This document shows positions 1 to 64,000 of a stretch of 64,000 nucleotides of DNA, in pieces. The stretch lies in the NCBI GenBank assembly GCA_017436845.1, contig JAFSCJ010000005.1, positions 1-64,000 on the forward strand, read 5' to 3'. The notes beneath the pieces are model-generated. The model had not been told where the DNA came from. It saw only the letters and a program-made list of their open reading frames with translations, and made no database searches. Every line of letters begins with the position of its first letter. Within the stretch, counting starts at the first letter, position 1. The position numbers and the translations under genes were made by a program. Source of the stretch: Muribaculaceae bacterium (GTDB lineage Bacteria; Bacteroidota; Bacteroidia; Bacteroidales; Muribaculaceae).

Positions 1-146
1 CGACCCAAGTTGATGTCCTTTTTGAGTTAATAATCAATAAAAGCGTTAAATCTTCACCTTTTAGAATGTGCAATTAAAAATAACAACCATATTTCTGACT
101 TATTATCTATAAAATATTGAGTAATAATCGGTTGTAAATACCAGCA

Positions 147-698
147 CTTAAAAGTATTGACATCCCTAACAGCGTAACTGAAATCGAGAGTAGCGCATTC
201 GAGGGGTGCTCAGCTCTTAAAAGTATCGACATTCCTAATAGTGTAACTAAAATCGAAGCAGACGCATTCGCTGGATGCTCAGCGCTTAAAAGTATTGACA
301 TCCCTCACAGCGTTACTGAAATCGAGCACTCTACATTCAAAGGATGCTCGTCACTTGAAAGTATTGACATCCATAATAGCGTAACCCAAATCGGATGGAA
401 CGCATTCAACGGGTGCTCAGCTCTTAAAAGTATCGACATTCCTAATAGTGTAACTAAAATCGGAGCAGACGCATTCGCTGGATGCTCGTCACTTGAAAGT
501 ATTGACATTCCTAATAGCGTAACTTCAATTGGGAGGAGGGCATTTGAAGGATGCTCGGCGCTTGAAAGCATTGACATTCCTAACAGCGTAACCCAAATCG
601 GATGGGACGCATTCAAAGGGTGCTCAGCTCTTAAAAGTATTATCATTCCTCACAGCGTAACTGAAATCGGATACTCTGCATTTGAAGGAACAAGATGG
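147..698 (+). repeat. First 69-bp tandem LRR array (8 units)
   Basis: Units begin at 147, 216, 285, 354, 423, 492, 561 and 630, each 69 bp (23 codons). Units at 216 and 423 are almost identical in nucleotide sequence, and so are the starts of units at 354 and 561, giving a 207-bp higher-order period (three units). This suggests recent duplication of a three-unit block. Confidence 0.85.
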
Positions 699-833
699 TT
701 AGACCAACAACCACCCGGATTGATTGTTATTAACACCATTTTATTCCGCTGCACTGATAAATCAGTTACTAAAATCGAAATTCCCGATAACATAACTAAA
801 ATAAGTCATGGCGCATTCGAGGGGTGTTCAGCG

Positions 834-1316
834 CTTAAAAGTATTGACATCACCAATAGCGTAACCCAAATCGGGTTCAAAGCATTCGAGGGGTGTTCAG
901 CACTTGAAAGTATTGACATACCTAACAGCGTAACCGAAATTGGGGGATGGGCATTCGATGGATGCTCGGCGCTTGAAAGTATTGACATCCCTAATAGCGT
1001 AATAAAAATCGGGAGTGGCGCATTCAAAGGGTGCTCGGAGCTTGAAAGCATTGACATTCCTAATAGCGTAACTGAAATCGGGGAATGGGCATTCAAAGGG
1101 TGCTCGGCACTTGAAAGCATTGACATTCCTAATAGCGTAACTGAAATCGAATGGGGAACATTCGAGGGGTGCTCAGCTCTTGAAAATATTGACATTCCTA
1201 ATAGCGTAACTAAAATCGAATATTATGCATTCAATGAATGCTCGGTGCTTAAACGCATTGACATTCCTAATAACGTGACTCAAATCGGAGGCTCTGCATT
1301 CTCTGGATGCTCTGCG
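834..1316 (+). repeat. Second 69-bp tandem LRR array (7 units)
   Basis: Seven units of 69 bp start at 834, 903, 972, 1041, 1110, 1179 and 1248. They share the LxSIDIPNSVT core with the first array and run into the C-terminal cap at 1317. Confidence 0.85.
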
Positions 1317-1499
1317 CTTAAAGAAGTGCATTGTCGCAGAATTGAGAATATCAAAGAAATGGAGGTTAATAAATCGGCTTTTGAGGAAGACCATTTTGAG
1401 GCATGCGTGTTATATGTTCCAGACGGAACTCTATTGGAATATAGGCATCACCCTGTGTGGGGCAGATTCAAACAAATCGAAATCGACCGCACAGAATAG

Positions 1500-1827
1500 T
1501 ATTATTGCCCTCACCCAAAAACTCCAAATAGAAAAACAACAATCAAGCTATATCAAAATATAATTGGGGACTATAACTTTGTTGGCACATAATTTATCTT
1601 TACCCCTCCCAACTTCGTGGCGCTCCCCCTAGAATTTTCTATACAAATCCCAGAGGGAACGCTACTTATGTGATTTTGAAATAAAAACTGTCCCATTGTT
1701 TTTCGCAGAAAAATAGGGGGACGAGAATTGCGAATGCAATTCGGAGGGGGTGAGCATGTAATAATCAGTTTATTATTCTAGTAATTGTGCCAACAAGTAT
1801 ATAATTACCATAACTTAAACCGATATT
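1500..1827. other. Gene-free stretch of about 330 bp
   Basis: No convincing coding frame. It holds a pair of inverted 11-bp repeats at its edges and an internal hairpin (described separately as a candidate mobile element). No TAnnTTTG promoter box leading into a gene was found. Confidence 0.6.
1579..1796. mobile_element. Candidate MITE-like element bounded by inverted repeats
   Basis: The left arm TTGTTGGCACA (1579-1589) is the exact reverse complement of the right arm TGTGCCAACAA (1786-1796). The 218-bp interior has C-rich and G-rich blocks near its ends (about 1612-1632 and 1714-1750) and a 7-bp-stem hairpin GAATTGC-GAAT-GCAATTC at 1725-1742. Nothing in it encodes a transposase. A TA-rich sequence lies just outside each arm, so a short TA-type target duplication is possible but not provable. 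Confidence 0.35.
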
Positions 1828-2271
1828 TCATTCTTTTTGCATCAGATTGAGCGTGATTTTGCAACGCTCTCCGCTATAGAAAGCATCAAGCACCTCGCCA
1901 AATATATCATTTGGCGATAAAAGGTCAAACATTGTCATACAAGAACGAACCTTGAGTGCATCTATTTTCCCAAAGATAGACAATGTTGTCTTATCCTTAT
2001 GTTCAAGGAGCACATTGGTTATCTCTCTTATTCTCTCTCCAAGGATTGGGTGATCAAGATATCGTTGTGCTTCACCCCTATCGGCAATTCCATAATAGTG
2101 AGCGCGACTGCTACGACCCAGGCTTCGTAATTGTGGGAATATATACCAAATCCAATGAGTTGTTTTCTCTCCGTTCCTCACTTCTTCCAAGGCATGCTTA
2201 TAGCCACAAAAATAAGAATTTTCTTGTGCTTCAAGAAAGCGGTTTATGTCAGTTTCTGTTAAGATGTTCAT
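1828..2271 (-). CDS. DUF1810 family protein
   Basis: A 147-residue cytoplasmic protein matching the full length of DUF1810. Recognisable family features are the N-terminal FLEAQENSYFCGYKHALEEVRNGEKTTHWIWYIFPQL region (shown here only as a landmark for residues 12-48), the LGRSSRAHYYGI segment and the HPILGERI turn. No catalytic function is established for the family as far as I know. It has no signal peptide or membrane segment. It stands alone, downstream of the asnS terminator and in the same orientation. No promoter box was identified before it. Confidence 0.85.
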   Translation of the reverse strand: MNILTETDINRFLEAQENSYFCGYKHALEEVRNGEKTTHWIWYIFPQLRSLGRSSRAHYYGIADRGEAQRYLDHPILGERIREITNVLLEHKDKTTLSIFGKIDALKVRSCMTMFDLLSPNDIFGEVLDAFYSGERCKITLNLMQKE

Positions 2272-2284
2272 AATACTAAAGCTT

Positions 2285-2323
2285 GTATAAAAATAAGGCT
2301 GTATCGATGATACAGCCTTATTT
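2285..2323 (-). terminator. Rho-independent terminator of asnS
   Basis: A 15-bp perfect stem AAATAAGGCTGTATC (2291-2305) pairs with 2309-2323 around a 3-nt loop, about 20 nt past the asnS stop. On the minus strand it is followed by a T-rich tract. Confidence 0.8.
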
Positions 2324-2343
2324 GTGTATAGTGGTTAGGGGGA

Positions 2344-3741
2344 TTAGAATTCAGCGTTGTTTGGAGTGCGTGGGAATGGGATAACGTCACGAATGTTTGT
2401 CATACCTGTAACGAACAACAACAAGCGTTCGAAGCCCAAGCCGAAGCCTGCATGAGGCACTGTACCGAAACGACGAGTATCAAGATACCACCACATATCC
2501 TTCATTGGGATATTAAGCTCTTCGATGCGTGTCATCAACTTGTCATAGCTTTCTTCACGAACACTACCACCGATGATTTCACCAATTTGTGGAAACAATA
2601 CGTCAGTTCCTTGAACAGTCTTACCATCTTCGTTTTGCTTCATGTAGAATGCTTTGATTTCCTTAGGATAGTCAGTCATGATTACTGGCTTGTTGAAGTG
2701 TTCTTCTACAAGGTAGCGTTCATGTTCGCTGGCAAGGTCGCAACCCCAATATACAGGGAATTCAAATTTCTTACCGCCAGCAACTGCTTCTTCAAGGATC
2801 TTGATACCTTCTGTATAAGGCAAACGCACAAATTCAGTATTTACAACCTCATTCAAACGTTCGATCAAGCCTTTGTCAATCATATTATTGAGGAACTCAA
2901 GGTCATCTTTACAGTTGTCAAGAGCCCAACGGATACAATATTTAATAAACTCTTCTTCCAAATCCATCAAGTCGTTGAGGTCGGCAAATGCAACTTCAGG
3001 CTCAATCATCCAGAACTCAGCCAAGTGGCGAGGAGTGTTTGAGTTTTCAGCGCGGAATGTTGGGCCGAAAGTGTAAATAGAGCCAAGAGCTGTAGCAGCC
3101 AACTCACCTTCAAGCTGTCCTGAAACAGTCAAGCTTGCTTGCTTTCCGAAGAAGTCATCATCATAGATTATAGAGCCATTCTCATCTTTCTTTAGGTCAT
3201 AGAGGTTTTTAGTTGTTACCTGGAACATTTGGCCTGCACCTTCACAGTCAGAAGCTGTGATGATGGGAGTGTGGAAATAGAAGAATCCATGTTCATGGAA
3301 GAATCGATGGATAGCGATTGCCATATTGTGGCGAATGCGGAACACTGCACCAAATGTGTTTGTACGAGGACGCAAGTGAGCTTTTTCACGAAGGAACTCC
3401 ATTGTGTGTCCTTTCTTTTGCAATGGATATGTTTCTGGGTCAGCAGTACCATAGATTTCCAATGATGTTGCTTGGATTTCGGCTGATTGACCTTTACCCA
3501 TTGACTCAACAAGTTGACCTATTACATGGATACTTGCTCCTGTTGTAATGGGCTTTAGTTGTTCTTCAGTAAATTTCTCCATATCAAAAACGATTTGAAT
3601 GTTTTTGATTGTAGAGCCATCATTAAGAGCGACAAACTGTACATGCTTGTTTCCACGACGAGTTCTCACCCACCCTTTGACACTAACTTCAGACCCAATC
3701 AATTGAGGGTTGAAAATGTCAACTATTTTAGTTCTTTTCAT
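2344..3741 (-). CDS. asnS: Asparaginyl-tRNA synthetase
   Basis: A 465-residue class II aminoacyl-tRNA synthetase that charges tRNA-Asn with asparagine. The N-terminal OB-fold anticodon-binding domain carries [23 protein letters not shown]. Motif 2 is visible in [25 protein letters not shown] and motif 3 in [15 protein letters not shown] near the C-terminus, which ends in the family-typical [26 protein letters not shown] is the typical AsnRS form of this segment. The gene lies 33 nt downstream of rluB on the same strand, so the two are probably co-transcribed, and it ends at a strong hairpin terminator. Confidence 0.96.
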
Positions 3742-3774
3742 ATCTTAATTATTCCTTTGTTATCTCATAATATA

Positions 3775-5121
3775 TTATTCAAAAGAGCCCATCTTCAAGA
3801 AGTTAACTTCTTCTTGTGTTAGATAGCGCCAACGTCCACGTGGCAAGTTTTTCTTTGTGAGACCGGCAAAATAAACGCGGTCAAGTTTTGTTACATGATA
3901 GCCAAGAGATTCAAATATGCGACGTACAATGCGGTTGCGGCCTGAGTGGATTTCAATACCTGCTTGATCACGATCTGTCTCAGTTGCGTAGCTGATAGCA
4001 TCGGCATGGATTGGGCCATCTTCAAGTTCTATACCATCGGCAATGCGTTGCATATCATCTTCTGAAATCTCTTTATCGCACCACACATGATAGATTTTCT
4101 TCTTCACATATTTTGGATGAGTCAATTTTGACGCAAGATCACCATCATTTGTGAGTAACAGCACGCCTGTTGTATTACGGTCAAGACGACCTACAGGATA
4201 AATTCTTTCATTGCATGCACCCTTAACAAGGTCCATTACTGTCAAACGCCCATTAGGATCATCACTTGTTGTTACGCAATCTTTTGGTTTATTGAGCAAA
4301 ATGTAACATTTGCTTTCAAGTGTAACAATCTTTTCATCATACTCAACTGTATCATTGTGTGAAATCTTTGTTCCGAGTTCAGTAACAACAGCGCCATTAA
4401 CTTTAACAAGTCCTTGTTGGATATATTCGTCAGCCTCGCGACGTGAACAAATTCCGGCGTTGGCCATAAACTTGTTAAGACGAATTTGTTCGTTTGGATC
4501 CGGAATTTCCATTTCATACTCAATGCGTTTTGGGCGTGGCACAAAGCTCTTGCCTCGCATTGGCAATCCGTTATTATTGTTGCGTTTTTGACGGCGGTTA
4601 TTGTTATATCCGCCTTGATTGTTGTTATAACCTCCTTGACGACGATTATTATTGTAGCCACCTTGGTTGTCATATCCCCCTTGACGGTTGTTATAACCTC
4701 CTTGGTGACGATTATTGTAACCACCTTGGTTATTATAGCCACCTTGTTGGCGATTGTTATTATAGCCACCTTGGTTGTCATATCTGCCCTGACGATTATT
4801 GTAACCGCCTTGACGGCGATTGTTATTATAACTTCCTTGGTTGTTATATCCACCTTGATGGTTGTTATACCCCCCCTGGCGATTATTACTATAGCCTCCT
4901 TGACGATTATTATATCCACCTTGTTGGCGATTATATTGACGTGGTTGGTAATTACGCTCCGACGAATAATCATTTGAAACATAGCTTTGGTCGCCCGAAA
5001 CCTCATAATCAGATGATTGATTATAATTTACTCTTTCATAACGCGCATCTTGCTCTTCGTGATTTACACTGCGCAATTCCCCAATGCGTGGTCTTTTGGG
5101 TTTCTTTTCTACATTATCCAT
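3775..5121 (-). CDS. rluB: RluB/RsuA-family rRNA pseudouridine synthase with a long low-complexity N-terminus
   Basis: A 448-residue protein. Residues 1-60 are charged, residues 61-185 are almost only Asn, Gln, Gly, Arg and Tyr with about a dozen GGY motifs, and the enzyme proper starts near 210. The S4 RNA-binding domain covers about 212-260 (IRLNKFMANAGICSRREADEYI). The synthase domain follows, with catalytic Asp314 in GRLDRNTTG. Family members convert a uridine in 23S rRNA (RluB) or 16S rRNA (RsuA) to pseudouridine; which rRNA is used here cannot be read directly. The tail is far longer than in E. coli RluB (about 290 residues). Long frames in other phases across the repeat are shadows. 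Probably the first gene of an operon with asnS. Confidence 0.9.
   Translation of the reverse strand: MDNVEKKPKRPRIGELRSVNHEEQDARYERVNYNQSSDYEVSGDQSYVSNDYSSERNYQPRQYNRQQGGYNNRQGGYSNNRQGGYNNHQGGYNNQGSYNNNRRQGGYNNRQGRYDNQGGYNNNRQQGGYNNQGGYNNRHQGGYNNRQGGYDNQGGYNNNRRQGGYNNNQGGYNNNRRQKRNNNNGLPMRGKSFVPRPKRIEYEMEIPDPNEQIRLNKFMANAGICSRREADEYIQQGLVKVNGAVVTELGTKISHNDTVEYDEKIVTLESKCYILLNKPKDCVTTSDDPNGRLTVMDLVKGACNERIYPVGRLDRNTTGVLLLTNDGDLASKLTHPKYVKKKIYHVWCDKEISEDDMQRIADGIELEDGPIHADAISYATETDRDQAGIEIHSGRNRIVRRIFESLGYHVTKLDRVYFAGLTKKNLPRGRWRYLTQEEVNFLKMGSFE
4567..4941 (-). repeat. Imperfect tandem repeat coding for the N/Q/G/Y/R tract of rluB
   Basis: Variants of short units encoding NNRQGGY and NNQGGY repeat through this stretch (residues 61-185 of the RluB-like protein). 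Copy number is likely to vary between strains through slippage, always in multiples that keep frame if function is selected. Confidence 0.8.
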
Positions 5122-5267
5122 AAATTTCTTTTAAACAGGCCTCTCGGCGTTAATTAGGTTTATTTATAAATTTATCTAAGATTATTATTCAATACTTTCT
5201 TTCAATATAAGACTCCCTCAAATTCATTTCACATCAGCATTAACCGGTCTTATATAAATTGATTGTG

Positions 5268-5275
5268 CAAATTTA
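5268..5275 (-). promoter_or_regulatory. Candidate -7 box for rluB-asnS
   Basis: On the minus strand this reads TAAATTTG, matching the Bacteroidota consensus TAnnTTTG. Transcription would start near 5262, giving a leader of about 140 nt. The -33 element is only weakly supported. Confidence 0.35.
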
Positions 5276-5326
5276 AACGTTTTTATCCAATACAACAACA
5301 TTTTACCAATATTTGGTTACTAATAG

Positions 5327-5407
5327 TACCCGGAACAGGACTCGAACCTGCACACCTCACGGCACTCGCACCTGAAACGAGCGCGTCTACCATTCCGCCA
5401 CCCGGGC
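5327..5407 (-). tRNA. tRNA-Leu (anticodon CAG)
   Basis: An 81-nt cloverleaf on the minus strand. The acceptor GCCCGGG pairs with TCCGGGT, the anticodon stem CTCGT/GCGAG encloses loop TTCAGGT (anticodon CAG, reading CUG), a three-base-pair long variable arm GCC-GTGA-GGT marks a class II tRNA, and the T arm contains GTTCGAGTC. The discriminator is A, as needed for leucine. The 3' CCA is not encoded. Confidence 0.95.
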
Positions 5408-5440
5408 TTTGCACTGACAAAATTAATATTTTATTCAGTA

Positions 5441-6139
5441 TTAATCCTCCAAATAATATACAATTGTTGAGACAACTCTCACTTTTTTTATGTATGGAGT
5501 GTATGGGTCCCGATTCTCTATTGAGAATTGTCCTTGTGATGCAGTTTTAATTTTGCCTAATTCACTTTCAGAGTCAGCGGCAAACTTATTTGCCGCTTCA
5601 CGAGCATTGCTTGTAGCTTCAGCAATCATTTCGGGCTTGATCTTATTTAAATCAGTATAATCATACATTGTCTGATAATTATAGTCCCCAGCAGTTATTG
5701 CTATTCCTTGCTTCAACAACTCTGTTTGTCGATCAATTAACTTGCGCACCTTATCTACATCTTGAGATGTTACCGTTATAACGGATGTTACATTATAACG
5801 AAATGGACGGTCGTTATTAGAATACCTTTCAGCTTGTAAATCGATGATATCCGGCGCATTAATCGTGATTTCGGAGTCTAAAACCCCATTGGTTTTCAAA
5901 AATGCAACAATAATTTCATTTGTATTGTTGATGCGCGTGTACAATGCCGGCAAATCATTTCCCACTTCTTTACAAACGATAGGCCACGTTACCTTATTTG
6001 CTTTTACTTCCCGTTCAGCAAGTCCTCTCACCGTTACAATTCTATCTCGAGACGAAAAATTATCTATCCCCGATTTCACACATATGCCAAGTATTATTAT
6101 TCCGATGGCTAAAATTAATGATGACACAATTTTATTCAT
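5441..6139 (-). CDS. SIMPL domain protein (DUF541), membrane-anchored
   Basis: A 232-residue protein with an N-terminal hydrophobic segment (residues 4-22) that could be an uncleaved anchor or a signal peptide. The rest fits the SIMPL/DUF541 family: VTVRGLAEREVKANKVTW at the start of the domain, a variable middle, and SNAREAANKFAADSESELGKI before a C-terminal beta strand. The family is found in periplasmic and envelope proteins and its biochemical role is not well defined. It is transcribed away from the ABC exporter gene and its stop lies about 30 nt before the tRNA-Leu gene on the same strand. Confidence 0.8.
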   Translation of the reverse strand: MNKIVSSLILAIGIIILGICVKSGIDNFSSRDRIVTVRGLAEREVKANKVTWPIVCKEVGNDLPALYTRINNTNEIIVAFLKTNGVLDSEITINAPDIIDLQAERYSNNDRPFRYNVTSVITVTSQDVDKVRKLIDRQTELLKQGIAITAGDYNYQTMYDYTDLNKIKPEMIAEATSNAREAANKFAADSESELGKIKTASQGQFSIENRDPYTPYIKKVRVVSTIVYYLED

Positions 6140-6161
6140 AATCTATTTTATTTATTTTTCT

Positions 6162-6169
6162 CAAAAGTA
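6162..6169 (-). promoter_or_regulatory. Candidate -7 box for the SIMPL gene
   Basis: Minus strand TACTTTTG fits TAnnTTTG and would start transcription near 6157, some 18 nt before the start codon. Confidence 0.45.
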
Positions 6170-6284
6170 AAATTACTTCTATTTTTTCTTTATAACAATA
6201 ATTTACACATTAAAGTTGTTGGCTTTCAAGTACAAATATTGTGCTATTATACTTTAAGCATTATGTATTATGCGTTTTAATGCC

Positions 6285-6292
6285 TATCTTTG
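6285..6292 (+). promoter_or_regulatory. -7 box of the ABC exporter gene
   Basis: TATCTTTG is a perfect match to the Bacteroidota -7 consensus. Only four bases separate it from the ATG at 6297, so the transcript should begin at or next to the start codon (leaderless or nearly so). Confidence 0.6.
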
Positions 6293-6296
6293 CACT

Positions 6297-8123
6297 ATGA
6301 AAGAATTCTTTAAAATCCTCGGACGTTTTGTCCCGCCATATAAAAAATATCTTGCGCTAAATATTATCTTTAATATTTTAGCGGCGTTTTTAACTCTGTT
6401 CTCGTTTGCTATCATTATCCCCATCCTTGAGATGCTGTTTCAAATTAAAGAGGCAACCTATGTCTATATGTCTCTTGATGAAGCATCGATAAAAGATGTC
6501 GTAATAAATAATTTCTATTATTACACACAAGTTGCGATTGAACAATGGGGCGCATCAGTAGCACTTGCCGGACTCGCTGCTCTATTGGTGGTAATGACCT
6601 TCTTAAAAACAGGTGTTACTTATTTAAGTTTGTACTTTATCGTACCTATGCGCTCAGGTATTGTGCGCGACATACGCAACTATGTATATGACAAGATCAC
6701 AGCCCTTCCCATCTCATTTTTCACATCGGAGCGCAAAGGCGATGTTATGGCTCGCATGAGTGGCGACGTTGCCGAAATTGAAAATTCCATAATGGCATCT
6801 CTTGACATGATGTTCAAAAATCCTGTAATGATTATCGTGTGCTTGGGAATGATGATTGCTATCAGTTGGCAATTAACAATATTTGTGCTCATCCTACTGC
6901 CAATCGCAGGTGTAATAATGGGACGAATCGGTAAACGACTGAAACGCAAATCATTTGAGGGACAACAACAATGGGGGACATTGATGTCAAACATCGAAGA
7001 AACCCTTGGCGGATTGCGCATCATTAAAGCATTTAACGCTGAAGAAAAAGTGCGCAGTCGTTTCCATCGAGAAAACAACGTGTTTTTCAACATCAGCAAC
7101 AAAGTTGCTCGTCGTCAATCACTTGCTCACCCAATGAGCGAATTCCTTGGCACTGTATCTATTGCGATTGTTTTATGGTTTGGTGGCGCTTTAATCTTAA
7201 ACGGAGTTTCATCAATCAATGCAGCATCGTTCATCTATTATATGGTGATTTTCTATAGCATTATCAATCCCGCCAAAGACCTTTCTAAAGCAATGTATTC
7301 TATCCAAAAAGGTCTTGCTTCAATGGAACGCGTTGACAAGATTCTTAATGCCGATAACCCCATTAAAGATCCTAAAAATCCTAAAGAGATTACAAAATTG
7401 CATGGCGATATTCGCTATAATAATATAACTTTCAGCTACGGCACAAACACCGTTATCCACGATGTTACTCTTGACATTCCTGCCGGCTCAACGGTTGCTC
7501 TTGTTGGGCAATCAGGATCCGGCAAATCAACAATGGCCGACCTAATCCCTCGTTTCTATGACGTAGATAAAGGCTCAATCACTATCGATGGCATTGATGT
7601 CAGAGATTTACGTGTACATGATTTGCGTTCAATGATGGGCAATGTCAACCAAGAGGCAATCTTGTTCAATGACTCATTTTATAACAATATCACATTTGGT
7701 GTAAAAAATGCCACAATGGAACAAGTCATTGAAGCAGCAAAGATTGCAAATGCCCATGAATTTATTGTAACATCAGAAAATGGCTATGATACAAATATAG
7801 GAGACCGCGGGTGCAAGCTATCAGGAGGGCAACGCCAACGCCTTTCAATTGCTCGTGCCATTCTCAAGAATCCACCAATATTGATTCTTGACGAGGCAAC
7901 ATCGGCACTCGACTCTGAAAGCGAACACCTTGTTCAAGAAGCATTAGATCGTCTAATGAAAGATCGCACTACACTCATTATTGCCCACCGTCTATCTACA
8001 ATCAAGAATGCATCAATGATTTGCGTTATGCACGAAGGACGCATAGTAGAGAGAGGCACCCATGATGAGCTTATAATTAAAGATGGATATTATAAACGCC
8101 TTGTCGATATGCAAAAATTCTAA
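6297..8123 (+). CDS. MsbA-type ABC exporter, fused permease and ATPase
   Basis: A 608-residue half-transporter from the ATG at 6297. Residues 1-330 form the ABC type-1 transmembrane domain with about six helices. The ATPase domain follows with Walker A GQSGSGKST, Q-loop NVNQEAILFND, signature LSGGQRQRLSIARA, Walker B ILILDEATSALD and the H-loop AHRLST. It should act as a homodimer in the inner membrane. By similarity it exports a lipid or other amphipathic substrate, MsbA-like, but the substrate cannot be told from sequence. An earlier in-frame ATG at 6270 lies upstream of the promoter box and is unlikely. purN follows after 15 nt and is probably in the same transcript. Confidence 0.92.
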   Translation: MKEFFKILGRFVPPYKKYLALNIIFNILAAFLTLFSFAIIIPILEMLFQIKEATYVYMSLDEASIKDVVINNFYYYTQVAIEQWGASVALAGLAALLVVMTFLKTGVTYLSLYFIVPMRSGIVRDIRNYVYDKITALPISFFTSERKGDVMARMSGDVAEIENSIMASLDMMFKNPVMIIVCLGMMIAISWQLTIFVLILLPIAGVIMGRIGKRLKRKSFEGQQQWGTLMSNIEETLGGLRIIKAFNAEEKVRSRFHRENNVFFNISNKVARRQSLAHPMSEFLGTVSIAIVLWFGGALILNGVSSINAASFIYYMVIFYSIINPAKDLSKAMYSIQKGLASMERVDKILNADNPIKDPKNPKEITKLHGDIRYNNITFSYGTNTVIHDVTLDIPAGSTVALVGQSGSGKSTMADLIPRFYDVDKGSITIDGIDVRDLRVHDLRSMMGNVNQEAILFNDSFYNNITFGVKNATMEQVIEAAKIANAHEFIVTSENGYDTNIGDRGCKLSGGQRQRLSIARAILKNPPILILDEATSALDSESEHLVQEALDRLMKDRTTLIIAHRLSTIKNASMICVMHEGRIVERGTHDELIIKDGYYKRLVDMQKF

Positions 8124-8138
8124 TCTCTATTTTCTAAG

Positions 8139-8702
8139 ATGAAGAATATTGCCATATTTGCTTCAGGAGACGGCTCTAATGCCGAAGCTATCGCCCAGCA
8201 TTTTAAAGATAGTACCATTGCATGCGTTAAAATTGTATTATCAAATAGACAAAAGGCTGGTGTACATGAACGGATGAAAGCTATTGACATTCCATCTATA
8301 ACATTTTCAAAAGAGGATTGGAAAGATTGTTCGGCTATTCTCTCGCTTTTACAAGATAACAATATCGATTTAATTGTTCTTGCCGGATTCCTATGTATAA
8401 TAGAGCCATCTATAATTAAAAACTACAAAGGACGTATTATCAACATCCACCCTTCTTTGCTACCTAAACATGGAGGTCCGGGAATGTGGGGACATCATGT
8501 CCACGACGCTGTAATCTCAGCCGGAGAAAAAGAAAGTGGCATTACAATTCACTATGTAACCGAAGAGGTCGATGGAGGGGAAATTATATTTCAAGATTCT
8601 TGTCCGGTCAAACCTGATGATACAGCAACAACGCTTGCCTCACGCATCCATACTCTTGAACACATCCATTATCCACTGGTTATAGAAAAAATACTTAAAT
8701 AA
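8139..8702 (+). CDS. purN: Phosphoribosylglycinamide formyltransferase
   Basis: A 187-residue, normal-length PurN that transfers a formyl group from 10-formyl-tetrahydrofolate to GAR in step 3 of purine synthesis. The N-terminal nucleotide-binding segment is IFASGDGSNAEAI. Catalytic Asn and His lie in INIHPSLLP and the catalytic Asp in EEVDGGEII. It starts 15 nt after the ABC exporter gene and probably shares its transcript. The other purine gene in the window, purC, is over 40 kb away. Confidence 0.95.
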   Translation: MKNIAIFASGDGSNAEAIAQHFKDSTIACVKIVLSNRQKAGVHERMKAIDIPSITFSKEDWKDCSAILSLLQDNNIDLIVLAGFLCIIEPSIIKNYKGRIINIHPSLLPKHGGPGMWGHHVHDAVISAGEKESGITIHYVTEEVDGGEIIFQDSCPVKPDDTATTLASRIHTLEHIHYPLVIEKILK

Positions 8703-8762
8703 CGTGAGTTTGATATTATGAATTCACATTATTAAAATTTAAAGATAAATTTTATTTAAACA

Positions 8763-8793
8763 TTGATGCATAAGAAATAATTGCTTAAATTTG
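8763..8793 (+). promoter_or_regulatory. Promoter of mdh
   Basis: TTG at 8763-8765 and TAAATTTG at 8786-8793 are separated by 20 bp, the expected Bacteroidota -33/-7 arrangement. Transcription would start near 8799, giving a leader of roughly 55 nt. Confidence 0.6.
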
Positions 8794-8854
8794 TAGTGCT
8801 ATAGACAATAAAACAGTAAATAAACAAATTATAACCAATTAAAATAATTTTATT

Positions 8855-9781
8855 ATGTCAAAAGTAACAGTCGTAGGCGCCGGAAACGTAGGCGCAACTT
8901 GTGCTAATGTATTGGTAACTACAGGTGTCGCTGATGAAGTAGTTCTTATCGACATCAAAGAAGGTTTGTCAGAAGGTAAGACTATGGACATTATGCAAAC
9001 AGCAAGCATCCTTGGTCTCAACACACGCATGGTGGGCGTAACTAACGATTACGAAAAAACAGCAAACTCTGATGTTGTTGTAATTACTTCTGGTATTCCT
9101 CGCAAACCGGGAATGACTCGCGAAGAGCTTATCGGTGTTAACGCAGGTATTGTTAAGTCTGTAACAGACAATGTATTAAAATATTCTCCTAACGCTATCA
9201 TCGTGTGCGTATCTAACCCAATGGATACAATGACTTACCTTATCCATAAAACAAGTGGTCTTCCAAAAAACCGCATCATCGGTATGGGTGGAGCTCTTGA
9301 CAGCGCACGCTTCAAATATTTCTTGAGCCAATCTCTTAACGCTAATCCAAACGAAATCGAAGGTATCGTAATTGGTGGTCATGGTGATACTACTATGATT
9401 CCTTTGACTCGCTATGCAGCTTACCGCGGTATTCCTGTTAGCTCATTGATCGATGCTGAAGCACTTAAGAAAATCGCAGCTGATACAATGGTTGGTGGTG
9501 CTACTCTTACAGGTCTTCTTGGTACATCGGCATGGTATGCTCCAGGTGCTGCTGCAGCTCAAGTAGCAGCAGCTATTATCCACGATCAAAAACGCATGAT
9601 TACTTGTAGCGCTCTTCTTGAAGGGGAATATGGCGAAAAAGATCTTTGCATCGGTGTTCCTTGTATCCTCGGACGCAATGGTATCGAAAAAATCGTTGAA
9701 TTTGACCTTAACGACGAAGAAAAAGAACTATTCGCTAAAAGTGCAGCAGCTGTTCACAACACTAACGCCGCTCTTGCATAA
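8855..9781 (+). CDS. mdh: Malate dehydrogenase, LDH-like type
   Basis: A 308-residue NAD-dependent malate dehydrogenase that interconverts malate and oxaloacetate. The Rossmann motif GAGNVGATCANVL is at the N-terminus. The mobile loop GIPRKPGMTREEL has the Arg that selects the dicarboxylic substrate over pyruvate. VSNPMDTMTYL and the catalytic His in GGHGDTTMIPL complete the active site. In Bacteroidales it works in the reductive branch from oxaloacetate to fumarate and succinate. Monocistronic, with its own promoter and a strong terminator. Confidence 0.95.
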   Translation: MSKVTVVGAGNVGATCANVLVTTGVADEVVLIDIKEGLSEGKTMDIMQTASILGLNTRMVGVTNDYEKTANSDVVVITSGIPRKPGMTREELIGVNAGIVKSVTDNVLKYSPNAIIVCVSNPMDTMTYLIHKTSGLPKNRIIGMGGALDSARFKYFLSQSLNANPNEIEGIVIGGHGDTTMIPLTRYAAYRGIPVSSLIDAEALKKIAADTMVGGATLTGLLGTSAWYAPGAAAAQVAAAIIHDQKRMITCSALLEGEYGEKDLCIGVPCILGRNGIEKIVEFDLNDEEKELFAKSAAAVHNTNAALA

Positions 9782-9816
9782 GCGACTAATATCCTAACAA
9801 GATAAAACTTTTAAAG

Positions 9817-9856
9817 GGAGTAGAGCGTTTCAATAGAAACACTATACTCCTTTTTT
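9817..9856 (+). terminator. Rho-independent terminator of mdh
   Basis: A 15-bp stem (GGAGTAGAGCGTTTC against GAAACACTATACTCC, with G-U pairs) ends at 9850 and is followed by six Ts at 9851-9856. Confidence 0.85.
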
Positions 9857-9871
9857 AATATGCAACACGTC

Positions 9872-10381
9872 ATGAAAGAGATTAAAACTGAAGAGATTAA
9901 TGACAATTTCATCAAATTGATTGGTAGCGAATGGATGCTCATTACAGCTGGCGACAAAAGCGATTTCAATATGATGACAGCGAGTTGGGGTGGAGTAGGT
10001 TTCCTATGGGCACGACCTATAGTTACAATCTATGTGCGCCCCGAAAGATATACTCACGAATATATCGAAAAGTCAAACCGCTTCACATTGACATTCTTTC
10101 CTGCTTCGATGCGCAAGACATTAGCTCTAATGGGCTCGCAAAGCGGACGCAATTACGACAAAATGCAAGAGCCAACGCTCTCCCCCATTGAACTACCATC
10201 CGGGCAAATTGCTTTCGACGAAGCACGCATAATCCTCGATTGTGAAATATTGTATAAAGACTCAATGGATGCCAACAAATTTATAGAAAAGCAGCCACTT
10301 GAGAATTGGTATGGCTCAGAAAAAGGTGGTCTTCACGATATTTACATTGCCGAGATTAAACACGCATGGATTAAAGAATAA
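9872..10381 (+). CDS. Flavin reductase family protein (FMN-binding split barrel)
   Basis: A 169-residue flavin reductase-like protein that probably binds FMN. Landmarks are MMTASWGGVGFLW near residue 35, RPIVTIYVRPERYTHEYIE, and FTLTFFPASMRKTLALMGSQSGRNYDKM. ATG 9872 is chosen; another in-frame ATG at 9860 lies only three bases past the T tract of the mdh terminator, so the later start is more plausible. The physiological substrate is unknown. The thioredoxin lipoprotein gene follows after 17 nt, suggesting co-transcription. Confidence 0.8.
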   Translation: MKEIKTEEINDNFIKLIGSEWMLITAGDKSDFNMMTASWGGVGFLWARPIVTIYVRPERYTHEYIEKSNRFTLTFFPASMRKTLALMGSQSGRNYDKMQEPTLSPIELPSGQIAFDEARIILDCEILYKDSMDANKFIEKQPLENWYGSEKGGLHDIYIAEIKHAWIKE

Positions 10382-10398
10382 CTTAAAAATATAAAACA

Positions 10399-10872
10399 AT
10401 GAATTTTATTAAAACAACATTATCAGCATTGGCACTTGTGTCTATCATGACACTTGCTTCATGTGCCGGTTCAGGAACTAAAGAAGTTACAGTCAATGAC
10501 TCTATTGTTACAGTAGCAGCCGAAAAAGTAATTCCTAACGAGAACATCACTCCCGAAGTGTATGACCTCGCAGCAGATGAATATCTTAGTTTTGAAAATG
10601 GATATGGTTACCCCATCGTTGTTGATTTTAACGCAACTTGGTGTGGCCCATGTCGAGCATTTGCACCTATCTTTGAGGAAATGTCTAAAAAATATAGTGG
10701 GAAAATCCAATTCATCTCTGTTGATGTTGATCGTTGCCCCGATGTAGCTAACGCATTCCAAGTTCAATCTATTCCATTTATCCTATTTGTAACTCCCGAC
10801 GGAAAAGTTAACAGCCATGTAGGAATGATGGAAGCTGCTGACTTTGATGCAGCCCTCCAAAAACTACTCTAA
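10399..10872 (+). CDS. Thioredoxin-fold lipoprotein
   Basis: A 157-residue protein with a lipoprotein signal peptide ending in the lipobox LASC (Cys22). It should be anchored in the envelope facing the periplasm. The thioredoxin domain covers about residues 55-155 with the redox site WCGPC in FNATWCGPCRAFAP and the cis-Pro loop QSIPF. It probably reduces or isomerises disulfides in the periplasm. It is downstream of the flavin reductase gene and ends before a large hairpin shared with the convergent helicase gene. Confidence 0.9.
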   Translation: MNFIKTTLSALALVSIMTLASCAGSGTKEVTVNDSIVTVAAEKVIPNENITPEVYDLAADEYLSFENGYGYPIVVDFNATWCGPCRAFAPIFEEMSKKYSGKIQFISVDVDRCPDVANAFQVQSIPFILFVTPDGKVNSHVGMMEAADFDAALQKLL

Positions 10873-10910
10873 AAAGGAATAAATACTAATAAAAAAGGCA
10901 TCCTTGAAGT

Positions 10911-10955
10911 GAAGTGAACCCCAAAGTTTGGATAAAAAACTTTGGGGTTCACTTC
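10911..10955. terminator. 19-bp hairpin between convergent genes
   Basis: GAAGTGAACCCCAAAGTTT (10911-10929) is the exact reverse complement of 10937-10955, with a 7-nt loop. It lies between the stops of the thioredoxin and helicase genes. On the minus strand a T-rich stretch follows within about 15 nt, so it best fits termination of the helicase transcript and may serve both. Confidence 0.65.
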
Positions 10956-10975
10956 AAATTTCGCTCCGCTTGTTT

Positions 10976-12292
10976 TTATCTTAGGATTGAAACTCTGACG
11001 CGGGTGTTTTTGATTTTGTGTGGAGTAATGGCATTGAGTGTCGCTTTTGCATCTTCAACAGGGATAGCAGCCAATGCGCAGTGGTCCTTCACTACAATTT
11101 TACCGATTTTGGAGGCATCCAAACCGCCCTTATTCACCAAATAGCCCACAATATCTCCGCGCGATATTTTTTCCTTCTTGCCGGCATTAAAATACAATGT
11201 TATGACTCCGGCTGTTATAGGATTTTCGCTCTTTCCTGTGGGAACATAACTACGATCATATTCTATATACTCCGGAATATTCTCCCCCTCTGCAGTAATA
11301 ACATAAACAACGCCATCAGCACCCATGCGTGCCGTACGGCCATTGCGATGAGTCCAACTTTCCTTACTTGTTGGCAAGTGATAATGTACCACAGCTTGAA
11401 CAGCATCTATATCCAATCCTCGTGAGCCGAGATCAGTTGAAACAAGTATGGGTGTCGTCCCATTATTCAACAAGTCAATCGCCTTTTCACGGTCAAACTG
11501 CTCTAATCCACCATGATACATACCAACAGGCAACCCCACCTTGCGCATCATATCATAAACTCTCTCCACGCTCTCACGATGATTAACAAAAATGATTACT
11601 TTGCCATTATTCAACGAGCGCATCAGGTCAATTGCAATATCAATCTTGTCTCTAACCGCACTTTCTACTCTGACAATAGTCATGCGTTCACGTGGGTTAT
11701 CATCTGACTGCGTAAAATCCACAATCTCAGGTTTGCGGAAAGGCAAAAATGCAGGCATGTCTGATAACATCGTCGCCGACGTGAGTATCACCAATCGAAA
11801 ACTACCCATAGCTCGCACCACACGACGCATTTCGTCGTGAAAGCCGAGTTCAAGCGATTTATCATATTCATCAAGGACAAGAGTTGTTACCGAGGAGAGA
11901 TTTAAATTATTGCGGTTGATGTGGTCCAACAAACGTCCCGGAGTGGCGACAATTATATCAGGAGTAACGCTCAACGACTTTACCTCATCAAGCATAGAGT
12001 GTCCGCCATAAAAAGCAACCGTCTTATAGCCTACTGCGATTGTTCGCACCACCGATGCTATTTGCTGTACCAGCTCTCGCGATGGAGCAATTATCACAGC
12101 TTGCACTTGTCGAGCCGGGGCATCAAGCGAGCGCAACACCGGAATAGTAAATGCAATGGTTTTGCCTGATCCTGTTGGAGACAATAACATCACCGATTGA
12201 GAATGACAGCGCATCATGCGACGCTGCATCTCATTCAATTGCTCAATACCTAGCCTCGCTTTTATATTTTTTATTATCTCCGCCTCTTTCAT
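10976..12292 (-). CDS. DbpA-like DEAD-box RNA helicase with a DEYD box
   Basis: A 438-residue ATP-dependent RNA helicase. Motif I is SPTGSGKT (residues 38-45), motif Ia APSREL, motif Ib TPGR, motif II DEYD (141-144) in place of DEAD, motif III TSAT, and motif VI HRNGRTARMG. The last 75 residues (from GVITLYFNAGKKEKISRGDIVG) fit the DbpA RNA-binding domain, which targets 23S rRNA hairpin 92 in known DbpA proteins. A role in large-subunit assembly is inferred from that. Single gene, convergent with the thioredoxin gene. Confidence 0.88.
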   Translation of the reverse strand: MKEAEIIKNIKARLGIEQLNEMQRRMMRCHSQSVMLLSPTGSGKTIAFTIPVLRSLDAPARQVQAVIIAPSRELVQQIASVVRTIAVGYKTVAFYGGHSMLDEVKSLSVTPDIIVATPGRLLDHINRNNLNLSSVTTLVLDEYDKSLELGFHDEMRRVVRAMGSFRLVILTSATMLSDMPAFLPFRKPEIVDFTQSDDNPRERMTIVRVESAVRDKIDIAIDLMRSLNNGKVIIFVNHRESVERVYDMMRKVGLPVGMYHGGLEQFDREKAIDLLNNGTTPILVSTDLGSRGLDIDAVQAVVHYHLPTSKESWTHRNGRTARMGADGVVYVITAEGENIPEYIEYDRSYVPTGKSENPITAGVITLYFNAGKKEKISRGDIVGYLVNKGGLDASKIGKIVVKDHCALAAIPVEDAKATLNAITPHKIKNTRVRVSILR

Positions 12293-12310
12293 ATCATTTT
12301 ATTATCCACA

Positions 12311-12318
12311 CAAAGATA
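12311..12318 (-). promoter_or_regulatory. -7 box of the helicase gene
   Basis: Minus strand TATCTTTG, perfect consensus; start of transcription expected near 12305, about 13 nt before the start codon. Confidence 0.55.
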
Positions 12319-12375
12319 CAAATAAAATACTTTTATAATCTTTTATCAAACTAAAATAAGACAATTATATTCTTC

Positions 12376-12416
12376 TTTAAAATGACAAGAGAATGTATCG
12401 TTGATACATTCTCTTG
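12376..12416 (-). terminator. Terminator at the end of the T9SS operon
   Basis: A 14-bp perfect stem CAAGAGAATGTATC (12386-12399) pairs with 12403-12416 around a GTT loop, 28 nt after the gldN stop. A short T-rich run follows on the minus strand. Confidence 0.7.
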
Positions 12417-12443
12417 CTTGTCGTATATTGATTGAGGTTTGTA

Positions 12444-13550
12444 TTATTTGCGACGACGAACTGAACGTACAGCAGTATTTGAAGAGTTTTTAACCTTTTT
12501 TTCTTTCACTTTAGCAGGCTTCTTCCCTCGACTTGAACGTGATGAAGTAGTATTCTCTTTCACAGACTTTTCATCTCTTGCTTCAATCTTTGTAGTATCT
12601 CCGGCAACAGCCTTTTCGCGTGCTTCACGAGCTGCAATTACCTCTTCGCGAGATGGCACCCAAAGTTTATCTTCAAATTTTTCAAGACGATTTTGAATAC
12701 TATCTTGCGCACGCTTCAAATCATCGGGATCGGGATAAAGTTGCATCATTGATTTATTCTTCAAATTGCGAGTTTTGTAAATATCTCCTTCATACATTGC
12801 CAATTGGAAGAAATCATCATAGGTGTATTTTGGCAAATTATTATCATCATCAACAAAGATGTATTGTTGAGTCAAATAGGGACGCAATACATCAAATTTA
12901 ATCCAGAACATAGGATATTTGATAGGCTCTCCACCGAAGTCCCCTGCACGATGCAACACTGGGCATATTGCCTCAACTGTTGTTTTCATGCGATTGCTAC
13001 GAGAGTCAAACACCCATCGTTCTAACAAATAATATGACAATACCTCATTGGCAGGGACATCACTTTCTTCAATAGTAAATTTAGGATTCTTCTCAGTTGA
13101 GCCTTTTGCTTCAGAATAAAGAATGTGGAAACGCTCAAGCATATCCTTCACTTTGATGCGATATTGGTCAGTAAACACCTCGCGTCCATCAAGATACTCA
13201 TAAGCAGCAACTTGATTATTAGCGAGAAGACGCATTATAATGCGAAACATGCTTTCTTGGTCAGCTGTAGGCTCTTCGGGATAATAAAGCGGAGCGTTCT
13301 TGTCATTTGTCAAATCGAGTTGACGATAGATAACTCTCATCCACGATAAATCGGCATCACTCATTGGTGTTTCTTCATAGAACTGTTGCATGCGATCAGT
13401 AATCTGCACACCTTGTTGCTCCTTATCCTTGTTTCGGTCATTTTTTCCGCGACGCATTATAGTGCTTGATGACGAATCTTGAGCCACAGCTGATAAACTC
13501 ACACTCAACAATGTGATGGCAACGATAAAATATCTTTTTAGTTGTTTCAT
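12444..13550 (-). CDS. gldN: Type IX secretion protein GldN/PorN
   Basis: A 368-residue exported protein with a Sec signal peptide ending near SLSAVAQD. The domain from about residue 50 matches GldN/PorN (MSDADLSWMRVIYRQLDLTNDKNAPLYYPEEP and GDIYKTRNLKNKSMMQLYPD regions). In Porphyromonas and Flavobacterium it forms periplasmic rings with the lipoprotein GldK/PorK at the outer membrane as part of the T9SS. The basic Ser-rich C-terminal tail (ending SSNTAVRSVRRRK) looks disordered. Last gene of the porT-porP-gldK-gldL-gldM-gldN operon, 32 nt after gldM. Confidence 0.93.
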   Translation of the reverse strand: MKQLKRYFIVAITLLSVSLSAVAQDSSSSTIMRRGKNDRNKDKEQQGVQITDRMQQFYEETPMSDADLSWMRVIYRQLDLTNDKNAPLYYPEEPTADQESMFRIIMRLLANNQVAAYEYLDGREVFTDQYRIKVKDMLERFHILYSEAKGSTEKNPKFTIEESDVPANEVLSYYLLERWVFDSRSNRMKTTVEAICPVLHRAGDFGGEPIKYPMFWIKFDVLRPYLTQQYIFVDDDNNLPKYTYDDFFQLAMYEGDIYKTRNLKNKSMMQLYPDPDDLKRAQDSIQNRLEKFEDKLWVPSREEVIAAREAREKAVAGDTTKIEARDEKSVKENTTSSRSSRGKKPAKVKEKKVKNSSNTAVRSVRRRK

Positions 13551-13582
13551 TTTATATCTAAATTGAAATCGATTTACAAATT

Positions 13583-15148
13583 TTAGTTGACAATAACCTC
13601 CATCGGAGCAAGATCACGTTCTATTCCATCAGGACCTATTGCTTTCACACGAGAGATATAGAAACGTTTTCCTCGAGATAAACGGCGGAATGAATCTTTT
13701 TGACGTTGAGAAAAACTTGCACCATTTGATACTTCCGGGATTGCATTTCCCATTGAGTCAAAGAATACTGTTTCAAAACTCAAAACCTTGAACTGAATGT
13801 TTAACAAATCATCATCTATCGCAGCTTCAAGCCCTGATGCTTGCAACAACAATGTTTTTGCAAACGGGCGAGAGCCTTTATATCGTTCTTGATTTCCTTT
13901 GGCATCAGTAAATGTAATATATGGAGAAGGATCGGGCAACTTGCGCACGCGGAAATTCATCGTAGCAACCGTTTGTTGACGGCCATCCATATTTGCAGTA
14001 ACAGTGATTACAGCTTCAGCACCTACCTTTGCAGGGCGTGCAATCCACGCATCACCACTACGAGTCAATGTTCCATTGGTCATACTTGCGCTCACAGAGT
14101 TAGACGGAACACCCGGAACAGAAATACTCATTGGGTTATCAATACCGGCATAGAGAACATTCATCATTGTAGCTGACACTGTAGCGGTAGGCTCAATTAC
14201 AGTATATGATGAAGCAAATTCATGTTTTGTCATCGAGCCATCACCATGAGGGACTTCCAAATATCCGGTATAATCAAATGTTCCTGTTTTGCCTGCAATA
14301 AACTCATACAAACCTCTGTCGTTATCTAATTGTTCGCCATTAATTACTACAAGCGGACGCTGCGTAGTATCAACCGCGGCAAGAACAATATTTGCCGAGT
14401 ACTTACTACCTCTCATCACAAATCGAGATTGAGGAATAACAAATGCGTTCAATTCGTTTACACGCACATCTCGCGCATCCACATTAGAAAGCAATGTTGA
14501 AAGGGCTTCCCCTTCGGCATATCGTATATCACTTTGCAACTGAGCAAGAAGAGTTACTGCCGCAACAACCGGTTGGCTCTCAAATTTTGCTTCCTCCCAT
14601 TTTTGAGCACCTATAGTTCCCGACTTATTTACAGACTCTGTCGATAACGCTTGTTCAACTGTCATGCGTTTCACTGAGTCAGTCATTAACTCAGAAATAT
14701 ACTCACGATATCCATCTATCGATTTGCGCAATTTCTCTCCTTGATTATTTGTCGGAGACAACATTATTACCGACGCAGCTTCAAGGTCATCACGATGTAC
14801 TATTTCTGAGACATCAGCATCATCGCCATCGGCTTTAATTACAATTGCTAATTTCAATGAATCGACAAAATCATATAATTTTTGTGTAGCACGACGCACT
14901 TCCGTTGCTTTATTATACCACACAGCTCCCTTTTCAGGATTTTGTTCATTAAATACTTCCAAACGGCGATATATATCCTCATTTCGTTGCGCCACTGTTT
15001 CATTTGATTGATTTAGTCCATCCTCTACTTGAGTAAAGCCATCGAGAACATCACTTGAAACATTCAGAGCAAGCATCGCGGTGAGGACGATATACATCAA
15101 GTTTATCATCTTCTGCCTTGGTGAAAGCTTTGTACTATTAGATCCCAT
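13583..15148 (-). CDS. gldM: Type IX secretion motor protein GldM/PorM
   Basis: A 521-residue protein with a short cytoplasmic N-terminus (PRQKMINLMYIVLTAMLALNV), one transmembrane helix at about residues 13-31, and a long periplasmic region of helical bundle followed by beta domains. This is the pattern of GldM, which with GldL forms the proton-driven rotary motor of the T9SS and spans the periplasm to the GldK/GldN rings. Length is normal. Spacing is 30 nt after gldL. Confidence 0.94.
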   Translation of the reverse strand: MGSNSTKLSPRQKMINLMYIVLTAMLALNVSSDVLDGFTQVEDGLNQSNETVAQRNEDIYRRLEVFNEQNPEKGAVWYNKATEVRRATQKLYDFVDSLKLAIVIKADGDDADVSEIVHRDDLEAASVIMLSPTNNQGEKLRKSIDGYREYISELMTDSVKRMTVEQALSTESVNKSGTIGAQKWEEAKFESQPVVAAVTLLAQLQSDIRYAEGEALSTLLSNVDARDVRVNELNAFVIPQSRFVMRGSKYSANIVLAAVDTTQRPLVVINGEQLDNDRGLYEFIAGKTGTFDYTGYLEVPHGDGSMTKHEFASSYTVIEPTATVSATMMNVLYAGIDNPMSISVPGVPSNSVSASMTNGTLTRSGDAWIARPAKVGAEAVITVTANMDGRQQTVATMNFRVRKLPDPSPYITFTDAKGNQERYKGSRPFAKTLLLQASGLEAAIDDDLLNIQFKVLSFETVFFDSMGNAIPEVSNGASFSQRQKDSFRRLSRGKRFYISRVKAIGPDGIERDLAPMEVIVN

Positions 15149-15178
15149 CAGATATAATTAATCGGGTTCGAGAAATTA

Positions 15179-16162
15179 TTAATTATTGGGTTGTGCTTTA
15201 TCTGCATCAGGTTGCATCCCGGCAACTCCTGGCATATCGCCTCCCATCATAGGACGATACATGTTGATAGTCATTGCCGTAATCATTTTCTCATATACCG
15301 AGTTCAACTGTTGCATATAACGAGCCATCTTTTCTGTTTCTTCGCAATAACGTGCACTTTGAGCCGAGCTCTTTTCATACATATCACGAATATCTTTAAT
15401 GCCACGATTTACGCGATCGATTGAGTCAAGTTGAGATGACACACTCTTAAGCTGAATTTCGTAGATTGTATTCAAGCCGCCAATATTGCGGTTGAGATCT
15501 TGCATTTGCTCAACATATCCTGTTGAACTGCGAGTAATATTTTCAGAATTTTCAGTAATTGCACGATATGATTGCAACAACACATCAGAAACTTGATTTA
15601 ATGCTTCTGTCGTTTCTCTCAATTGTTGCATTTCTGCCGAAATGGCAGCCATTTGAGAAAGGTATTGTTGTGTTGCAGTAGTCAACTCAGCCATTTTTGA
15701 CAATTGATCAGAGGCTGCGGCCATTTTCGCAATACTTTCTGACAATGATTTAGTATCATCTTCGCTAAGATTAATATTTGAAGGGATACCTGCAGCACTG
15801 CGTGCCTGCTCTCCTGTTACGGTAATATTCCCTGATGCTCCGCTACCACCGATAACGATACCGCCACCGCCATTAAATTCGGGACGATCTTCGGGATTTT
15901 TCGATGCCAATACCGGGAATACTTCTTCCCAATTATAATCTTTTGGTGGGCGGTCAAAGGCAGTTAAGATAAACATCAATACCTCAGTACCCATACCAAT
16001 TGACAACAATGTATTACCACCCGGCAAGTGTAGGATTTTGAAAAGCGCACCCCAGATTACGACTGCCGCACCTATACTATATGCAAAGTTAAAGAATCGC
16101 TGTCCACTCTCTCCTGAGAGGAAACGTTCAATACTGTTTTTATATCTTTTTATCTTTCCCAT
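15179..16162 (-). CDS. gldL: Type IX secretion motor protein GldL/PorL
   Basis: A 327-residue inner-membrane protein. Two helices lie near the N-terminus (about residues 26-45 and 51-70), around the conserved LFKILHLPGGNTLLSIGM loop. The rest is a long cytoplasmic coiled-coil-like region rich in Gln, Ser and Asn. GldL pentamers surround a GldM dimer in the known T9SS motor. A conserved glutamate in the second helix (MGTEVLMF) is present and is probably the proton-coupling residue. Between gldK and gldM in the operon. Confidence 0.93.
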   Translation of the reverse strand: MGKIKRYKNSIERFLSGESGQRFFNFAYSIGAAVVIWGALFKILHLPGGNTLLSIGMGTEVLMFILTAFDRPPKDYNWEEVFPVLASKNPEDRPEFNGGGGIVIGGSGASGNITVTGEQARSAAGIPSNINLSEDDTKSLSESIAKMAAASDQLSKMAELTTATQQYLSQMAAISAEMQQLRETTEALNQVSDVLLQSYRAITENSENITRSSTGYVEQMQDLNRNIGGLNTIYEIQLKSVSSQLDSIDRVNRGIKDIRDMYEKSSAQSARYCEETEKMARYMQQLNSVYEKMITAMTINMYRPMMGGDMPGVAGMQPDADKAQPNN

Positions 16163-16200
16163 TTTTCAAAAGGAGAATGTTTAGTTATCGTGATTGTTTA

Positions 16201-17643
16201 TTATTTCTTTGCTTTTTGTCCACGAGCAAAACCTATTTGAGTGCGCACACAACGGAAACCTATATAGGAGCGTTGCTCATTTTGATATTCCCACATGCGT
16301 ATATCGCTACGGATATTGTGAGCCACATCTTTCCATGAGCCACCACGCACAATTTTGCGTTTCATCTTATAAGGATCTTCCTTAGCAGCATTATAGCGAT
16401 ATTCCGGATTAAGGTCGTTTGTCAATTTACCTACACTCTCGGTATAAGCAGTAGAAGTCCATTCGCTCACATTCCCTGCCATATCATACAAACCAAAATC
16501 ATTTGGAGAATATGTCCCTACTTGTGATGTAATCAATTGACCATCTTTAATATAGTTACCTTCATTTGGTTTAAAATTGGCATAGAAACAGCCCTTATCT
16601 TCAGTCAATGGGAGATCTCCTTCCCACGGATACATATTTTCATTTACGCCTGCACGGGCAGCATATTCCCACTCTGCTTCAGTTGGCAAACGGTAAGGCT
16701 CTACATATACACCTTCACGACCTATTGCACGACGAAGATAGTCAGTGCGCCAATTTGCAAATGCCGATGCTTGTTCCCAACTTACCCCCACAACAGGATA
16801 TTCGTTATAACCACCATGAGAGAAATACAATCTAACGTATGGCTCATTATAGGCATTTTCAAAGTCGTTAATCCATGCCGTTGTATCGGGATAAACATTT
16901 ACAATATACGTATTCAAAAAGTCATAATCACCTGTTAATCCACGAGTTATTGTTTCACGAATGATTATCCCCTCTTCATTTACATAGGCTGTATCCTTAG
17001 ATATGATGGGCACATCGGTCGGAACCGGTTTGTCTGTATTATATTCACGACGAGTGGGATCAAGACGATGTTTACGCTTAGCAGCCTCAGTGTGATTATA
17101 AATTTCATAGCGATAGTTCAATTGAGTGGGATCAAGTTCTTTCACTCCTGTTATAGGATTTACTCGATACATACTTTCAATGGCACGAGCCTCATCTTCA
17201 TTAGGATTGCGCCAAGGTATTGCTTTATCCCAATTCAAATGAGGTTTAATAGGATTACCCTCTTTATCCTCTTCAATCTTGAATTCTTCATCACCACCAA
17301 AAGCAGGATCAGCAAGACGTTCACGAATTATGGAATCGCGCACCCAAAATACAAACTGCTTGTATTTTGAATTTGTGATTTCTGTTTCATCCATCCAAAA
17401 ACCATCAACTGATATTCCACGTGCATCGGCACGAAGATTCCACAAGCTATCAGCTTTTTGTGGGCCAACTTCCATTGATCCACGAGACACAAGCACCATT
17501 CCATAGGGAGTGGGCTCGCCCCATGCTGTCGCTCCAACGCCGGTTACTTCTCCTCCGGCTGAACTACTTTTGCTACTCAACGCACATGAAACCATGAATG
17601 CTGAGATTACAAATGTAAAAAGATATACAGTTACTTTCTTCAT
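16201..17643 (-). CDS. gldK: Type IX secretion lipoprotein GldK/PorK
   Basis: A 480-residue lipoprotein with lipobox at MVSC (Cys20). The mature part has a formylglycine-generating-enzyme-like (sulfatase-modifying factor) fold: GMVLVSRGSMEVG early, VVGVSWEQASAFANW, RLPTEAEWEYAARAG, and IVRGGSWKDVAHNIRS near the end. In GldK this fold is structural and forms the outer-membrane-associated ring with GldN. The catalytic function of true FGE enzymes is not expected here. It starts just two bases before the end of porP, so the two are translationally close. Confidence 0.93.
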   Translation of the reverse strand: MKKVTVYLFTFVISAFMVSCALSSKSSSAGGEVTGVGATAWGEPTPYGMVLVSRGSMEVGPQKADSLWNLRADARGISVDGFWMDETEITNSKYKQFVFWVRDSIIRERLADPAFGGDEEFKIEEDKEGNPIKPHLNWDKAIPWRNPNEDEARAIESMYRVNPITGVKELDPTQLNYRYEIYNHTEAAKRKHRLDPTRREYNTDKPVPTDVPIISKDTAYVNEEGIIIRETITRGLTGDYDFLNTYIVNVYPDTTAWINDFENAYNEPYVRLYFSHGGYNEYPVVGVSWEQASAFANWRTDYLRRAIGREGVYVEPYRLPTEAEWEYAARAGVNENMYPWEGDLPLTEDKGCFYANFKPNEGNYIKDGQLITSQVGTYSPNDFGLYDMAGNVSEWTSTAYTESVGKLTNDLNPEYRYNAAKEDPYKMKRKIVRGGSWKDVAHNIRSDIRMWEYQNEQRSYIGFRCVRTQIGFARGQKAKK

Positions 17644-17644
17644 A

Positions 17645-18649
17645 TTACATTATGCGAATACTCTTGTGTTTATTTTTGTTTTTTTCTGACAAATCAAGTT
17701 TCAACTTATATCCGGCAAGTATTTCATGGCTACCACTGCTCGCCTTTGATATTTCCGATGTGTGATAATCATAACTATAACCTAAGAAAAAATTCTTATA
17801 TTCAGCTCCCACCATTATTGTTACAGCATCATTGTAACGATAACCAAGTCCTGCTGATAGGAATTTATTATAACGCACACGTCCTGTTATCTCTGCCGTA
17901 GTAAATGTCAAATCACTCTTAACCATTATCGACGGCATTATTTCAAATAACGTATTTTTTAACGGAATATTGCTACCCGCCATAAAATATAGTATGCGTC
18001 CAATCTGAAATTCATAATTTTTTTCTTCTCCTCCCTCTCCCGATTCTGCATTCATTGTTATTGTTGGAGATGTCAGATGAGTAACTGATGCTCCCGCCCA
18101 AAAATATTTATGAGTATAAAACACTCCGAGCCCCAAATCAAAAGCAGTCCCTCTAATATCGGTTGTAGGAATAGCATCATCATTCCCTTCATGGTAGTCA
18201 TCATCATCAGGGAGAAAGACATCAGAACCTTTAAACGACTCATCGACAAATCCAAGTTGTAAACCTGCTGACAATGTTCCGCCAAACAATTTAATCTTAT
18301 AACTCATTTGAGCACCCAATGTCATATTTTTATAAAGGCCCAAACTTTCCTGTTGCATGATGAGTCCCACCCCGAAACGTTTCCCCAATAACTTCAATGG
18401 CATATCAGCTACAGCCAAAAATGTTCTTGGTGCTTTGGGAATACCTACCCATTGAATACGAGAGCCTCCACGTATGCGAATAAAGTCACTCATTCCTGTC
18501 GCTCCTGCATTATAATATGCAGGGACCTCAAAATGTTGAGAAAACTGAGCATCAGACTGCGCCTTTGCTATCTTCGGTATAAGCAATAATGCGACAATCA
18601 AAGTCAATAATGTATATTTAATTTTTTTTATCATTACAACTTTATTCAA
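17645..18649 (-). CDS. porP: PorP/SprF-family outer-membrane protein of the T9SS
   Basis: A 334-residue outer-membrane beta-barrel. A signal peptide ends at AKAQSDAQF, and the PorP/SprF signature QFSQHFEVPAYYNAGATGM follows at the mature N-terminus. The C-terminal half alternates hydrophobic strands. Family members work with the T9SS and with surface substrates. The annotated start overlaps the porT stop by 8 bp; an alternative ATG five codons on (18634) would remove the overlap. Cotranscribed with porT and gldK. Confidence 0.88.
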   Translation of the reverse strand: MNKVVMIKKIKYTLLTLIVALLLIPKIAKAQSDAQFSQHFEVPAYYNAGATGMSDFIRIRGGSRIQWVGIPKAPRTFLAVADMPLKLLGKRFGVGLIMQQESLGLYKNMTLGAQMSYKIKLFGGTLSAGLQLGFVDESFKGSDVFLPDDDDYHEGNDDAIPTTDIRGTAFDLGLGVFYTHKYFWAGASVTHLTSPTITMNAESGEGGEEKNYEFQIGRILYFMAGSNIPLKNTLFEIMPSIMVKSDLTFTTAEITGRVRYNKFLSAGLGYRYNDAVTIMVGAEYKNFFLGYSYDYHTSEISKASSGSHEILAGYKLKLDLSEKNKNKHKSIRIM

Positions 18650-19358
18650 AATAGAATGACACTACAACCATTTGAGATGTAACCTTTTTCAATGATTGCG
18701 TATATTTCATCTTTTCAGGCTCCTCTGATAAATCGGGACGATCATGTTCCAATATATCAGCAAATCCAAAACAAAATTTTATTTCAGGAATAAGCTTAAA
18801 ATAAGGCAAATAAAAATCACATCCAAACCCCAACGTCAAATAAAAATCGGTTGTTTTTAATTTCAAAAAATCACTGCGTTTTTTTGCCACATCAAATGCG
18901 GCCATCGCACCACCAATCACATATGGACGAGCATTACGATAACGCTGTCCGGCAAATTTCACATCAACTGGCAACACAACATAAGAGGTCTTTATATTTT
19001 GTTGCTCTTCAACGCCATTGGTTGTATCATACATCTTCACGACCTTGTTCCCAAAATACATCCCGGGGCTAAATCTCACACTGAAATAATCGTTTAATCT
19101 CACTTCGGCAAGACCTGTAACATTAAATCCAGGAGAAAAAGAAGGCTGTTCCATGAACCATGTTTCCCCATTTTCTGTTACAAAACCATTATGATTGAAA
19201 CTCAAATCTTGTGTGTGTGTACCCACAGAGAACCCAAGATGCCATTTGCGCATATCGGCATACGGACGATTTAACAATTTATCGTTCAATTTTGCTGCAC
19301 TTGTCGACAGAAATCCACACGCGACAAACAATAACAATATGTATTTGATATATTTCAT
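18642..19358 (-). CDS. porT: PorT-family type IX secretion outer-membrane protein
   Basis: A 238-residue protein from ATG 19358, chosen because a signal peptide starts there (MKYIKYILLLFVACGFL); an upstream ATG at 19406 would bury it. The mature domain is a small outer-membrane barrel with MRKWHLGFSVGTHTQDLSF, SPGFNVTGLAEVRLNDYFSVRFSPGMYFG and a C-terminal aromatic residue (SFYFE), as in PorT. PorT is required for secretion of T9SS cargo in Porphyromonas. First gene of the operon. No TAnnTTTG box was found in the 145 bp before it. Confidence 0.85.
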   Translation of the reverse strand: MKYIKYILLLFVACGFLSTSAAKLNDKLLNRPYADMRKWHLGFSVGTHTQDLSFNHNGFVTENGETWFMEQPSFSPGFNVTGLAEVRLNDYFSVRFSPGMYFGNKVVKMYDTTNGVEEQQNIKTSYVVLPVDVKFAGQRYRNARPYVIGGAMAAFDVAKKRSDFLKLKTTDFYLTLGFGCDFYLPYFKLIPEIKFCFGFADILEHDRPDLSEEPEKMKYTQSLKKVTSQMVVVSFYFE

Positions 19359-19457
19359 CAATATTTTAAACGCATCTGGTTTATGATTATTGCACTCATC
19401 GATCAAAAAACCTAATCTTCATCAAATGAATAAGCCAAAATCCTCTTTTATATTATT

Positions 19458-19485
19458 TTTGAAACAAGTTTTATTTGTATCTTTG
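19458..19485 (+). promoter_or_regulatory. Promoter of the lipid kinase gene
   Basis: TATCTTTG at 19478-19485 is a perfect -7 box; TTTG at 19458-19461 may be the -33 element with a shorter spacing of 16 bp. The ATG at 19504 is 18 nt beyond the box. Confidence 0.55.
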
Positions 19486-19503
19486 TAACAACATAGCTAT
19501 TTA

Positions 19504-20481
19504 ATGGAGAAAAGAAATCGGCACATAATGTTAATTATCAATCCCATTTCCGGGACAGGAAGCAAACGTGGGCTCACTGAGTTTGCAACTAATTTTTTGT
19601 CTAAGATTGGATATGATATAGATGTAGTTTATACCACAGGCCGAGGAGATGCAACTCGACTTGCAAAAAAAGCTATTGAACAAAATTACCATGCTGTACT
19701 TGCAGCCGGCGGAGATGGGACAATCAACGAAACAGCCGCTGCACTATGCGATAGCAACGTCGCCCTCGGTATTATTCCGGCAGGCTCAGGCAATGGACTT
19801 GCCCGACACCTCAACATCCCTATTGACCCGATACAATCTCTTAATGTAATAGCCGAAAACAATATCATTGACTGCGACTATTGCTCCGTAAACGAGCGCC
19901 CGTTTTTCTGCACATTTGGTGTTGGCTTTGACGCTACAGTAAGTGAAAAATTTGCAAAGCAAAACAAGCGGGGCAAATTCATGTATGTAAAAAGCGCCAT
20001 TTCCGAATTCCTAAACTATACCCCTCAAGAATACACCATCAGCGCCAATGGGAAAACATTTACAGAAAAAGCATTTATTGTTGCTTGCTGTAATGCATCT
20101 CAATATGGCAATAATGCTTATATAGCACCTCGCGCAAGCATCACCGACGGGCTAATTGATGTTACTATCGTCCATTCCGGCACACCATTAGATACAGCAA
20201 TGGTGGGAGTTGACCTATTCACCGGTTACCTTGACCGAAATACACTGATACACACATTCAGAACGCCATCAGTCGTAATAACCCGTACAAACGAAGGGCC
20301 CGCACACCTTGATGGCGAGCCATTAATCATGCCCGATACAATTTCAATAGAGTGCCATCACAAAGGATTAAAAATCTTTATCCCCCAAAAAGATGTCCCA
20401 TTCCGCCCAATTATCACTCCGGTAAACAGCATGTGGAATGATTTTAAGATTGCTCTCAGCAACATATTTCGCAGAAGATAA
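19504..20481 (+). CDS. Diacylglycerol/lipid kinase family protein (YegS/DgkB-like)
   Basis: A 325-residue soluble kinase with the DAGK catalytic fold. The glycine-rich nucleotide loop is NPISGTGSKRG (residues 14-24), the hallmark AAGGDGTINETA is near residue 73, and GIIPAGSGNGLARHL follows. The C-terminal domain has HLDGEPL, typical of the second beta-sandwich. It should phosphorylate diacylglycerol or a related lipid at the membrane, recycling lipid; the exact substrate is not determined. Own promoter, and an AT-rich hairpin follows. Confidence 0.9.
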   Translation: MEKRNRHIMLIINPISGTGSKRGLTEFATNFLSKIGYDIDVVYTTGRGDATRLAKKAIEQNYHAVLAAGGDGTINETAAALCDSNVALGIIPAGSGNGLARHLNIPIDPIQSLNVIAENNIIDCDYCSVNERPFFCTFGVGFDATVSEKFAKQNKRGKFMYVKSAISEFLNYTPQEYTISANGKTFTEKAFIVACCNASQYGNNAYIAPRASITDGLIDVTIVHSGTPLDTAMVGVDLFTGYLDRNTLIHTFRTPSVVITRTNEGPAHLDGEPLIMPDTISIECHHKGLKIFIPQKDVPFRPIITPVNSMWNDFKIALSNIFRRR

Positions 20482-20488
20482 TATGTTA

Positions 20489-20532
20489 TTTTTTGCTAAA
20501 AAAGTTAATTCTATCTGTTTTTTTAGCAAAAA
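20489..20532 (+). terminator. AT-rich hairpin after the lipid kinase gene
   Basis: TTTTTTGCTAAAAAA (20489-20503) pairs with 20519-20532, forming a 14-bp stem starting 8 nt after the stop. A T-rich bit follows. Confidence 0.6.
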
Positions 20533-20616
20533 TTTGTTGAATTCCAAAATAAACACGATATTCGTAAAACTAAATACTATATACCTGAAACATAAAATTA
20601 TAACCTAATAAACATA

Positions 20617-22560
20617 ATGAGTTATCTTAAATTTGATAAAAACCTCATGATAAACCTTGAGCAATCTCTGCCAAAAGAGATGCTCCGCACAAATCAGTCA
20701 GGCGCTTATCATTGTACATCAATCGTCGGATGTAACACTCGCAAGCAACATGGGTTATTGGTTATTCCCATTCCGGAAATGGACAATAAGCCACACATTA
20801 TGCTATCATCGCTTGACGAGTCAGTGATACAACATGGTGCGTCATTTAATCTGGGGTTGCACCGCTATAGCGGTGGGGTGTATAGCCCTAATGGACATAA
20901 ATACATACGTGAATTTGATTGCGAAAGTGTTCCACGCACAACCTATCGTGTGGGCGGTGTAATTCTTACTAAAGAGAAAATCTTCATTTCTCATGAGAAT
21001 CGCATCTTAATCCGTTATACACTTGTTGAAGCCCATTCTCCAACGACATTACAATTCCGTCCATTCCTTGCTTTTCGCAATGCAAGCGAATTGTGCATGG
21101 AGAACCAGAATCTCAATAAAGAATGTACTGATGTTCCTAATGGAATTTCATGTTGCCTATATCAAGGCTACCCTACATTATATATGCAAATGAGCCGTAA
21201 GCCAAATTGGGTTTACGATCCACATTGGTATAAAGGCATTGAATACATAAAAGACCTTGAAAGAGGCATCCCCTACACTGAGGATCTTTGGGTTCCCGGA
21301 TATTTTGAAATTCCCATCAAAAAAGGGGAATCAATCATTTTCTCTGCCGGTATTTCTGAAGTTTCACCACGAGCTCTTAATAAGATGTATGAACTTGAAA
21401 TTGCCGACCGCACTCGTCGCACAAGTTTCTACAACTGTCTTAAGAATGCGGCAAAACAATGCTACCTTAAAGATCAAGATGGAGATTTCATCATCTCAGG
21501 TTATCCTTGGGGAGTAGTACTTGCTCGAAACACATTCATGTCTCTTCCGGGTGCCACACTTGCGATTGACCATAAAGCCGATTTTGAAAGCATCATGGAG
21601 ACTGCGTCTAAAGAGCTTATCCACTACATGAAAACCGGCGAACTTAGCCGACGTATCAGTGGCATAGACCTTCCCGACATTCCATTATGGGCTATTTGGG
21701 CAATACAACAATACGCCAAAATGATTAATACCGATGAGGCTCGCACTCGTTATATGCAATTCATCTCTCAAATCATTAATTACATAATAGAAGGTGGCCA
21801 CCCCAACTTGCGCGTTGAAGAGAATGGACTCATCTCAACAATAGGCTCATCTAATCCTGTTTCTTGGATGAACTCGACACTACATGGGCATCCGGTAATA
21901 CCACGCACCGGCTACCTCGTTGAGTTTAATGCACTATGGTACAATGCACTAATGTTTGGAGCAACACTTGCTGAGAATAACAAAAATTTCGAAAAGGACC
22001 GTGAGAAATGGCTTGAATATGCCGAATTAATGAAACATTCATTTGTTGACACATTCCTCAACGACTACGGATACCTTTATGACTATGTAAACGGCTCTTA
22101 TGCTGATCCTTCTGTGCGTCCCAACATGGCAGTAGCGATAGGTCTTGACTATTCTCCTCTTGACCGACGTCAACGAAAAGGTGTACTTGATGTTGTTACT
22201 CGTGAACTACTTACTCCTAAAGGATTGCGCACACTATCGCCAAAGAGCTATGGTTATCGCCCATTCTATTTGGGCTCACCCGAAGAACGCGAATTAGCAT
22301 TACATCAAGGTCCAGCACGTCCATGGTTAATGGGATTCTATGCCGATGCCTATCTACGGGTATTCGGAATGAGCGGAGTTTCATACATCGACCGCATGCT
22401 CATCGGCTTTGAAGATGAAATGTCGCAAGGTTGTATCGGCTCTCTGTCTCAACTATACGATGGCAACCCTCCATTTACCGGTCGAGGAGCAATAAGCCAC
22501 GCAACAAACGTTGCCGAAGTATTGCGCACATTACGCACACTCAAAAAATTTAACATGTAG
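20617..22560 (+). CDS. Glycogen debranching enzyme-like protein (amylo-alpha-1,6-glucosidase)
   Basis: A 647-residue protein with the GDE N-terminal beta domain (HGLLVIPIPEMDNKPHIMLSSLDE) and a C-terminal (alpha/alpha)6 GH133-type domain. The C-terminal domain carries GYPWGVVLARNTFMSLPG, then SWMNSTLHGHPVIPRTGYLVEFNALWYNALMF, and later RPNMAVAIGL and PWLMGFYADAY. It is expected to remove alpha-1,6 branches from glycogen. The usual WMD tripeptide reads WMN here, which may affect catalysis. It heads a cluster with a GT4 glycosyltransferase (11-nt gap) and a GH57 protein. No consensus promoter box was seen in the 135 bp before it. Confidence 0.9.
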   Translation: MSYLKFDKNLMINLEQSLPKEMLRTNQSGAYHCTSIVGCNTRKQHGLLVIPIPEMDNKPHIMLSSLDESVIQHGASFNLGLHRYSGGVYSPNGHKYIREFDCESVPRTTYRVGGVILTKEKIFISHENRILIRYTLVEAHSPTTLQFRPFLAFRNASELCMENQNLNKECTDVPNGISCCLYQGYPTLYMQMSRKPNWVYDPHWYKGIEYIKDLERGIPYTEDLWVPGYFEIPIKKGESIIFSAGISEVSPRALNKMYELEIADRTRRTSFYNCLKNAAKQCYLKDQDGDFIISGYPWGVVLARNTFMSLPGATLAIDHKADFESIMETASKELIHYMKTGELSRRISGIDLPDIPLWAIWAIQQYAKMINTDEARTRYMQFISQIINYIIEGGHPNLRVEENGLISTIGSSNPVSWMNSTLHGHPVIPRTGYLVEFNALWYNALMFGATLAENNKNFEKDREKWLEYAELMKHSFVDTFLNDYGYLYDYVNGSYADPSVRPNMAVAIGLDYSPLDRRQRKGVLDVVTRELLTPKGLRTLSPKSYGYRPFYLGSPEERELALHQGPARPWLMGFYADAYLRVFGMSGVSYIDRMLIGFEDEMSQGCIGSLSQLYDGNPPFTGRGAISHATNVAEVLRTLRTLKKFNM

Positions 22561-22571
22561 CCACATTATCT

Positions 22572-23834
22572 ATGAAAGCATTAATGTTTGGGTGGGAATT
22601 CCCACCACATATCCTCGGAGGTCTCGGAACCGCCAGCTATGGTCTCACAAAGGGAATGTGGGAATGTGGCGACATGGATATCACATTTGTTATTCCCAAG
22701 CCTCATGGCGATGAAGAAAGAAGTTTTGCCAAAATTATTGGCACATCACAAGTTCCCATCGCTTGGAGAGATGTAAATCGTGAATATGTAGAAAATCGCA
22801 TAGGGCATCTAATGGATCCCGATTTATACTATAAATTGCGTTCCAATATATATGCCGATTTCAACTATATGCGCACCAATGACCTTGGTTGCATTGAGTT
22901 CTCAGGACGTTACCCCGACAATCTCCTTGAAGAGATTAACAACTATTCAATTTGTGCCGGAGTAATCGCTCGCACCGAAGAGTTTGATATTATTCACTCT
23001 CACGACTGGTTAACTTACCCTGCCGGTATTCACGCTAAACAAGTTACCGGAAAACCTCTTGTCATACACGTTCATGCAACAGACTTTGACCGCTCTCGTG
23101 GGAACGTTAACCCTACGGTGTTCAACATCGAGCGTGATGGTATGATTCATGCCGACCACATTATAACAGTAAGTAACTTAACCCGTCAAACCGTTATTGA
23201 AAAATATGGCATTGATCCGGCGAAAGTGACAACTGTTCACAACGCTGTTGAGCCACTAAGCGAAGAACTATTAAATGTTCAAGCCAACAAGCCCAAAGAG
23301 AAAGTGGTTACATTCCTTGGTCGCATCACCATGCAAAAAGGGCCTGAATACTTCGTTGAAGCAGCCGCTAAAGTTCTCAAGAACAATCACAACGTACGTT
23401 TTGTAATGGCAGGCAGCGGAGACATGATGGATAAAATGATTTTACTTGCCGCTGAGAGAGGCATCTCTGATCGTTTCCATTTCCCCGGTTTTCAAAAGGG
23501 GAAACAAGTATATGAAATGCTTAAAGCTTCTGATGTATATATCATGCCATCAGTGTCAGAACCTTTTGGTATTTCTCCACTTGAAGCTATGCAGATGGGT
23601 GTTCCCTCAATCATCTCTAAACAATCAGGCTGTGCCGAAATCCTTGATAATGTCATAAAGACAGACTACTGGGATATTGACGCTATGGCCGATGCCATTT
23701 ACTCCATCATCACCTACCCTGCAATGTACACTCAATTGCGAGAAGATGGACTTGATGAAGTAAACCGCATTACATGGGACAAAGCCGGAGCTAAAGTAAT
23801 AGCTATATATAATAAGGTGTTAAACCGCAATTAA
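22572..23834 (+). CDS. GT4-family glycosyltransferase, probable glycogen/alpha-glucan synthase
   Basis: A 420-residue GT-B glycosyltransferase. The N-terminus FGWEFPPHILGGLGTASYGLTKGM contains the glycine-rich donor loop seen in starch and glycogen synthases. SHDWLTYPAGIHA resembles the conserved HDW of that group. The C-terminal donor domain has VVTFLGRITMQKGPEYFVEA and EPFGISPLEAM, with the GT4 E-x7-E pattern. Its position between a debranching enzyme and a GH57 protein supports a role in glycogen synthesis. Which sugar nucleotide is used cannot be read. Confidence 0.85.
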   Translation: MKALMFGWEFPPHILGGLGTASYGLTKGMWECGDMDITFVIPKPHGDEERSFAKIIGTSQVPIAWRDVNREYVENRIGHLMDPDLYYKLRSNIYADFNYMRTNDLGCIEFSGRYPDNLLEEINNYSICAGVIARTEEFDIIHSHDWLTYPAGIHAKQVTGKPLVIHVHATDFDRSRGNVNPTVFNIERDGMIHADHIITVSNLTRQTVIEKYGIDPAKVTTVHNAVEPLSEELLNVQANKPKEKVVTFLGRITMQKGPEYFVEAAAKVLKNNHNVRFVMAGSGDMMDKMILLAAERGISDRFHFPGFQKGKQVYEMLKASDVYIMPSVSEPFGISPLEAMQMGVPSIISKQSGCAEILDNVIKTDYWDIDAMADAIYSIITYPAMYTQLREDGLDEVNRITWDKAGAKVIAIYNKVLNRN

Positions 23835-23875
23835 AATAACTCATTTAAATAGATAACAATTAAAATATCAAGCTC

Positions 23876-25357
23876 ATGAAAGCTATATGTTTTTATTTCC
23901 AGATACATCAACCATTCAGGTTAAAAAGATACCGTTTCTTTGATATAGGTAACGACCACTATTACTACGATGATTTTGCTAATGACGATATCATCACTCG
24001 CATAGCTCAACGCAGCTACATCCCCGCAGCCGAAAGTTTATTGCGCATGATTGAAGAGAGCAAAGGTAAATTCCGTTGCGCGATTTCAATCACAGGCGTA
24101 GCCCTTGAACAATGCGAACAATATGTCCCTGAGTTTATTGATGTATTGAAGAAACTTGCCGACACAGGAAAAGTTGAATTCCTCGCTGAAACTTATGCTC
24201 ACTCTCTATCTTCATTGATAGATGCGGAGGAATTTGCAGCACAAGTAAAAGCACACGGAGAAAAAATTCACCAACTATTTGGAGTTCAACCCAAAGTACT
24301 TCGAAACACTGAGTTGATTTATTGCGATGACCTTGCTCCTCAAATTCTAAATATGGGATACAAAGGAGTCATCACGGAAGGCGCAAAACACATCCTCGGA
24401 TGGAAATCGCCTAACTATGTATACTCAGCCGCATCAGCGCCTAAACTCAAAATGTTGCTAAAAAACTCTAAACTGTCGGATGATATTGCATTCCGTTTCA
24501 GCAACACTGAATGGGAATCATACCCACTAACAGCCGACAAATATATCGATTGGATTGCATCAACTCCAACTGAAGAACAAATCATAAACTTGTTCCTCAA
24601 CCTTGAAACTTTTGGAGAAATGCAATCTCGCGAAACCGGTATCTTCCAATTCCTTGAAGCACTACCACGCTTTGCCGCTGAAAAGGGAATTGATTTCTGG
24701 ACTCCGTCAGAAGCTATTTCTAAACTTAAACCAGTGGATAATTTGAGCGTTATGCACCCAATCTCTTGGGCAGACGAAGCTCGCGACACATCAGCATGGT
24801 TAGGGAACAAACTTCAAAACGAAGCATTCCAAAAACTTTATTCAGTAGCAGAACGTGTACGTTTGTGCGATGACCGTCGCCTAAAACAAGACTGGTATTA
24901 CTTGCAAGCAAGTGACCACTTCTTCTACATGTGTACAAAACACCTTGCCGATGGAGCTGTTCACTCTCATTTCAGTCCCTACGAAACTCCATTCCAAGCA
25001 TTTACCAACTATATGAACGCTCTTGCTGATTTCATCGTACGCGTTGAGGAACAATATCCATTGTCAATCGAAAATGAAGAATTGGATGCATTGCTCACCA
25101 CAATCAGAAACCAAGCTCGCGAAATAGGTACTTTAACCAAAGAGGTTGAATCAATGCGCAAAAACATTGAGCACTTCAACGAAGAACATCTGTTGCGTGA
25201 AGCCGCTAAGGCTGCAATTGCAGAAGAATCTAAGCCCAAAGCAAAGAAAGCAGCACCCAAAGCAAAGAAAGCAAAAGCAGTAGAAATTAACGACGAAGTG
25301 GTCACAACTGAGCCTGCTCCTGAAAAGAAGCCACGTCGTTGTTGCAAAAAGAAATAA
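23876..25357 (+). CDS. GH57 alpha-amylase-like protein with a basic C-terminal tail
   Basis: A 493-residue GH57-fold protein. Motif 1 is HQPFRLKR near residue 13. The expected nucleophile Glu146 lies in RNTELIY. The motif-4 region reads FLNLETFGE, with Asn242 where active GH57 enzymes have Asp (as in MDYETFGE). The acid/base residue therefore seems to be missing. Residues after about 440 form a Lys/Ala/Pro-rich tail (KPKAKKAAPKAKKAKA, ending RRCCKKK). Some Bacteroidota GH57 homologues are known to lack catalytic residues. The context is glycogen metabolism. The role may be binding or regulation, or a changed mechanism. Followed by a terminator. Confidence 0.88.
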   Translation: MKAICFYFQIHQPFRLKRYRFFDIGNDHYYYDDFANDDIITRIAQRSYIPAAESLLRMIEESKGKFRCAISITGVALEQCEQYVPEFIDVLKKLADTGKVEFLAETYAHSLSSLIDAEEFAAQVKAHGEKIHQLFGVQPKVLRNTELIYCDDLAPQILNMGYKGVITEGAKHILGWKSPNYVYSAASAPKLKMLLKNSKLSDDIAFRFSNTEWESYPLTADKYIDWIASTPTEEQIINLFLNLETFGEMQSRETGIFQFLEALPRFAAEKGIDFWTPSEAISKLKPVDNLSVMHPISWADEARDTSAWLGNKLQNEAFQKLYSVAERVRLCDDRRLKQDWYYLQASDHFFYMCTKHLADGAVHSHFSPYETPFQAFTNYMNALADFIVRVEEQYPLSIENEELDALLTTIRNQAREIGTLTKEVESMRKNIEHFNEEHLLREAAKAAIAEESKPKAKKAAPKAKKAKAVEINDEVVTTEPAPEKKPRRCCKKK

Positions 25358-25380
25358 TCTTAACTTATTCTCATAATTTG

Positions 25381-25421
25381 GCAACCGGGACCGACAGTGA
25401 TGTTATTCCCGGTTGCTTTTT
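25381..25421 (+). terminator. Terminator of the alpha-glucan cluster
   Basis: GCAACCGGGA (25381-25390) pairs exactly with TCCCGGTTGC (25407-25416) and five Ts follow. Confidence 0.85.
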
Positions 25422-25431
25422 CCTATCAACA

Positions 25432-25463
25432 TTGCAATTTACGCATCAAAAACATTATCTTTG
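25432..25463 (+). promoter_or_regulatory. Promoter of the DUF456 gene
   Basis: TTG at 25432-25434, 21-bp spacer, TATCTTTG at 25456-25463. Only seven bases separate the box from the ATG at 25471, giving a leaderless or near-leaderless message. Confidence 0.6.
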
Positions 25464-25470
25464 TAACATT

Positions 25471-25947
25471 ATGGAATATTTACTTTTGACTCTTGGCATA
25501 CTTTGCCTCATAACAGGAATTGCAGGATGTGTAATTCCAGTAATTCCCGGAACCCCCATAGCTTATGTGGGTATGCTATGTTTTCATTTCAGTGACTGCA
25601 TCCAATTTTCAACCTCATCATTAATTATTTGGGGCATTATTGTTGCATTGTCTATAGCTCTCGACTACATTGTACCATCAATTGGCTCCAAGATTTTTGG
25701 TGGCACAAAATGGGGCTATTGGGGATGTATTATTGGTACTCTATTAGGGATGTTCATTCTCCCCTGGGGAATTATTGCAGGTCCGTTTTTAGGAGCATTC
25801 ATTGGTGAATTGATGGGAAAAAAAGACACAACGACAGCACTCAAATCGGGTATTGGTTCATTGATTGGATTTCTTTGTGGCACATTTCTGAAACTCGTAA
25901 TCTGCATCTATTTTATTATAGAGGTGATTATCGCTTTATGGAATTAA
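25471..25947 (+). CDS. DUF456 family membrane protein
   Basis: A 158-residue inner-membrane protein of unknown function with about four hydrophobic segments and many Gly residues. Landmarks are GCVIPVIPGTPIAYVGM in the first part and GPFLGAFIGELMGKKD in the middle, as in DUF456. An in-frame extension upstream to 25339 overlaps the GH57 gene and the terminator, so the ATG at 25471 (next to the promoter box) is taken as the start. Confidence 0.85.
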   Translation: MEYLLLTLGILCLITGIAGCVIPVIPGTPIAYVGMLCFHFSDCIQFSTSSLIIWGIIVALSIALDYIVPSIGSKIFGGTKWGYWGCIIGTLLGMFILPWGIIAGPFLGAFIGELMGKKDTTTALKSGIGSLIGFLCGTFLKLVICIYFIIEVIIALWN

Positions 25948-25988
25948 AAAAAATGATTTATCCGATACACAAGTTTAAGAATTATTAC

Positions 25989-25996
25989 TACATTTG
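25989..25996 (+). promoter_or_regulatory. Candidate -7 box of the ferritin gene
   Basis: TACATTTG fits TAnnTTTG; transcription would begin near 26002, about 20 nt before the ATG. Confidence 0.45.
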
Positions 25997-26022
25997 TAAA
26001 AACAACTAAAAGATCATAGACT

Positions 26023-26544
26023 ATGTTAAGTAAAACTATTGAAGACGCAATCAATGCGCAGATTAATGCTGAATTATGGTCAGCTTATCTTTACCTTTCA
26101 ATGGCAACAAACTTTGATGCACAAGGTCATAGCGGTATAGCCAACTGGTTTAAAATCCAATTTAAGGAAGAACAAGCTCATGCCGAAATCTTCATGAACT
26201 ATGTAAATGCTCGTGGGGGCAGAGTCATTCTTAAACCCATTGATGCAGTAGAAACAGAATGGGCTACTCCTCTTGACGCATTCAAAGCAACGCTTGCTCA
26301 TGAGCAGAGAGTAACTGCGCTCATAAACAGTATCTATGCTCTTGCTGAAAGTGAACACGATTATGCAACTCGTGATCGATTAAACTGGTTCATCTCAGAG
26401 CAAGTAGAAGAAGAAGAAAGCGCACAAGAACTAATTGACAAATTTACTCTAATTGGAGATAATGGAATGGGACTTTATATGCTTGACCAAGAACTTGGTG
26501 CACGCGTATTTAACACACCATCTCCATTGGCAACAGCTGAATAA
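26023..26544 (+). CDS. ftn: Ferritin (non-haem iron storage)
   Basis: A 173-residue bacterial ferritin subunit that would assemble into a 24-mer cage and oxidise and store iron. The ferroxidase residues are in canonical positions: Glu17, Tyr24, Glu50, His53, Glu94, Gln127 and Glu130. Length and motifs (NAELWSAYLYLSMA, EEQAHAEIFM) are normal. Single gene with its own promoter box and a strong hairpin downstream shared with the convergent rng gene. Confidence 0.96.
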   Translation: MLSKTIEDAINAQINAELWSAYLYLSMATNFDAQGHSGIANWFKIQFKEEQAHAEIFMNYVNARGGRVILKPIDAVETEWATPLDAFKATLAHEQRVTALINSIYALAESEHDYATRDRLNWFISEQVEEEESAQELIDKFTLIGDNGMGLYMLDQELGARVFNTPSPLATAE

Positions 26545-26565
26545 TAACACTATTTACATCATAAA

Positions 26566-26597
26566 TAAACGGCGACATCAAAAGATGTCGCCGTTTA
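26566..26597. terminator. Hairpin between ferritin and rng
   Basis: TAAACGGCGACATC (26566-26579) pairs exactly with 26584-26597 around AAAA. It lies 22 nt after the ferritin stop and 46 nt from the rng stop, so it could serve both convergent genes. The T tract is short. Confidence 0.7.
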
Positions 26598-26642
26598 TGT
26601 TTCATGAGTCCTTACTTAGAGTAAAGAGGATGGCACCAACGC

Positions 26643-28265
26643 CTATTCCTCATCATTTCGATTCTTGGTTTTTGCTCTATTTTTAGATGACGAAGAGTTC
26701 ATGTCCTTCTCTTCTTGGAGATCTATCTCATTGCGTTTTTTATCCAACACTCTATATTGTAAATATGCAAGCGATTGGTCAGGCAAGATACGGAACTTAA
26801 ATCCCATCTTCATGCGCCAACGCACATACTCTGAAAATAGGCCTTTCTTCAAATAGGCATCAATAAACGGATGCACATATACAATAAAGTTTCTCTCCTT
26901 CAGTGAATTAATCAGATAGTCAATCTTTTCTCTCAACACATCGGTAAATAACAACGATGGTTGCACCTCGCCTTTACCGAAACATGACGGACAGGCTTCT
27001 GTGGTTACAATGTCAAGAGCAGGGCGCACACGCTGACGAGTAATCTGCATCAGTCCGAATTTACTCAATGGCAATATATTGTGACGTGCGCGGTCATTTG
27101 CCATAATTGTCCTCATGTGCTCATAAAGCGTTTGACGGTGTTCAGCTTTATTCATATCAATAAAGTCAACCACAATAATTCCGCCCATGTCACGCAATCG
27201 CAATTGTCGTGCAATTTCATCGGCTGCACGCAGGTTAACTTCCAGGGCATTACTTTCTTGATCATTTCCGGCTTTTGCTCTATTTCCGGAATTTACATCT
27301 ATCACATGTAGAGCTTCTGTGTGCTCAATAATAATATATGCACCTGATTTAAAAGAGACGATTTTCCCAAATGAGGACTTTATCTGCCTTGTTATATTGA
27401 AATGATCGAAAATCGGCTCATCTTTATCATATAGCTGAACTATCTCTTGTCGTTCAGGAGCAATGAGATTTACATACTTTGATATCTGACTATAAATATC
27501 AGCATCATTAACATAGATATTCTCAAAAGTAGGGCTAAAAATGTCCCTCAACACGCCCACAATGCGACTTTCCTCTTCAAAAATGAGAGAAGGAGCATCC
27601 ACACGTTGTGCCTTAGCGATTGCATCCTCCCAGCATTTCAAAAGTGTTTTCAATTCATGATTAAGTTCAGCCACACGTTTACCTTCGGCTGATGTGCGCA
27701 CTATTACGCCGAAATTTTTAGGCTTTATACTACCTATTAATTGACGCAATCGCAATTTTTCCTCTGTCGATTTAATTTTTTGTGAGATAGAGATTTTATC
27801 ACAAAATGGGATTAGCACCAAATATCGACCGGTAAATGTTATTTCGGTTGTGAGTCGTGGTCCTTTTGAGGATATAGGCTCTTTGACAATTTGAACCATC
27901 AATTCCTGTCCTGGAGTTAGAGTCTCTGCCACTGTTCCATGCTTGTCAATATCAGGAAGCAGTTTCATTTTTGACAACGAAGGTACTCGTTTTTTATCCT
28001 CTAAAACCTGTTTAAGAAAAGATGAATAGGAAGAGTATTGGGAACCAAGATCTAAGTAATGAAGAAAAGCGTCTTTCTCATACCCCACGTTGACAAAAGC
28101 GGCATTTAAACCCGGCATCAGTTTCTTTACCTTTGCCAAATAAATGTCGCCCACAGCATAGGAAACATTCCGCGATTCTTTCTGCAAAGAAACTAATCGG
28201 GAATCTTCCACCAAAGCGATTGACACCTCGGTGGGTTGTACATCTACTATGAGTTCACTTTTCAT
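26643..28265 (-). CDS. rng: Ribonuclease G family endoribonuclease
   Basis: A 540-residue RNase E/G enzyme for mRNA decay and rRNA processing. An S1 RNA-binding domain lies near residues 37-120 (VGDIYLAKVKKLMPGLNAAFVNVG). The magnesium site is visible in VIDVNSGN and in VVDFIDM. The zinc-link cysteines are in CPSCFGKGEV. The long C-terminal scaffold of E. coli RNase E is absent, so it is an RNase G-type protein. A hairpin-bearing leader of about 110 nt lies between it and the small basic gene upstream. Confidence 0.93.
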   Translation of the reverse strand: MKSELIVDVQPTEVSIALVEDSRLVSLQKESRNVSYAVGDIYLAKVKKLMPGLNAAFVNVGYEKDAFLHYLDLGSQYSSYSSFLKQVLEDKKRVPSLSKMKLLPDIDKHGTVAETLTPGQELMVQIVKEPISSKGPRLTTEITFTGRYLVLIPFCDKISISQKIKSTEEKLRLRQLIGSIKPKNFGVIVRTSAEGKRVAELNHELKTLLKCWEDAIAKAQRVDAPSLIFEEESRIVGVLRDIFSPTFENIYVNDADIYSQISKYVNLIAPERQEIVQLYDKDEPIFDHFNITRQIKSSFGKIVSFKSGAYIIIEHTEALHVIDVNSGNRAKAGNDQESNALEVNLRAADEIARQLRLRDMGGIIVVDFIDMNKAEHRQTLYEHMRTIMANDRARHNILPLSKFGLMQITRQRVRPALDIVTTEACPSCFGKGEVQPSLLFTDVLREKIDYLINSLKERNFIVYVHPFIDAYLKKGLFSEYVRWRMKMGFKFRILPDQSLAYLQYRVLDKKRNEIDLQEEKDMNSSSSKNRAKTKNRNDEE

Positions 28266-28289
28266 CTCTTAGAATACATTTAATACACA

Positions 28290-28334
28290 AAGAACAAACT
28301 TTAATGGGAGAAAAGCCACATCAAGTTTGTTCTT
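28290..28334 (-). other. Hairpin in the rng leader
   Basis: A perfect 12-bp inverted repeat AAGAACAAACTT (28290-28301) and AAGTTTGTTCTT (28323-28334) encloses a 21-nt loop. It starts 24 bp upstream of the rng start codon. It could be a regulatory leader structure or a weak terminator of the HU transcript. Confidence 0.55.
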
Positions 28335-28376
28335 CGTATAGCGTTTAGTCGAAAGTTCTGTCAACTAAATCGAAGA

Positions 28377-28466
28377 TTATTTCTTCTTATGACGATTCTT
28401 TCTTAGGCGTTTTTTGCGCTTGTGAGTAGCCATCTTGTGGCCTTTTCTTTTCTTTCCGCTTGGCAT
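28377..28466 (-). CDS. 29-residue AURKAIP1/COX24-type basic protein (probable ribosome-associated)
   Basis: A tiny gene not much larger than a leader peptide. It reads MPSGKKRKGHKMATHKR at the N-terminus and ends KNRHKKK. More than half the residues are Lys, Arg or His. It matches the short AURKAIP1/COX24-domain proteins annotated in Bacteroidota genomes, related to mitochondrial small-subunit protein mS38. Association with the ribosome is inferred from this family and from its position between HU and rng. Start and stop are unambiguous: 30 codons from ATG 28466 to TAA. Confidence 0.85.
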   Translation of the reverse strand: MPSGKKRKGHKMATHKRKKRLRKNRHKKK

Positions 28467-28538
28467 TTTGTTACGCTTTTATAATTAGTAATTGGGTTGA
28501 TTCTCTCTAATTGTGCGATATTTAAATGTTCTCGCGTA

Positions 28539-28811
28539 TTATTTTACATCTTCCATGAACACTTTCGCAGGCTTGAATGCCGGAATTTTGTGTGCAGGAA
28601 TAATGATTGTTGTGTTTTTAGAGATGTTGCGTGCAGTTTTTTCTGAACGAGTTTTCACAATAAAGCTACCGAATCCTCTTAGGTAAACATTTTCACCATT
28701 TGCAAGTGAATCTTTTACAATCTCCATAAATTTTTCGATAGTTTCAAGAACATTAGCTTTTTCGATGCCTGTTGTTTTTGAAATCTCGTTTACAATATCA
28801 GCTTTAGTCAT
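28539..28811 (-). CDS. HU/IHF-family DNA-binding protein
   Basis: A 90-residue nucleoid protein that would dimerise and bind DNA. The core GFGSF is at residues 46-50 and the arm region ARNISKNTTIIIPAHKIPAFKPAK follows. At position 63, where HU/IHF proteins usually have the DNA-intercalating proline of the RNP tip, this protein has Ile (Arg61-Asn62-Ile63). It is upstream of the small basic protein and rng on the same strand. No consensus promoter was found in the 190-bp gap before it. Confidence 0.93.
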   Translation of the reverse strand: MTKADIVNEISKTTGIEKANVLETIEKFMEIVKDSLANGENVYLRGFGSFIVKTRSEKTARNISKNTTIIIPAHKIPAFKPAKVFMEDVK

Positions 28812-29001
28812 TGTTATATATTTTAATTATTAATTATTAATATCGTTGATATGCAAGCTATTAAGGGCACATCCCCCCACGCTCAAAATTTGCAACTGCA
28901 AATATCGTACTTTTTTTTCAAATAGCCACAACATCAACGCCATTTTTTCTCACAAAACTCACATTTGGACACTATTTATTCTCATTTTTGGAATTACGAC
29001 A

Positions 29002-29724
29002 TTATAAAATGTCACAAATCTCAGTCAAGTTAAACACCTCTATTGCATCAACATCATTTAGAGTAGCACATTCTCCATTGCGATTAAAATAAATTGCACG
29101 CCAACCGGCACCCACTGCTCCGGCAATATCCGTGTCGGGATTATCTCCTATTATTAGTGTGCATTCTGCCTCAACATTACTTTTCTGCAAAGCATAGTCA
29201 AAGATACGCTTGTCAGGCTTATTTACTCCTATATCATCACTCAATACCACCGCATCAAAATAATCTACGATATCACTTGATTTCATTTTTCGGTATTGCA
29301 CCTCGTAAAATCCGTTACTTATAACCCCTATTTTATATCCTTGAGATTTCAGATAGTCCAACAGTTCACGAGCTCCAGGAACAAGAGTCTTTAATGACGC
29401 CAACTTATCAAGATACACATCACTTAACTTCGCACTCATTTTTATTGCCTCATTATTATCATATCCTGCATCGACGAGTACCTTACGAAACCGTTCAACC
29501 ATGAGAAATTCTTTTGTTATCTTCCCTGCATTATAGAGCAACCATAGTCGATGGTTGTTTTCTTGATAGGTATTGCGCCATGTATCAACATCGCCAAAAG
29601 CCACTCCTAATCCAGCATATTCATACACATGAGCCAATGCCTCCCACGAGTTTGACTTGAAATCCCAAATAGTGTCATCAAGATCAACCCACACCCAATC
29701 GATATTTTCTTTTTTAAGTTCCAT
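29002..29724 (-). CDS. YjjG-type HAD nucleotidase
   Basis: A 240-residue HAD hydrolase. Motif I DLDDTIWDF contains the nucleophile Asp and the acid/base Asp. Motif II is VISNGFYEVQ. The lysine of motif III sits in GVNKPDKRIF and motif IV is GDNPDTDIAG. Layout matches YjjG/YfnB, which dephosphorylate pyrimidine and noncanonical nucleoside monophosphates. Substrate is inferred by family only. Monocistronic between HU (with a 190-bp gap) and the divergent hypothetical gene. Confidence 0.85.
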   Translation of the reverse strand: MELKKENIDWVWVDLDDTIWDFKSNSWEALAHVYEYAGLGVAFGDVDTWRNTYQENNHRLWLLYNAGKITKEFLMVERFRKVLVDAGYDNNEAIKMSAKLSDVYLDKLASLKTLVPGARELLDYLKSQGYKIGVISNGFYEVQYRKMKSSDIVDYFDAVVLSDDIGVNKPDKRIFDYALQKSNVEAECTLIIGDNPDTDIAGAVGAGWRAIYFNRNGECATLNDVDAIEVFNLTEICDIL

Positions 29725-29817
29725 TTATGTACTACTTGATTAATCTCTACGCAAATATCGAAATAGCTTTTTAATTATCCAAATATTGAATTAAATCTTC
29801 GGAAAAACGCTTTTATC

Positions 29818-29848
29818 TTGCTTATAAATTTTCGTTGCATTATCTTTG
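29818..29848 (+). promoter_or_regulatory. Promoter of the 29880 operon
   Basis: TTG at 29818-29820, 20-bp spacer and TATCTTTG at 29841-29848; a leader of about 25 nt to the ATG at 29880. Confidence 0.6.
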
Positions 29849-29879
29849 TCGTAATAAAATTCATTATTTTCTACAAATC

Positions 29880-30254
29880 ATGGATGAAAATTTAAAGAAG
29901 ATACTGAGCAAAGACCCAGATGGTCTCCTCACATATGAATATATTGCCAATCACATCAATTCATGTTATGAAATTATTGATGATTTAGTTGACAATATGA
30001 TAACTGTTGATAAAAACGGGCAATTTCTTGTCAGTGCTGCCCGCTATTTAACAGCTATCGACCGCGAAAAATTTAGTCTGGCAATTAACCGATTGATAGC
30101 ATCGGCAATTGAAAAGGACCGCGAACATCGTTACATCGGTGACCTATTGCAAAGCATTTGGGGCGCTGATTACACCGAGCGAATTGAAGAATTAAATTCA
30201 AGCGATGATAATTTCCGTCGCATTTATAAACGTTTATATCCTAAAGGAATTTGA
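29880..30254 (+). CDS. Hypothetical protein, 124 residues
   Basis: Unrecognised. The ATG at 29880 is chosen because it follows the promoter at a normal distance; the longer frame from 29835 starts inside the promoter. The protein is acidic and mostly helical, with IDDLVDNMITVDKNGQFLVSAARYL and AINRLIASAIEKDREHRYIGDLLQSIWG, and has no signal peptide or membrane segment. The PPIase gene starts four bases after its stop, so it is the first gene of an operon with the PPIase and an M16 peptidase. Confidence 0.7.
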   Translation: MDENLKKILSKDPDGLLTYEYIANHINSCYEIIDDLVDNMITVDKNGQFLVSAARYLTAIDREKFSLAINRLIASAIEKDREHRYIGDLLQSIWGADYTERIEELNSSDDNFRRIYKRLYPKGI

Positions 30255-30258
30255 AATC

Positions 30259-31143
30259 ATGCGCAAAACATTATTTTTATTAACAGCTTTACTTTGCTCA
30301 TTGGCTTCATGCAATGCCAATTCATCAGCAAAAGACACATCAAACGACAATTCTAACAACTCTAAAAACAATACAACAATGACAACAGTCGATACTACCG
30401 ATGTAATGGTAGATATTAAAACATCTTTGGGTGATATTCGTGTTTTACTATATGGCGACACGCCAAAACATCGCGACAATTTCATCAAACTTGTTAATGA
30501 CAATTACTACAATGGTACTCTTTTCCATCGCGTCATCAATGAGTTTATGATTCAAGCCGGAGACCCCGATTCAAAGAATGCCCCTGCAGGAAAAATGTTA
30601 GGTTCAGGTGGCCCAGGATATCAAATCGATGCCGAAATCGTGTATCCTAAACATTTCCACAAGCGCGGAGCTCTTGCCGCTGCCCGTCAAGGAGACCAAG
30701 TAAACCCTGAAAAGAAATCATCTGGCTCTCAGTTCTATATCGTTACAGGAAAAGTATATAACGAAGGGCAACTAAAGCAAATGGAAGGACAACTTGCAAT
30801 GAGACAAAAGCAAGCCATTTTCAACAATCTTGCCCTACAATATCGCGATTCTATCATGAACATGCGAAAAAATCGAGATCAAATGGGATTACAAAGCCTT
30901 CAAAACGAGCTTATCGCGAAAACCGAAGCCGAGGCAGCCAAAAATCCTGCATCATTCACTGAAGAACAACGCCAAGCTTATTCTACTGTAGGAGGAACAC
31001 CTCACTTGGATAATGACTATACAGTATTCGGTGAAATTGTTTCAGGAATGGATGTTGTTGCAAAAATCGAAAAAGTTGCAACAAACGCTCAAGACCGACC
31101 TGAAGAAGATATCAAAATCATTAGCGCAAAAATTGTAAAATGA
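30259..31143 (+). CDS. Cyclophilin-type peptidyl-prolyl isomerase lipoprotein
   Basis: A 294-residue lipoprotein with lipobox LASC (Cys18), likely acting on protein folding in the periplasm. The cyclophilin domain from about residue 45 has FHRVINEFMIQAGD, GSGGPGYQIDAE and SGSQFYIVTG, then a helical insert of about 70 residues (GQLKQMEGQLAMRQKQ to EEQRQAYS) before the last strand with YTVFGEIVSGMDVV. Start 30259 is chosen over an in-frame 30205 because it gives a proper lipoprotein signal. Its stop overlaps the M16 peptidase start by 4 bp. Confidence 0.9.
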   Translation: MRKTLFLLTALLCSLASCNANSSAKDTSNDNSNNSKNNTTMTTVDTTDVMVDIKTSLGDIRVLLYGDTPKHRDNFIKLVNDNYYNGTLFHRVINEFMIQAGDPDSKNAPAGKMLGSGGPGYQIDAEIVYPKHFHKRGALAAARQGDQVNPEKKSSGSQFYIVTGKVYNEGQLKQMEGQLAMRQKQAIFNNLALQYRDSIMNMRKNRDQMGLQSLQNELIAKTEAEAAKNPASFTEEQRQAYSTVGGTPHLDNDYTVFGEIVSGMDVVAKIEKVATNAQDRPEEDIKIISAKIVK

Positions 31144-32375
31144 TTGAAATAAATCGTTTCACACTACCCAATGGGTTACGTGTTGTACACAACTACGATA
31201 GTGCCACTGCAATGGTGGCACTTAATGTCTTATATAATGTAGGTGCAAAAGATGAAGATCCTCAAATGACAGGATTGGCTCATCTGTTTGAGCATTTGAT
31301 GTTTGGTGGCTCTGTAAACATTCCCGAATTTGATACAGCAATCGAACGTGCCGGTGGGTGGAATAATGCATGGACCAACAATGATTACACTAATTTCTAT
31401 GACGTAGTACCTGCCCACAACGCCGAGACTGCATTTTGGCTTGAAAGCGACCGCATGTTAGCCCTTGCATTCAACGAAAAGCCCCTTGAGGTTCAACGCC
31501 ATGTCGTCATAGAAGAGTTCAAAGAAGTGTGCCTAAACAAGCCCTATGGCGATATGGGACACCAATTACGTTCCCTTATTTACGCCAAACATCCCTATCG
31601 TTTCCCAACAATAGGGAAAGAGATCAGCCACATCGAGAAAGTAACGCTTCAAGATGTTAAGGATTTCTTTTACAGCCACTATGCCCCAAACAATGCAGTC
31701 TTAGCAGTGTCGGGACATATAAGCATAGAGGAGACCAAACGCCTTGTTGAAAAATGGTTTAGCGATATTCCCTCTCGCTCGATAGCTCCTCGTAACTACC
31801 CTTCTGAACCGGAGCAAACTGAAGAGCGAAAGAAAGTCACATCAGGGAAAGTGCCACAAACCGCAATAGTAAAAGCATTTAGAATGCCGGGATACAATTC
31901 TCCTGACTACATCCCTTGCGACATTATCACCGATTTGCTTGCATCGGGACGCTCATCTCGATTTTATCGCAATCTGCTAATGGGAACCGACCTATTTACT
32001 GAAATTGATGCATCAATTTGCGGTAGTGATGAGCCAGGGCACTTAATCCTAAATGCCAAACTGACAAAAAACGATTCCGAATCCATAAAACGTGCTGAAG
32101 AATTAATGCTCTCAGAAGCGTTATCTATTACTAATGAATCATTGACTGAATATGAGTTGACACGGACAATAAATAGATATGAATCAAACTTCACATTCGG
32201 TTCAATCATTTTTTTAGCTAAAGCACAAGCATTAGCAATGAGTGAAATGCACAATGAAGACATCAACAGGATTGTCCCTCGATACAGAGAAATTACAACT
32301 AATAAAATTGTCAGCATCGCACAAGAAATTTTTAATCCCCAAAAATGTTCAACCCTCATTTATAACCCTGAGTAA
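31140..32375 (+). CDS. M16-family zinc peptidase
   Basis: A 411-residue pitrilysin-family protein. The inverted zinc motif HLFEH is at residues 48-52, and the downstream glutamate that completes the site lies in EEFKEVC. No signal peptide is visible. The size corresponds to one M16 half (about 400 residues), so it may work as a dimer, as in mitochondrial processing peptidase-type enzymes. Starts at an ATGA overlap with the PPIase, indicating translational coupling. Confidence 0.88.
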   Translation: MIEINRFTLPNGLRVVHNYDSATAMVALNVLYNVGAKDEDPQMTGLAHLFEHLMFGGSVNIPEFDTAIERAGGWNNAWTNNDYTNFYDVVPAHNAETAFWLESDRMLALAFNEKPLEVQRHVVIEEFKEVCLNKPYGDMGHQLRSLIYAKHPYRFPTIGKEISHIEKVTLQDVKDFFYSHYAPNNAVLAVSGHISIEETKRLVEKWFSDIPSRSIAPRNYPSEPEQTEERKKVTSGKVPQTAIVKAFRMPGYNSPDYIPCDIITDLLASGRSSRFYRNLLMGTDLFTEIDASICGSDEPGHLILNAKLTKNDSESIKRAEELMLSEALSITNESLTEYELTRTINRYESNFTFGSIIFLAKAQALAMSEMHNEDINRIVPRYREITTNKIVSIAQEIFNPQKCSTLIYNPE

Positions 32376-32450
32376 AAGCCAAAAACACTCATTAATTACT
32401 CAAAAACCGCATTTTAGCATTAAAATTTACATTAATATCATTTTTTTTAT

Positions 32451-32458
32451 TAAATTTG
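32451..32458 (+). promoter_or_regulatory. Candidate -7 box of the DUF349 gene
   Basis: TAAATTTG matches TAnnTTTG, 71 nt before the ATG at 32530. A 16-bp palindrome (32480-32495) lies in the predicted leader. Confidence 0.45.
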
Positions 32459-32479
32459 AAATCTATTAAATAACATGAT

Positions 32480-32495
32480 ACGGTAAAATTACCGT
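32480..32495. promoter_or_regulatory. Palindrome in the DUF349 leader
   Basis: ACGGTAA-AA-TTACCGT, a 7-bp inverted repeat just downstream of the predicted transcription start. Confidence 0.35.
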
Positions 32496-32529
32496 GAAGG
32501 CACATTATGTAACTTAAAAACTTTTTATT

Positions 32530-34353
32530 ATGGAATTGCGTGAACAGTCCTTAAATCCTGAAATCAAAGGAAAGGACCAAACCTTGAACGAAGGACAAAC
32601 AGAAGTCCTAAATGTGAATCAAACAGAAGAAACAACAGCCGAAGCCGCTGAAAAACTTTCAAAAGAGCAGATTGTTGAACTTGCCACAGAATTATCGGCA
32701 AAACCGGCAATAGAAATCTCTCGCGACGAAATCACTAAAATCAAGCAGCAATTCTATTCAATACGCAAAGCCGAATTAGAAGTTGAAAAAGCGGAATTCC
32801 TTGAAAAAGGGAATGAAGAAGCTGCATTTGCCCCCAAAACAGATGAACTTGAAGAAAAATTTAAAGGAATTCTTAACGAGATAAAGGAGAAAAAAGCAGC
32901 TTTACTTGCCGAACAAGAAGCTACACGCCAAGCAAACTATGATCGCAAATCAGCAATCATAACAGAAATCAATGAAATGGCTGCTGATACCGACAATGTC
33001 AATCGTCTTTTCCCTAAATTCAAAGAATTACAACAAGAATTCAAATCGATAGGAGAAGTTTCTCCCACTGTAATGAGCGAATTATGGAAAAGCTATCAAG
33101 ATGCAGTTGAACGTTATTATGACCAACTAAAAATCAACAAAGACCTTCGCGATTATGATTTCAAGAAAAACCTTGATATCAAACAGCTATTATGTGCCGA
33201 AGCAGAAAAGCTCGCGGAAGAAACCGATGTCATCGTTGCATTCAAGAGATTGCAAGACCTTCATGAAAAATGGCGTGAAACAGGACCTGTAGCAAAAGAA
33301 ATTCGCGAAGATATATGGGTACGCTTCAAAGATGCCTCCGCTATCATCAATAAAAAATACCAAGCATTCTTTGAAGAAAGAAAATCTCGCGAGCAAGAAA
33401 ATGAAACAGCAAAAACCGCAATATGCGAACGTGTTGAAGCCCTTGATTTCGAGTCGCTCAAGAGCTATGCGGCATGGGATGAAATGACTAAGACCATTAT
33501 TGCAGCACAAGAGGATTGGAAGAAACTCGGCTTTGCATCAAAGAAAATGAACAATGTATTGTTTGCCCGCTTCCGCGAAACATGCGATAAATTCTTTGCA
33601 ATGAAAGCCGACTATTTCAAACGCATGAAAGACGACTTCAGCAGCAACCTCGAAAAGAAAATTGCCCTTTGTGAACGCGCTGAAGCACTAAAAGACAGCA
33701 CTGATTGGAAGAAAACATCCGATGAACTTGTTGCACTTCAAAAAGAATGGAAGACTATAGGTGCTGTTGCAAAGAAACACAGCGATGCCATCTGGAAACG
33801 TTTCCTTACGGCTTGCGATTATTTCTTTGAACAAAAAAAGAAAAATTCTTCAAGCACCAAAAATGTGGAACACGCTAATCTCAACGCGAAAAACGAGATT
33901 ATCGCAACCCTTCAAAACATCGCTCACGATGCAGACAAAGAAGATGTAAAAAAACAAGTCAAAGAATTAACAACCAAATGGCAACAAATAGGACATGTGC
34001 CATTTAAAGAAAAAGACAAAGTTTATGAAGCTTACCGCAAAGCTCTAAACGACCTTTATGACCGCTTTGACCTAAAAGAAACAAAAGCTAACTTCGCCAA
34101 CTTTGAAAATGCCATCAACGAAATGGGTGGCGACGAAAATAAACTATACCGCGAACGTGAACGTCTGCTCCGTAGTTATGAACAAAAGCGTAATGAGCTC
34201 CACACCTATGAAAACAATCTTGGATTCTTTAACTCAAAATCTAAGTCAGGAGATTCTATGCTTCGCGAAATGGAACGCAAAATACAACGCATAAAAGAAG
34301 ACTTAGCAACCATCGAAAAGAAAATCGGTGTTATCGACAGCAAACTAAATTAA
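32530..34353 (+). CDS. DUF349 domain protein
   Basis: A 607-residue acidic, highly charged, helical protein without signal or membrane segments. Several tandem DUF349 modules of about 75 residues show a repeated W-x-x-x-G/A pattern (EKWRETGPVAKEI, DWKKLGFASKKMNNVLFARFRE, EWKTIGAVAKKHSDAIWKRF, KWQQIGHVPFKEKDKVYEAYR). The C-terminus is a coiled coil. Function unknown. Transcribed alone, between the M16 operon and the sugar transferase, and likely co-oriented with the latter. Confidence 0.9.
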   Translation: MELREQSLNPEIKGKDQTLNEGQTEVLNVNQTEETTAEAAEKLSKEQIVELATELSAKPAIEISRDEITKIKQQFYSIRKAELEVEKAEFLEKGNEEAAFAPKTDELEEKFKGILNEIKEKKAALLAEQEATRQANYDRKSAIITEINEMAADTDNVNRLFPKFKELQQEFKSIGEVSPTVMSELWKSYQDAVERYYDQLKINKDLRDYDFKKNLDIKQLLCAEAEKLAEETDVIVAFKRLQDLHEKWRETGPVAKEIREDIWVRFKDASAIINKKYQAFFEERKSREQENETAKTAICERVEALDFESLKSYAAWDEMTKTIIAAQEDWKKLGFASKKMNNVLFARFRETCDKFFAMKADYFKRMKDDFSSNLEKKIALCERAEALKDSTDWKKTSDELVALQKEWKTIGAVAKKHSDAIWKRFLTACDYFFEQKKKNSSSTKNVEHANLNAKNEIIATLQNIAHDADKEDVKKQVKELTTKWQQIGHVPFKEKDKVYEAYRKALNDLYDRFDLKETKANFANFENAINEMGGDENKLYRERERLLRSYEQKRNELHTYENNLGFFNSKSKSGDSMLREMERKIQRIKEDLATIEKKIGVIDSKLN

Positions 34354-34369
34354 GCAAACTTATGTCTTT

Positions 34370-34409
34370 TGCCAAACGATGGGATGGATTAACATTCCAT
34401 CGTTTGGCA
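34370..34409 (+). terminator. Hairpin after the DUF349 gene
   Basis: TGCCAAACGATGG (34370-34382) pairs exactly with 34397-34409. It begins 16 nt past the stop. No T tract follows on either strand, so termination is less certain. Confidence 0.45.
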
Positions 34410-34431
34410 TGATAAGAAATAATACACACTT

Positions 34432-35817
34432 ATGACTACTAACCACAGAGGTCGATATGGGCGCTATTTAAATTCAATATTAATTTTAACCGATTTTATC
34501 GTAATTAATATTGTTTTTATTGCAACTTGTCTTATTTCCCCCGACATAATACAAGAACATGCCCGTGTAGCCTTATTTCTTCTTAATATTTCGTATATTC
34601 CCATTGCTATTTGGGGATTAAACGTCCATACTAAAAGGTCATTACACTTAGATCTTATTTTATTACAATCATTCAAAGTTGTAGGAATTCATGCACTATC
34701 CTACCTATCGTTACTTTATTTCTTAAAAATAGCCCATATTCCCACTAAATCATTTCTCATCTTATATGGATTGATGTTTGTCGCACTACCTTTATGGTGG
34801 AGCATTTCAAGACAAATTCTGAAATATTTCCGTAGCAAAGGAAGAAACTATATTAAAGCCATTATTATAGGGAGCAATGAGACAGCTCAACGCCTATATG
34901 ATGAAATGCTTTCTGATGCAGGATATGGATACCGTGTGGGAGGTTTCTTTGATGACTCTTGTCCGGAAAATCTAAAAGATAAATATCTTGGAACAATAGA
35001 TGATCTAGAAGAATATCTCAAACGCGAAAAAGTTGATGAGATTTACTACACATTATCGGGAGAAAACAACAAAGCTATACGTTCGGTTATAAAGATTGCC
35101 GATAACAACGTAATTCAATTCTATTACGTTCCACAGTTAAGCAAATACCTCAGTCGCGGATTTGAGTTATACAACATGGGCTCTGTACCGGTATTAACTC
35201 TACGTCGCAACCCACTTTCAAAGCACATTAATCGTTTCATTAAACGAGCATTTGACATTATATTCTCTTCAGTCGTATTACTATTCTCCCCCATTATATT
35301 TATCCCGGTTGCCATTGCCATTAAGATTTCATCACCGGGACCGGTATTTTTCAAGCAACTACGCACCGGATATCGTGGTCGCGATTTCCACTGCTGGAAA
35401 TTCCGCACAATGCGTGTGAATGCCGAGAGTGACAAACTTCAAGCGAAAAAGGATGATCCACGAAAAACAAGAATCGGGAATTTCCTACGCAAGACAAGCA
35501 TTGATGAACTACCTCAATTTATCAATGTCTTTTTAGGTGACATGTCGGTCGTTGGACCTCGTCCTCACATGTTAAAGCACACTCAGGATTATAGCCAGTT
35601 AATCGACAAATACATGGTGAGACACCTTATCAAACCAGGCATTACCGGATGGGCTCAAGCCAATGGCTGGAGAGGACAAACCGAGGAGTTATGGCAAATG
35701 GAGAAACGTGTCGAATATGACGTGTGGTACATTGAGCACTGGACCTTCTTGCTTGACATTAAGATTATCATTCGCACAGTATTAAATGCTATACATGGAG
35801 AAAAAAACGCGTTCTAG
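34432..35817 (+). CDS. Polyprenyl-phosphate hexose-1-phosphate transferase (WcaJ-like)
   Basis: A 461-residue membrane protein. Four or five N-terminal helices (to about residue 130) precede a Rossmann-like domain (KAIIIGSNETAQRLYDEM). A further helix starts the catalytic domain (RAFDIIFSSVVLLFSPIIF). The domain has SSPGPVFFKQLRTGYRG, KFRTMR, the acidic pair in RKTSIDELPQF, and VVGPRPHM, as in initiating glycosyltransferases that load the first sugar onto undecaprenyl phosphate for exopolysaccharide or O-antigen assembly. No other polysaccharide genes are adjacent. Its stop codon lies inside the terminator hairpin. Confidence 0.9.
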   Translation: MTTNHRGRYGRYLNSILILTDFIVINIVFIATCLISPDIIQEHARVALFLLNISYIPIAIWGLNVHTKRSLHLDLILLQSFKVVGIHALSYLSLLYFLKIAHIPTKSFLILYGLMFVALPLWWSISRQILKYFRSKGRNYIKAIIIGSNETAQRLYDEMLSDAGYGYRVGGFFDDSCPENLKDKYLGTIDDLEEYLKREKVDEIYYTLSGENNKAIRSVIKIADNNVIQFYYVPQLSKYLSRGFELYNMGSVPVLTLRRNPLSKHINRFIKRAFDIIFSSVVLLFSPIIFIPVAIAIKISSPGPVFFKQLRTGYRGRDFHCWKFRTMRVNAESDKLQAKKDDPRKTRIGNFLRKTSIDELPQFINVFLGDMSVVGPRPHMLKHTQDYSQLIDKYMVRHLIKPGITGWAQANGWRGQTEELWQMEKRVEYDVWYIEHWTFLLDIKIIIRTVLNAIHGEKNAF

Positions 35818-35837
35818 ATAGAACGCGTTTTTCTTTT
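35803..35837. terminator. Bidirectional terminator, overlapping the sugar transferase stop codon
   Basis: AAAAACGCGTTCTA (35803-35816) pairs exactly with 35819-35832 and a T-rich tract follows on each strand. It serves the plus-strand transferase and the minus-strand ansA, whose stop is 27 bp away. Confidence 0.85.
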
Positions 35838-35859
35838 ATCTTATTTTTGTCCAATAATC

Positions 35860-36900
35860 TTATATTGAAACTTCGCCACAAAGCGAACATTCAAGGTAAC
35901 GTCTAACCTCTGATGTTGACAATCCAAGTCCGAAAAGATACATCATCTTGGTTATCGCCGCCTCACTTGTTATGTCATGCCCAGAGATCACACCGGTTGA
36001 TGCAAGTTGATTACCCGACATGTATCGACGGTCATGCACTCCACCATTTACACATTGAGTTACATTCAATATCACAATACCACGATCAATAGCGTCTTTG
36101 ATAGCCTCTGTAAACCACGCCTCTGTTGGAGCGTTACCAGCGCCATAAGTCTTCAACACAATACCTTTCACTCCTGGAGTCGCTAACTGATGGCGCAATA
36201 TCCCCTCAGTTATTCCAGGATTAAGGTCTATGATCATTACTGCCTGATCCATTCCATATTGAACGTTCAACGGACGCTTAGCCTGCACTCGCCACAAAGC
36301 CTCTTCATTAAAATGAATTCCGAGACCAATCTTTGCCAAAGAGGGGTAATTGTTACTCTTAAATGCGTTGAAATTATCGGCACTCATCTTTGTTGAGCGG
36401 TTTCCTCGCCATAGATAATCTTCAAATAAGATGGCAACCTCTCTCACCATAGGCTCGCCATTGATATCAGTAGCAGCAGCTATTTGCAACGCTGTAATAA
36501 GATTTTCTTCGCCATCGGTTCTCACCTCGCCAATAGGCAATTGTGAGCCTGTGATAATTACTGGTTTATGGAGATTTTCTAGCATGAACGACAATGCCGA
36601 TGCTGTGTAGGACATTGTGTCGGTACCATGCAAGACAACAAACCCGTCAAACTTATCATAATTCTCATCGATGTGTCGAGCAATCTCCACCCAATGGCGA
36701 GGGCTCATATCCGATGAATCAATAGGAGGATTGAATTGAATATTATCAATCTCATAATCCAATTTTTTGACTTTCGGAACATTATCTATCAGATGCGTGA
36801 AATCAAATGGTTGTAGAGAATGAGTCTCAGGATTTTCAATCATCCCGATGGTTCCTCCTGTGTAAATAATCAGAATACGCGGTTTGTGGTTATTTTGCAT
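35860..36900 (-). CDS. ansA: Type I L-asparaginase
   Basis: A 346-residue asparaginase without signal peptide, thus cytoplasmic, hydrolysing asparagine to aspartate and ammonia. The N-terminal catalytic Thr lies in IIYTGGTIGM, the second in VVLHGTDTMSYTA. TGSQLPIGEVRTDGEENL and the C-terminal GISVD-like region SGHDITSEAAITK are also recognised. It is 29 nt downstream of metG and probably in its transcript. Confidence 0.93.
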   Translation of the reverse strand: MQNNHKPRILIIYTGGTIGMIENPETHSLQPFDFTHLIDNVPKVKKLDYEIDNIQFNPPIDSSDMSPRHWVEIARHIDENYDKFDGFVVLHGTDTMSYTASALSFMLENLHKPVIITGSQLPIGEVRTDGEENLITALQIAAATDINGEPMVREVAILFEDYLWRGNRSTKMSADNFNAFKSNNYPSLAKIGLGIHFNEEALWRVQAKRPLNVQYGMDQAVMIIDLNPGITEGILRHQLATPGVKGIVLKTYGAGNAPTEAWFTEAIKDAIDRGIVILNVTQCVNGGVHDRRYMSGNQLASTGVISGHDITSEAAITKMMYLFGLGLSTSEVRRYLECSLCGEVSI

Positions 36901-36929
36901 ACTTATCTTTATCGTGAGCGATTATATCG

Positions 36930-38972
36930 TTACTTAACTTGCGCACCGGGAACAACAGGAGCTGTCGGACCCATTACAACGAGAGAGCCGTCGGCATTTT
37001 CAGCCGAGAGAATCATACCTTGCGATACTACTCCTTTCAATTTGCGAGGAGCAAGATTAGCAATAAAGCAAACTTGCTTACCGATCAAATCTTCAGGTTG
37101 GTAATATTTAGCAATGCCAGAAACGATTGTACGAGTACCCATACCATCATCAATCAAGAATTGCAATAGTTTATCAGCCTTAGGAACTTTTTTACATTCC
37201 AATACTGTACCCACACGCAAATCGGCTTTCATGAATGTATCAAACTCAACATCCTCTTGTTGTGGAGCAGCTTTGAAATTCTTAACCTTGTTTTCCTCCT
37301 TGATGCGTTCCAAGCGTTGAATTTGAGCATCGATAGCATCATCTTCAATCTTTTCAAACAACAATTCAGCAGGTGCGATAACATCGCCGGCATTTAGAAT
37401 ATCCGATGCACCGAGTTTTGACCAGTCAGCAGCACCCATACCAAGTAAACGGCGCAATTTTTCAGCCATGAATGGCAAGAATGGTTCAAATGCGATCGCA
37501 ATATTGGCACATATTTGCAATGCAACATTCATGATTGTTGCCACACGTTCCATATCTGTCTTAGCCAACTTCCATGGCTCTGTTTCTTGCAAATAGCGGT
37601 TACCCAAACGAGCAATCTCCATTGCATCTTTCAATGCTTCGCGGAAGTGGAATGTATCAAGATTTGCACTCAAAGAATCCTTAGCTGCGACAATATCAGC
37701 AAACAATTGTTTGTCAACATCAGTATATTCGCCAGCGGCAGGAACTTTTCCTTCAAAATATTTGTGAGTCAAAACAATAGCACGATTAACAAAGTTACCA
37801 AGCACAGCAACGAGTTCGTTGTTATTGCGAGCTTGGAAATCACGCCATGTAAAGTCATTATCTTTTGTTTCTGGAGCATTAGCAGTCAACACATAGCGCA
37901 ACACATCTTGTTTTCCTGGGAAATCAACAAGATACTCATGCAACCACACAGCCCAATTGCGAGAAGTTGAAATCTTATCACCTTCAAGATTCAAGAACTC
38001 ATTAGCAGGCACATTATCAGGCAATTGGAAATTATCACCGTAAGCCATCATCATCGCTGGGAACACGATACAGTGGAACACGATATTATCTTTACCAATA
38101 AAGTTTATGATGCGAGTTTCCGGATCTTTCCAGTATGTTTGCCATGTGTCAGGAAGCAACTCTTTAGTGTTTGAGATGTATCCGATGGGAGCATCAAACC
38201 ACACATACAACACCTTACCTTCAGCACCCTCTACAGGAACAGGCACACCCCATTTCAAGTCGCGGCTCACCGCACGAGGTTGCAACCCAAGGTCAATCCA
38301 TGACTTACATTGACCATACACATTTGACTTCCACTCCTTGTGTCCATCCAAAATCCACTTACTCAAAGCAGGCTCCCATTTATCAAGAGGCAAGAACCAG
38401 TGTTTAGTCTCCTTCAACACGATGGGGCTATCAGTCAACGTAGAGCGAGGATTAATCAAATCAGTTGCATTCAATGATGTTCCGCAAGCCTCACATTGGT
38501 CTCCATAGGCACGTTCATTGCCACAATGTGGGCAAGTACCCATCACATAACGGTCAGCGAGAAATTCGCCTGCAGTTTCGTCATAAGGTTGCATAGATGT
38601 TTTTTCCACAAACTCACCTTTATCATAAAGATGACGGAAAAACTCACTTGCGGTCTCATGATGGATATCTGATGTTGTGCGAGAATATATATCAAAAGAA
38701 ATACCCAATCCTGCCATTGACTCCTTGATAATTGAGTGATAGCGGTCAACAATATCTTGAGGAGTAACGCCCTCAGCACGAGCTTTTATAGTAATGGGCA
38801 CACCATGTTCATCACTACCACCAATCATTATCACGTCCTCGCCTTTAAGACGCATATAGCGAGCATAAATATCAGCGGGAACATAAACACCTGCTAAGTG
38901 CCCGATGTGAACAGGGCCATTAGCATAAGGCAATGCAGTAGTAATCAACGTGCGTTTAAATTTCTTTTCCAT
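36930..38972 (-). CDS. metG: Methionyl-tRNA synthetase with C-terminal tRNA-binding domain
   Basis: A 680-residue class I synthetase. HIGH motif is HIGH in [11 protein letters not shown], the zinc cysteines are in [18 protein letters not shown], and the KMSKS position reads KISTS in DKISTSRNW. The last 110 residues form the EMAP/Trbp-type tRNA-binding domain ([19 protein letters not shown]). All parts are in the usual order for MetG1. It charges initiator and elongator tRNA-Met. Its own promoter lies directly upstream; ansA follows. Confidence 0.96.
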
Positions 38973-39001
38973 CTTAATCTTCAGTTTTTATTTTCTAATT
39001 G

Positions 39002-39032
39002 CAAAGATACAACAAAAGAGGAATGTAACCAA
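39002..39032 (-). promoter_or_regulatory. Promoter of metG
   Basis: On the minus strand TTG (39032-39030), a 20-bp spacer and TATCTTTG (39009-39002), a near-ideal Bacteroidota promoter; start near 38997. Confidence 0.6.
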
Positions 39033-39056
39033 TTGTTTTAGGCAACATTGCAAAAT

Positions 39057-39085
39057 AAAAGCATGCCAAGAGAGGGCATGCTTTT
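39057..39085 (-). terminator. Terminator of the efflux-lpxA operon
   Basis: AAAAGCATGCC (39057-39067) pairs exactly with 39075-39085; on the minus strand it lies 32 nt after the lpxA stop and is followed by a T-rich run. Confidence 0.8.
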
Positions 39086-39116
39086 AGAGAAAAGTTAGTT
39101 TATTATGCTTATTGAG

Positions 39117-39902
39117 TTATATTAGTTCTTGAGGAATTGCAACTATTTTAAGGTCACAATTGCGAATGAAGTCAAGAATGTATTGTCGTGTGGGAGAGTC
39201 GGGAACATCTGCTTCAATGCGACGCAATGCGTTAAACACCGATGTTCCACATTGATACACATGACGATAAGCCTTAGCAATATCATCAATTTGTTCTTCA
39301 GTAAATCCCTCTTTGCGCATCACTACGGCATTGATCCCATAGTAGCTTGCAGGATTATGAGCAATAATTACATAAGGTGGCACATTTCCTCCAAGACGGC
39401 ATCCGCCTTTAATCAATGCCCAATCGCCTATCTTGCACCCTTCATGAAGCATCGCATTTGACGACATGATAACACATTCGCCAATCTCTGTATCTCCGGC
39501 AATCTTCACTCCATTACCAATTACAGCTTTCCCTTTCACATTGCAGTCATGCCCAATGTGAGACTCTGCCATAATAAATATATCATTGCCAATGTGTGTA
39601 GCTTGACCTTCGCGAATACTGCGATTGATGATCACCTGCTCACGAATTACATTATTGTCGCCAATGATGCAATATGTCTCCTCGCCTTTCCAACGGAAAT
39701 CCTGAGGGTCAGCACCTATTATTGAGCCTTGATAGATTTTATTGTTTTTACCCATGCGAGTACCATGAATTATGCTTGTATAAGACATAATTTCACAGCC
39801 ATCACCGATTTCAACATTTGCATCAATATATGCAAATGGGTGGATTGTAACGTTTTCGCCTATTTTTGCCGACGGGTGAACGTATGCTAACGGACTAATC
39901 AT
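39117..39902 (-). CDS. lpxA: Acyl-ACP--UDP-N-acetylglucosamine O-acyltransferase LpxA
   Basis: A 261-residue left-handed beta-helix protein with hexapeptide repeats. The first step of lipid A synthesis is the expected reaction. ADPQDFRWKGEET matches the LpxA loop and AESHIGHDCNV contains the catalytic His (equivalent to His125 of E. coli). The C-terminal helical domain with RHVYQCGTSVFNALRRIE is LpxA-like. It is the last gene of the RND efflux operon (27 nt after the outer-membrane factor), not next to lpxC, lpxD or fabZ. Confidence 0.9.
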   Translation of the reverse strand: MISPLAYVHPSAKIGENVTIHPFAYIDANVEIGDGCEIMSYTSIIHGTRMGKNNKIYQGSIIGADPQDFRWKGEETYCIIGDNNVIREQVIINRSIREGQATHIGNDIFIMAESHIGHDCNVKGKAVIGNGVKIAGDTEIGECVIMSSNAMLHEGCKIGDWALIKGGCRLGGNVPPYVIIAHNPASYYGINAVVMRKEGFTEEQIDDIAKAYRHVYQCGTSVFNALRRIEADVPDSPTRQYILDFIRNCDLKIVAIPQELI

Positions 39903-39929
39903 GGTTATATAGTTTTTAGGTTATTTCTA

Positions 39930-41312
39930 TTATTGGCGACCACCTCCAAGTGATTGATACAAGTTAATCACTGCTTGTTGTCTTGATAGCTCACATGAGA
40001 TTTGCGACATTTGAGCCGACAAGAGGCTTGTTTGAGCATTCAACACTTCAAGATAAGTAGCCGTTCCCAAAGATAGCAATTCTTGAGTATATTCTACTGA
40101 TTTTTCAAGATTTTCGACTTGTGAAGCTAGCAATTTTGATTTTTTCTCACTTTTTTGGTACACAGTCATCGCGTTGCTCACTTCAGCACTTGCGCTCATA
40201 AGTGAGTATTCAAAATTGTTCATCGCTTGTTTTTGTTGAGCTTTTGTTGCCTCAAGGCGAGCGATATTTGCACCACGCGCAAACAATGGCATAGTCAATG
40301 AGCCACCAAGTTGAACAAAGAATTCAGCAGGGCTTACAATCATTGAGCCAAGCAAGTTGGTAAATCCGCCATTGGCAGTAATAGACAAGCCGGGATAGAA
40401 TGCTGAGCGTGCTTGATTTGTAGCATAGTAAGCAACAGCAACACTTTGTTCAGCAGCGCGAACATCAGGGCGTGCAGCAAGTTCTCTCATGGGCACTCCA
40501 TCACGCATCATTGCAGGAGCATTGAGCGTTGCAGTCGAAGAGATGTTCCATCGTTGAGGCATCACATTCATCAACAATGACATTGTATTGTGAGCGTTAT
40601 TGATAGCAACTTCAAGGTCAGTGATTGAAGCAAGGATGCTATAATAGTTAGCAGTGCTTTGTACAACACCTGCCTCATTTGTGCGACCTGCAAGTTTCAA
40701 GTTTTTCATCACTTCAACACTTTCTTTCCAATTTTCGGCAGTTCTACGGCTCACTTCAAGTTGACGTTCAAGAGAAGCGATTGCATAGTAGCAATTAGCT
40801 ACACCGGCAATAATTTGCGAGCGTACAGCTTGTTGATAAGCCTCGCTTTGAAGCACAGCAGCTTTAGCGCCACGTTTCGTGTTCAATAGTTTGCCAAAGA
40901 TATCAATCTCCCAGCTCACAGCCATTGGCAATTGATAGGTCCAAGCAAATTTTGATTCAGCATATGACACCCCAGCGCCATTTGGAGCAAGAGCTACTGA
41001 TGGCAAATAACTCAAACGAGCGCCTTTCAATTGCGCATGAGCGATGTCCACATTTAACTTGGCATTTTGCAAGTTTGCGTTATTTTCAAGAGCTTGATTT
41101 ATGAGGTCAACCAACATGGGATCAGTAAAGACCTGTTGCCATTGAAGGTTACCAAAGGCAGCAGAGTCAACCTCTGCAGCCTTGGCTTCTACATATTCTT
41201 GTGCAAGCGCATTATCTTCAGGCATATCAAATTTATTGTAAATATGACAGCTTGAAAGCATGGTCAGACTTAGTCCGACTACTGCTATGCGGGATATATT
41301 TTTTATTGTCAT
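39930..41312 (-). CDS. Outer-membrane efflux lipoprotein (TolC/NodT family)
   Basis: A 460-residue outer-membrane channel of an RND pump with lipobox LSSC (Cys22). The two OEP repeats each contain helical pairs (NLQNAKLNVDIAHAQLKGA and the region up to RSQIIAGVANCYYAIASLERQLEVSRRT; then RGANIARLEATKAQQKQAM and ATYLEVLNAQTSLLSAQM). Works with the AcrA- and AcrB-type proteins upstream. Stop of the RND gene is 21 nt before its start. Confidence 0.93.
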   Translation of the reverse strand: MTIKNISRIAVVGLSLTMLSSCHIYNKFDMPEDNALAQEYVEAKAAEVDSAAFGNLQWQQVFTDPMLVDLINQALENNANLQNAKLNVDIAHAQLKGARLSYLPSVALAPNGAGVSYAESKFAWTYQLPMAVSWEIDIFGKLLNTKRGAKAAVLQSEAYQQAVRSQIIAGVANCYYAIASLERQLEVSRRTAENWKESVEVMKNLKLAGRTNEAGVVQSTANYYSILASITDLEVAINNAHNTMSLLMNVMPQRWNISSTATLNAPAMMRDGVPMRELAARPDVRAAEQSVAVAYYATNQARSAFYPGLSITANGGFTNLLGSMIVSPAEFFVQLGGSLTMPLFARGANIARLEATKAQQKQAMNNFEYSLMSASAEVSNAMTVYQKSEKKSKLLASQVENLEKSVEYTQELLSLGTATYLEVLNAQTSLLSAQMSQISCELSRQQAVINLYQSLGGGRQ

Positions 41313-41333
41313 GACAATCTTAATACTAAGTTA

Positions 41334-44300
41334 TTATTTACGTGAATATTGTTCGATTTCTGAGCTGATACCTTGATTGTTTGTATCTTCCCACTTGAGA
41401 GGAGTGAATTTCTCTTGAATAGTTTGGAATACCACAAACAATGCAGGCACTATCAATACTTGGAATATCATACCGATTAACATACCACCGATAGAACCAG
41501 TACCAAGAGCATTGTTACCATTAGCTCCTACGCCTGATGCAAACATCAATGGAAGAAGACCAATGATCAACGCCAACGATGTCATCAAGATTGGGCGCAA
41601 ACGAGCAGCTGCACCTGCGATGGCAGCATTTACGATGCTCATACCTGTGCGACGGCGTTCAACGGCAAACTCAACAATCAAGATAGCATTCTTAGCCAAC
41701 AAACCGATGAGCATAATCAATGCAATCTGCAAATAAATATTATTGTTGATATCAAACATCCATGCAAAGATAAATGTACCCATCAATCCGAATGGAATAG
41801 AAAGAATTACTGCCATCGGAAGAATGTAACTTTCATATTGAGCACTCAACAATAGGTAAACAAACAATAGACACAATCCGAAGATAATAGCTGTAGCGCT
41901 ACCTGATGAGCTCTTTTCTTCACGAGTCATACCTGAGTACTCAATACCATAACCTTGTGGAAGTGTTTCAGCTGCCACGCGTTCAATAGCAGCAATAGCA
42001 TCACCCGATGAATAACCTTCATTAGGAGTACCATTAACAGCAATTGTTTGGAACATATTGAAACGGTTCAACAAGTCAGGACCATAAACCTTTGTTAATT
42101 TCACAAAGTTAGAGATAGGAGCCATCTCTGCACCATTACGTATCTTAATGCTATTAAGTGTTTCAGGAGATACACGCGACTCTGGTGTTGCTTGCATCAT
42201 CACACGGTACAATTTACCAAAGCGGTTGAAGTTTGACACATACATACCACCATAGTAGCCTTGCAATGTTGACAACACTGTTGACGGACTGATACCGGCT
42301 TGTTTACATTTAGCCACATCTACATCTACCATATATTGAGGGAATGATGGGTTAAATGTTGTATAAGCCATTTGGATTTCAGGTTGTTGATTAAGCTTAG
42401 CAAGGAATCCTTGAGTTACATTAAAGAACTTATTGATATCACCACCTGTTTTATCAAGCATCTGCAAGCTGAAACCATTTGTTACTGAATATCCCGGAAT
42501 CATAGGAGGAGCAAAGAACATCACACGTCCGTCCTTTACTTGTTGTCCCACCATTCCATATAATTGTTGGATAATCTTTGGTGCAGTTTCATTTTCATTG
42601 CGTTCTTCCCAGTTTTTCAACTTAATAAGGAATGTACCATAAGTAGCACCTTGACCGGCAACGAAGCTATAACCATTGATCAGCACGCGCGTTTCTACTG
42701 CTGGAATTTGAGCAATAATCTTGTCAACTTGGTCAAGCAACTCACCTGTACGTTCTTGTGATGTAGCAGGAGGCATATCCACAACGCAAAAAATAGTACC
42801 AGTATCTTCATCAGGCACAAGAGCTGTTGGAGTAACAGTCATGAGCCACACAAGCACTGCTATAGCACCGGCAACAAAAAGCATTGACACTTTTTTTGCC
42901 TTGATAAAGAAGTTAATATATCCTTTATATTTACCCAACAATTTATCATAAGCAGCATTGAATCCAGTGTGGAAGCGTTGCACAAATGTTGTCTTCTTAT
43001 CCCCATGCTCTTCATGCGGTTTCAAGAACACAGCACATAATGCTGGTGACAATGTTAACGCATTGACAGCCGAGAATCCGATTGCAATAGCCATTGTCAA
43101 ACCAAATTGTTGATAGAACACCCCGGCAGTTCCAGGCATGAATGACACAGGAATAAACACAAGCATCATTACAAGAGTGATTGAGATGATAGCTCCACCT
43201 ATCTCTCCCATCGCATCAATAGATGCCTTGCGAGCCGATTTATACCCCACATCAAGCTTGGCATGGACCGCCTCAACGACCACAATCGCATCATCGACCA
43301 CAATCGCAATGGCCAGCACAAGCGCCGACAATGTAATTAAGTTAACGGAGAATCCAATCAACTGCATCACAAAGAATGTACCCACAAGAGCTACAGGAAT
43401 TGCAATAGCAGGAATAATCGTAGAACGCATATCTTGCAAGAAGAGATACACCACGATAAACACAAGGAAGAATGCCTCAAACAAAGTTTTCAACACCTCG
43501 TGGATTGATGCTTCAAGGAACTCATTTGAGTTCATTGGAACACTAATTTTCAACCCTTCTGGAAGGTCTTTTTCAGCATCTTCAAGATAAGCAAGAACGT
43601 TCTTGATAATTTCTGTTGCATTTGAGCCTGGAGTTTGGAAAAGCATGGCTGTTGCAGCAGGATAACCATTTAGCTTATTTGAGAATCCATAAGATACACG
43701 GCCAAGTTCTACATCAGCAACATCTTTCAAATAAAGCATTTCGCCATCGGCATTTGCCTTAATTACTATATTTTCAAATTCTTCAGGTGTTACAAGACGA
43801 CCTCTATACTTCATGATATATTGGAAGCTTTGCTCGCCTTTTTCGCCAAATTGACCTGGAGCAGCCTCTATATTTTGTTCTGCGAGTACAGCACTAATAT
43901 CACTTGGCATCAAGCCATATTGTGCCATCACATCAGGCTTCAACCAAATGCGCATTGAATAGTCAGCGCCCAAAACCATTGCATCACCCACACCCGAGAT
44001 ACGTTGAATAGCAGGGATGAGGTTGATTTTCATATAGTTTTCAATAAACTCATTGTCATATGAATCATTTGTTGAATAAAGCCCTACAGCCATCAACATT
44101 GATGTCATACGTTTTTGAGTGATGACACCCACCTTAGTTACTTCGGCAGGGAGGAAACCCTGTGCTTTAGCTACACGGTTTTGCACGTCGATGGCAGCCA
44201 TATCCACGTCATAACCTTGCTTGAAATACACAGTAATGGTAGCACTACCTGTATTTGTTGCAACAGAGGTCATGTAAGTCATGTTTTGAGCCCCATTGAT

Positions 44301-44507
44301 TTGCTCTTCAAGAGGAGCAATTACAGAGTTTTGCACCGCTTGAGCATTAGCACCAGTATATGTTGTAGTTACCGAAATTGTAGGAGGAGCAAGGTCGGGA
44401 TATTGAGTTACCGGAAGTGAAATCAATCCAATAACCCCCAACAATACGATAAATATTGAGATAACCGTCGATAGCACCGGGCGGTTAATAAAATTATCTA
44501 ATTTCAT
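41334..44507 (-). CDS. RND-family multidrug efflux pump inner-membrane subunit (HAE1, AcrB-like)
   Basis: A 1057-residue, twelve-helix proton-driven pump. Proton relay residues are present: Asp pair in VVDDAIVVVEAVHAK (helix 4) and Lys in LAKNAILIVEFA (helix 10). NRPVLSTVISIFIVLLGVIGL at the N-terminus and ALVPDEDTGTIF in the second half are family landmarks. Exports hydrophobic drugs or bile salts with the adaptor and channel encoded next to it; specificity is not visible. Length is normal. Confidence 0.96.
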   Translation of the reverse strand: MKLDNFINRPVLSTVISIFIVLLGVIGLISLPVTQYPDLAPPTISVTTTYTGANAQAVQNSVIAPLEEQINGAQNMTYMTSVATNTGSATITVYFKQGYDVDMAAIDVQNRVAKAQGFLPAEVTKVGVITQKRMTSMLMAVGLYSTNDSYDNEFIENYMKINLIPAIQRISGVGDAMVLGADYSMRIWLKPDVMAQYGLMPSDISAVLAEQNIEAAPGQFGEKGEQSFQYIMKYRGRLVTPEEFENIVIKANADGEMLYLKDVADVELGRVSYGFSNKLNGYPAATAMLFQTPGSNATEIIKNVLAYLEDAEKDLPEGLKISVPMNSNEFLEASIHEVLKTLFEAFFLVFIVVYLFLQDMRSTIIPAIAIPVALVGTFFVMQLIGFSVNLITLSALVLAIAIVVDDAIVVVEAVHAKLDVGYKSARKASIDAMGEIGGAIISITLVMMLVFIPVSFMPGTAGVFYQQFGLTMAIAIGFSAVNALTLSPALCAVFLKPHEEHGDKKTTFVQRFHTGFNAAYDKLLGKYKGYINFFIKAKKVSMLFVAGAIAVLVWLMTVTPTALVPDEDTGTIFCVVDMPPATSQERTGELLDQVDKIIAQIPAVETRVLINGYSFVAGQGATYGTFLIKLKNWEERNENETAPKIIQQLYGMVGQQVKDGRVMFFAPPMIPGYSVTNGFSLQMLDKTGGDINKFFNVTQGFLAKLNQQPEIQMAYTTFNPSFPQYMVDVDVAKCKQAGISPSTVLSTLQGYYGGMYVSNFNRFGKLYRVMMQATPESRVSPETLNSIKIRNGAEMAPISNFVKLTKVYGPDLLNRFNMFQTIAVNGTPNEGYSSGDAIAAIERVAAETLPQGYGIEYSGMTREEKSSSGSATAIIFGLCLLFVYLLLSAQYESYILPMAVILSIPFGLMGTFIFAWMFDINNNIYLQIALIMLIGLLAKNAILIVEFAVERRRTGMSIVNAAIAGAAARLRPILMTSLALIIGLLPLMFASGVGANGNNALGTGSIGGMLIGMIFQVLIVPALFVVFQTIQEKFTPLKWEDTNNQGISSEIEQYSRK

Positions 44508-44550
44508 TGTTAATTATTGATTAGTTTAACAAGTAGTTTGTTGCAATGGG

Positions 44551-45690
44551 TTATTGTTGAGGAGCAACCTCTTTAGGAGAGATGGTCATACCATCTTTCA
44601 AAGACACGCCTACGCCTTCAACTGCAATGCGGTCACCGGCATTAAGCCCTGATGTTACCACATAATTTTTGCCATCATTTTGGCTCATGATTTCAATGCG
44701 AGTAGATACAGTTTTATTTGAGTCATTTACCATATATACATAACGCAAGTTTTGAATTTCAAACGTAGCCTTTTGTGGAATCATAATTACACTATCAGCT
44801 TGGTGAGGAATGAGGATTGTTCCGGTGCTACCGCTACGCAACATTCCGTTTGTGTTACGGAAAAGAGCACGCACATTAGCCGCACCTGTAGTGTTGTCAA
44901 TCACACCTGAGATAGTAGCGATTTTACCACTTTCGCCATATATTGTACCATCGGCTAGCTTAAGTTGTACAGCAGGCATATCCTTGATTGCTTTATCAAG
45001 AGTTGTTGCCCCATTATCAGTCAACGAAAGGATATCTTTTTCATTCAAAGAGAAATAGGCATACACTTCAGAGTTGTCGCTAATAGTAGTCAATGCTTGT
45101 GTTGAAGATGGTGATGCAAGCGATCCTTCACGGTTGGGAATTGAACCCACAACACCTTCACAAGGAGCAGTAACTACTGTGTAGGCAAGGTTTTTCTTTG
45201 CATTTACAAGGCCGGCTTCAGCTTGAGCTAATTGAGCCTTTGCCTGAGCAAGAGAATTTTCAGCCATTTGCCATTCATATTCGCTGATGATATTCTTTCC
45301 ATAAAGCATTTTCTTGTTATCTGCTGTTAGTTGAGCAGTAGAAACAGCGGCATTAGCTACATTTACAGCCGCTTTAGCCGATTCAACAGCCGCTTCATAT
45401 TGAACTTGGTCAAGAGTGAACAATGCTTGACCTTTATGCACACGTTGACCTTCATCAACATGAACTTTAGTAATAAAACCTGTTACTTGAGGACGGATTG
45501 CGATATCAGTGCGCCCTTTAATTGTTGCAGGATAAGAATCTTCAAGATTTGCCGAGCCATAAGCTACTGTCATTGTTCCAATTTGTGAAGCCGGAGCTTG
45601 TTGTTGTTGTCCACCGCCACAAGATGAGAGCATCATTACTGCAGCACCTGTTACAAACAAGCCCGCTGCTTTTAACACTTTTACTTTCAT
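44551..45690 (-). CDS. RND efflux periplasmic adaptor (AcrA-like lipoprotein)
   Basis: A 379-residue membrane fusion protein with lipobox LSSC (Cys24). The lipoyl motif VTGFITKVHVDEGQRVHKGQALFTLD and its partner AYTVVTAPCEGVVGSI flank a coiled-coil hairpin (residues 100-160). The beta-barrel and membrane-proximal domains follow. First gene of the operon adaptor-pump-channel-lpxA. The upstream region carries three near-identical -7-like boxes. Confidence 0.94.
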   Translation of the reverse strand: MKVKVLKAAGLFVTGAAVMMLSSCGGGQQQQAPASQIGTMTVAYGSANLEDSYPATIKGRTDIAIRPQVTGFITKVHVDEGQRVHKGQALFTLDQVQYEAAVESAKAAVNVANAAVSTAQLTADNKKMLYGKNIISEYEWQMAENSLAQAKAQLAQAEAGLVNAKKNLAYTVVTAPCEGVVGSIPNREGSLASPSSTQALTTISDNSEVYAYFSLNEKDILSLTDNGATTLDKAIKDMPAVQLKLADGTIYGESGKIATISGVIDNTTGAANVRALFRNTNGMLRSGSTGTILIPHQADSVIMIPQKATFEIQNLRYVYMVNDSNKTVSTRIEIMSQNDGKNYVVTSGLNAGDRIAVEGVGVSLKDGMTISPKEVAPQQ

Positions 45691-45734
45691 ATCTTTTTAC
45701 CTTTTATTATTTATTTCTTTTTCTGTTTATCTCA

Positions 45735-45778
45735 CAAAAATACTCATTATTCTCAAAAATATACTCACCTCAAAAATA
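45735..45778 (-). promoter_or_regulatory. Three TATTTTTG boxes upstream of the efflux operon
   Basis: CAAAAATA occurs at 45735-45742, 45754-45761 and 45771-45778 on the plus strand; each reads TATTTTTG on the minus strand, consistent with TAnnTTTG. Spacing is 19 and 17 bp. One may be the functional promoter, or the repeat may be an operator. Confidence 0.4.
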
Positions 45779-45938
45779 TTATTACACCTTTTTGTCTCTT
45801 TTTCCGTCATTTTGACCAAACACAAACATCTTCAAGGAATAAACCGACAAAAATCAGAACTTTTAACCAATATTTAAATGATAGTTAAAACGAGATTGGT
45901 AACGTTCAAAAGAATGAGTATTGATAAGGAAAATTTAT

Positions 45939-46412
45939 TTACTCTTTACAATTCCCCTTGTAAAGAAGTATGTTATCGACAGAATGAGTAACGATAAAAG
46001 GGGTAGATTGGCGTCGAGGACGAGGACTGAGATAAAAGTAAAATGATAGCTGTTTGTCCCAAGAAGGGATGTGCAACAAACGTGTTTCGCCGGCAGGGAT
46101 TGTACACTCGATGGTATTTGTTGCTGTGTGCAATTGACGTCCCTATAGGTCGTAATAGTTGAATGTTACAGTGACAGCTTTTATCGTGCGACTATAGAGA
46201 TTGGTAACAAAGAATGACTCGCGACGCGAAGTGAGCGGTTTGTCATATCCTGTAACTTTGATTTTTGTTGTGTCAGGTGCAATGGTATCACATTCCGTTG
46301 TAACTATCTCGATATTGGATGGTTTTACTTTTAATCGTTTGCGAGTCGTCTGTTCCGCCAAGAGAGTGGAGCAGAAAACTGTCAATAAGAGCATGATTAT
46401 CAGTCGGCACAT
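45939..46412 (-). pseudogene. Small exported protein gene interrupted by an in-frame amber codon
   Basis: From ATG 46412 (signal-peptide-like MCRLIIMLLLTVFC) a frame runs to TAG at 46145-46143 after FNYYDL, then continues in the same frame with GRQLHTATNTIECTIPAGETRLLHIPSWD to TAA at 45941-45939, giving about 157 positions in all. The second part has no start of its own. The sequence CTA TAG GGA would be restored by one base change (for example CAG, Gln). The full-length form looks like a small exported beta protein of unknown function. A single nonsense mutation, readthrough or assembly error are all possible. It follows the upstream gene after 2 nt. Confidence 0.7.
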
Positions 46413-46414
46413 GA

Positions 46415-47011
46415 TTATAGGTATCTTGGAGTGGGATTGTAGTCTATCTCGAGAGGGAAAATCTTGATACATCCATTCATATCTTCAGGTCGATTGTCTT
46501 GTGTCGATATAGAATAGCGGAACATGTATGGCACCATTCGCCATAGGTTGACTTTCACTCCTGTTTTATGCTCGACGAATGACAGACGACCTTCGTCGGA
46601 ATGTTTCAAGATGAATTTTTTGGGGGAACTCAGATGTAGTCCCCCATCAAAAGCGGTGTAGATGAGAGCGTCATAATACCCTTTCTTTGCCGAAGGTATC
46701 ATGTAACCCATCACTGTGCCGGGACGCACAGAGAGTCGGGGTGATTGTATAACTACTAAACGGTAGCGTGTAGCACCATCATCGCGGTAATTATCAGGGA
46801 TAAAACGTTCTATAACGACTTGTGCACCATCGGTGGGGAATTGCCAAATTCCCTCTATATTGTCAAGTGGCATCGATTGCAGGCGTGTCTCGACATTGCC
46901 TCGCTCGTAGCTATTAAGCCGTTCCGATGTCAATGGGATGTCATCAAGATTAAATGCCAATAGGCTTAATCCATATAGCAACGCACATATCAACATTCCA
47001 CACCGAATCAT
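46415..47011 (-). CDS. Hypothetical exported protein, 198 residues
   Basis: A signal-peptide-like N-terminus (MIRCGMLICALLYGLSLLAF) precedes a mostly beta domain with GIWQFPTDGAQVVIERF, RYRLVVIQSPRLSVRPGTVMGYM and RLSFVEHKTGVKVNLWRMVPYMFR. I do not recognise a named family. It lies between the DUF3078 gene (12-nt gap) and the amber-interrupted gene (2-nt gap) and is probably co-transcribed with both. Confidence 0.75.
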   Translation of the reverse strand: MIRCGMLICALLYGLSLLAFNLDDIPLTSERLNSYERGNVETRLQSMPLDNIEGIWQFPTDGAQVVIERFIPDNYRDDGATRYRLVVIQSPRLSVRPGTVMGYMIPSAKKGYYDALIYTAFDGGLHLSSPKKFILKHSDEGRLSFVEHKTGVKVNLWRMVPYMFRYSISTQDNRPEDMNGCIKIFPLEIDYNPTPRYL

Positions 47012-47023
47012 GTCAGAAAAGTA

Positions 47024-48451
47024 TTATATTGTGCTGAACTTATAATTGAACCCGAAACTTAGTATTTCCTTCATTTGCCAATCTTTCCATGACGCATTAG
47101 GTACATGGGTAGATCCTGAGTCGTAACGCAAATGAACAAATATCTGTGTTGACAAGAAGCGGTTGATATCAAAACTTAATCGATGCTCCCAATCACCTTG
47201 CACATACTCGTAGTTGGAGAAGAGGAATAGGCGTGAGGTGTAGGTGATATTATACATGAGTTTCCATGTCAATTTTCCTTCGGCACTCGAACCGAACTGG
47301 TGAGCCGTTGTCTTACCTTCGTCAATACCAAATGCGGTCTCGTCCATCCTGTCATTGGTACATATTTTAAGGTTATAGGACAATGGCGCAATAGAAACAT
47401 CAAACGAAAGTTTCTTTTTATCATTGGTATAACTGTAGGTCATACCAAGCCCTATGTTCAACTCAGCAGGCGAAAGGAATGATGCTTGTAAATCGTTGGA
47501 GTTTTTCTTGTAGCCGTTGAATAGCTGAGTTTTAAAATCGGCAGTTACTGAATAGTACCAACTTTTAGCTGCTTTCAAACCAAACTTGCTGTTTATGCGG
47601 AATATATCCTCACTGATGCTGTAATTGCGTAATGAGTCATCGGGTGCACTATACACGCCTAATTTGTATTGTACGGTTGTATCAAATAGGAGATTGGGAT
47701 AGAACGTTTGATTTAATTTCACATTGTAAATTGCATTGGCAATCATGTTCAAGTTATTGTTACCTCCTTGATACCAATTGGGAGAAATGTAGGCTTGAGA
47801 GAATTGCACCGAGCCATCAAACGAGCGCAACCAGTTGACACGCTTTACTTCGTTAACCTCTATCGTTTCTTCAACATCTTTTTTGTCTAAGTTTAGGTCT
47901 TTCACCACGATTGTTGATTTTGTTGGATCGACCACAGCTGTAAACTCTTTTGGTGGAGCCGGTAACGAATCGTAGTTATATTTTACTTGTCGAGGGTTAT
48001 TAATGATGTAGTTTTGTTTGATGCGTCTCATGCGTTTTGCCATATCCATTTCACGATTAATCCATGTCATTGCATCTTGCACCACACCGCTACCGCGCAT
48101 GTCCATAATATCAAAACTGTCCATCATTTCATATCCGGTAAATACCACAGGGCCAAAGAAGGTTGCGGGGATTTCAATTGGCGTGGGTTTGACATAATTT
48201 GCACGCGCGATAGAGTCTTCTCTGGCAATAGAGTCGGCTCTGAGTTTTTCACGCCAAGCAGCAATCAGACGTTTGCGCACTTGTCTGATAGAATCTTTGT
48301 ATTGTGTTGTTGCGTCTGCTGCAATGCTGTCGGCTGTGGTAATTCCAACAGCCTCAACAACTTCTGCTACAATCGAGTCTTGCGCCTCTTGAGCATTAAT
48401 ACTAAGTGTCAAACAGAATAAAAATAGCAACGACAAAATAATCTTATGCAT
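47024..48451 (-). CDS. DUF3078 outer-membrane protein
   Basis: A 475-residue protein with signal peptide ending SINAQE, a charged region to about residue 200, and a C-terminal beta-barrel-like half. The DUF3078 hallmark is SQAYISPNWYQGGNNNLNMIANAIYNVKLNQ, followed by alternating strands and a C-terminal FGFNYKFSTI. Function unknown; family members are predicted outer-membrane proteins in Bacteroidota. Fourth gene of the phoH operon, 24 nt after menG. Confidence 0.85.
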   Translation of the reverse strand: MHKIILSLLFLFCLTLSINAQEAQDSIVAEVVEAVGITTADSIAADATTQYKDSIRQVRKRLIAAWREKLRADSIAREDSIARANYVKPTPIEIPATFFGPVVFTGYEMMDSFDIMDMRGSGVVQDAMTWINREMDMAKRMRRIKQNYIINNPRQVKYNYDSLPAPPKEFTAVVDPTKSTIVVKDLNLDKKDVEETIEVNEVKRVNWLRSFDGSVQFSQAYISPNWYQGGNNNLNMIANAIYNVKLNQTFYPNLLFDTTVQYKLGVYSAPDDSLRNYSISEDIFRINSKFGLKAAKSWYYSVTADFKTQLFNGYKKNSNDLQASFLSPAELNIGLGMTYSYTNDKKKLSFDVSIAPLSYNLKICTNDRMDETAFGIDEGKTTAHQFGSSAEGKLTWKLMYNITYTSRLFLFSNYEYVQGDWEHRLSFDINRFLSTQIFVHLRYDSGSTHVPNASWKDWQMKEILSFGFNYKFSTI

Positions 48452-48475
48452 GTTTTTAATGTAGTTTTAAATCAG

Positions 48476-49216
48476 TTATAGTTTAAAAGCAGTGTAGATG
48501 GTGCATGTGCCAAATGTGAGTGGGCGATATTTGCAATCGGCAAACCCTGCATTTTGCATCAATGCAAGCATTTTATTTCCTTGTGGTACGGCAGCAATAC
48601 TCTCTGGCAGATAAGAGTAGGCTCTCACATCTTTTGACACGAGACGGCCAACGAATGGGATGATGTAGCGAGTGTAAAACTTATAAAGTGGTCGCACAAT
48701 GGGCGATGTGGGGGTAGAGAGTTCTATCACGCACAACATTCCACCTTTTTTTAGTGTTCGTAGCATTTCTTTGTAGCCTGCTTCAAGTCGTTCAAAGTTG
48801 CGCACACCATAGGCAACGGTGATGCAGTCAAAGGTGTCATCGGCAAAAGGCATAGCCAAGCAATCACCCTGTACCAACTCGATTTTGTCGCTCAAGCCAG
48901 CATCGTTGACCTTCTTACGCCCTACGATAATCATCCCTTCTGACAAGTCAATGCCGATAACTTTCTCAATGTTTAGCGTTTTTGCAAGTTTGATGGCAAG
49001 ATCGCCTGTGCCGGTAGCTACATCAAGAATAGTTTTAGGCGACTGTCGACTTATCATTTTAACTGCTTTGGCTCTCCACAATTTGTCGATGCCGAAAGTC
49101 ATGGCGCGGTTCATAAAATCATAGGCAGGTGCAATAGAATCAAACATCTCTTGCACCTGTTCTGTTTTACGGCGACTATCGTCGTAGGGATTTATTTTTT
49201 CGGCTTTAACCTCCAT
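48476..49216 (-). CDS. menG: Demethylmenaquinone methyltransferase
   Basis: A 246-residue SAM-dependent methyltransferase (UbiE/MenG family) for the last step of menaquinone synthesis. The SAM motif is LDVATGTGDLAIKLA and post-motif YGVRNFERL and LELS-like VIELSTPTSP are in place. The N-terminal MFDSIAPAYDFMNRAMTFGIDKLWR is characteristic. Its start codon follows the purC stop immediately. Bacteroidales use menaquinone, so MenG is the expected form. Confidence 0.94.
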   Translation of the reverse strand: MEVKAEKINPYDDSRRKTEQVQEMFDSIAPAYDFMNRAMTFGIDKLWRAKAVKMISRQSPKTILDVATGTGDLAIKLAKTLNIEKVIGIDLSEGMIIVGRKKVNDAGLSDKIELVQGDCLAMPFADDTFDCITVAYGVRNFERLEAGYKEMLRTLKKGGMLCVIELSTPTSPIVRPLYKFYTRYIIPFVGRLVSKDVRAYSYLPESIAAVPQGNKMLALMQNAGFADCKYRPLTFGTCTIYTAFKL

Positions 49217-50170
49217 TTATCGTTTAAGTGAAGCAAGACATGCTTTCACATTTGCATCAATGCGAGCAGCGAGGTCTTCTTCGGCTGGTTTTACAAAATC
49301 TTCGCCGGTGATGTGTTCGTAAAGTTCTTGGTAACGAGCCGATACACTATCGCAATATTCATCGGTCATTTCTGGCATTGTTTGTCCTTCTTTGCCCATG
49401 AAATTGTTGTCAATCAACCATTGACGCACAAACTCTTTTGATAATTGTTTTTGTGGCTCGCCGGCATTGAAACGCTCTTCATAACCTTCGGCATAGAAAT
49501 AGCGAGAAGAGTCAGGAGTGTGGATTTCATCGATAAGGATTACTTTACCATCACGTTTTCCAAACTCATATTTTGTATCAACAAGAATCAATCCTTTCTC
49601 AGCAGCGATTTCAGTACCGCGTTGGAACAAAGCGCGAGTATATTTCTCCATCACCACATAGTCTTCTTCAGCAACGATGCCTTGAGCAATTATTTCTTCG
49701 CGAGAGATGTTTTCATCGTGTCCTGCATCGGCTTTTGTTGTTGGGGTAATAATCGGTTCTGAAAAACGTTCGTTTTCACGCATTCCGTCGGGCAATTTAA
49801 CTCCACATATTTCACGACAACCTGCTTGATATTCACGCCATGCACTACCTGTGAGGTATCCGCGAATGATCATTTCCACTTTAAATCCTTCACATTTCAG
49901 TCCTACTGTTACCATTGGATCGGGAGTAGCGATTTTCCAGTTAGGGACAATATCAGCAGTAGCATCAAGGAATTTAGCTGCGATTTGATTAAGCATTTGA
50001 CCTTTGAACGGAATTCCTTTTGGAAGAATAACGTCAAAAGCTGAGATGCGGTCAGTTGCAATCATCACCATCAAATCATCGTCGATGTTATATACATCGC
50101 GCACCTTACCATGATATACACTCTTTTGTCCGGGGAAATTAAAATCGGTATTTACCAATGTTGTTGCCAT
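49217..50170 (-). CDS. purC: SAICAR synthase (phosphoribosylaminoimidazole-succinocarboxamide synthase)
   Basis: A 317-residue purine enzyme joining aspartate to CAIR with ATP. The N-terminal [31 protein letters not shown] and the later [13 protein letters not shown] segment are diagnostic; [30 protein letters not shown] contains the C-terminal active-site motif. It overlaps nothing and ends one base before menG. Upstream phoH is 17 nt away. Confidence 0.95.
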
Positions 50171-50187
50171 AGTCTTATATTATTGTT

Positions 50188-51162
50188 TTAATTTTCAGTT
50201 TTCAATTCTTCGTTGTCATCTAATTTGCATTTGTCCCATTTTTCGTATGCTTCGACAATGCGTTGGACGAGTTGATGCCTTACAATATCCTTTTTACCAA
50301 ACTCGACTTTGCCTATTCCTTTTATCTCTTTCAACACTCTCAATGCTTGAACGAGTCCTGAAGTTGTGGAGCGTGGAAGGTCGATTTGAGTAACGTCGCC
50401 GGTAATAATCATTTTTGCATTCATTCCAAGGCGGGTTAAGAACATTTTTATCTGGTGGGTAGTGGTGTTTTGTGCCTCGTCAAGCACTATTACCGCGTCA
50501 TTGAGAGTGCGACCACGCATGAATGCCAATGGCGCAATCTGAATGACTTTTGTTTCCATATACTCTTTAAGTTTGACAGCAGGAATCATGTCCTCGAGCG
50601 CGTCATAGAGAGGTTGAAGATATGGGTCGATTTTATCTTTCATGTCGCCGGGTAAAAATCCGAGTTTTTCGCCCGCTTCTACTGCCGGTCGAGAAAGAAT
50701 GATTTTGCGCACTTCTCTATTTTTCAATGCTCTGACAGCAAGGGCTATTGCGACATAGGTTTTTCCTGTGCCAGCGGGACCGAGAGCAAATGTTAAGTCG
50801 TTTTCTTGAAATGTTTTTACCAGGAGTTGTTGATTTGGAGTGCGACCTGTGATGGGTTTGCCATTTACGCCATAAATTATCACGTCGTCCATCTTCAACT
50901 CGCGTGGAGTATCACCCTTTATTACATCAAGGATTACATCTTCGGTGAGCTTGTTGTACTTGACGCAGTATTCCTCAAGCTCTTTGATTTTTTTCTCAAA
51001 TTCAGCTGTTTCTTTGTCATCACCTATCACCTTTATCACAGAGCCACGTGCCGCCATGCGCAATTTTGGAAACAAATTGCGTATCAACTGCATATTGCTG
51101 TTGTTTACTCCATAAAAACTTACGGGATCGACATTATCGATGATTACGATGCGTTCTATCAT
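50188..51162 (-). CDS. phoH: PhoH-like ATPase
   Basis: A 324-residue P-loop ATPase. Walker A is ALGPAGTGKTYVAIA, Walker B VIVLDEAQN, with SRPAVEAGEKLGFLPGD between them and RGRTLNDAVIV. The N-terminal 100 residues form the usual PhoH leading domain (AARGSVIKVIGDDKET). PhoH proteins are linked to RNA metabolism and phosphate starvation; the exact role is unclear. It heads the operon phoH-purC-menG-DUF3078-two envelope proteins. Confidence 0.92.
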   Translation of the reverse strand: MIERIVIIDNVDPVSFYGVNNSNMQLIRNLFPKLRMAARGSVIKVIGDDKETAEFEKKIKELEEYCVKYNKLTEDVILDVIKGDTPRELKMDDVIIYGVNGKPITGRTPNQQLLVKTFQENDLTFALGPAGTGKTYVAIALAVRALKNREVRKIILSRPAVEAGEKLGFLPGDMKDKIDPYLQPLYDALEDMIPAVKLKEYMETKVIQIAPLAFMRGRTLNDAVIVLDEAQNTTTHQIKMFLTRLGMNAKMIITGDVTQIDLPRSTTSGLVQALRVLKEIKGIGKVEFGKKDIVRHQLVQRIVEAYEKWDKCKLDDNEELKTEN

Positions 51163-51184
51163 TCAGCTGAATTTATTTATTGTA

Positions 51185-51216
51185 CAAAGATAACACATTT
51201 AGTTTATAATGCACAA
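51185..51216 (-). promoter_or_regulatory. Promoter of the phoH operon
   Basis: Minus strand TTG (51216-51214), a 21-bp spacer, and TATCTTTG (51192-51185); start near 51179, 17 nt before the ATG. Confidence 0.55.
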
Positions 51217-51246
51217 CGCCCAAGCAGAAAATCCTGCTTAGGCGTT
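51215..51246 (-). terminator. Terminator of the DUF805 gene
   Basis: AACGCCCAAGCAG (51215-51227) pairs with CTGCTTAGGCGTT (51234-51246) with one mismatch; it lies 24 nt after the DUF805 stop. T tract weak. Confidence 0.6.
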
Positions 51247-51269
51247 AGCTTATTGATGTGATGAATTAA

Positions 51270-51602
51270 TTATGCTTTAGGATTAGCTCCGTATTTATTT
51301 TCACCTGCATGGCTATCTTGTGCCCAGAATACAATCAAAACGATTGCACCAATTAATGGGATTAAGGTTAATAGTTGCCACCAACCGCTTTTGCCAGTAT
51401 CATGAAGACGGCGTGCCCCAACTGCTAAGTTAGGTATAATAAGAGCTATGCTGATAATCCAGCCAATTACAGGAATCCATCCTAAAATTAATCCTACAAT
51501 AAATGTAAATAGCCACCAAAACCAGAATTCAGAGCGACGAGCGCGACCATTAAAGTCAGCATACTTAGAGAAGCATGTCTTAATTGCTGTAATAAAATCC
51601 AT
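51270..51602 (-). CDS. DUF805 family membrane protein
   Basis: A 110-residue inner-membrane protein with three or four helices. FNGRARRSEFWFWWLF near the N-terminus and the LAVGARRLHDTGKSGWWQLL loop are characteristic of DUF805. The function is unknown. It is monocistronic, with its own promoter and terminator. Confidence 0.9.
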   Translation of the reverse strand: MDFITAIKTCFSKYADFNGRARRSEFWFWWLFTFIVGLILGWIPVIGWIISIALIIPNLAVGARRLHDTGKSGWWQLLTLIPLIGAIVLIVFWAQDSHAGENKYGANPKA

Positions 51603-51634
51603 AATAATTAAATTTTAGTAAATGAGTTATAATA

Positions 51635-51664
51635 CAAAGATATATAATATTTTTCAATTTGCAA
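51635..51664 (-). promoter_or_regulatory. Promoter of the DUF805 gene
   Basis: Minus strand TTG (51664-51662), 19-bp spacer, TATCTTTG (51642-51635). It overlaps the divergent promoter region of the esterase gene. Confidence 0.6.
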
Positions 51665-51675
51665 TTTATTTTCAC

Positions 51676-51683
51676 TATCTTCG
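51676..51683 (+). promoter_or_regulatory. Candidate -7 box of the esterase gene
   Basis: TATCTTCG differs by one base from TATCTTTG, 21 nt before the ATG at 51705. Confidence 0.45.
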
Positions 51684-51704
51684 CACAAATAAATTTTTAC
51701 AATT

Positions 51705-52547
51705 ATGAATTTACGATTTTTTGCCACGTTATTTGCAATCTTGTTTACAAGTTTCGGCTTCTGTATTGATGCCCAAACTGTGCAAGTAGATACTATCAAT
51801 GTTCCTGCAACTTATATTGAGTCGCCAATGCGTTGCTCGATAATTCTTCCGGAACAATATTTTGAAGACGATGATAGCACTCGTTATCCTGTTGTCTATC
51901 TTATACATGGTTATGACGGAGATTATTCTTCATGGTTGAAACTCACTGAGCCTCAGCTTGACAGTTTGGCTACGGAATATAATATGATATTTGTGTGTCC
52001 CGATGGTCGAGATAGTTGGTATTGGGATTCTCCTGTTATTCCTGAACTTCAAATGGAATCATTTATTACCAAAGAACTTGTTCCGTTTATAGACAAAAAC
52101 TATCGCACTATTCCTGTAGCTGAAAAGCGTGCAATTACAGGATTTAGCATGGGAGGTCATGGTAGTTTGTGGCTTGCAATGCGTCACCCCGACTTGTTTA
52201 AATCATGTGGCAGCATGAGTGGTGGGGTGAATATCAATAAACCCAAATGGGCTAAATCTTGGAAGATGGCAACCCGCATAGGTACACAAGAGGAGTATCC
52301 ACAACGTTGGGTTGACTATACAGTAATCAACCTTGTTCCAAAACTAAAACCTAACGAACTGAATATCGTGGTTGATTGCGGTGTCGATGATTTCTTTATT
52401 GGCGTAAATCGTGAACTTCACGAGGAATTACTCAAATATAATATCCCTCATGACTACACCGAGCGCCCCGGTCGACACACTCATCCTTATTGGCGCAACT
52501 CGCTCCGTCATCACCTGCTTTATTTCCACGAAATATTCAATAAATAA
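51705..52547 (+). CDS. Secreted alpha/beta-hydrolase esterase (esterase D / feruloyl esterase-like)
   Basis: A 280-residue hydrolase with a signal peptide ending near CIDAQT. The nucleophile Ser is in GFSMGGHGS, the acid in DCGVDDFFIG and the catalytic His in RPGRHTHPYW. YPVVYLIHGYDGDYSSW holds the oxyanion-hole region. Similar proteins cleave acetyl or feruloyl esters from plant polysaccharide. Location is periplasmic or extracellular; no T9SS C-terminal domain. Single gene, with DUF805 divergent. Confidence 0.88.
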   Translation: MNLRFFATLFAILFTSFGFCIDAQTVQVDTINVPATYIESPMRCSIILPEQYFEDDDSTRYPVVYLIHGYDGDYSSWLKLTEPQLDSLATEYNMIFVCPDGRDSWYWDSPVIPELQMESFITKELVPFIDKNYRTIPVAEKRAITGFSMGGHGSLWLAMRHPDLFKSCGSMSGGVNINKPKWAKSWKMATRIGTQEEYPQRWVDYTVINLVPKLKPNELNIVVDCGVDDFFIGVNRELHEELLKYNIPHDYTERPGRHTHPYWRNSLRHHLLYFHEIFNK

Positions 52548-52581
52548 ACTGAGCTACAGCAAAACAATATTTTTTACTTTA

Positions 52582-53235
52582 TCAACTCTCAATTCTTAAC
52601 TCCCCCTTCGTTCCAAGGTGGAGTTTTACCACATCCATAGAAACAAGATTTATCAGAGTTTCCTCCGCCGAAGCACGAGGCATGTGAGCAGCCCGATAAT
52701 ACTCCTCAAGAGTTATCGCGCCACGCTCTTCTATTATTGAGAGCAGGCGGCTATCAGCATCTGACATGCTGATTATCCCCCCTTTGTTTTGTTGCCTACG
52801 ACGCCACGTTTTCACCATTATATCAGGAGCCAATATATTCTCATCTTTCACACGATAATAAGCACGCCACGAACCGTCAGGCTCTTGCGACATCACCGGA
52901 CGACGTGCCGACTTAGCAATCTCCACACGTATTACCACCGCTCCACCTTCCGTTTTGAAAGCCGCTATGTCAGGCGATTGTACCGGTCGGCAATACATCT
53001 GTGCTGCTTGCTCAATCATGTAAATATCCTCTTCATTGCGCACCCCTGCTATATTTCCGTTATCCTTAACGCCAATAAGCAGTCGCCCGCCATCATTGTT
53101 GGCAAATGCCGACAGACTGCGAGCTATCTTGCGAGCATCAGAGATGGCAAATTTAAAATCCTGATGTTCATGTTCGCCCTCCTCGATAAGACGCTCTATA
53201 TAGAATTTCCCCCTTATTGCTTTTATATCTTTCAC
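52582..53235 (-). CDS. AlbA_2 (Schlafen-like) domain protein
   Basis: A 217-residue protein with an AlbA_2 domain in residues 14-140 (HEHQDFKFAI, RSLSAFANNDGGRLLIGVKDNGNIAGV). AlbA_2 domains are linked to nucleic-acid binding and are related to Schlafen proteins. The C-terminal third (SDADSRLLSIIEERGAITLEEYYRAAHM) looks like a winged helix. It follows luxS after 12 nt on the same strand. A transcription regulator or RNA-binding role is possible; not demonstrated. Confidence 0.82.
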   Translation of the reverse strand: MKDIKAIRGKFYIERLIEEGEHEHQDFKFAISDARKIARSLSAFANNDGGRLLIGVKDNGNIAGVRNEEDIYMIEQAAQMYCRPVQSPDIAAFKTEGGAVVIRVEIAKSARRPVMSQEPDGSWRAYYRVKDENILAPDIMVKTWRRRQQNKGGIISMSDADSRLLSIIEERGAITLEEYYRAAHMPRASAEETLINLVSMDVVKLHLGTKGELRIES

Positions 53236-53247
53236 TACACCAAATTA

Positions 53248-53730
53248 TTATTCAGGATAGACAAGTTGTTGAGATGTTATACACTCAAGTACCTCCGTTA
53301 GATAGCGACCTGCAGCCTTTTTTGCCCCAACAAGATCCATATAGGTGTAATTCCCACAATCGCGAGCTGTAGCCCCGGGAATCTCGCCCTCAAAATCAGC
53401 AATAAACCTAAATGTTTCCTGCATCAACGGCAATATATCAGTCGATGTCAAATCACCATTTACCAATAGATAATTTCCTGTGTGACACCCCATGGGCCCC
53501 CAATAGATGATGCGTTCCTTCCATTGTGGATGATTACGCAAAAAAGTAGCGGCAAGATGCTCAATGGCATGCAACGCCTCGCCCGACAATGCCGGCTGAC
53601 GATTAGGCTCCGTCATGCGTATATCAAACGTTGTTACCACATCGCCCGACGCCGTAACATCGCGACGCGACACATATATCCCACGCAACAGCGTGAGGTG
53701 ATTGACCGTAAAACTTGCTATCTTTTCCAT
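53248..53730 (-). CDS. luxS: S-ribosylhomocysteine lyase
   Basis: A 160-residue LuxS that splits S-ribosylhomocysteine into homocysteine and DPD, the AI-2 precursor. Metal ligands are His54 and His58 in HAIEH, and Cys in ARDCGNY. The active-site Cys sits in GPMGCHTG. Start 53730 is preferred to 53733 (MM) because the zinc His then fall at the canonical positions 54 and 58. It starts 7 nt after the mtnN stop, which supplies its substrate. Confidence 0.96.
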   Translation of the reverse strand: MEKIASFTVNHLTLLRGIYVSRRDVTASGDVVTTFDIRMTEPNRQPALSGEALHAIEHLAATFLRNHPQWKERIIYWGPMGCHTGNYLLVNGDLTSTDILPLMQETFRFIADFEGEIPGATARDCGNYTYMDLVGAKKAAGRYLTEVLECITSQQLVYPE

Positions 53731-53737
53731 CACTATA

Positions 53738-54418
53738 TCATATTGATGTTACCACCATTTTCAAAGCCTCAAACGTGTGCTTGGGTGCATCGTCCCAGAA
53801 ATTTTCATATTGGGCGATATTGTCCTCTCCTCCGGGAGTGTCGCTGATGACTCGCACACAGAAAAACAACACATTTTTCAAATAGCACACCTGTGCTATT
53901 GATGCCGACTCCATATCCACTGCCATCACATCGGGATGCACTCTCTTTATGCGCTCAACCTCCTCTACCTTTGACACAAATATATCTCCGGAACAAATTA
54001 AGCCATGCTTGATGCGTGGATTATCATTTAGACAAGGTAATACCGAAACCTCAGGCACCGATGTAAAATAGCGAGGACAGCCTGCAGCATCGCCCCACTG
54101 TGTTCCCGGACCACACCACACATCATGATAAGCCACTCGATCGCCCACTACAACATCAAGTATTCCGGCTCCACCACCGGCACCACCTGCGACACCGGTA
54201 TTTATTATCATATCGGGGTGAAAATTTTCAATCATTGTCAACGTCCCTATTGCTGCATTCACTTTACCTATGCCACATTGCATGGCAACCACTTCATGTA
54301 TTCCTATCTTCCCGGAATGAAATGCTATATCATTTAGTGTGATTGTCGAATGATTTTCTATAAGAGGCAACAACAGATTTAACTCTTTGCCCATCGCAAC
54401 TATTATTCCTATTTTCAT
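53738..54418 (-). CDS. mtnN: 5'-methylthioadenosine/S-adenosylhomocysteine nucleosidase
   Basis: A 226-residue nucleosidase of the activated methyl cycle. It releases adenine from SAH and MTA, giving S-ribosylhomocysteine for LuxS. Landmarks are MKIGIIVAMGKELNLLLPL, GVAGGAGGGAGI, VDMESASIAQVCY with the catalytic Glu, and VISDTPGG with the catalytic Asp. The ATG at 54418 is chosen over 54427 because it leaves a leader of about 16 nt after the predicted transcription start. First gene of mtnN-luxS-AlbA_2. Confidence 0.92.
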   Translation of the reverse strand: MKIGIIVAMGKELNLLLPLIENHSTITLNDIAFHSGKIGIHEVVAMQCGIGKVNAAIGTLTMIENFHPDMIINTGVAGGAGGGAGILDVVVGDRVAYHDVWCGPGTQWGDAAGCPRYFTSVPEVSVLPCLNDNPRIKHGLICSGDIFVSKVEEVERIKRVHPDVMAVDMESASIAQVCYLKNVLFFCVRVISDTPGGEDNIAQYENFWDDAPKHTFEALKMVVTSI

Positions 54419-54439
54419 AATCGTCATTTATTATATCCA

Positions 54440-54447
54440 CAAAGATA
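54440..54447 (-). promoter_or_regulatory. -7 box of the mtnN-luxS operon
   Basis: Minus strand TATCTTTG, perfect match; transcription start near 54434. Confidence 0.55.
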
Positions 54448-54463
54448 CAAAGGAAAGTGGAAA

Positions 54464-54501
54464 AATGAAAAAAGATTGGGCTCGCTTCTCAGCGAGCCCA
54501 A
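54464..54501 (-). terminator. Terminator of the large T9SS cargo gene
   Basis: TTGGGCTCGCT (54476-54486) pairs exactly with AGCGAGCCCAA (54491-54501); on the minus strand it is followed by a T tract (six Ts). It lies between the cargo gene and the mtnN promoter. Confidence 0.85.
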
Positions 54502-54552
54502 CCCTACTACTACTTTATAACTAAATATCAAATAATTAATATATAAAAACTA

Positions 54553-57500
54553 CTACTTCTTCAATACTTTAATTGGCGCATTATCATTTACACGCAACAT
54601 ATAATAACCTGCTTCCATATCATCAACAGCAACGGTCATGATTTGTTCGCCTTCGCCGGCAATCTCTTTTACTTTCACACCTGAAAGCGAATAAATTTCA
54701 ACCGACTCGATTGCTTCTGCACACTTGATTGTTATCGATACAGTTGCCGGTACTGGATAAACACTGATATTTGCGGTCAACTCAATATTTTCCACTCCGG
54801 TAGGAAGATTTTCATGTTGCACAGCTGCTGTCAATTCGGCATGTCTTTGTGCATAAATCTTGCTGTTTCCTTCAGTTGACAACGTTGCTATTTCAGTTAT
54901 CTTCTTAGGTGTACCTGCAGCATAGTGAGCCACTACATAATATTTACGGTCATTAACTTGGTCAGGTGTCTTTATTTCATACTCTGTTCCGGCTTCTCCC
55001 GCATAATAACCCATATAGTATTTTTCAAACCAGTATACATCAGGGGTATTCTTTGGAGCACCTTCCACATTTTTAAACTCATGTGTTCCGGGAATTTTAC
55101 CTCCATAAAGTGCACCACAATCTACATATCCATTTTCGTCGGCATCAACACCATCCAATGATTCGCCTTTGCCCACATAAAGCATTATATCTTTAATATA
55201 TTCAGACTCTACATCTTCATCGACAGCATATCTACCAACATATTCCTTTCCATCATTTGTCTTAGCGACGTGTATAGTATAATATGACACTGGTTCTTTT
55301 TTCCCTGTTTGCGTGAAGTCAGGCACTTGAATATTCATTGCCACTTGATATACATCCCAGTAAGCATCAGCCTTATCAGGAAGAACGGGATTACCCTCTG
55401 CATCAAACGAAGGTTTACCTGTATAGTCAGCATCCCAGTCACTCCATTGCAAAGAGCGATAAACCACAGCTTGACCTGCAGGAGCCATAGGAACATATGT
55501 GTTATCATCTTCAGCAATAGCAGGAGCCGATTGATGTGTTTTACCCACATTATTGCCTGACGCGCCCTTGAATATTGTTACTACTTGTGCAATATATGAA
55601 TTAGCTTCGGAACGATCAAGATCTTTATAAAGGACTGAATATGTTGTTGCTCTATCATTGTGAGGTAAATTGATAACCCCATCTACTTCGCCATCGGCAT
55701 CTTCACCCTCTGCCGGATACACAACATTGCCATATTTGTCAAACAATGTCAATTGATATTTTTCAATTTCATATGCATTGTCGGCACCTGCCGTTCCATA
55801 ACCCTGAATAAGAGGGAATGAAACTACTGCATCAAAGCGGTCAAGTTCAATAGCATCTTCCGGAACTGCACCCGATTCCGTATCACGATGCAATTCATTT
55901 CCATTGGCATCTTTATAAATAGGGAACACATTGATGCTCACCTCAGGCGTAGGGAAAGTATTTGAAGCGGTGATGCGATACTTTGCAAAGCGAACACCGG
56001 GAACATATTGATAGATATACATACATTCAGCATACTGTTGGATATTTTCTTCAGTTATCGTAACAGTTTCTGTAGCATTACCTTCGGCATCTGTAGCCAA
56101 TGTAATTGTCTTCATGGGCCACAACTCTGTTCCATCCATGCGACCAAGCTCAGCATACAGCCATACACCATTGGCATTGTTATATTTCGCATCAGACATA
56201 TCATCTTGTACCATTGTTGCAATAGGCACTACGTTAGCCAAGTCGGCACCCTCAGGTCCTTCATACACAACCTTACCATTTTCTTCGCTAACAGCTTTAC
56301 GTGTACCGATACCCACATAGAAGTTCCCTGTATTTTGCGAATATTGGTTCATAGGTGTTACTATAAACAACTCTCCATTAAACTGCAATGTGCAACCACC
56401 GGCATTGTTAATTCGTGAACGTGATTCGTATATTGCCACTTGTTTTCCATCAGGGTCATCTTGAGTTTTACCAAGACCAAGGTTGAAATATCCATTTGAA
56501 CGAAGGTTAAAGATATAATCATTACGTCCATCTACTCCAAATGCATAATTCTCTTCACCATATCTAAATGAATCTCCTGTAACTGAAGACTTTCCACTAA
56601 TTGTAAATGCATCTATTTCTGTTGCAGTAAGCGTCGCATCACCACTATTAGCAACTAATTTTACTCTAAAAATCGTATGTTGAAGCGTTGGCGCAACATA
56701 TAATGTTGCTCCTCCATTAAAGGCATCACCTGACATTGAATAATAGTCACAACGGCCAAAAAGCGTCTCTCTTCCATCTGGTAGTACCCAAGTGGGATAA
56801 TTTTCACAATTTCCAAAACCGGTCCAGTTCCAATTTAAGTTATCAGTAAAACTTAATGACGAGAAATCTGCTACATAATAGTCATCGTAATCTCTATGAG
56901 CAACAGATCCATCGTTATTTATTGATAATGCACGCATTATATGTCCATTTGTTAATGCATATGCATAAGAATTTGATCCATGACGAAGGAATATATTTCC
57001 ACCTTCATCTATTGCAATACCGACACTTCTACCTGCTGGTATAGTTTTATATTTTATCCCTGACGTAAGAATATTGTTTGCATCAAATCTAAGAATACCA
57101 CCTGATGAACTATTCTCGTCTTCTCGCTGAGCTATATACCAGTAACCTCTATAATAGGCACCTTGACGATAATAGTCTCGGTCCGTTAAATTCGCAAAAC
57201 CTGATTGTGGATTTACTTTACCATCACCGGTACCGATTTCGTAATTATAAATTACATCCAGTTGGTACAGCGGTTTAGCCTCGTCACGCTTTGTTACAAG
57301 AACAGTTTTTTCAGAACTTTTACCTCCTTCAATTGGCTCACCATCAATTGTCATTCCATCATAGTTTGCCATGACATAATAGGTATGTTCACGACCCGGA
57401 GATACATTATAATCCACGAAGTTAAACATCTGTAATGACATTTCCGAGATCTTCACCCCATCACGATACACATCATAGGATGTCGGTTGGTTTCCATATC

Positions 57501-59196
57501 CATCATATTCCCAGAATAACTGTACTTTTTGATAGCCCTCATAATGCTTAACTCCTTCAGAGCCTTGATATGTTAACCAAGTGGGGCTGGCAGATATCCA
57601 TTCGGGTGTTACCTCTCCTAACGTCTCATTATTGGCATAGTCAACGCCATCAGCAGGGACTACCTTATATTGATAAGTTCGTTTATAGAATTCAATCTCA
57701 TGATTAAGATATTTTACATCGGAATGAGTATATTCTGTTACTCCGGCTTCAGTTGTACCGAGTTCAATCCATGATGACCAATTATCAAAATCAATCTGTA
57801 CATTATTAACATCGCCATAGGTATATGGAGTTCTGCGATAATAAATTTTATATTGTGTAGTTTCAGGATTTTCACTCACAGCGTCCCATGTAATCATAGC
57901 ATCCTGATGTCCATCATGTTTCTCAAGAGTTGCTACTACTTGCGATATTGGATTTGCAATATTACCTTCGGCGTTGATAGTGAATTTTGCAAACCCGACA
58001 CTTTGGCAATAAGTATAAAGATGTAATTGCTTGTGATTTGGGTCAAGTTCAAATTCACACCATGTATCAATATTTGCGTCATCATCACCATCTAAATCTG
58101 TGAATGTAACATCATTACCTACACCATTTGCCACAAATGAGCCTGTCATTGCATTGATATTATAGGCAATACTTCCGTTCCCGGAAATATCATCAGTATT
58201 CATGTCAATGATATTTAATTGACCATCACGAATTCCACCATAAGTTGCATTTGCCCATTGGTCAAGCACCAAGATTTTATGTCCATGGAAATTGAAGATA
58301 TTGCTTGCATGTAATTTATAATTGGTCCCTCTGATCACTTGTACAACTTGCATAACATTGTCAACAAGTTTACAATCATAGACACCTGTCTCATTTTGAA
58401 GCAAGAAACAGTTATTGCCATAAGGCTTGATGCGACTTTCATGAAATTCGCCTGTAGGAGTTACAAATCCATCACCTGAAATTGAATACACATCTTGCTT
58501 AGTGGCAGTTTGAGTTCCATCAACGTTTTCAATAGTGATGCGCACGACCTCAACACCATCGGTAAACCACATATAACCTGTTCCATCATATACGTTACCC
58601 GAAGCATAGAAGAAATCAGTACGACCTAATAGTCCCGTATACCAATCCGGTTTAGCTGTAATTTGATTTAATTCCTTCGTATAAACTCCTAAGGGAATAG
58701 TTTTGCGAGTATCAACACTCACTGCTACACCATATTCACCAGAATACCGCAATACCGCAATAGAACCAATCTTGCAATCACAGTTAGATGTATAAGCGTA
58801 TATAATATTACCGTTATCATCGGCTGCTATCCCTCGACCTGAAGAGCCTAAACCACAACCGGAGTCTAACGCACCGCGTGTTTGGAATCCACCATAACTA
58901 TTGTAAACCTCAATCTGATTATTAGACTGATTATTCCAATAAGGTTGACCTGGAGTAATTGCATAAATTACACCATTTGATACCGCAATTTGCTTTGCGG
59001 CATTGCCATCACGATACAACATATACCCCCCATCAAATTCAGAGCCAAAAGCTAAATATGTAGCAGGAGTAAATGCTTGACCGGCAAGCTTGGTTGTTAT
59101 CGTCCAATCACTTGGATCATCTGCAGCTACTACGCGTGGAGCAGAGATAAGCAACATCAACAGCAATAAAAAGTTTAGGAACTTGTGCTTCATCAT
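54553..59196 (-). CDS. Large exported protein with fibronectin type III regions and T9SS C-terminal sorting domain
   Basis: A 1547-residue secreted protein. The start at 59196 gives a normal signal peptide (MMKHKFLNFLLLLMLLISAPRVVAAD); an earlier in-frame ATG lacks this. Residues to about 420 have beta-rich segments with long stretches of Gly, Asn and Tyr. Two fibronectin type III-like regions lie near 420-520 and 545-650. A second beta-rich half follows. The last 72 residues are a type A sorting domain (ANISVYPVPATVSITIK, then VEIYSLSGVKVKEI and a Lys-Lys end), so it should pass through the T9SS encoded at 12.4-19.4 kb and be displayed or released. Binding or enzymatic function is not recognised. 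Confidence 0.85.
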   Translation of the reverse strand: MMKHKFLNFLLLLMLLISAPRVVAADDPSDWTITTKLAGQAFTPATYLAFGSEFDGGYMLYRDGNAAKQIAVSNGVIYAITPGQPYWNNQSNNQIEVYNSYGGFQTRGALDSGCGLGSSGRGIAADDNGNIIYAYTSNCDCKIGSIAVLRYSGEYGVAVSVDTRKTIPLGVYTKELNQITAKPDWYTGLLGRTDFFYASGNVYDGTGYMWFTDGVEVVRITIENVDGTQTATKQDVYSISGDGFVTPTGEFHESRIKPYGNNCFLLQNETGVYDCKLVDNVMQVVQVIRGTNYKLHASNIFNFHGHKILVLDQWANATYGGIRDGQLNIIDMNTDDISGNGSIAYNINAMTGSFVANGVGNDVTFTDLDGDDDANIDTWCEFELDPNHKQLHLYTYCQSVGFAKFTINAEGNIANPISQVVATLEKHDGHQDAMITWDAVSENPETTQYKIYYRRTPYTYGDVNNVQIDFDNWSSWIELGTTEAGVTEYTHSDVKYLNHEIEFYKRTYQYKVVPADGVDYANNETLGEVTPEWISASPTWLTYQGSEGVKHYEGYQKVQLFWEYDGYGNQPTSYDVYRDGVKISEMSLQMFNFVDYNVSPGREHTYYVMANYDGMTIDGEPIEGGKSSEKTVLVTKRDEAKPLYQLDVIYNYEIGTGDGKVNPQSGFANLTDRDYYRQGAYYRGYWYIAQREDENSSSGGILRFDANNILTSGIKYKTIPAGRSVGIAIDEGGNIFLRHGSNSYAYALTNGHIMRALSINNDGSVAHRDYDDYYVADFSSLSFTDNLNWNWTGFGNCENYPTWVLPDGRETLFGRCDYYSMSGDAFNGGATLYVAPTLQHTIFRVKLVANSGDATLTATEIDAFTISGKSSVTGDSFRYGEENYAFGVDGRNDYIFNLRSNGYFNLGLGKTQDDPDGKQVAIYESRSRINNAGGCTLQFNGELFIVTPMNQYSQNTGNFYVGIGTRKAVSEENGKVVYEGPEGADLANVVPIATMVQDDMSDAKYNNANGVWLYAELGRMDGTELWPMKTITLATDAEGNATETVTITEENIQQYAECMYIYQYVPGVRFAKYRITASNTFPTPEVSINVFPIYKDANGNELHRDTESGAVPEDAIELDRFDAVVSFPLIQGYGTAGADNAYEIEKYQLTLFDKYGNVVYPAEGEDADGEVDGVINLPHNDRATTYSVLYKDLDRSEANSYIAQVVTIFKGASGNNVGKTHQSAPAIAEDDNTYVPMAPAGQAVVYRSLQWSDWDADYTGKPSFDAEGNPVLPDKADAYWDVYQVAMNIQVPDFTQTGKKEPVSYYTIHVAKTNDGKEYVGRYAVDEDVESEYIKDIMLYVGKGESLDGVDADENGYVDCGALYGGKIPGTHEFKNVEGAPKNTPDVYWFEKYYMGYYAGEAGTEYEIKTPDQVNDRKYYVVAHYAAGTPKKITEIATLSTEGNSKIYAQRHAELTAAVQHENLPTGVENIELTANISVYPVPATVSITIKCAEAIESVEIYSLSGVKVKEIAGEGEQIMTVAVDDMEAGYYMLRVNDNAPIKVLKK

Positions 59197-59257
59197 AATA
59201 ATTTTCAAATTGTATATATTATTTTTTGTATTTTTCTTAGTCTCATAAATGGAATTG

Positions 59258-59287
59258 CAAATATATACACTAATATATATAGAACAA
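59258..59287 (-). promoter_or_regulatory. Promoter of the T9SS cargo gene
   Basis: Minus strand TTG (59287-59285), 19-bp spacer, TATATTTG (59265-59258); start near 59252, leader about 56 nt. Confidence 0.55.
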
Positions 59288-59557
59288 TGCGATGTTAACA
59301 TATTTATTAAAATATTTTATTTACCCCCCCCCTATTTTTATAATTTATTTCATAGTATTAACTATTTTAAACTTTATTTTTATCGACGTTTGCTCCTATT
59401 TCAAGCTATTAATATCAATCATTTTTTGTTTTTTATTTCTTATTAACATGCTTGCATATTTATGCAATTATTCACAACCTCATGTGTTAATTTGAATAGT
59501 TCTCATCTTTTATCTTTCATTTATCCCTTATCTTTTTTCTTTTTTCCTCTTTCTTGC

Positions 59558-59565
59558 TATCTTTG
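59558..59565 (+). promoter_or_regulatory. -7 box of the glycosyltransferase gene
   Basis: TATCTTTG, 20 nt before the ATG at 59586. Confidence 0.55.
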
Positions 59566-59585
59566 TAGAAATAACGACAAACATT

Positions 59586-61310
59586 ATGCAATTCAAAACC
59601 TTCACACAAGAGAGAAACTATTGGTGGATATTGATTATCCTCCTTGTTATAACATTTATTTCTTTCTTGGGCGAGACTATATATAATACCAAGGGGGAGC
59701 CTCGCGAGGCTATTGTTGCTGTGTCAATGTTGCAACAGGGCAACTGGATTTTGCCTGAAAGTTGTGGTGGAGACATTCCCTATAAGCCCCCATTCTTTGC
59801 GTGGTGTATTGCCGCGGTATCGTTACTATTTGGGGGTGAAGTAACCGAGTTCAGTTCACGTGTACCATCAGCCATTGCAATGATTATCTTGACAATGGTG
59901 GGATTTCGTTTTTATAGCCGTCGCGCATCAAAAATTGTAGCGTTTGCGATGGCTTTGATTACTATGACTGCCTTTGAGGTGTATCGAGCTGCCTATGCCT
60001 GTCGCGTGGATATGGTATTGACAATGTTTATAGTAACATCACTCTATGCTCTTTATCACCACTATGAGCGAGGAGCAAAAGGAATATCATGGATTGCAAT
60101 CCTACTGATGAGCGGCGGGGTGCTGACAAAAGGCCCTATAGCCATCATATTGCCATGCCTTGTAATGGGGGTATTCTACTTACTGAGAGGCGTAGGGTTC
60201 TGGCGCACGTTTGCTCAATTCGTTGTATCGGGATTATTGGCATGTGTGATACCGGCAATGTGGTACATAGCAGCTTATCAACAAGGTGGCGAGCACTTCT
60301 TAGACCTTGTAAAAGAAGAGAATATTGACCGCTTCCTTGGCAAGATGAGCTATGAATCTCACGTCAACCCCATACATTACAATTTTGTAACCGTCATATC
60401 AGGGATGTTGCCTTATACCTTATTGGCAATATTCTCATTATTTTCTATAAAATATCACTCTCCTTTCCACAAAGGAGAAAGGGCAAAAGAGCTGTTTTCG
60501 CGCTTCAAGAGATGGATTAACAAAATGGACGATGTGAAGCTATTCTCATTGCTTTCGTTAGTGCTTATTTTCACATTTTACTGCATTCCCAAAAGCAAAC
60601 GCAGTGTGTATCTTCTTCCTATATATCCATTCATTGCCTACTATCTCACATTATATATAATGTATTTGGCTCGAAAGGGAGCAAAATCTCTAAAGGTGTT
60701 TTCTTGGGTTATAACATCACTGGCAATCGCTGTTGTAGCTGCAATTGTTATTATTAAGTTAGGAGTTATTCCCGATACAATTTTCAGCGGGAAACGTGCT
60801 GTCGAAAACATTGCTTTTCTGCATGGACTTGAAAACATCGAGTTATCTTTTGTGAATATTGCCTTGTTCCTTTCCTTAATTTCCATGATTGTTATATCAA
60901 TCAAAAATCAACGAGGCTGTTTCCACTTAGGAATAATGGCAATATTCACAATTTTAACTCTATACTGGAATTTCTCAGCCTATCTCCAACCGGCTGTGCT
61001 AAACACCAAGAGCGACTATCCAGTGGCTCAATTGATAAAAGAGATTGTTCCCGAAGGAGAAGTATATTCGTTTATCGATGACGATTATCTCCGTTTCTAT
61101 ACAATAAATTTCTATATCGGCGATCGTGTAAAACTATTTGACAAGGAATTACCTGAGAAGGGTGTACTGATTGTAGGAGAAAAGGATATGGACCTACTAA
61201 TCGAAAAATATGAGGACAAATATGAATTTGCCTCTATATTCCGAAGTGACCGACGCAGTTGCGACCGCCGCCAACCAATCATCCTTCTACAATTTAACCA
61301 GACAAAATAG
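59586..61310 (+). CDS. ArnT-like GT39/GT83 membrane glycosyltransferase
   Basis: A 574-residue membrane glycosyltransferase with about 11-12 helices. The first loop has TKGEPREAIVA, matching the catalytic acidic motif of ArnT-type enzymes, then PYKPPFFAW and a helix-rich body (LTKGPIAIILPCLVMG). A soluble C-terminal part follows from about residue 500. Family members use a polyprenyl-phosphate sugar to glycosylate lipid A or protein. The acceptor cannot be told. Monocistronic with its own promoter and terminator. Confidence 0.85.
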   Translation: MQFKTFTQERNYWWILIILLVITFISFLGETIYNTKGEPREAIVAVSMLQQGNWILPESCGGDIPYKPPFFAWCIAAVSLLFGGEVTEFSSRVPSAIAMIILTMVGFRFYSRRASKIVAFAMALITMTAFEVYRAAYACRVDMVLTMFIVTSLYALYHHYERGAKGISWIAILLMSGGVLTKGPIAIILPCLVMGVFYLLRGVGFWRTFAQFVVSGLLACVIPAMWYIAAYQQGGEHFLDLVKEENIDRFLGKMSYESHVNPIHYNFVTVISGMLPYTLLAIFSLFSIKYHSPFHKGERAKELFSRFKRWINKMDDVKLFSLLSLVLIFTFYCIPKSKRSVYLLPIYPFIAYYLTLYIMYLARKGAKSLKVFSWVITSLAIAVVAAIVIIKLGVIPDTIFSGKRAVENIAFLHGLENIELSFVNIALFLSLISMIVISIKNQRGCFHLGIMAIFTILTLYWNFSAYLQPAVLNTKSDYPVAQLIKEIVPEGEVYSFIDDDYLRFYTINFYIGDRVKLFDKELPEKGVLIVGEKDMDLLIEKYEDKYEFASIFRSDRRSCDRRQPIILLQFNQTK

Positions 61311-61427
61311 CACAGTTGCCGAGAACAAAATGAGAAAGGAAAAACTTTGTCATCTTATCTTTCTCCTCTTTCCTTTTTAATTTCTTCTCTTTCCTTTCAT
61401 TATACCCCTCAGTCCTTCGGAGAGGTT

Positions 61428-61449
61428 ATGGCGAAACTCGCCATTTTTT
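61428..61449 (+). terminator. Terminator downstream of the glycosyltransferase
   Basis: ATGGCGA-AAC-TCGCCAT, a 7-bp stem with 3-nt loop, followed by five more Ts to 61449. It is some 120 nt from the stop codon. Confidence 0.7.
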
Positions 61450-61490
61450 CATCTTTAAACTTTTCTCTTTAATTTTTCCTTTTTTTTTCG

Positions 61491-61498
61491 TATCTTTG
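61491..61498 (+). promoter_or_regulatory. -7 box of the yhhQ operon
   Basis: TATCTTTG, 20 nt before the ATG at 61519; start near 61504. Confidence 0.55.
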
Positions 61499-61518
61499 CA
61501 ACGAAATTAAGCTACATT

Positions 61519-62190
61519 ATGGATAAGGTATCGGAAAACCCTTTCAAAAACCGAAAAATTGACATCACTCCGTTGATGGTGGTTACAAGCCTGTTTGTAA
61601 CCCTATATCTCGCTTCAAACATCATGGCAGTCAAGGTAATAGGTCTTGCCGACCTATTTTATTTTGATGCCGGAACAATCACTTTCCCCTTTGCTTACAT
61701 GCTCGGCGATGTCCTCACAGAAATATGGGGATACCGTACTACTCGCAAAATCATTTGGCTCACATTTGTCTGCAACATCATTTTGGTGGCATGTACCCAA
61801 GTGGGTGTGTGGCTACCCTCTCCCGAGTATCTAAATGAAACAGCAAATTCCTATAACCACATTTTCAACTACGTGCCTCGCATTGTGCTCGGCTCATTGG
61901 CAGGATTTCTGCTTGGCGAGTTGTCAAACGCATGGTTCATGGAGAAGATAAAAATCAAGACTCGCGAACGATGGTTGTGGTTGCGCACGATAGGCAGCTC
62001 TGCAATAGGATACCTATTTGACACTCTACCATTTGTGTTGATTGCATTCCTCGGTGTTGTTTCTACACGCGAGCTACTCATGATGCTTGCGTTCCAATAT
62101 TGCGCAAAACTACTGATTGAAGCGGTATTTGGCACTCCTCTTGCCTATGCCTCTATCCATTATATCAAAAAACGTCTCAAAGATGCCTAA
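61519..62190 (+). CDS. yhhQ: Queuosine precursor transporter (YhhQ/VUT family)
   Basis: A 223-residue inner-membrane protein with about six helices. Family landmarks are YLASNIMAVKVIGL, FDAGTITFPFAYMLGDVLTEIWGYR and SLAGFLLGELSNAWFM. In E. coli YhhQ imports preQ0 and preQ1; in other bacteria it can take up queuine. The radical SAM gene overlaps its end by 8 bp, indicating co-translation. No preQ1-type riboswitch was visible upstream. Confidence 0.9.
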   Translation: MDKVSENPFKNRKIDITPLMVVTSLFVTLYLASNIMAVKVIGLADLFYFDAGTITFPFAYMLGDVLTEIWGYRTTRKIIWLTFVCNIILVACTQVGVWLPSPEYLNETANSYNHIFNYVPRIVLGSLAGFLLGELSNAWFMEKIKIKTRERWLWLRTIGSSAIGYLFDTLPFVLIAFLGVVSTRELLMMLAFQYCAKLLIEAVFGTPLAYASIHYIKKRLKDA

Positions 62191-62875
62191 CATGGAGCGT
62201 TACTCCCTCATAACCAATAAATTCCCTCGTGAATTTATTTTATTGCAAGGCACAGGTTGTCGCTGGCGTAAATGCACATTTTGCGACTACTACTCCGACG
62301 TGAGCGACAACCCCTTTGAGACCAATCGCTATGTGTTGCAACAAGTAACCGGACAATATGGCATACTCGACATCATAAACTCCGGCTCAGCCATCGAACT
62401 TGACCCCGACACCATCACCCTTATTAAAGAGGTTGTAAAAGAGAAACAAATACACACATTGTGGTTTGAGGCGCACTATATGTACCGCCACCACCTTGCC
62501 TCGTTTGCCCGGCAGTTTGCCCCGGCAAAGGTAAAGTTCCGCTGTGGTATTGAGACTTTTGATATAGAGCTACGCAATCGTTGGAATAAAGGCATCTCCC
62601 CAAATGTTACCCCCGAAGATATTGCACAACACTTCCAAGGCGTGTGCTTACTATGCTGCACCCAAGGGGAGACTAAGGATCATATCATAAATGATATAAC
62701 AATTGCTCAACAATATTTTGAGTATATGAGCGTAAATCTGTTTTGCAACAATGGGACCTCACTAAAAAGAGACGAGGAACTCGCTCGATGGTTTGAGCAA
62801 GAACTATACCCCACTCTCAAGGACAACCCCAAAATCGAGATCCTCCTCAACAACACCTCCCTCGGCGTCGGCTAA
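62183..62875 (+). CDS. Radical SAM protein, candidate queuine-salvage enzyme (QueL-like)
   Basis: A 230-residue radical SAM protein. The cluster motif GTGCRWRKCTFCDYY has three Cys in a C-x4-C-x2-C pattern, one residue wider than the canonical form. Later motifs are IINSGSAIELDPDTI, RCGIETFDIELRNRWNKGI and CCTQGETKDHIINDI. The fold resembles Elp3/RlmN-like oxidative radical SAM proteins but the family is not certain. The 8-bp overlap with yhhQ suggests a linked role. A radical SAM enzyme that turns queuine into preQ1 (QueL) is known from gut bacteria and is the leading guess; alternative tRNA or metabolite-modifying functions remain. ATG 62183 is chosen since it overlaps yhhQ naturally. Confidence 0.8.
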   Translation: MPNMERYSLITNKFPREFILLQGTGCRWRKCTFCDYYSDVSDNPFETNRYVLQQVTGQYGILDIINSGSAIELDPDTITLIKEVVKEKQIHTLWFEAHYMYRHHLASFARQFAPAKVKFRCGIETFDIELRNRWNKGISPNVTPEDIAQHFQGVCLLCCTQGETKDHIINDITIAQQYFEYMSVNLFCNNGTSLKRDEELARWFEQELYPTLKDNPKIEILLNNTSLGVG

Positions 62876-62923
62876 GCTTATAGAACATTTTATTACTACT
62901 ATCCAATAAAAAACATGAATTTA

Positions 62924-62955
62924 TTGCACAAATAATAATTTTATTTGTACTTTTG
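62924..62955 (+). promoter_or_regulatory. Promoter of the ATPase gene
   Basis: TTG (62924-62926), a 21-bp spacer and TACTTTTG (62948-62955). The start lies near 62961, inside the first of three repeats. Confidence 0.55.
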
Positions 62956-62957
62956 CA

Positions 62958-62996
62958 TTATCGTAACAATTATTACGGTAATAAGCATTACGATAA
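62958..62996. repeat. Three 9-bp near-palindromes spaced exactly 15 bp apart
   Basis: TTATCGTAA (62958-62966), TTACGGTAA (62973-62981) and TTACGATAA (62988-62996) start every 15 bp. The outer two are reverse complements of each other; the middle one sits inside TTATTAC-G-GTAATAA (62970-62984), another perfect inverted repeat. The array covers the predicted transcription start of the ATPase gene. Confidence 0.7.
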
Positions 62997-63005
62997 ACTA
63001 TAGGT

Positions 63006-64000
63006 ATGAGATTTTTTGATAGAGAAAAAGAGTTTGAAAAACTTAGAGAAATAGAGGAGTTCTCTCACGAAGTAGCTCAATTTACAATCATTACAGGAAG
63101 ACGTCGTATCGGTAAGACTGAAATGATTAAGAAGTTTTATGAAGACAAAACAATGCTATACTTTTTTGTTGCTCGTAAAGCTGAAGCCGACCTATGCGAT
63201 ATATTCATAGACGAAATTCGCACAAAACTCAACATACCAATGCTTGATAGCAAAGGTATGTCTTTTGCTACAGTATTCAAATTCATTATGGAATTATCGC
63301 AAACTCAGCATATTACCCTTTTCATTGATGAGTTTCAGGATTTCTATAGGGTAAATTCATCTATCTATTCCGATATGCAAAATATATGGGATAGCTTTAA
63401 GAATAAAGCTCACATCAACCTGATTGTTGCAGGTTCTGTAAACATCCTAATGAATAAGATATTCAAAGATAAGAAGCAACCACTTTTTGGCAGACAAACC
63501 AACAATATACATGTTAGACCTTTCAGTCCTTCAGTCCTTAAAGAAATTATGTCTGAATATTGCCCTGACTATAAGAAGTCAGATTTGTTGGCTCTTTATA
63601 CGCTGACAGGTGGAGTGGCCAAATATGTTGAGTTGTTTATTGACAGGAAAAAGTTTACCGCGAAGAAAATGCTGGATATGTTCTTTGAACGGGATTCCTA
63701 TTTTCTGCCGGAGGGTAAGAATATGCTTGTCGATGAGTTTGGCAAAGATTACAGCATCTATTTCTCTATACTGACACTTATTGCTCAAGGCAAAAACACA
63801 CGTTCAGAATTAGAGAGTGCTCTTAATATAAAAGAATTATCTGGTTACTTAAAAAATCTAAGCGAGGAGTATGCTTTGATAAGTAAGATGCAACCTATTT
63901 ATGAGAAGTCAAACAATAAGAATGTACATTATGCCATCAACGACCAATTCTTAAAATTTTGGTTCCGATTCATATACAAATATACACACATCATTGAAGC
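63006..64000 (+). CDS. Archaeal-type ATPase (AAA, DUF234-like), 3' part beyond the window
   Basis: The open frame from ATG 63006 has 331 codons without a stop before the edge. Walker A is GRRRIGKTEMIK and Walker B ITLFIDEFQDF. LIVAGSVNILMNKIF, SPSVLKEIMSEY, LTGGVAKYVELF and a later EFGKDYSIYFSILTLIAQG match the archaeal ATPase family with a C-terminal DUF234-type domain. These are commonly multi-copy in Bacteroidota and of unknown role. Promoter plus triple-palindrome operator candidates lie just upstream. Confidence 0.85.
   Translation, partial: MRFFDREKEFEKLREIEEFSHEVAQFTIITGRRRIGKTEMIKKFYEDKTMLYFFVARKAEADLCDIFIDEIRTKLNIPMLDSKGMSFATVFKFIMELSQTQHITLFIDEFQDFYRVNSSIYSDMQNIWDSFKNKAHINLIVAGSVNILMNKIFKDKKQPLFGRQTNNIHVRPFSPSVLKEIMSEYCPDYKKSDLLALYTLTGGVAKYVELFIDRKKFTAKKMLDMFFERDSYFLPEGKNMLVDEFGKDYSIYFSILTLIAQGKNTRSELESALNIKELSGYLKNLSEEYALISKMQPIYEKSNNKNVHYAINDQFLKFWFRFIYKYTHIIE

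Follow-up and report, generated by a model that had tools for sequence, protein, structure and literature searches.

Evidence that a BspA-like leucine-rich-repeat gene is split by a Tn4555-family element with an integration bias towards such repeats

An open repeat frame at a contig end

How can a long and fully open leucine-rich-repeat (LRR) frame come to lack a start? The question is raised by the frame at 138–1499 of the window, by which we mean the whole 64,000-nucleotide stretch of DNA that was analysed; its base 1 is the first base of contig C5 in a genome of 2.25 Mb and 25 contigs. The frame comprises 453 open codons and, as an earlier, sequence-only reading had correctly stated, follows directly upon an in-frame stop (TAA, 135–137). 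It consists of 69-bp LRR units (TRF period 69, 16.7 copies). Pfam LRR_5 (PF13306, BspA type) matches it with an E-value of 4.9e-144, at 473 bits against a cut-off of 27.7, and tandem 23-residue LRR_5 units place it in the BspA type. The same reading had found no ATG or GTG in it. This is true of the first 369 codons, which hold no in-frame ATG, GTG or CTG and only one TTG, at 720; it is not true of the whole frame, which goes on to ATG at 1359, GTG at 1245, 1275, 1326, 1407 and 1455, and TTG at 1434.

A higher-order period of 207 bp had also been proposed. The pairs of units on which it was based are indeed alike: 94.2% identity for 216/423 and 91.3% for 354/561, the whole 207-bp blocks reaching 85.5% (216/423) and 82.6% (147/354). 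As a period of the entire array it is not significant (permutation p = 0.14; best-of-six-lags p = 0.64), the mean unit identity being 76.9% at lag 3 and 73.6–76.4% at lags 1, 2 and 4–7.

What, then, precedes the repeats, and where is the rest of the gene? The features that bear on these questions are the following.

1–141, no strand assigned: right terminus of a Tn4555-family mobilizable transposon (bases 1–140 and a constant C at 141)
142–147, plus strand: crossover or coupling segment (target copy), CAGCAC, adjoining the right end, as read from the table of flanks
142–1499, plus strand: 3′ part of a BspA-like LRR gene, with 69-bp units, a C-terminal stretch of its own and the stop TAG at 1497–1499
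C1:57525–58008 (L005:1435–1918): 5′ part of the same LRR gene, with an ATG and about six repeats
1831–2274, minus strand: downstream neighbour of the split gene, 148 aa, which we take to be DUF1810-like; no NCBIfam match
2344–3744, minus strand: synteny anchor, presumably asnS (asparaginyl-tRNA synthetase)

Two contig ends and one divided gene

The first 140 bases of the window, like the last 140 of contig C1, lie outside the LRR sequence, and both are homologous to the ends of Tn4555. Searched against plasmids, the right end (window) matched 12 records, ten of them at 99% or better and six at 100% over all 140 bases. The left end (C1) matched 10 records, in Bacteroidales, the best at 100% over 140 bases. 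In this the element resembles Tn4555 to the letter on both sides. The two ends form an imperfect inverted pair (TGTATTTATAACC / GGTTGTAAATAC), and each is found once in the genome at 100%. The C that follows base 140 is identical in all 24 right ends compared, our own and 23 others, among which L080 and L083 are probably one copy. The final bases of the right terminus, GGTTGTAAATA(C), contain the in-frame TAA at 135–137. An origin of this stop by mutation of the LRR gene is ruled out; it sits in the right end of the transposon (..GGTTGTAAATAC).

What do such ends enclose? In the plasmid record NZ_CP103142 they bound an element of about 12.1 kb annotated with Tn4555 tnpA, integrase, tnpC and excisionase and carrying a predicted CfxA gene; in NZ_CP103154 they bound one of about 10.1 kb with the same Tn4555 gene annotations and an annotated CfxA gene. 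Transfer of the cfxA resistance gene among Bacteroides and its relatives is what Tn4555 is known for. In the window's assembly, unlike in Tn4555, the body of the element is missing, and the element is known here from its ends: the tnpA–int DNA of Tn4555 gave no match in this bin, in a search run without a positive control. Nor did either end match viral contigs. The exact 140 bases on each side may be the residue of an assembly graph with k = 141 at a repeat with branching ends.

At DNA level the window's array has one other match in the genome, at the right end of contig C1. There a frame with an ATG breaks off inside a repeat, 140 bases before the contig end, at the element's left end, and the stop that closes it, like that at 135–137, sits within the element's end. 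The longest exact word common to the two parts is 62 bp. The flanks read ...GGATGCT CAGTCT on C1 and C CAGCAC TTAAAAG... on C5; they meet at one and the same repeat position, with the reading frame running on from one into the other. There is no target duplication, and the six-base segment differs between the sides (CAGTCT on the left, CAGCAC on the right), as it may in the Tn4555 family. Tribble is said to have described a 6-bp coupling sequence for Tn4555 in 1997.

Are the two contigs neighbours? In the same-genus genome G421, 14 kb at the DUF1810-like locus hold no LRR gene, rpiB or asnS. Synteny was therefore tested from rpiB. In the closest relative, G429, asnS directly follows rpiB, with some 75 bases between them and neither an LRR gene nor a DUF1810-like gene; identity to G429 is 98% for rpiB, which lies on C1, and 99.6% for asnS on C5. 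This support comes from one genome, G429 being the only one of seven same-genus genomes fetched around rpiB in which asnS lies near it. From the adjacency in G429 it follows that C1 and C5 are neighbours, and that in the window's species the LRR gene and the gene downstream of it stand between rpiB and asnS. Homologues of the DUF1810-like gene occur in 10 of 60 relatives besides the genome itself. In view of the element ends at both contig ends and the adjacency of rpiB and asnS, we conclude that one BspA-like LRR gene has been split and that the assembly is broken there. The start is missing because the right end of the element precedes the repeat frame. The start-less frame is in itself ordinary: half of a gene that a mobile element has interrupted, lying where the assembly breaks. 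We found no intact copy of the split gene; among 60 relatives, its own genome apart, nothing closely matches its C-terminal stretch (37% identity in the best match by E-value).

Might the end of C1 and the beginning of C5 belong instead to two LRR genes, interrupted separately by two copies of the element? A genome may carry more than one element of this family, as six genomes with two left ends and a published account (PMC10333322) indicate; moreover, the contig ends are not joinable by sequence alone, and the adjacency of rpiB and asnS is seen in one of seven relatives. Two such events would, however, have had to fall in the same rare register and leave a frame that continues across them, in a genome with a single perfect copy of each end and with rpiB and asnS adjacent in its nearest relative. 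We consider this very improbable.

A division of one gene is close to one of the interpretations in the sequence-only reading, that of a recently truncated gene; the gene is interrupted, with its ATG-bearing 5′ part on C1. Nearest of all to the outcome was a possibility raised there as an objection, a true start upstream concealed by an assembly error: there is indeed a start, carried by another contig on the far side of a mobile element that the assembly failed to bridge. The third proposal fared badly. According to it, the frame would be a silent donor cassette, a reservoir of repeat variants that recombine into a complete BspA-like gene elsewhere. Its units are similar at DNA level, the C1 array has the 62-bp word in common with it, and further LRR genes are present on C2, C5, C10, C14, C21 and C22. 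But at DNA level the genome holds a single further match, the ATG-bearing end of C1, and this belongs to the interrupted gene itself as its 5′ portion rather than to a second, complete gene; the missing start, for its part, is accounted for by the transposon end. A donor cassette is thus extremely unlikely.

Insertions of related elements

If an element of this family has divided one LRR gene, where do its relatives lie? An exact 47-base left-end pattern yielded 28 stretches in 27 species genomes; after removal of one insertion without a flank (G011), 27 of the 28 insertions were used. An insertion was called LRR by a profile HMM, built from nine LRR segments of the genome's other LRR genes and applied to junction-contiguous frames on both strands. 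Twelve of the 27 were LRR by profile, and 13 with G023, which was judged by eye to be the C-terminal end of a BspA-like gene and has an LRR_4 match further along. LRR_5 makes up at most 0.25% of these genomes (488 stretches, 75.6 Mb). Against this share the binomial p is about 2e-27 for 13 of 27, and 2.5e-22 for 11 or more. Genomes with LRR insertions hold more LRR_5 stretches than the others (p = 0.005; per Mb p = 0.013). Of 2000 random points, taken from the window and seven same-genus loci and not from the sampled genomes, 14 were profile-positive, all beside the window's own array.

With the window's split gene, the right end of a second element on contig C21 of the same genome and five diverged copies, the first set came to 34 insertions, of which 18 are LRR (three of the five diverged copies). 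One of these copies, G133, was read one base off its terminus. Partial matches short of the terminus (G089, G298, G360 and G363) and matches in genomes already counted (G000, G216, G304 and G347) were left out of these counts. A 49-base end, L097, was not counted apart; it is probably the left flank of G016, and it is not LRR-like.

Does the bias recur in other genomes? The outcome of a second sample was predicted before the result was seen. A search of 399 genomes of the family of G004 gave 58 places, namely 11 already counted, one duplicate (G463, with the same contig coordinates as G285), eight partial matches and 38 new left ends, which were used. Thirty of the 38 lie in LRR frames, all in one orientation, and in 28 of the 30 the six bases fall exactly on the two codons after a Phe codon. 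The six genomes that carry two left ends have different flanks at the two, both of them LRR.

In total, 48 of 72 insertions are in BspA-like LRR genes, 46 by profile and two by eye (G023 and our own C21 end). The 72 include the C21 right end; a 79% right end in G006 (L081) was left out. Classic Tn4555 ends are in LRR genes in 16 of 31 cases, diverged ends in 32 of 41. Since 24 of the 72 insertions lie outside LRR genes, the bias is strong, not exclusive. Insertions in plasmids were kept out of the 72, although two of them entered the site matrix described below; no LRR gene is annotated at the plasmid sites, in a gene table that is incomplete. We are highly confident that the LRR gene was split by a Tn4555-family element and that integration in this family is biased to BspA-type LRR coding DNA.

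Two elements of the survey call for a separate remark. The one on C21 (C21:362429–374334; L026:7430–19335) belongs to the Tn4555 family and runs off the contig end; its right end is 79% identical. The flank on its right looks, by eye, like the final repeat of a BspA-like gene, Pfam finding nothing in the fragment. It carries an AraC-type regulator, an outer-membrane/HlyD/ABC exporter set, AbiEi–AbiEii and DUF6371, and a protein related to a long protein of Tn4555, on which Pfam is silent and which we take to be a mobilization protein. In Prevotella ihumii (L051) the left end differs over its first bases, as if these had been replaced or lost.

Orientation, register and core of the target

In what way does the element enter a repeat? 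All 48 LRR cases are oriented alike, with the left end on the 5′ side, and every profile positive is on one strand. In 43 of the 48 the element stands, on at least one side, in a common register directly after Ala-Phe codons; many flanks end ...Ile-Gly-x-x-Ala-Phe-x-x of the BspA-type repeat. Off this register are G005, G016, G668, G583a and the window's own insertion, which falls at T GCT–CAGCAC–TTA AAA. Among the 40 in-register left flanks, which were selected as in frame, a Phe codon stands at the junction in 40 and an Ala codon in 35. The 12 in-register right flanks of the first 34 insertions have a Cys codon in ten cases, TAT in one (G007b) and a displacement of two bases in one (G020). 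The one right flank that was read in the second sample (G541) has a Cys codon and then LRR. Sixteen of the first 34 insertions are profile-positive, eight of them on both flanks; the right flank of G005 is not LRR.

This regularity bears on the possibility of a survivor bias, in which insertion would occur anywhere and persist only in dispensable LRR genes. LRR_5 is present in 26 of 27 genomes, and LRR genes are many in most of them and plausibly dispensable. Survival, however, leaves one orientation in 48 of 48 cases and one register in 43 of 48 unexplained, and it offers no reason why other dispensable DNA should not be favoured. We regard it as highly unlikely.

Is the LRR context itself read, or are LRR arrays merely dense in sites of the form T-rich–N6–TG or GCNTTY–N6–TGY? 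Insertions outside LRR genes show a weak core of like shape: T at −3 in 14 of 18, T at −2 in 12 of 18, C or T at −1 in 16 of 18, and TG on the right in 7 of 10, in AT-rich surroundings. The window's array, moreover, holds 13 of the window's 18 GCNTTY–N6–TGY sites. Yet outside LRR arrays there are some 176–931 such sites per genome (extrapolated from samples of 59–72 kb), and these are hardly used, the left half GCNTTY being found at 1 of 16 non-LRR insertions of one set and at 0 of 8 of the second sample. With a matrix built from the non-LRR sites, the 200 best-scoring sites of the window likewise included none on the sense strand of the array and six on the antisense strand, against about two expected, although this comparison is limited because the array of the window, the only one used, is poor in TTTY sites. 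A local core alone is an unlikely explanation, less readily set aside than survival.

When the repeats that were hit (40 hits) were compared with 168 unhit repeats of the same frames, none of 36 positions differed after correction, and the Ala codon was not significant as a selector of the hit repeat (p = 0.13). No finer recognition sequence is therefore seen. From this equality of hit and unhit repeats, together with the scant use of GCNTTY–N6–TGY sites outside LRR genes, we infer that LRR-coding DNA is recognised as such.

A route to the present locus can be proposed. A BspA-like LRR gene between rpiB and asnS was hit by an integrative mobilizable element of the Tn4555 family. The tyrosine integrase would recombine the element's ends with a target that is loosely T-rich, followed by six bases and then TG. 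Landing is biased to BspA-type LRR coding DNA, with GCN TTY–N6–TGY as the usual crossover, where N6 is the two codons that separate the repeat's conserved Ala-Phe pair from its Cys codon. The element's own TnpA would direct it to LRR DNA.

TnpA, the Bacteroides fragilis hot spot and comparable elements

What might recognise an LRR? TnpA has HTH_17 in three stretches at E 0.001 and in four at E 1; it also matches MerR_1 and carries a Cys4 motif at its N-terminus. The LRR-sited relatives G541, G519 and G585 carry tnpA, the tyrosine integrase, tnpC and further Tn4555 genes; TnpA is 89% conserved in two of them, whose integrase is 93–94% identical, and 100% in the third. The genes that such relatives share with the annotated copies of Tn4555 are tnpA, integrase, tnpC, excisionase, an AAA ATPase and DUF6371. 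A further protein common to both, annotated as hypothetical, is presumably a mobilization protein.

For Tn4555 a review reports a preference for a 589-bp locus of B. fragilis with a 207-bp direct repeat, and an essentially random insertion once tnpA is deleted (PMC5704250). Now 207 is 3 × 69, or three LRR periods. The B. fragilis hot spot with its 207-bp direct repeat may thus be an LRR gene or array, and TnpA the reader of LRR DNA. We lean towards a wider statement, which we think rather probable: BspA-type LRR arrays would serve the entire Tn4555 family as natural attachment sites, TnpA would be an adaptor with several HTH domains that recognises LRR-coding DNA, and the hot spot of 1997 would be one such array. 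If so, dozens of landing sites, equivalent and expendable, are on offer in an LRR-rich genome, and resistance and defence cargo is carried into LRR genes across Bacteroidales.

How does this compare with what is known of related systems? For Tn4555 the target described is the B. fragilis locus; here, unlike there, it is a class, BspA-type LRR coding DNA, with a register and an orientation. The window's gene shares sequence and repeat period with BspA-type LRR proteins, and differs from them in being split by an element and in having, by eye, no signal peptide at its N-terminus, MEIDKNLIL.... By NCBIfam the repeat at 138–1499 matches the PARCEL repeat model TIGR02167. One parallel came to light, an element named Tra II from a mycoplasma, Mycoplasma capricolum. 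Like ours, this conjugative-type element lies precisely inside a gene, one of tandem PARCEL repeats, and leaves an N-terminal and a C-terminal part; unlike ours, it is a single mycoplasma case, for which the accessible part of the source gives no target-site rule (PMC2996958). For PARCELs a dyad symmetry of the DNA is described and, for some taxa, an association with mobile elements (PMC2996958). MTnPi1–3 of Prevotella intermedia are mobilizable transposons too; they have tyrosine integrases and a short site motif in which five bases are free (PMC4755523, PMC5704250). They differ in having two integrases in tandem (PMC4755523) and sites of the form TTAC/TTGC–N5–AA (PMC5704250), and LRR genes are not named as their targets in the accessible parts of either source (PMC4755523, PMC5704250).

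In the literature that we searched, outside which most subscription papers lie, we found no statement of an LRR preference for Tn4555-family elements. The rule that these elements target BspA-type LRR coding repeats has good support and is, within the literature searched, new. What has been described of site preference in Tn4555, in the literature covered here, goes no further than a hot spot with its 207-bp repeat and a gene for targeting. Should that target be the BspA-type LRR repeat, the hot spot gains a name and the role of TnpA becomes directly testable; insertions become predictable from sequence, and each landing truncates an LRR gene. A caution follows for genomes of this sort: an LRR frame that lacks a start and lies at a contig end may be half of a gene at an unassembled mobile element.

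One minor observation concerns another frame of the window. That at 3775–5130, on the minus strand, looks like a pseudouridine synthase; it has a long low-complexity tract of N, G, Q, Y and R near its start, which short tandem repeats at 4601–4954 encode.
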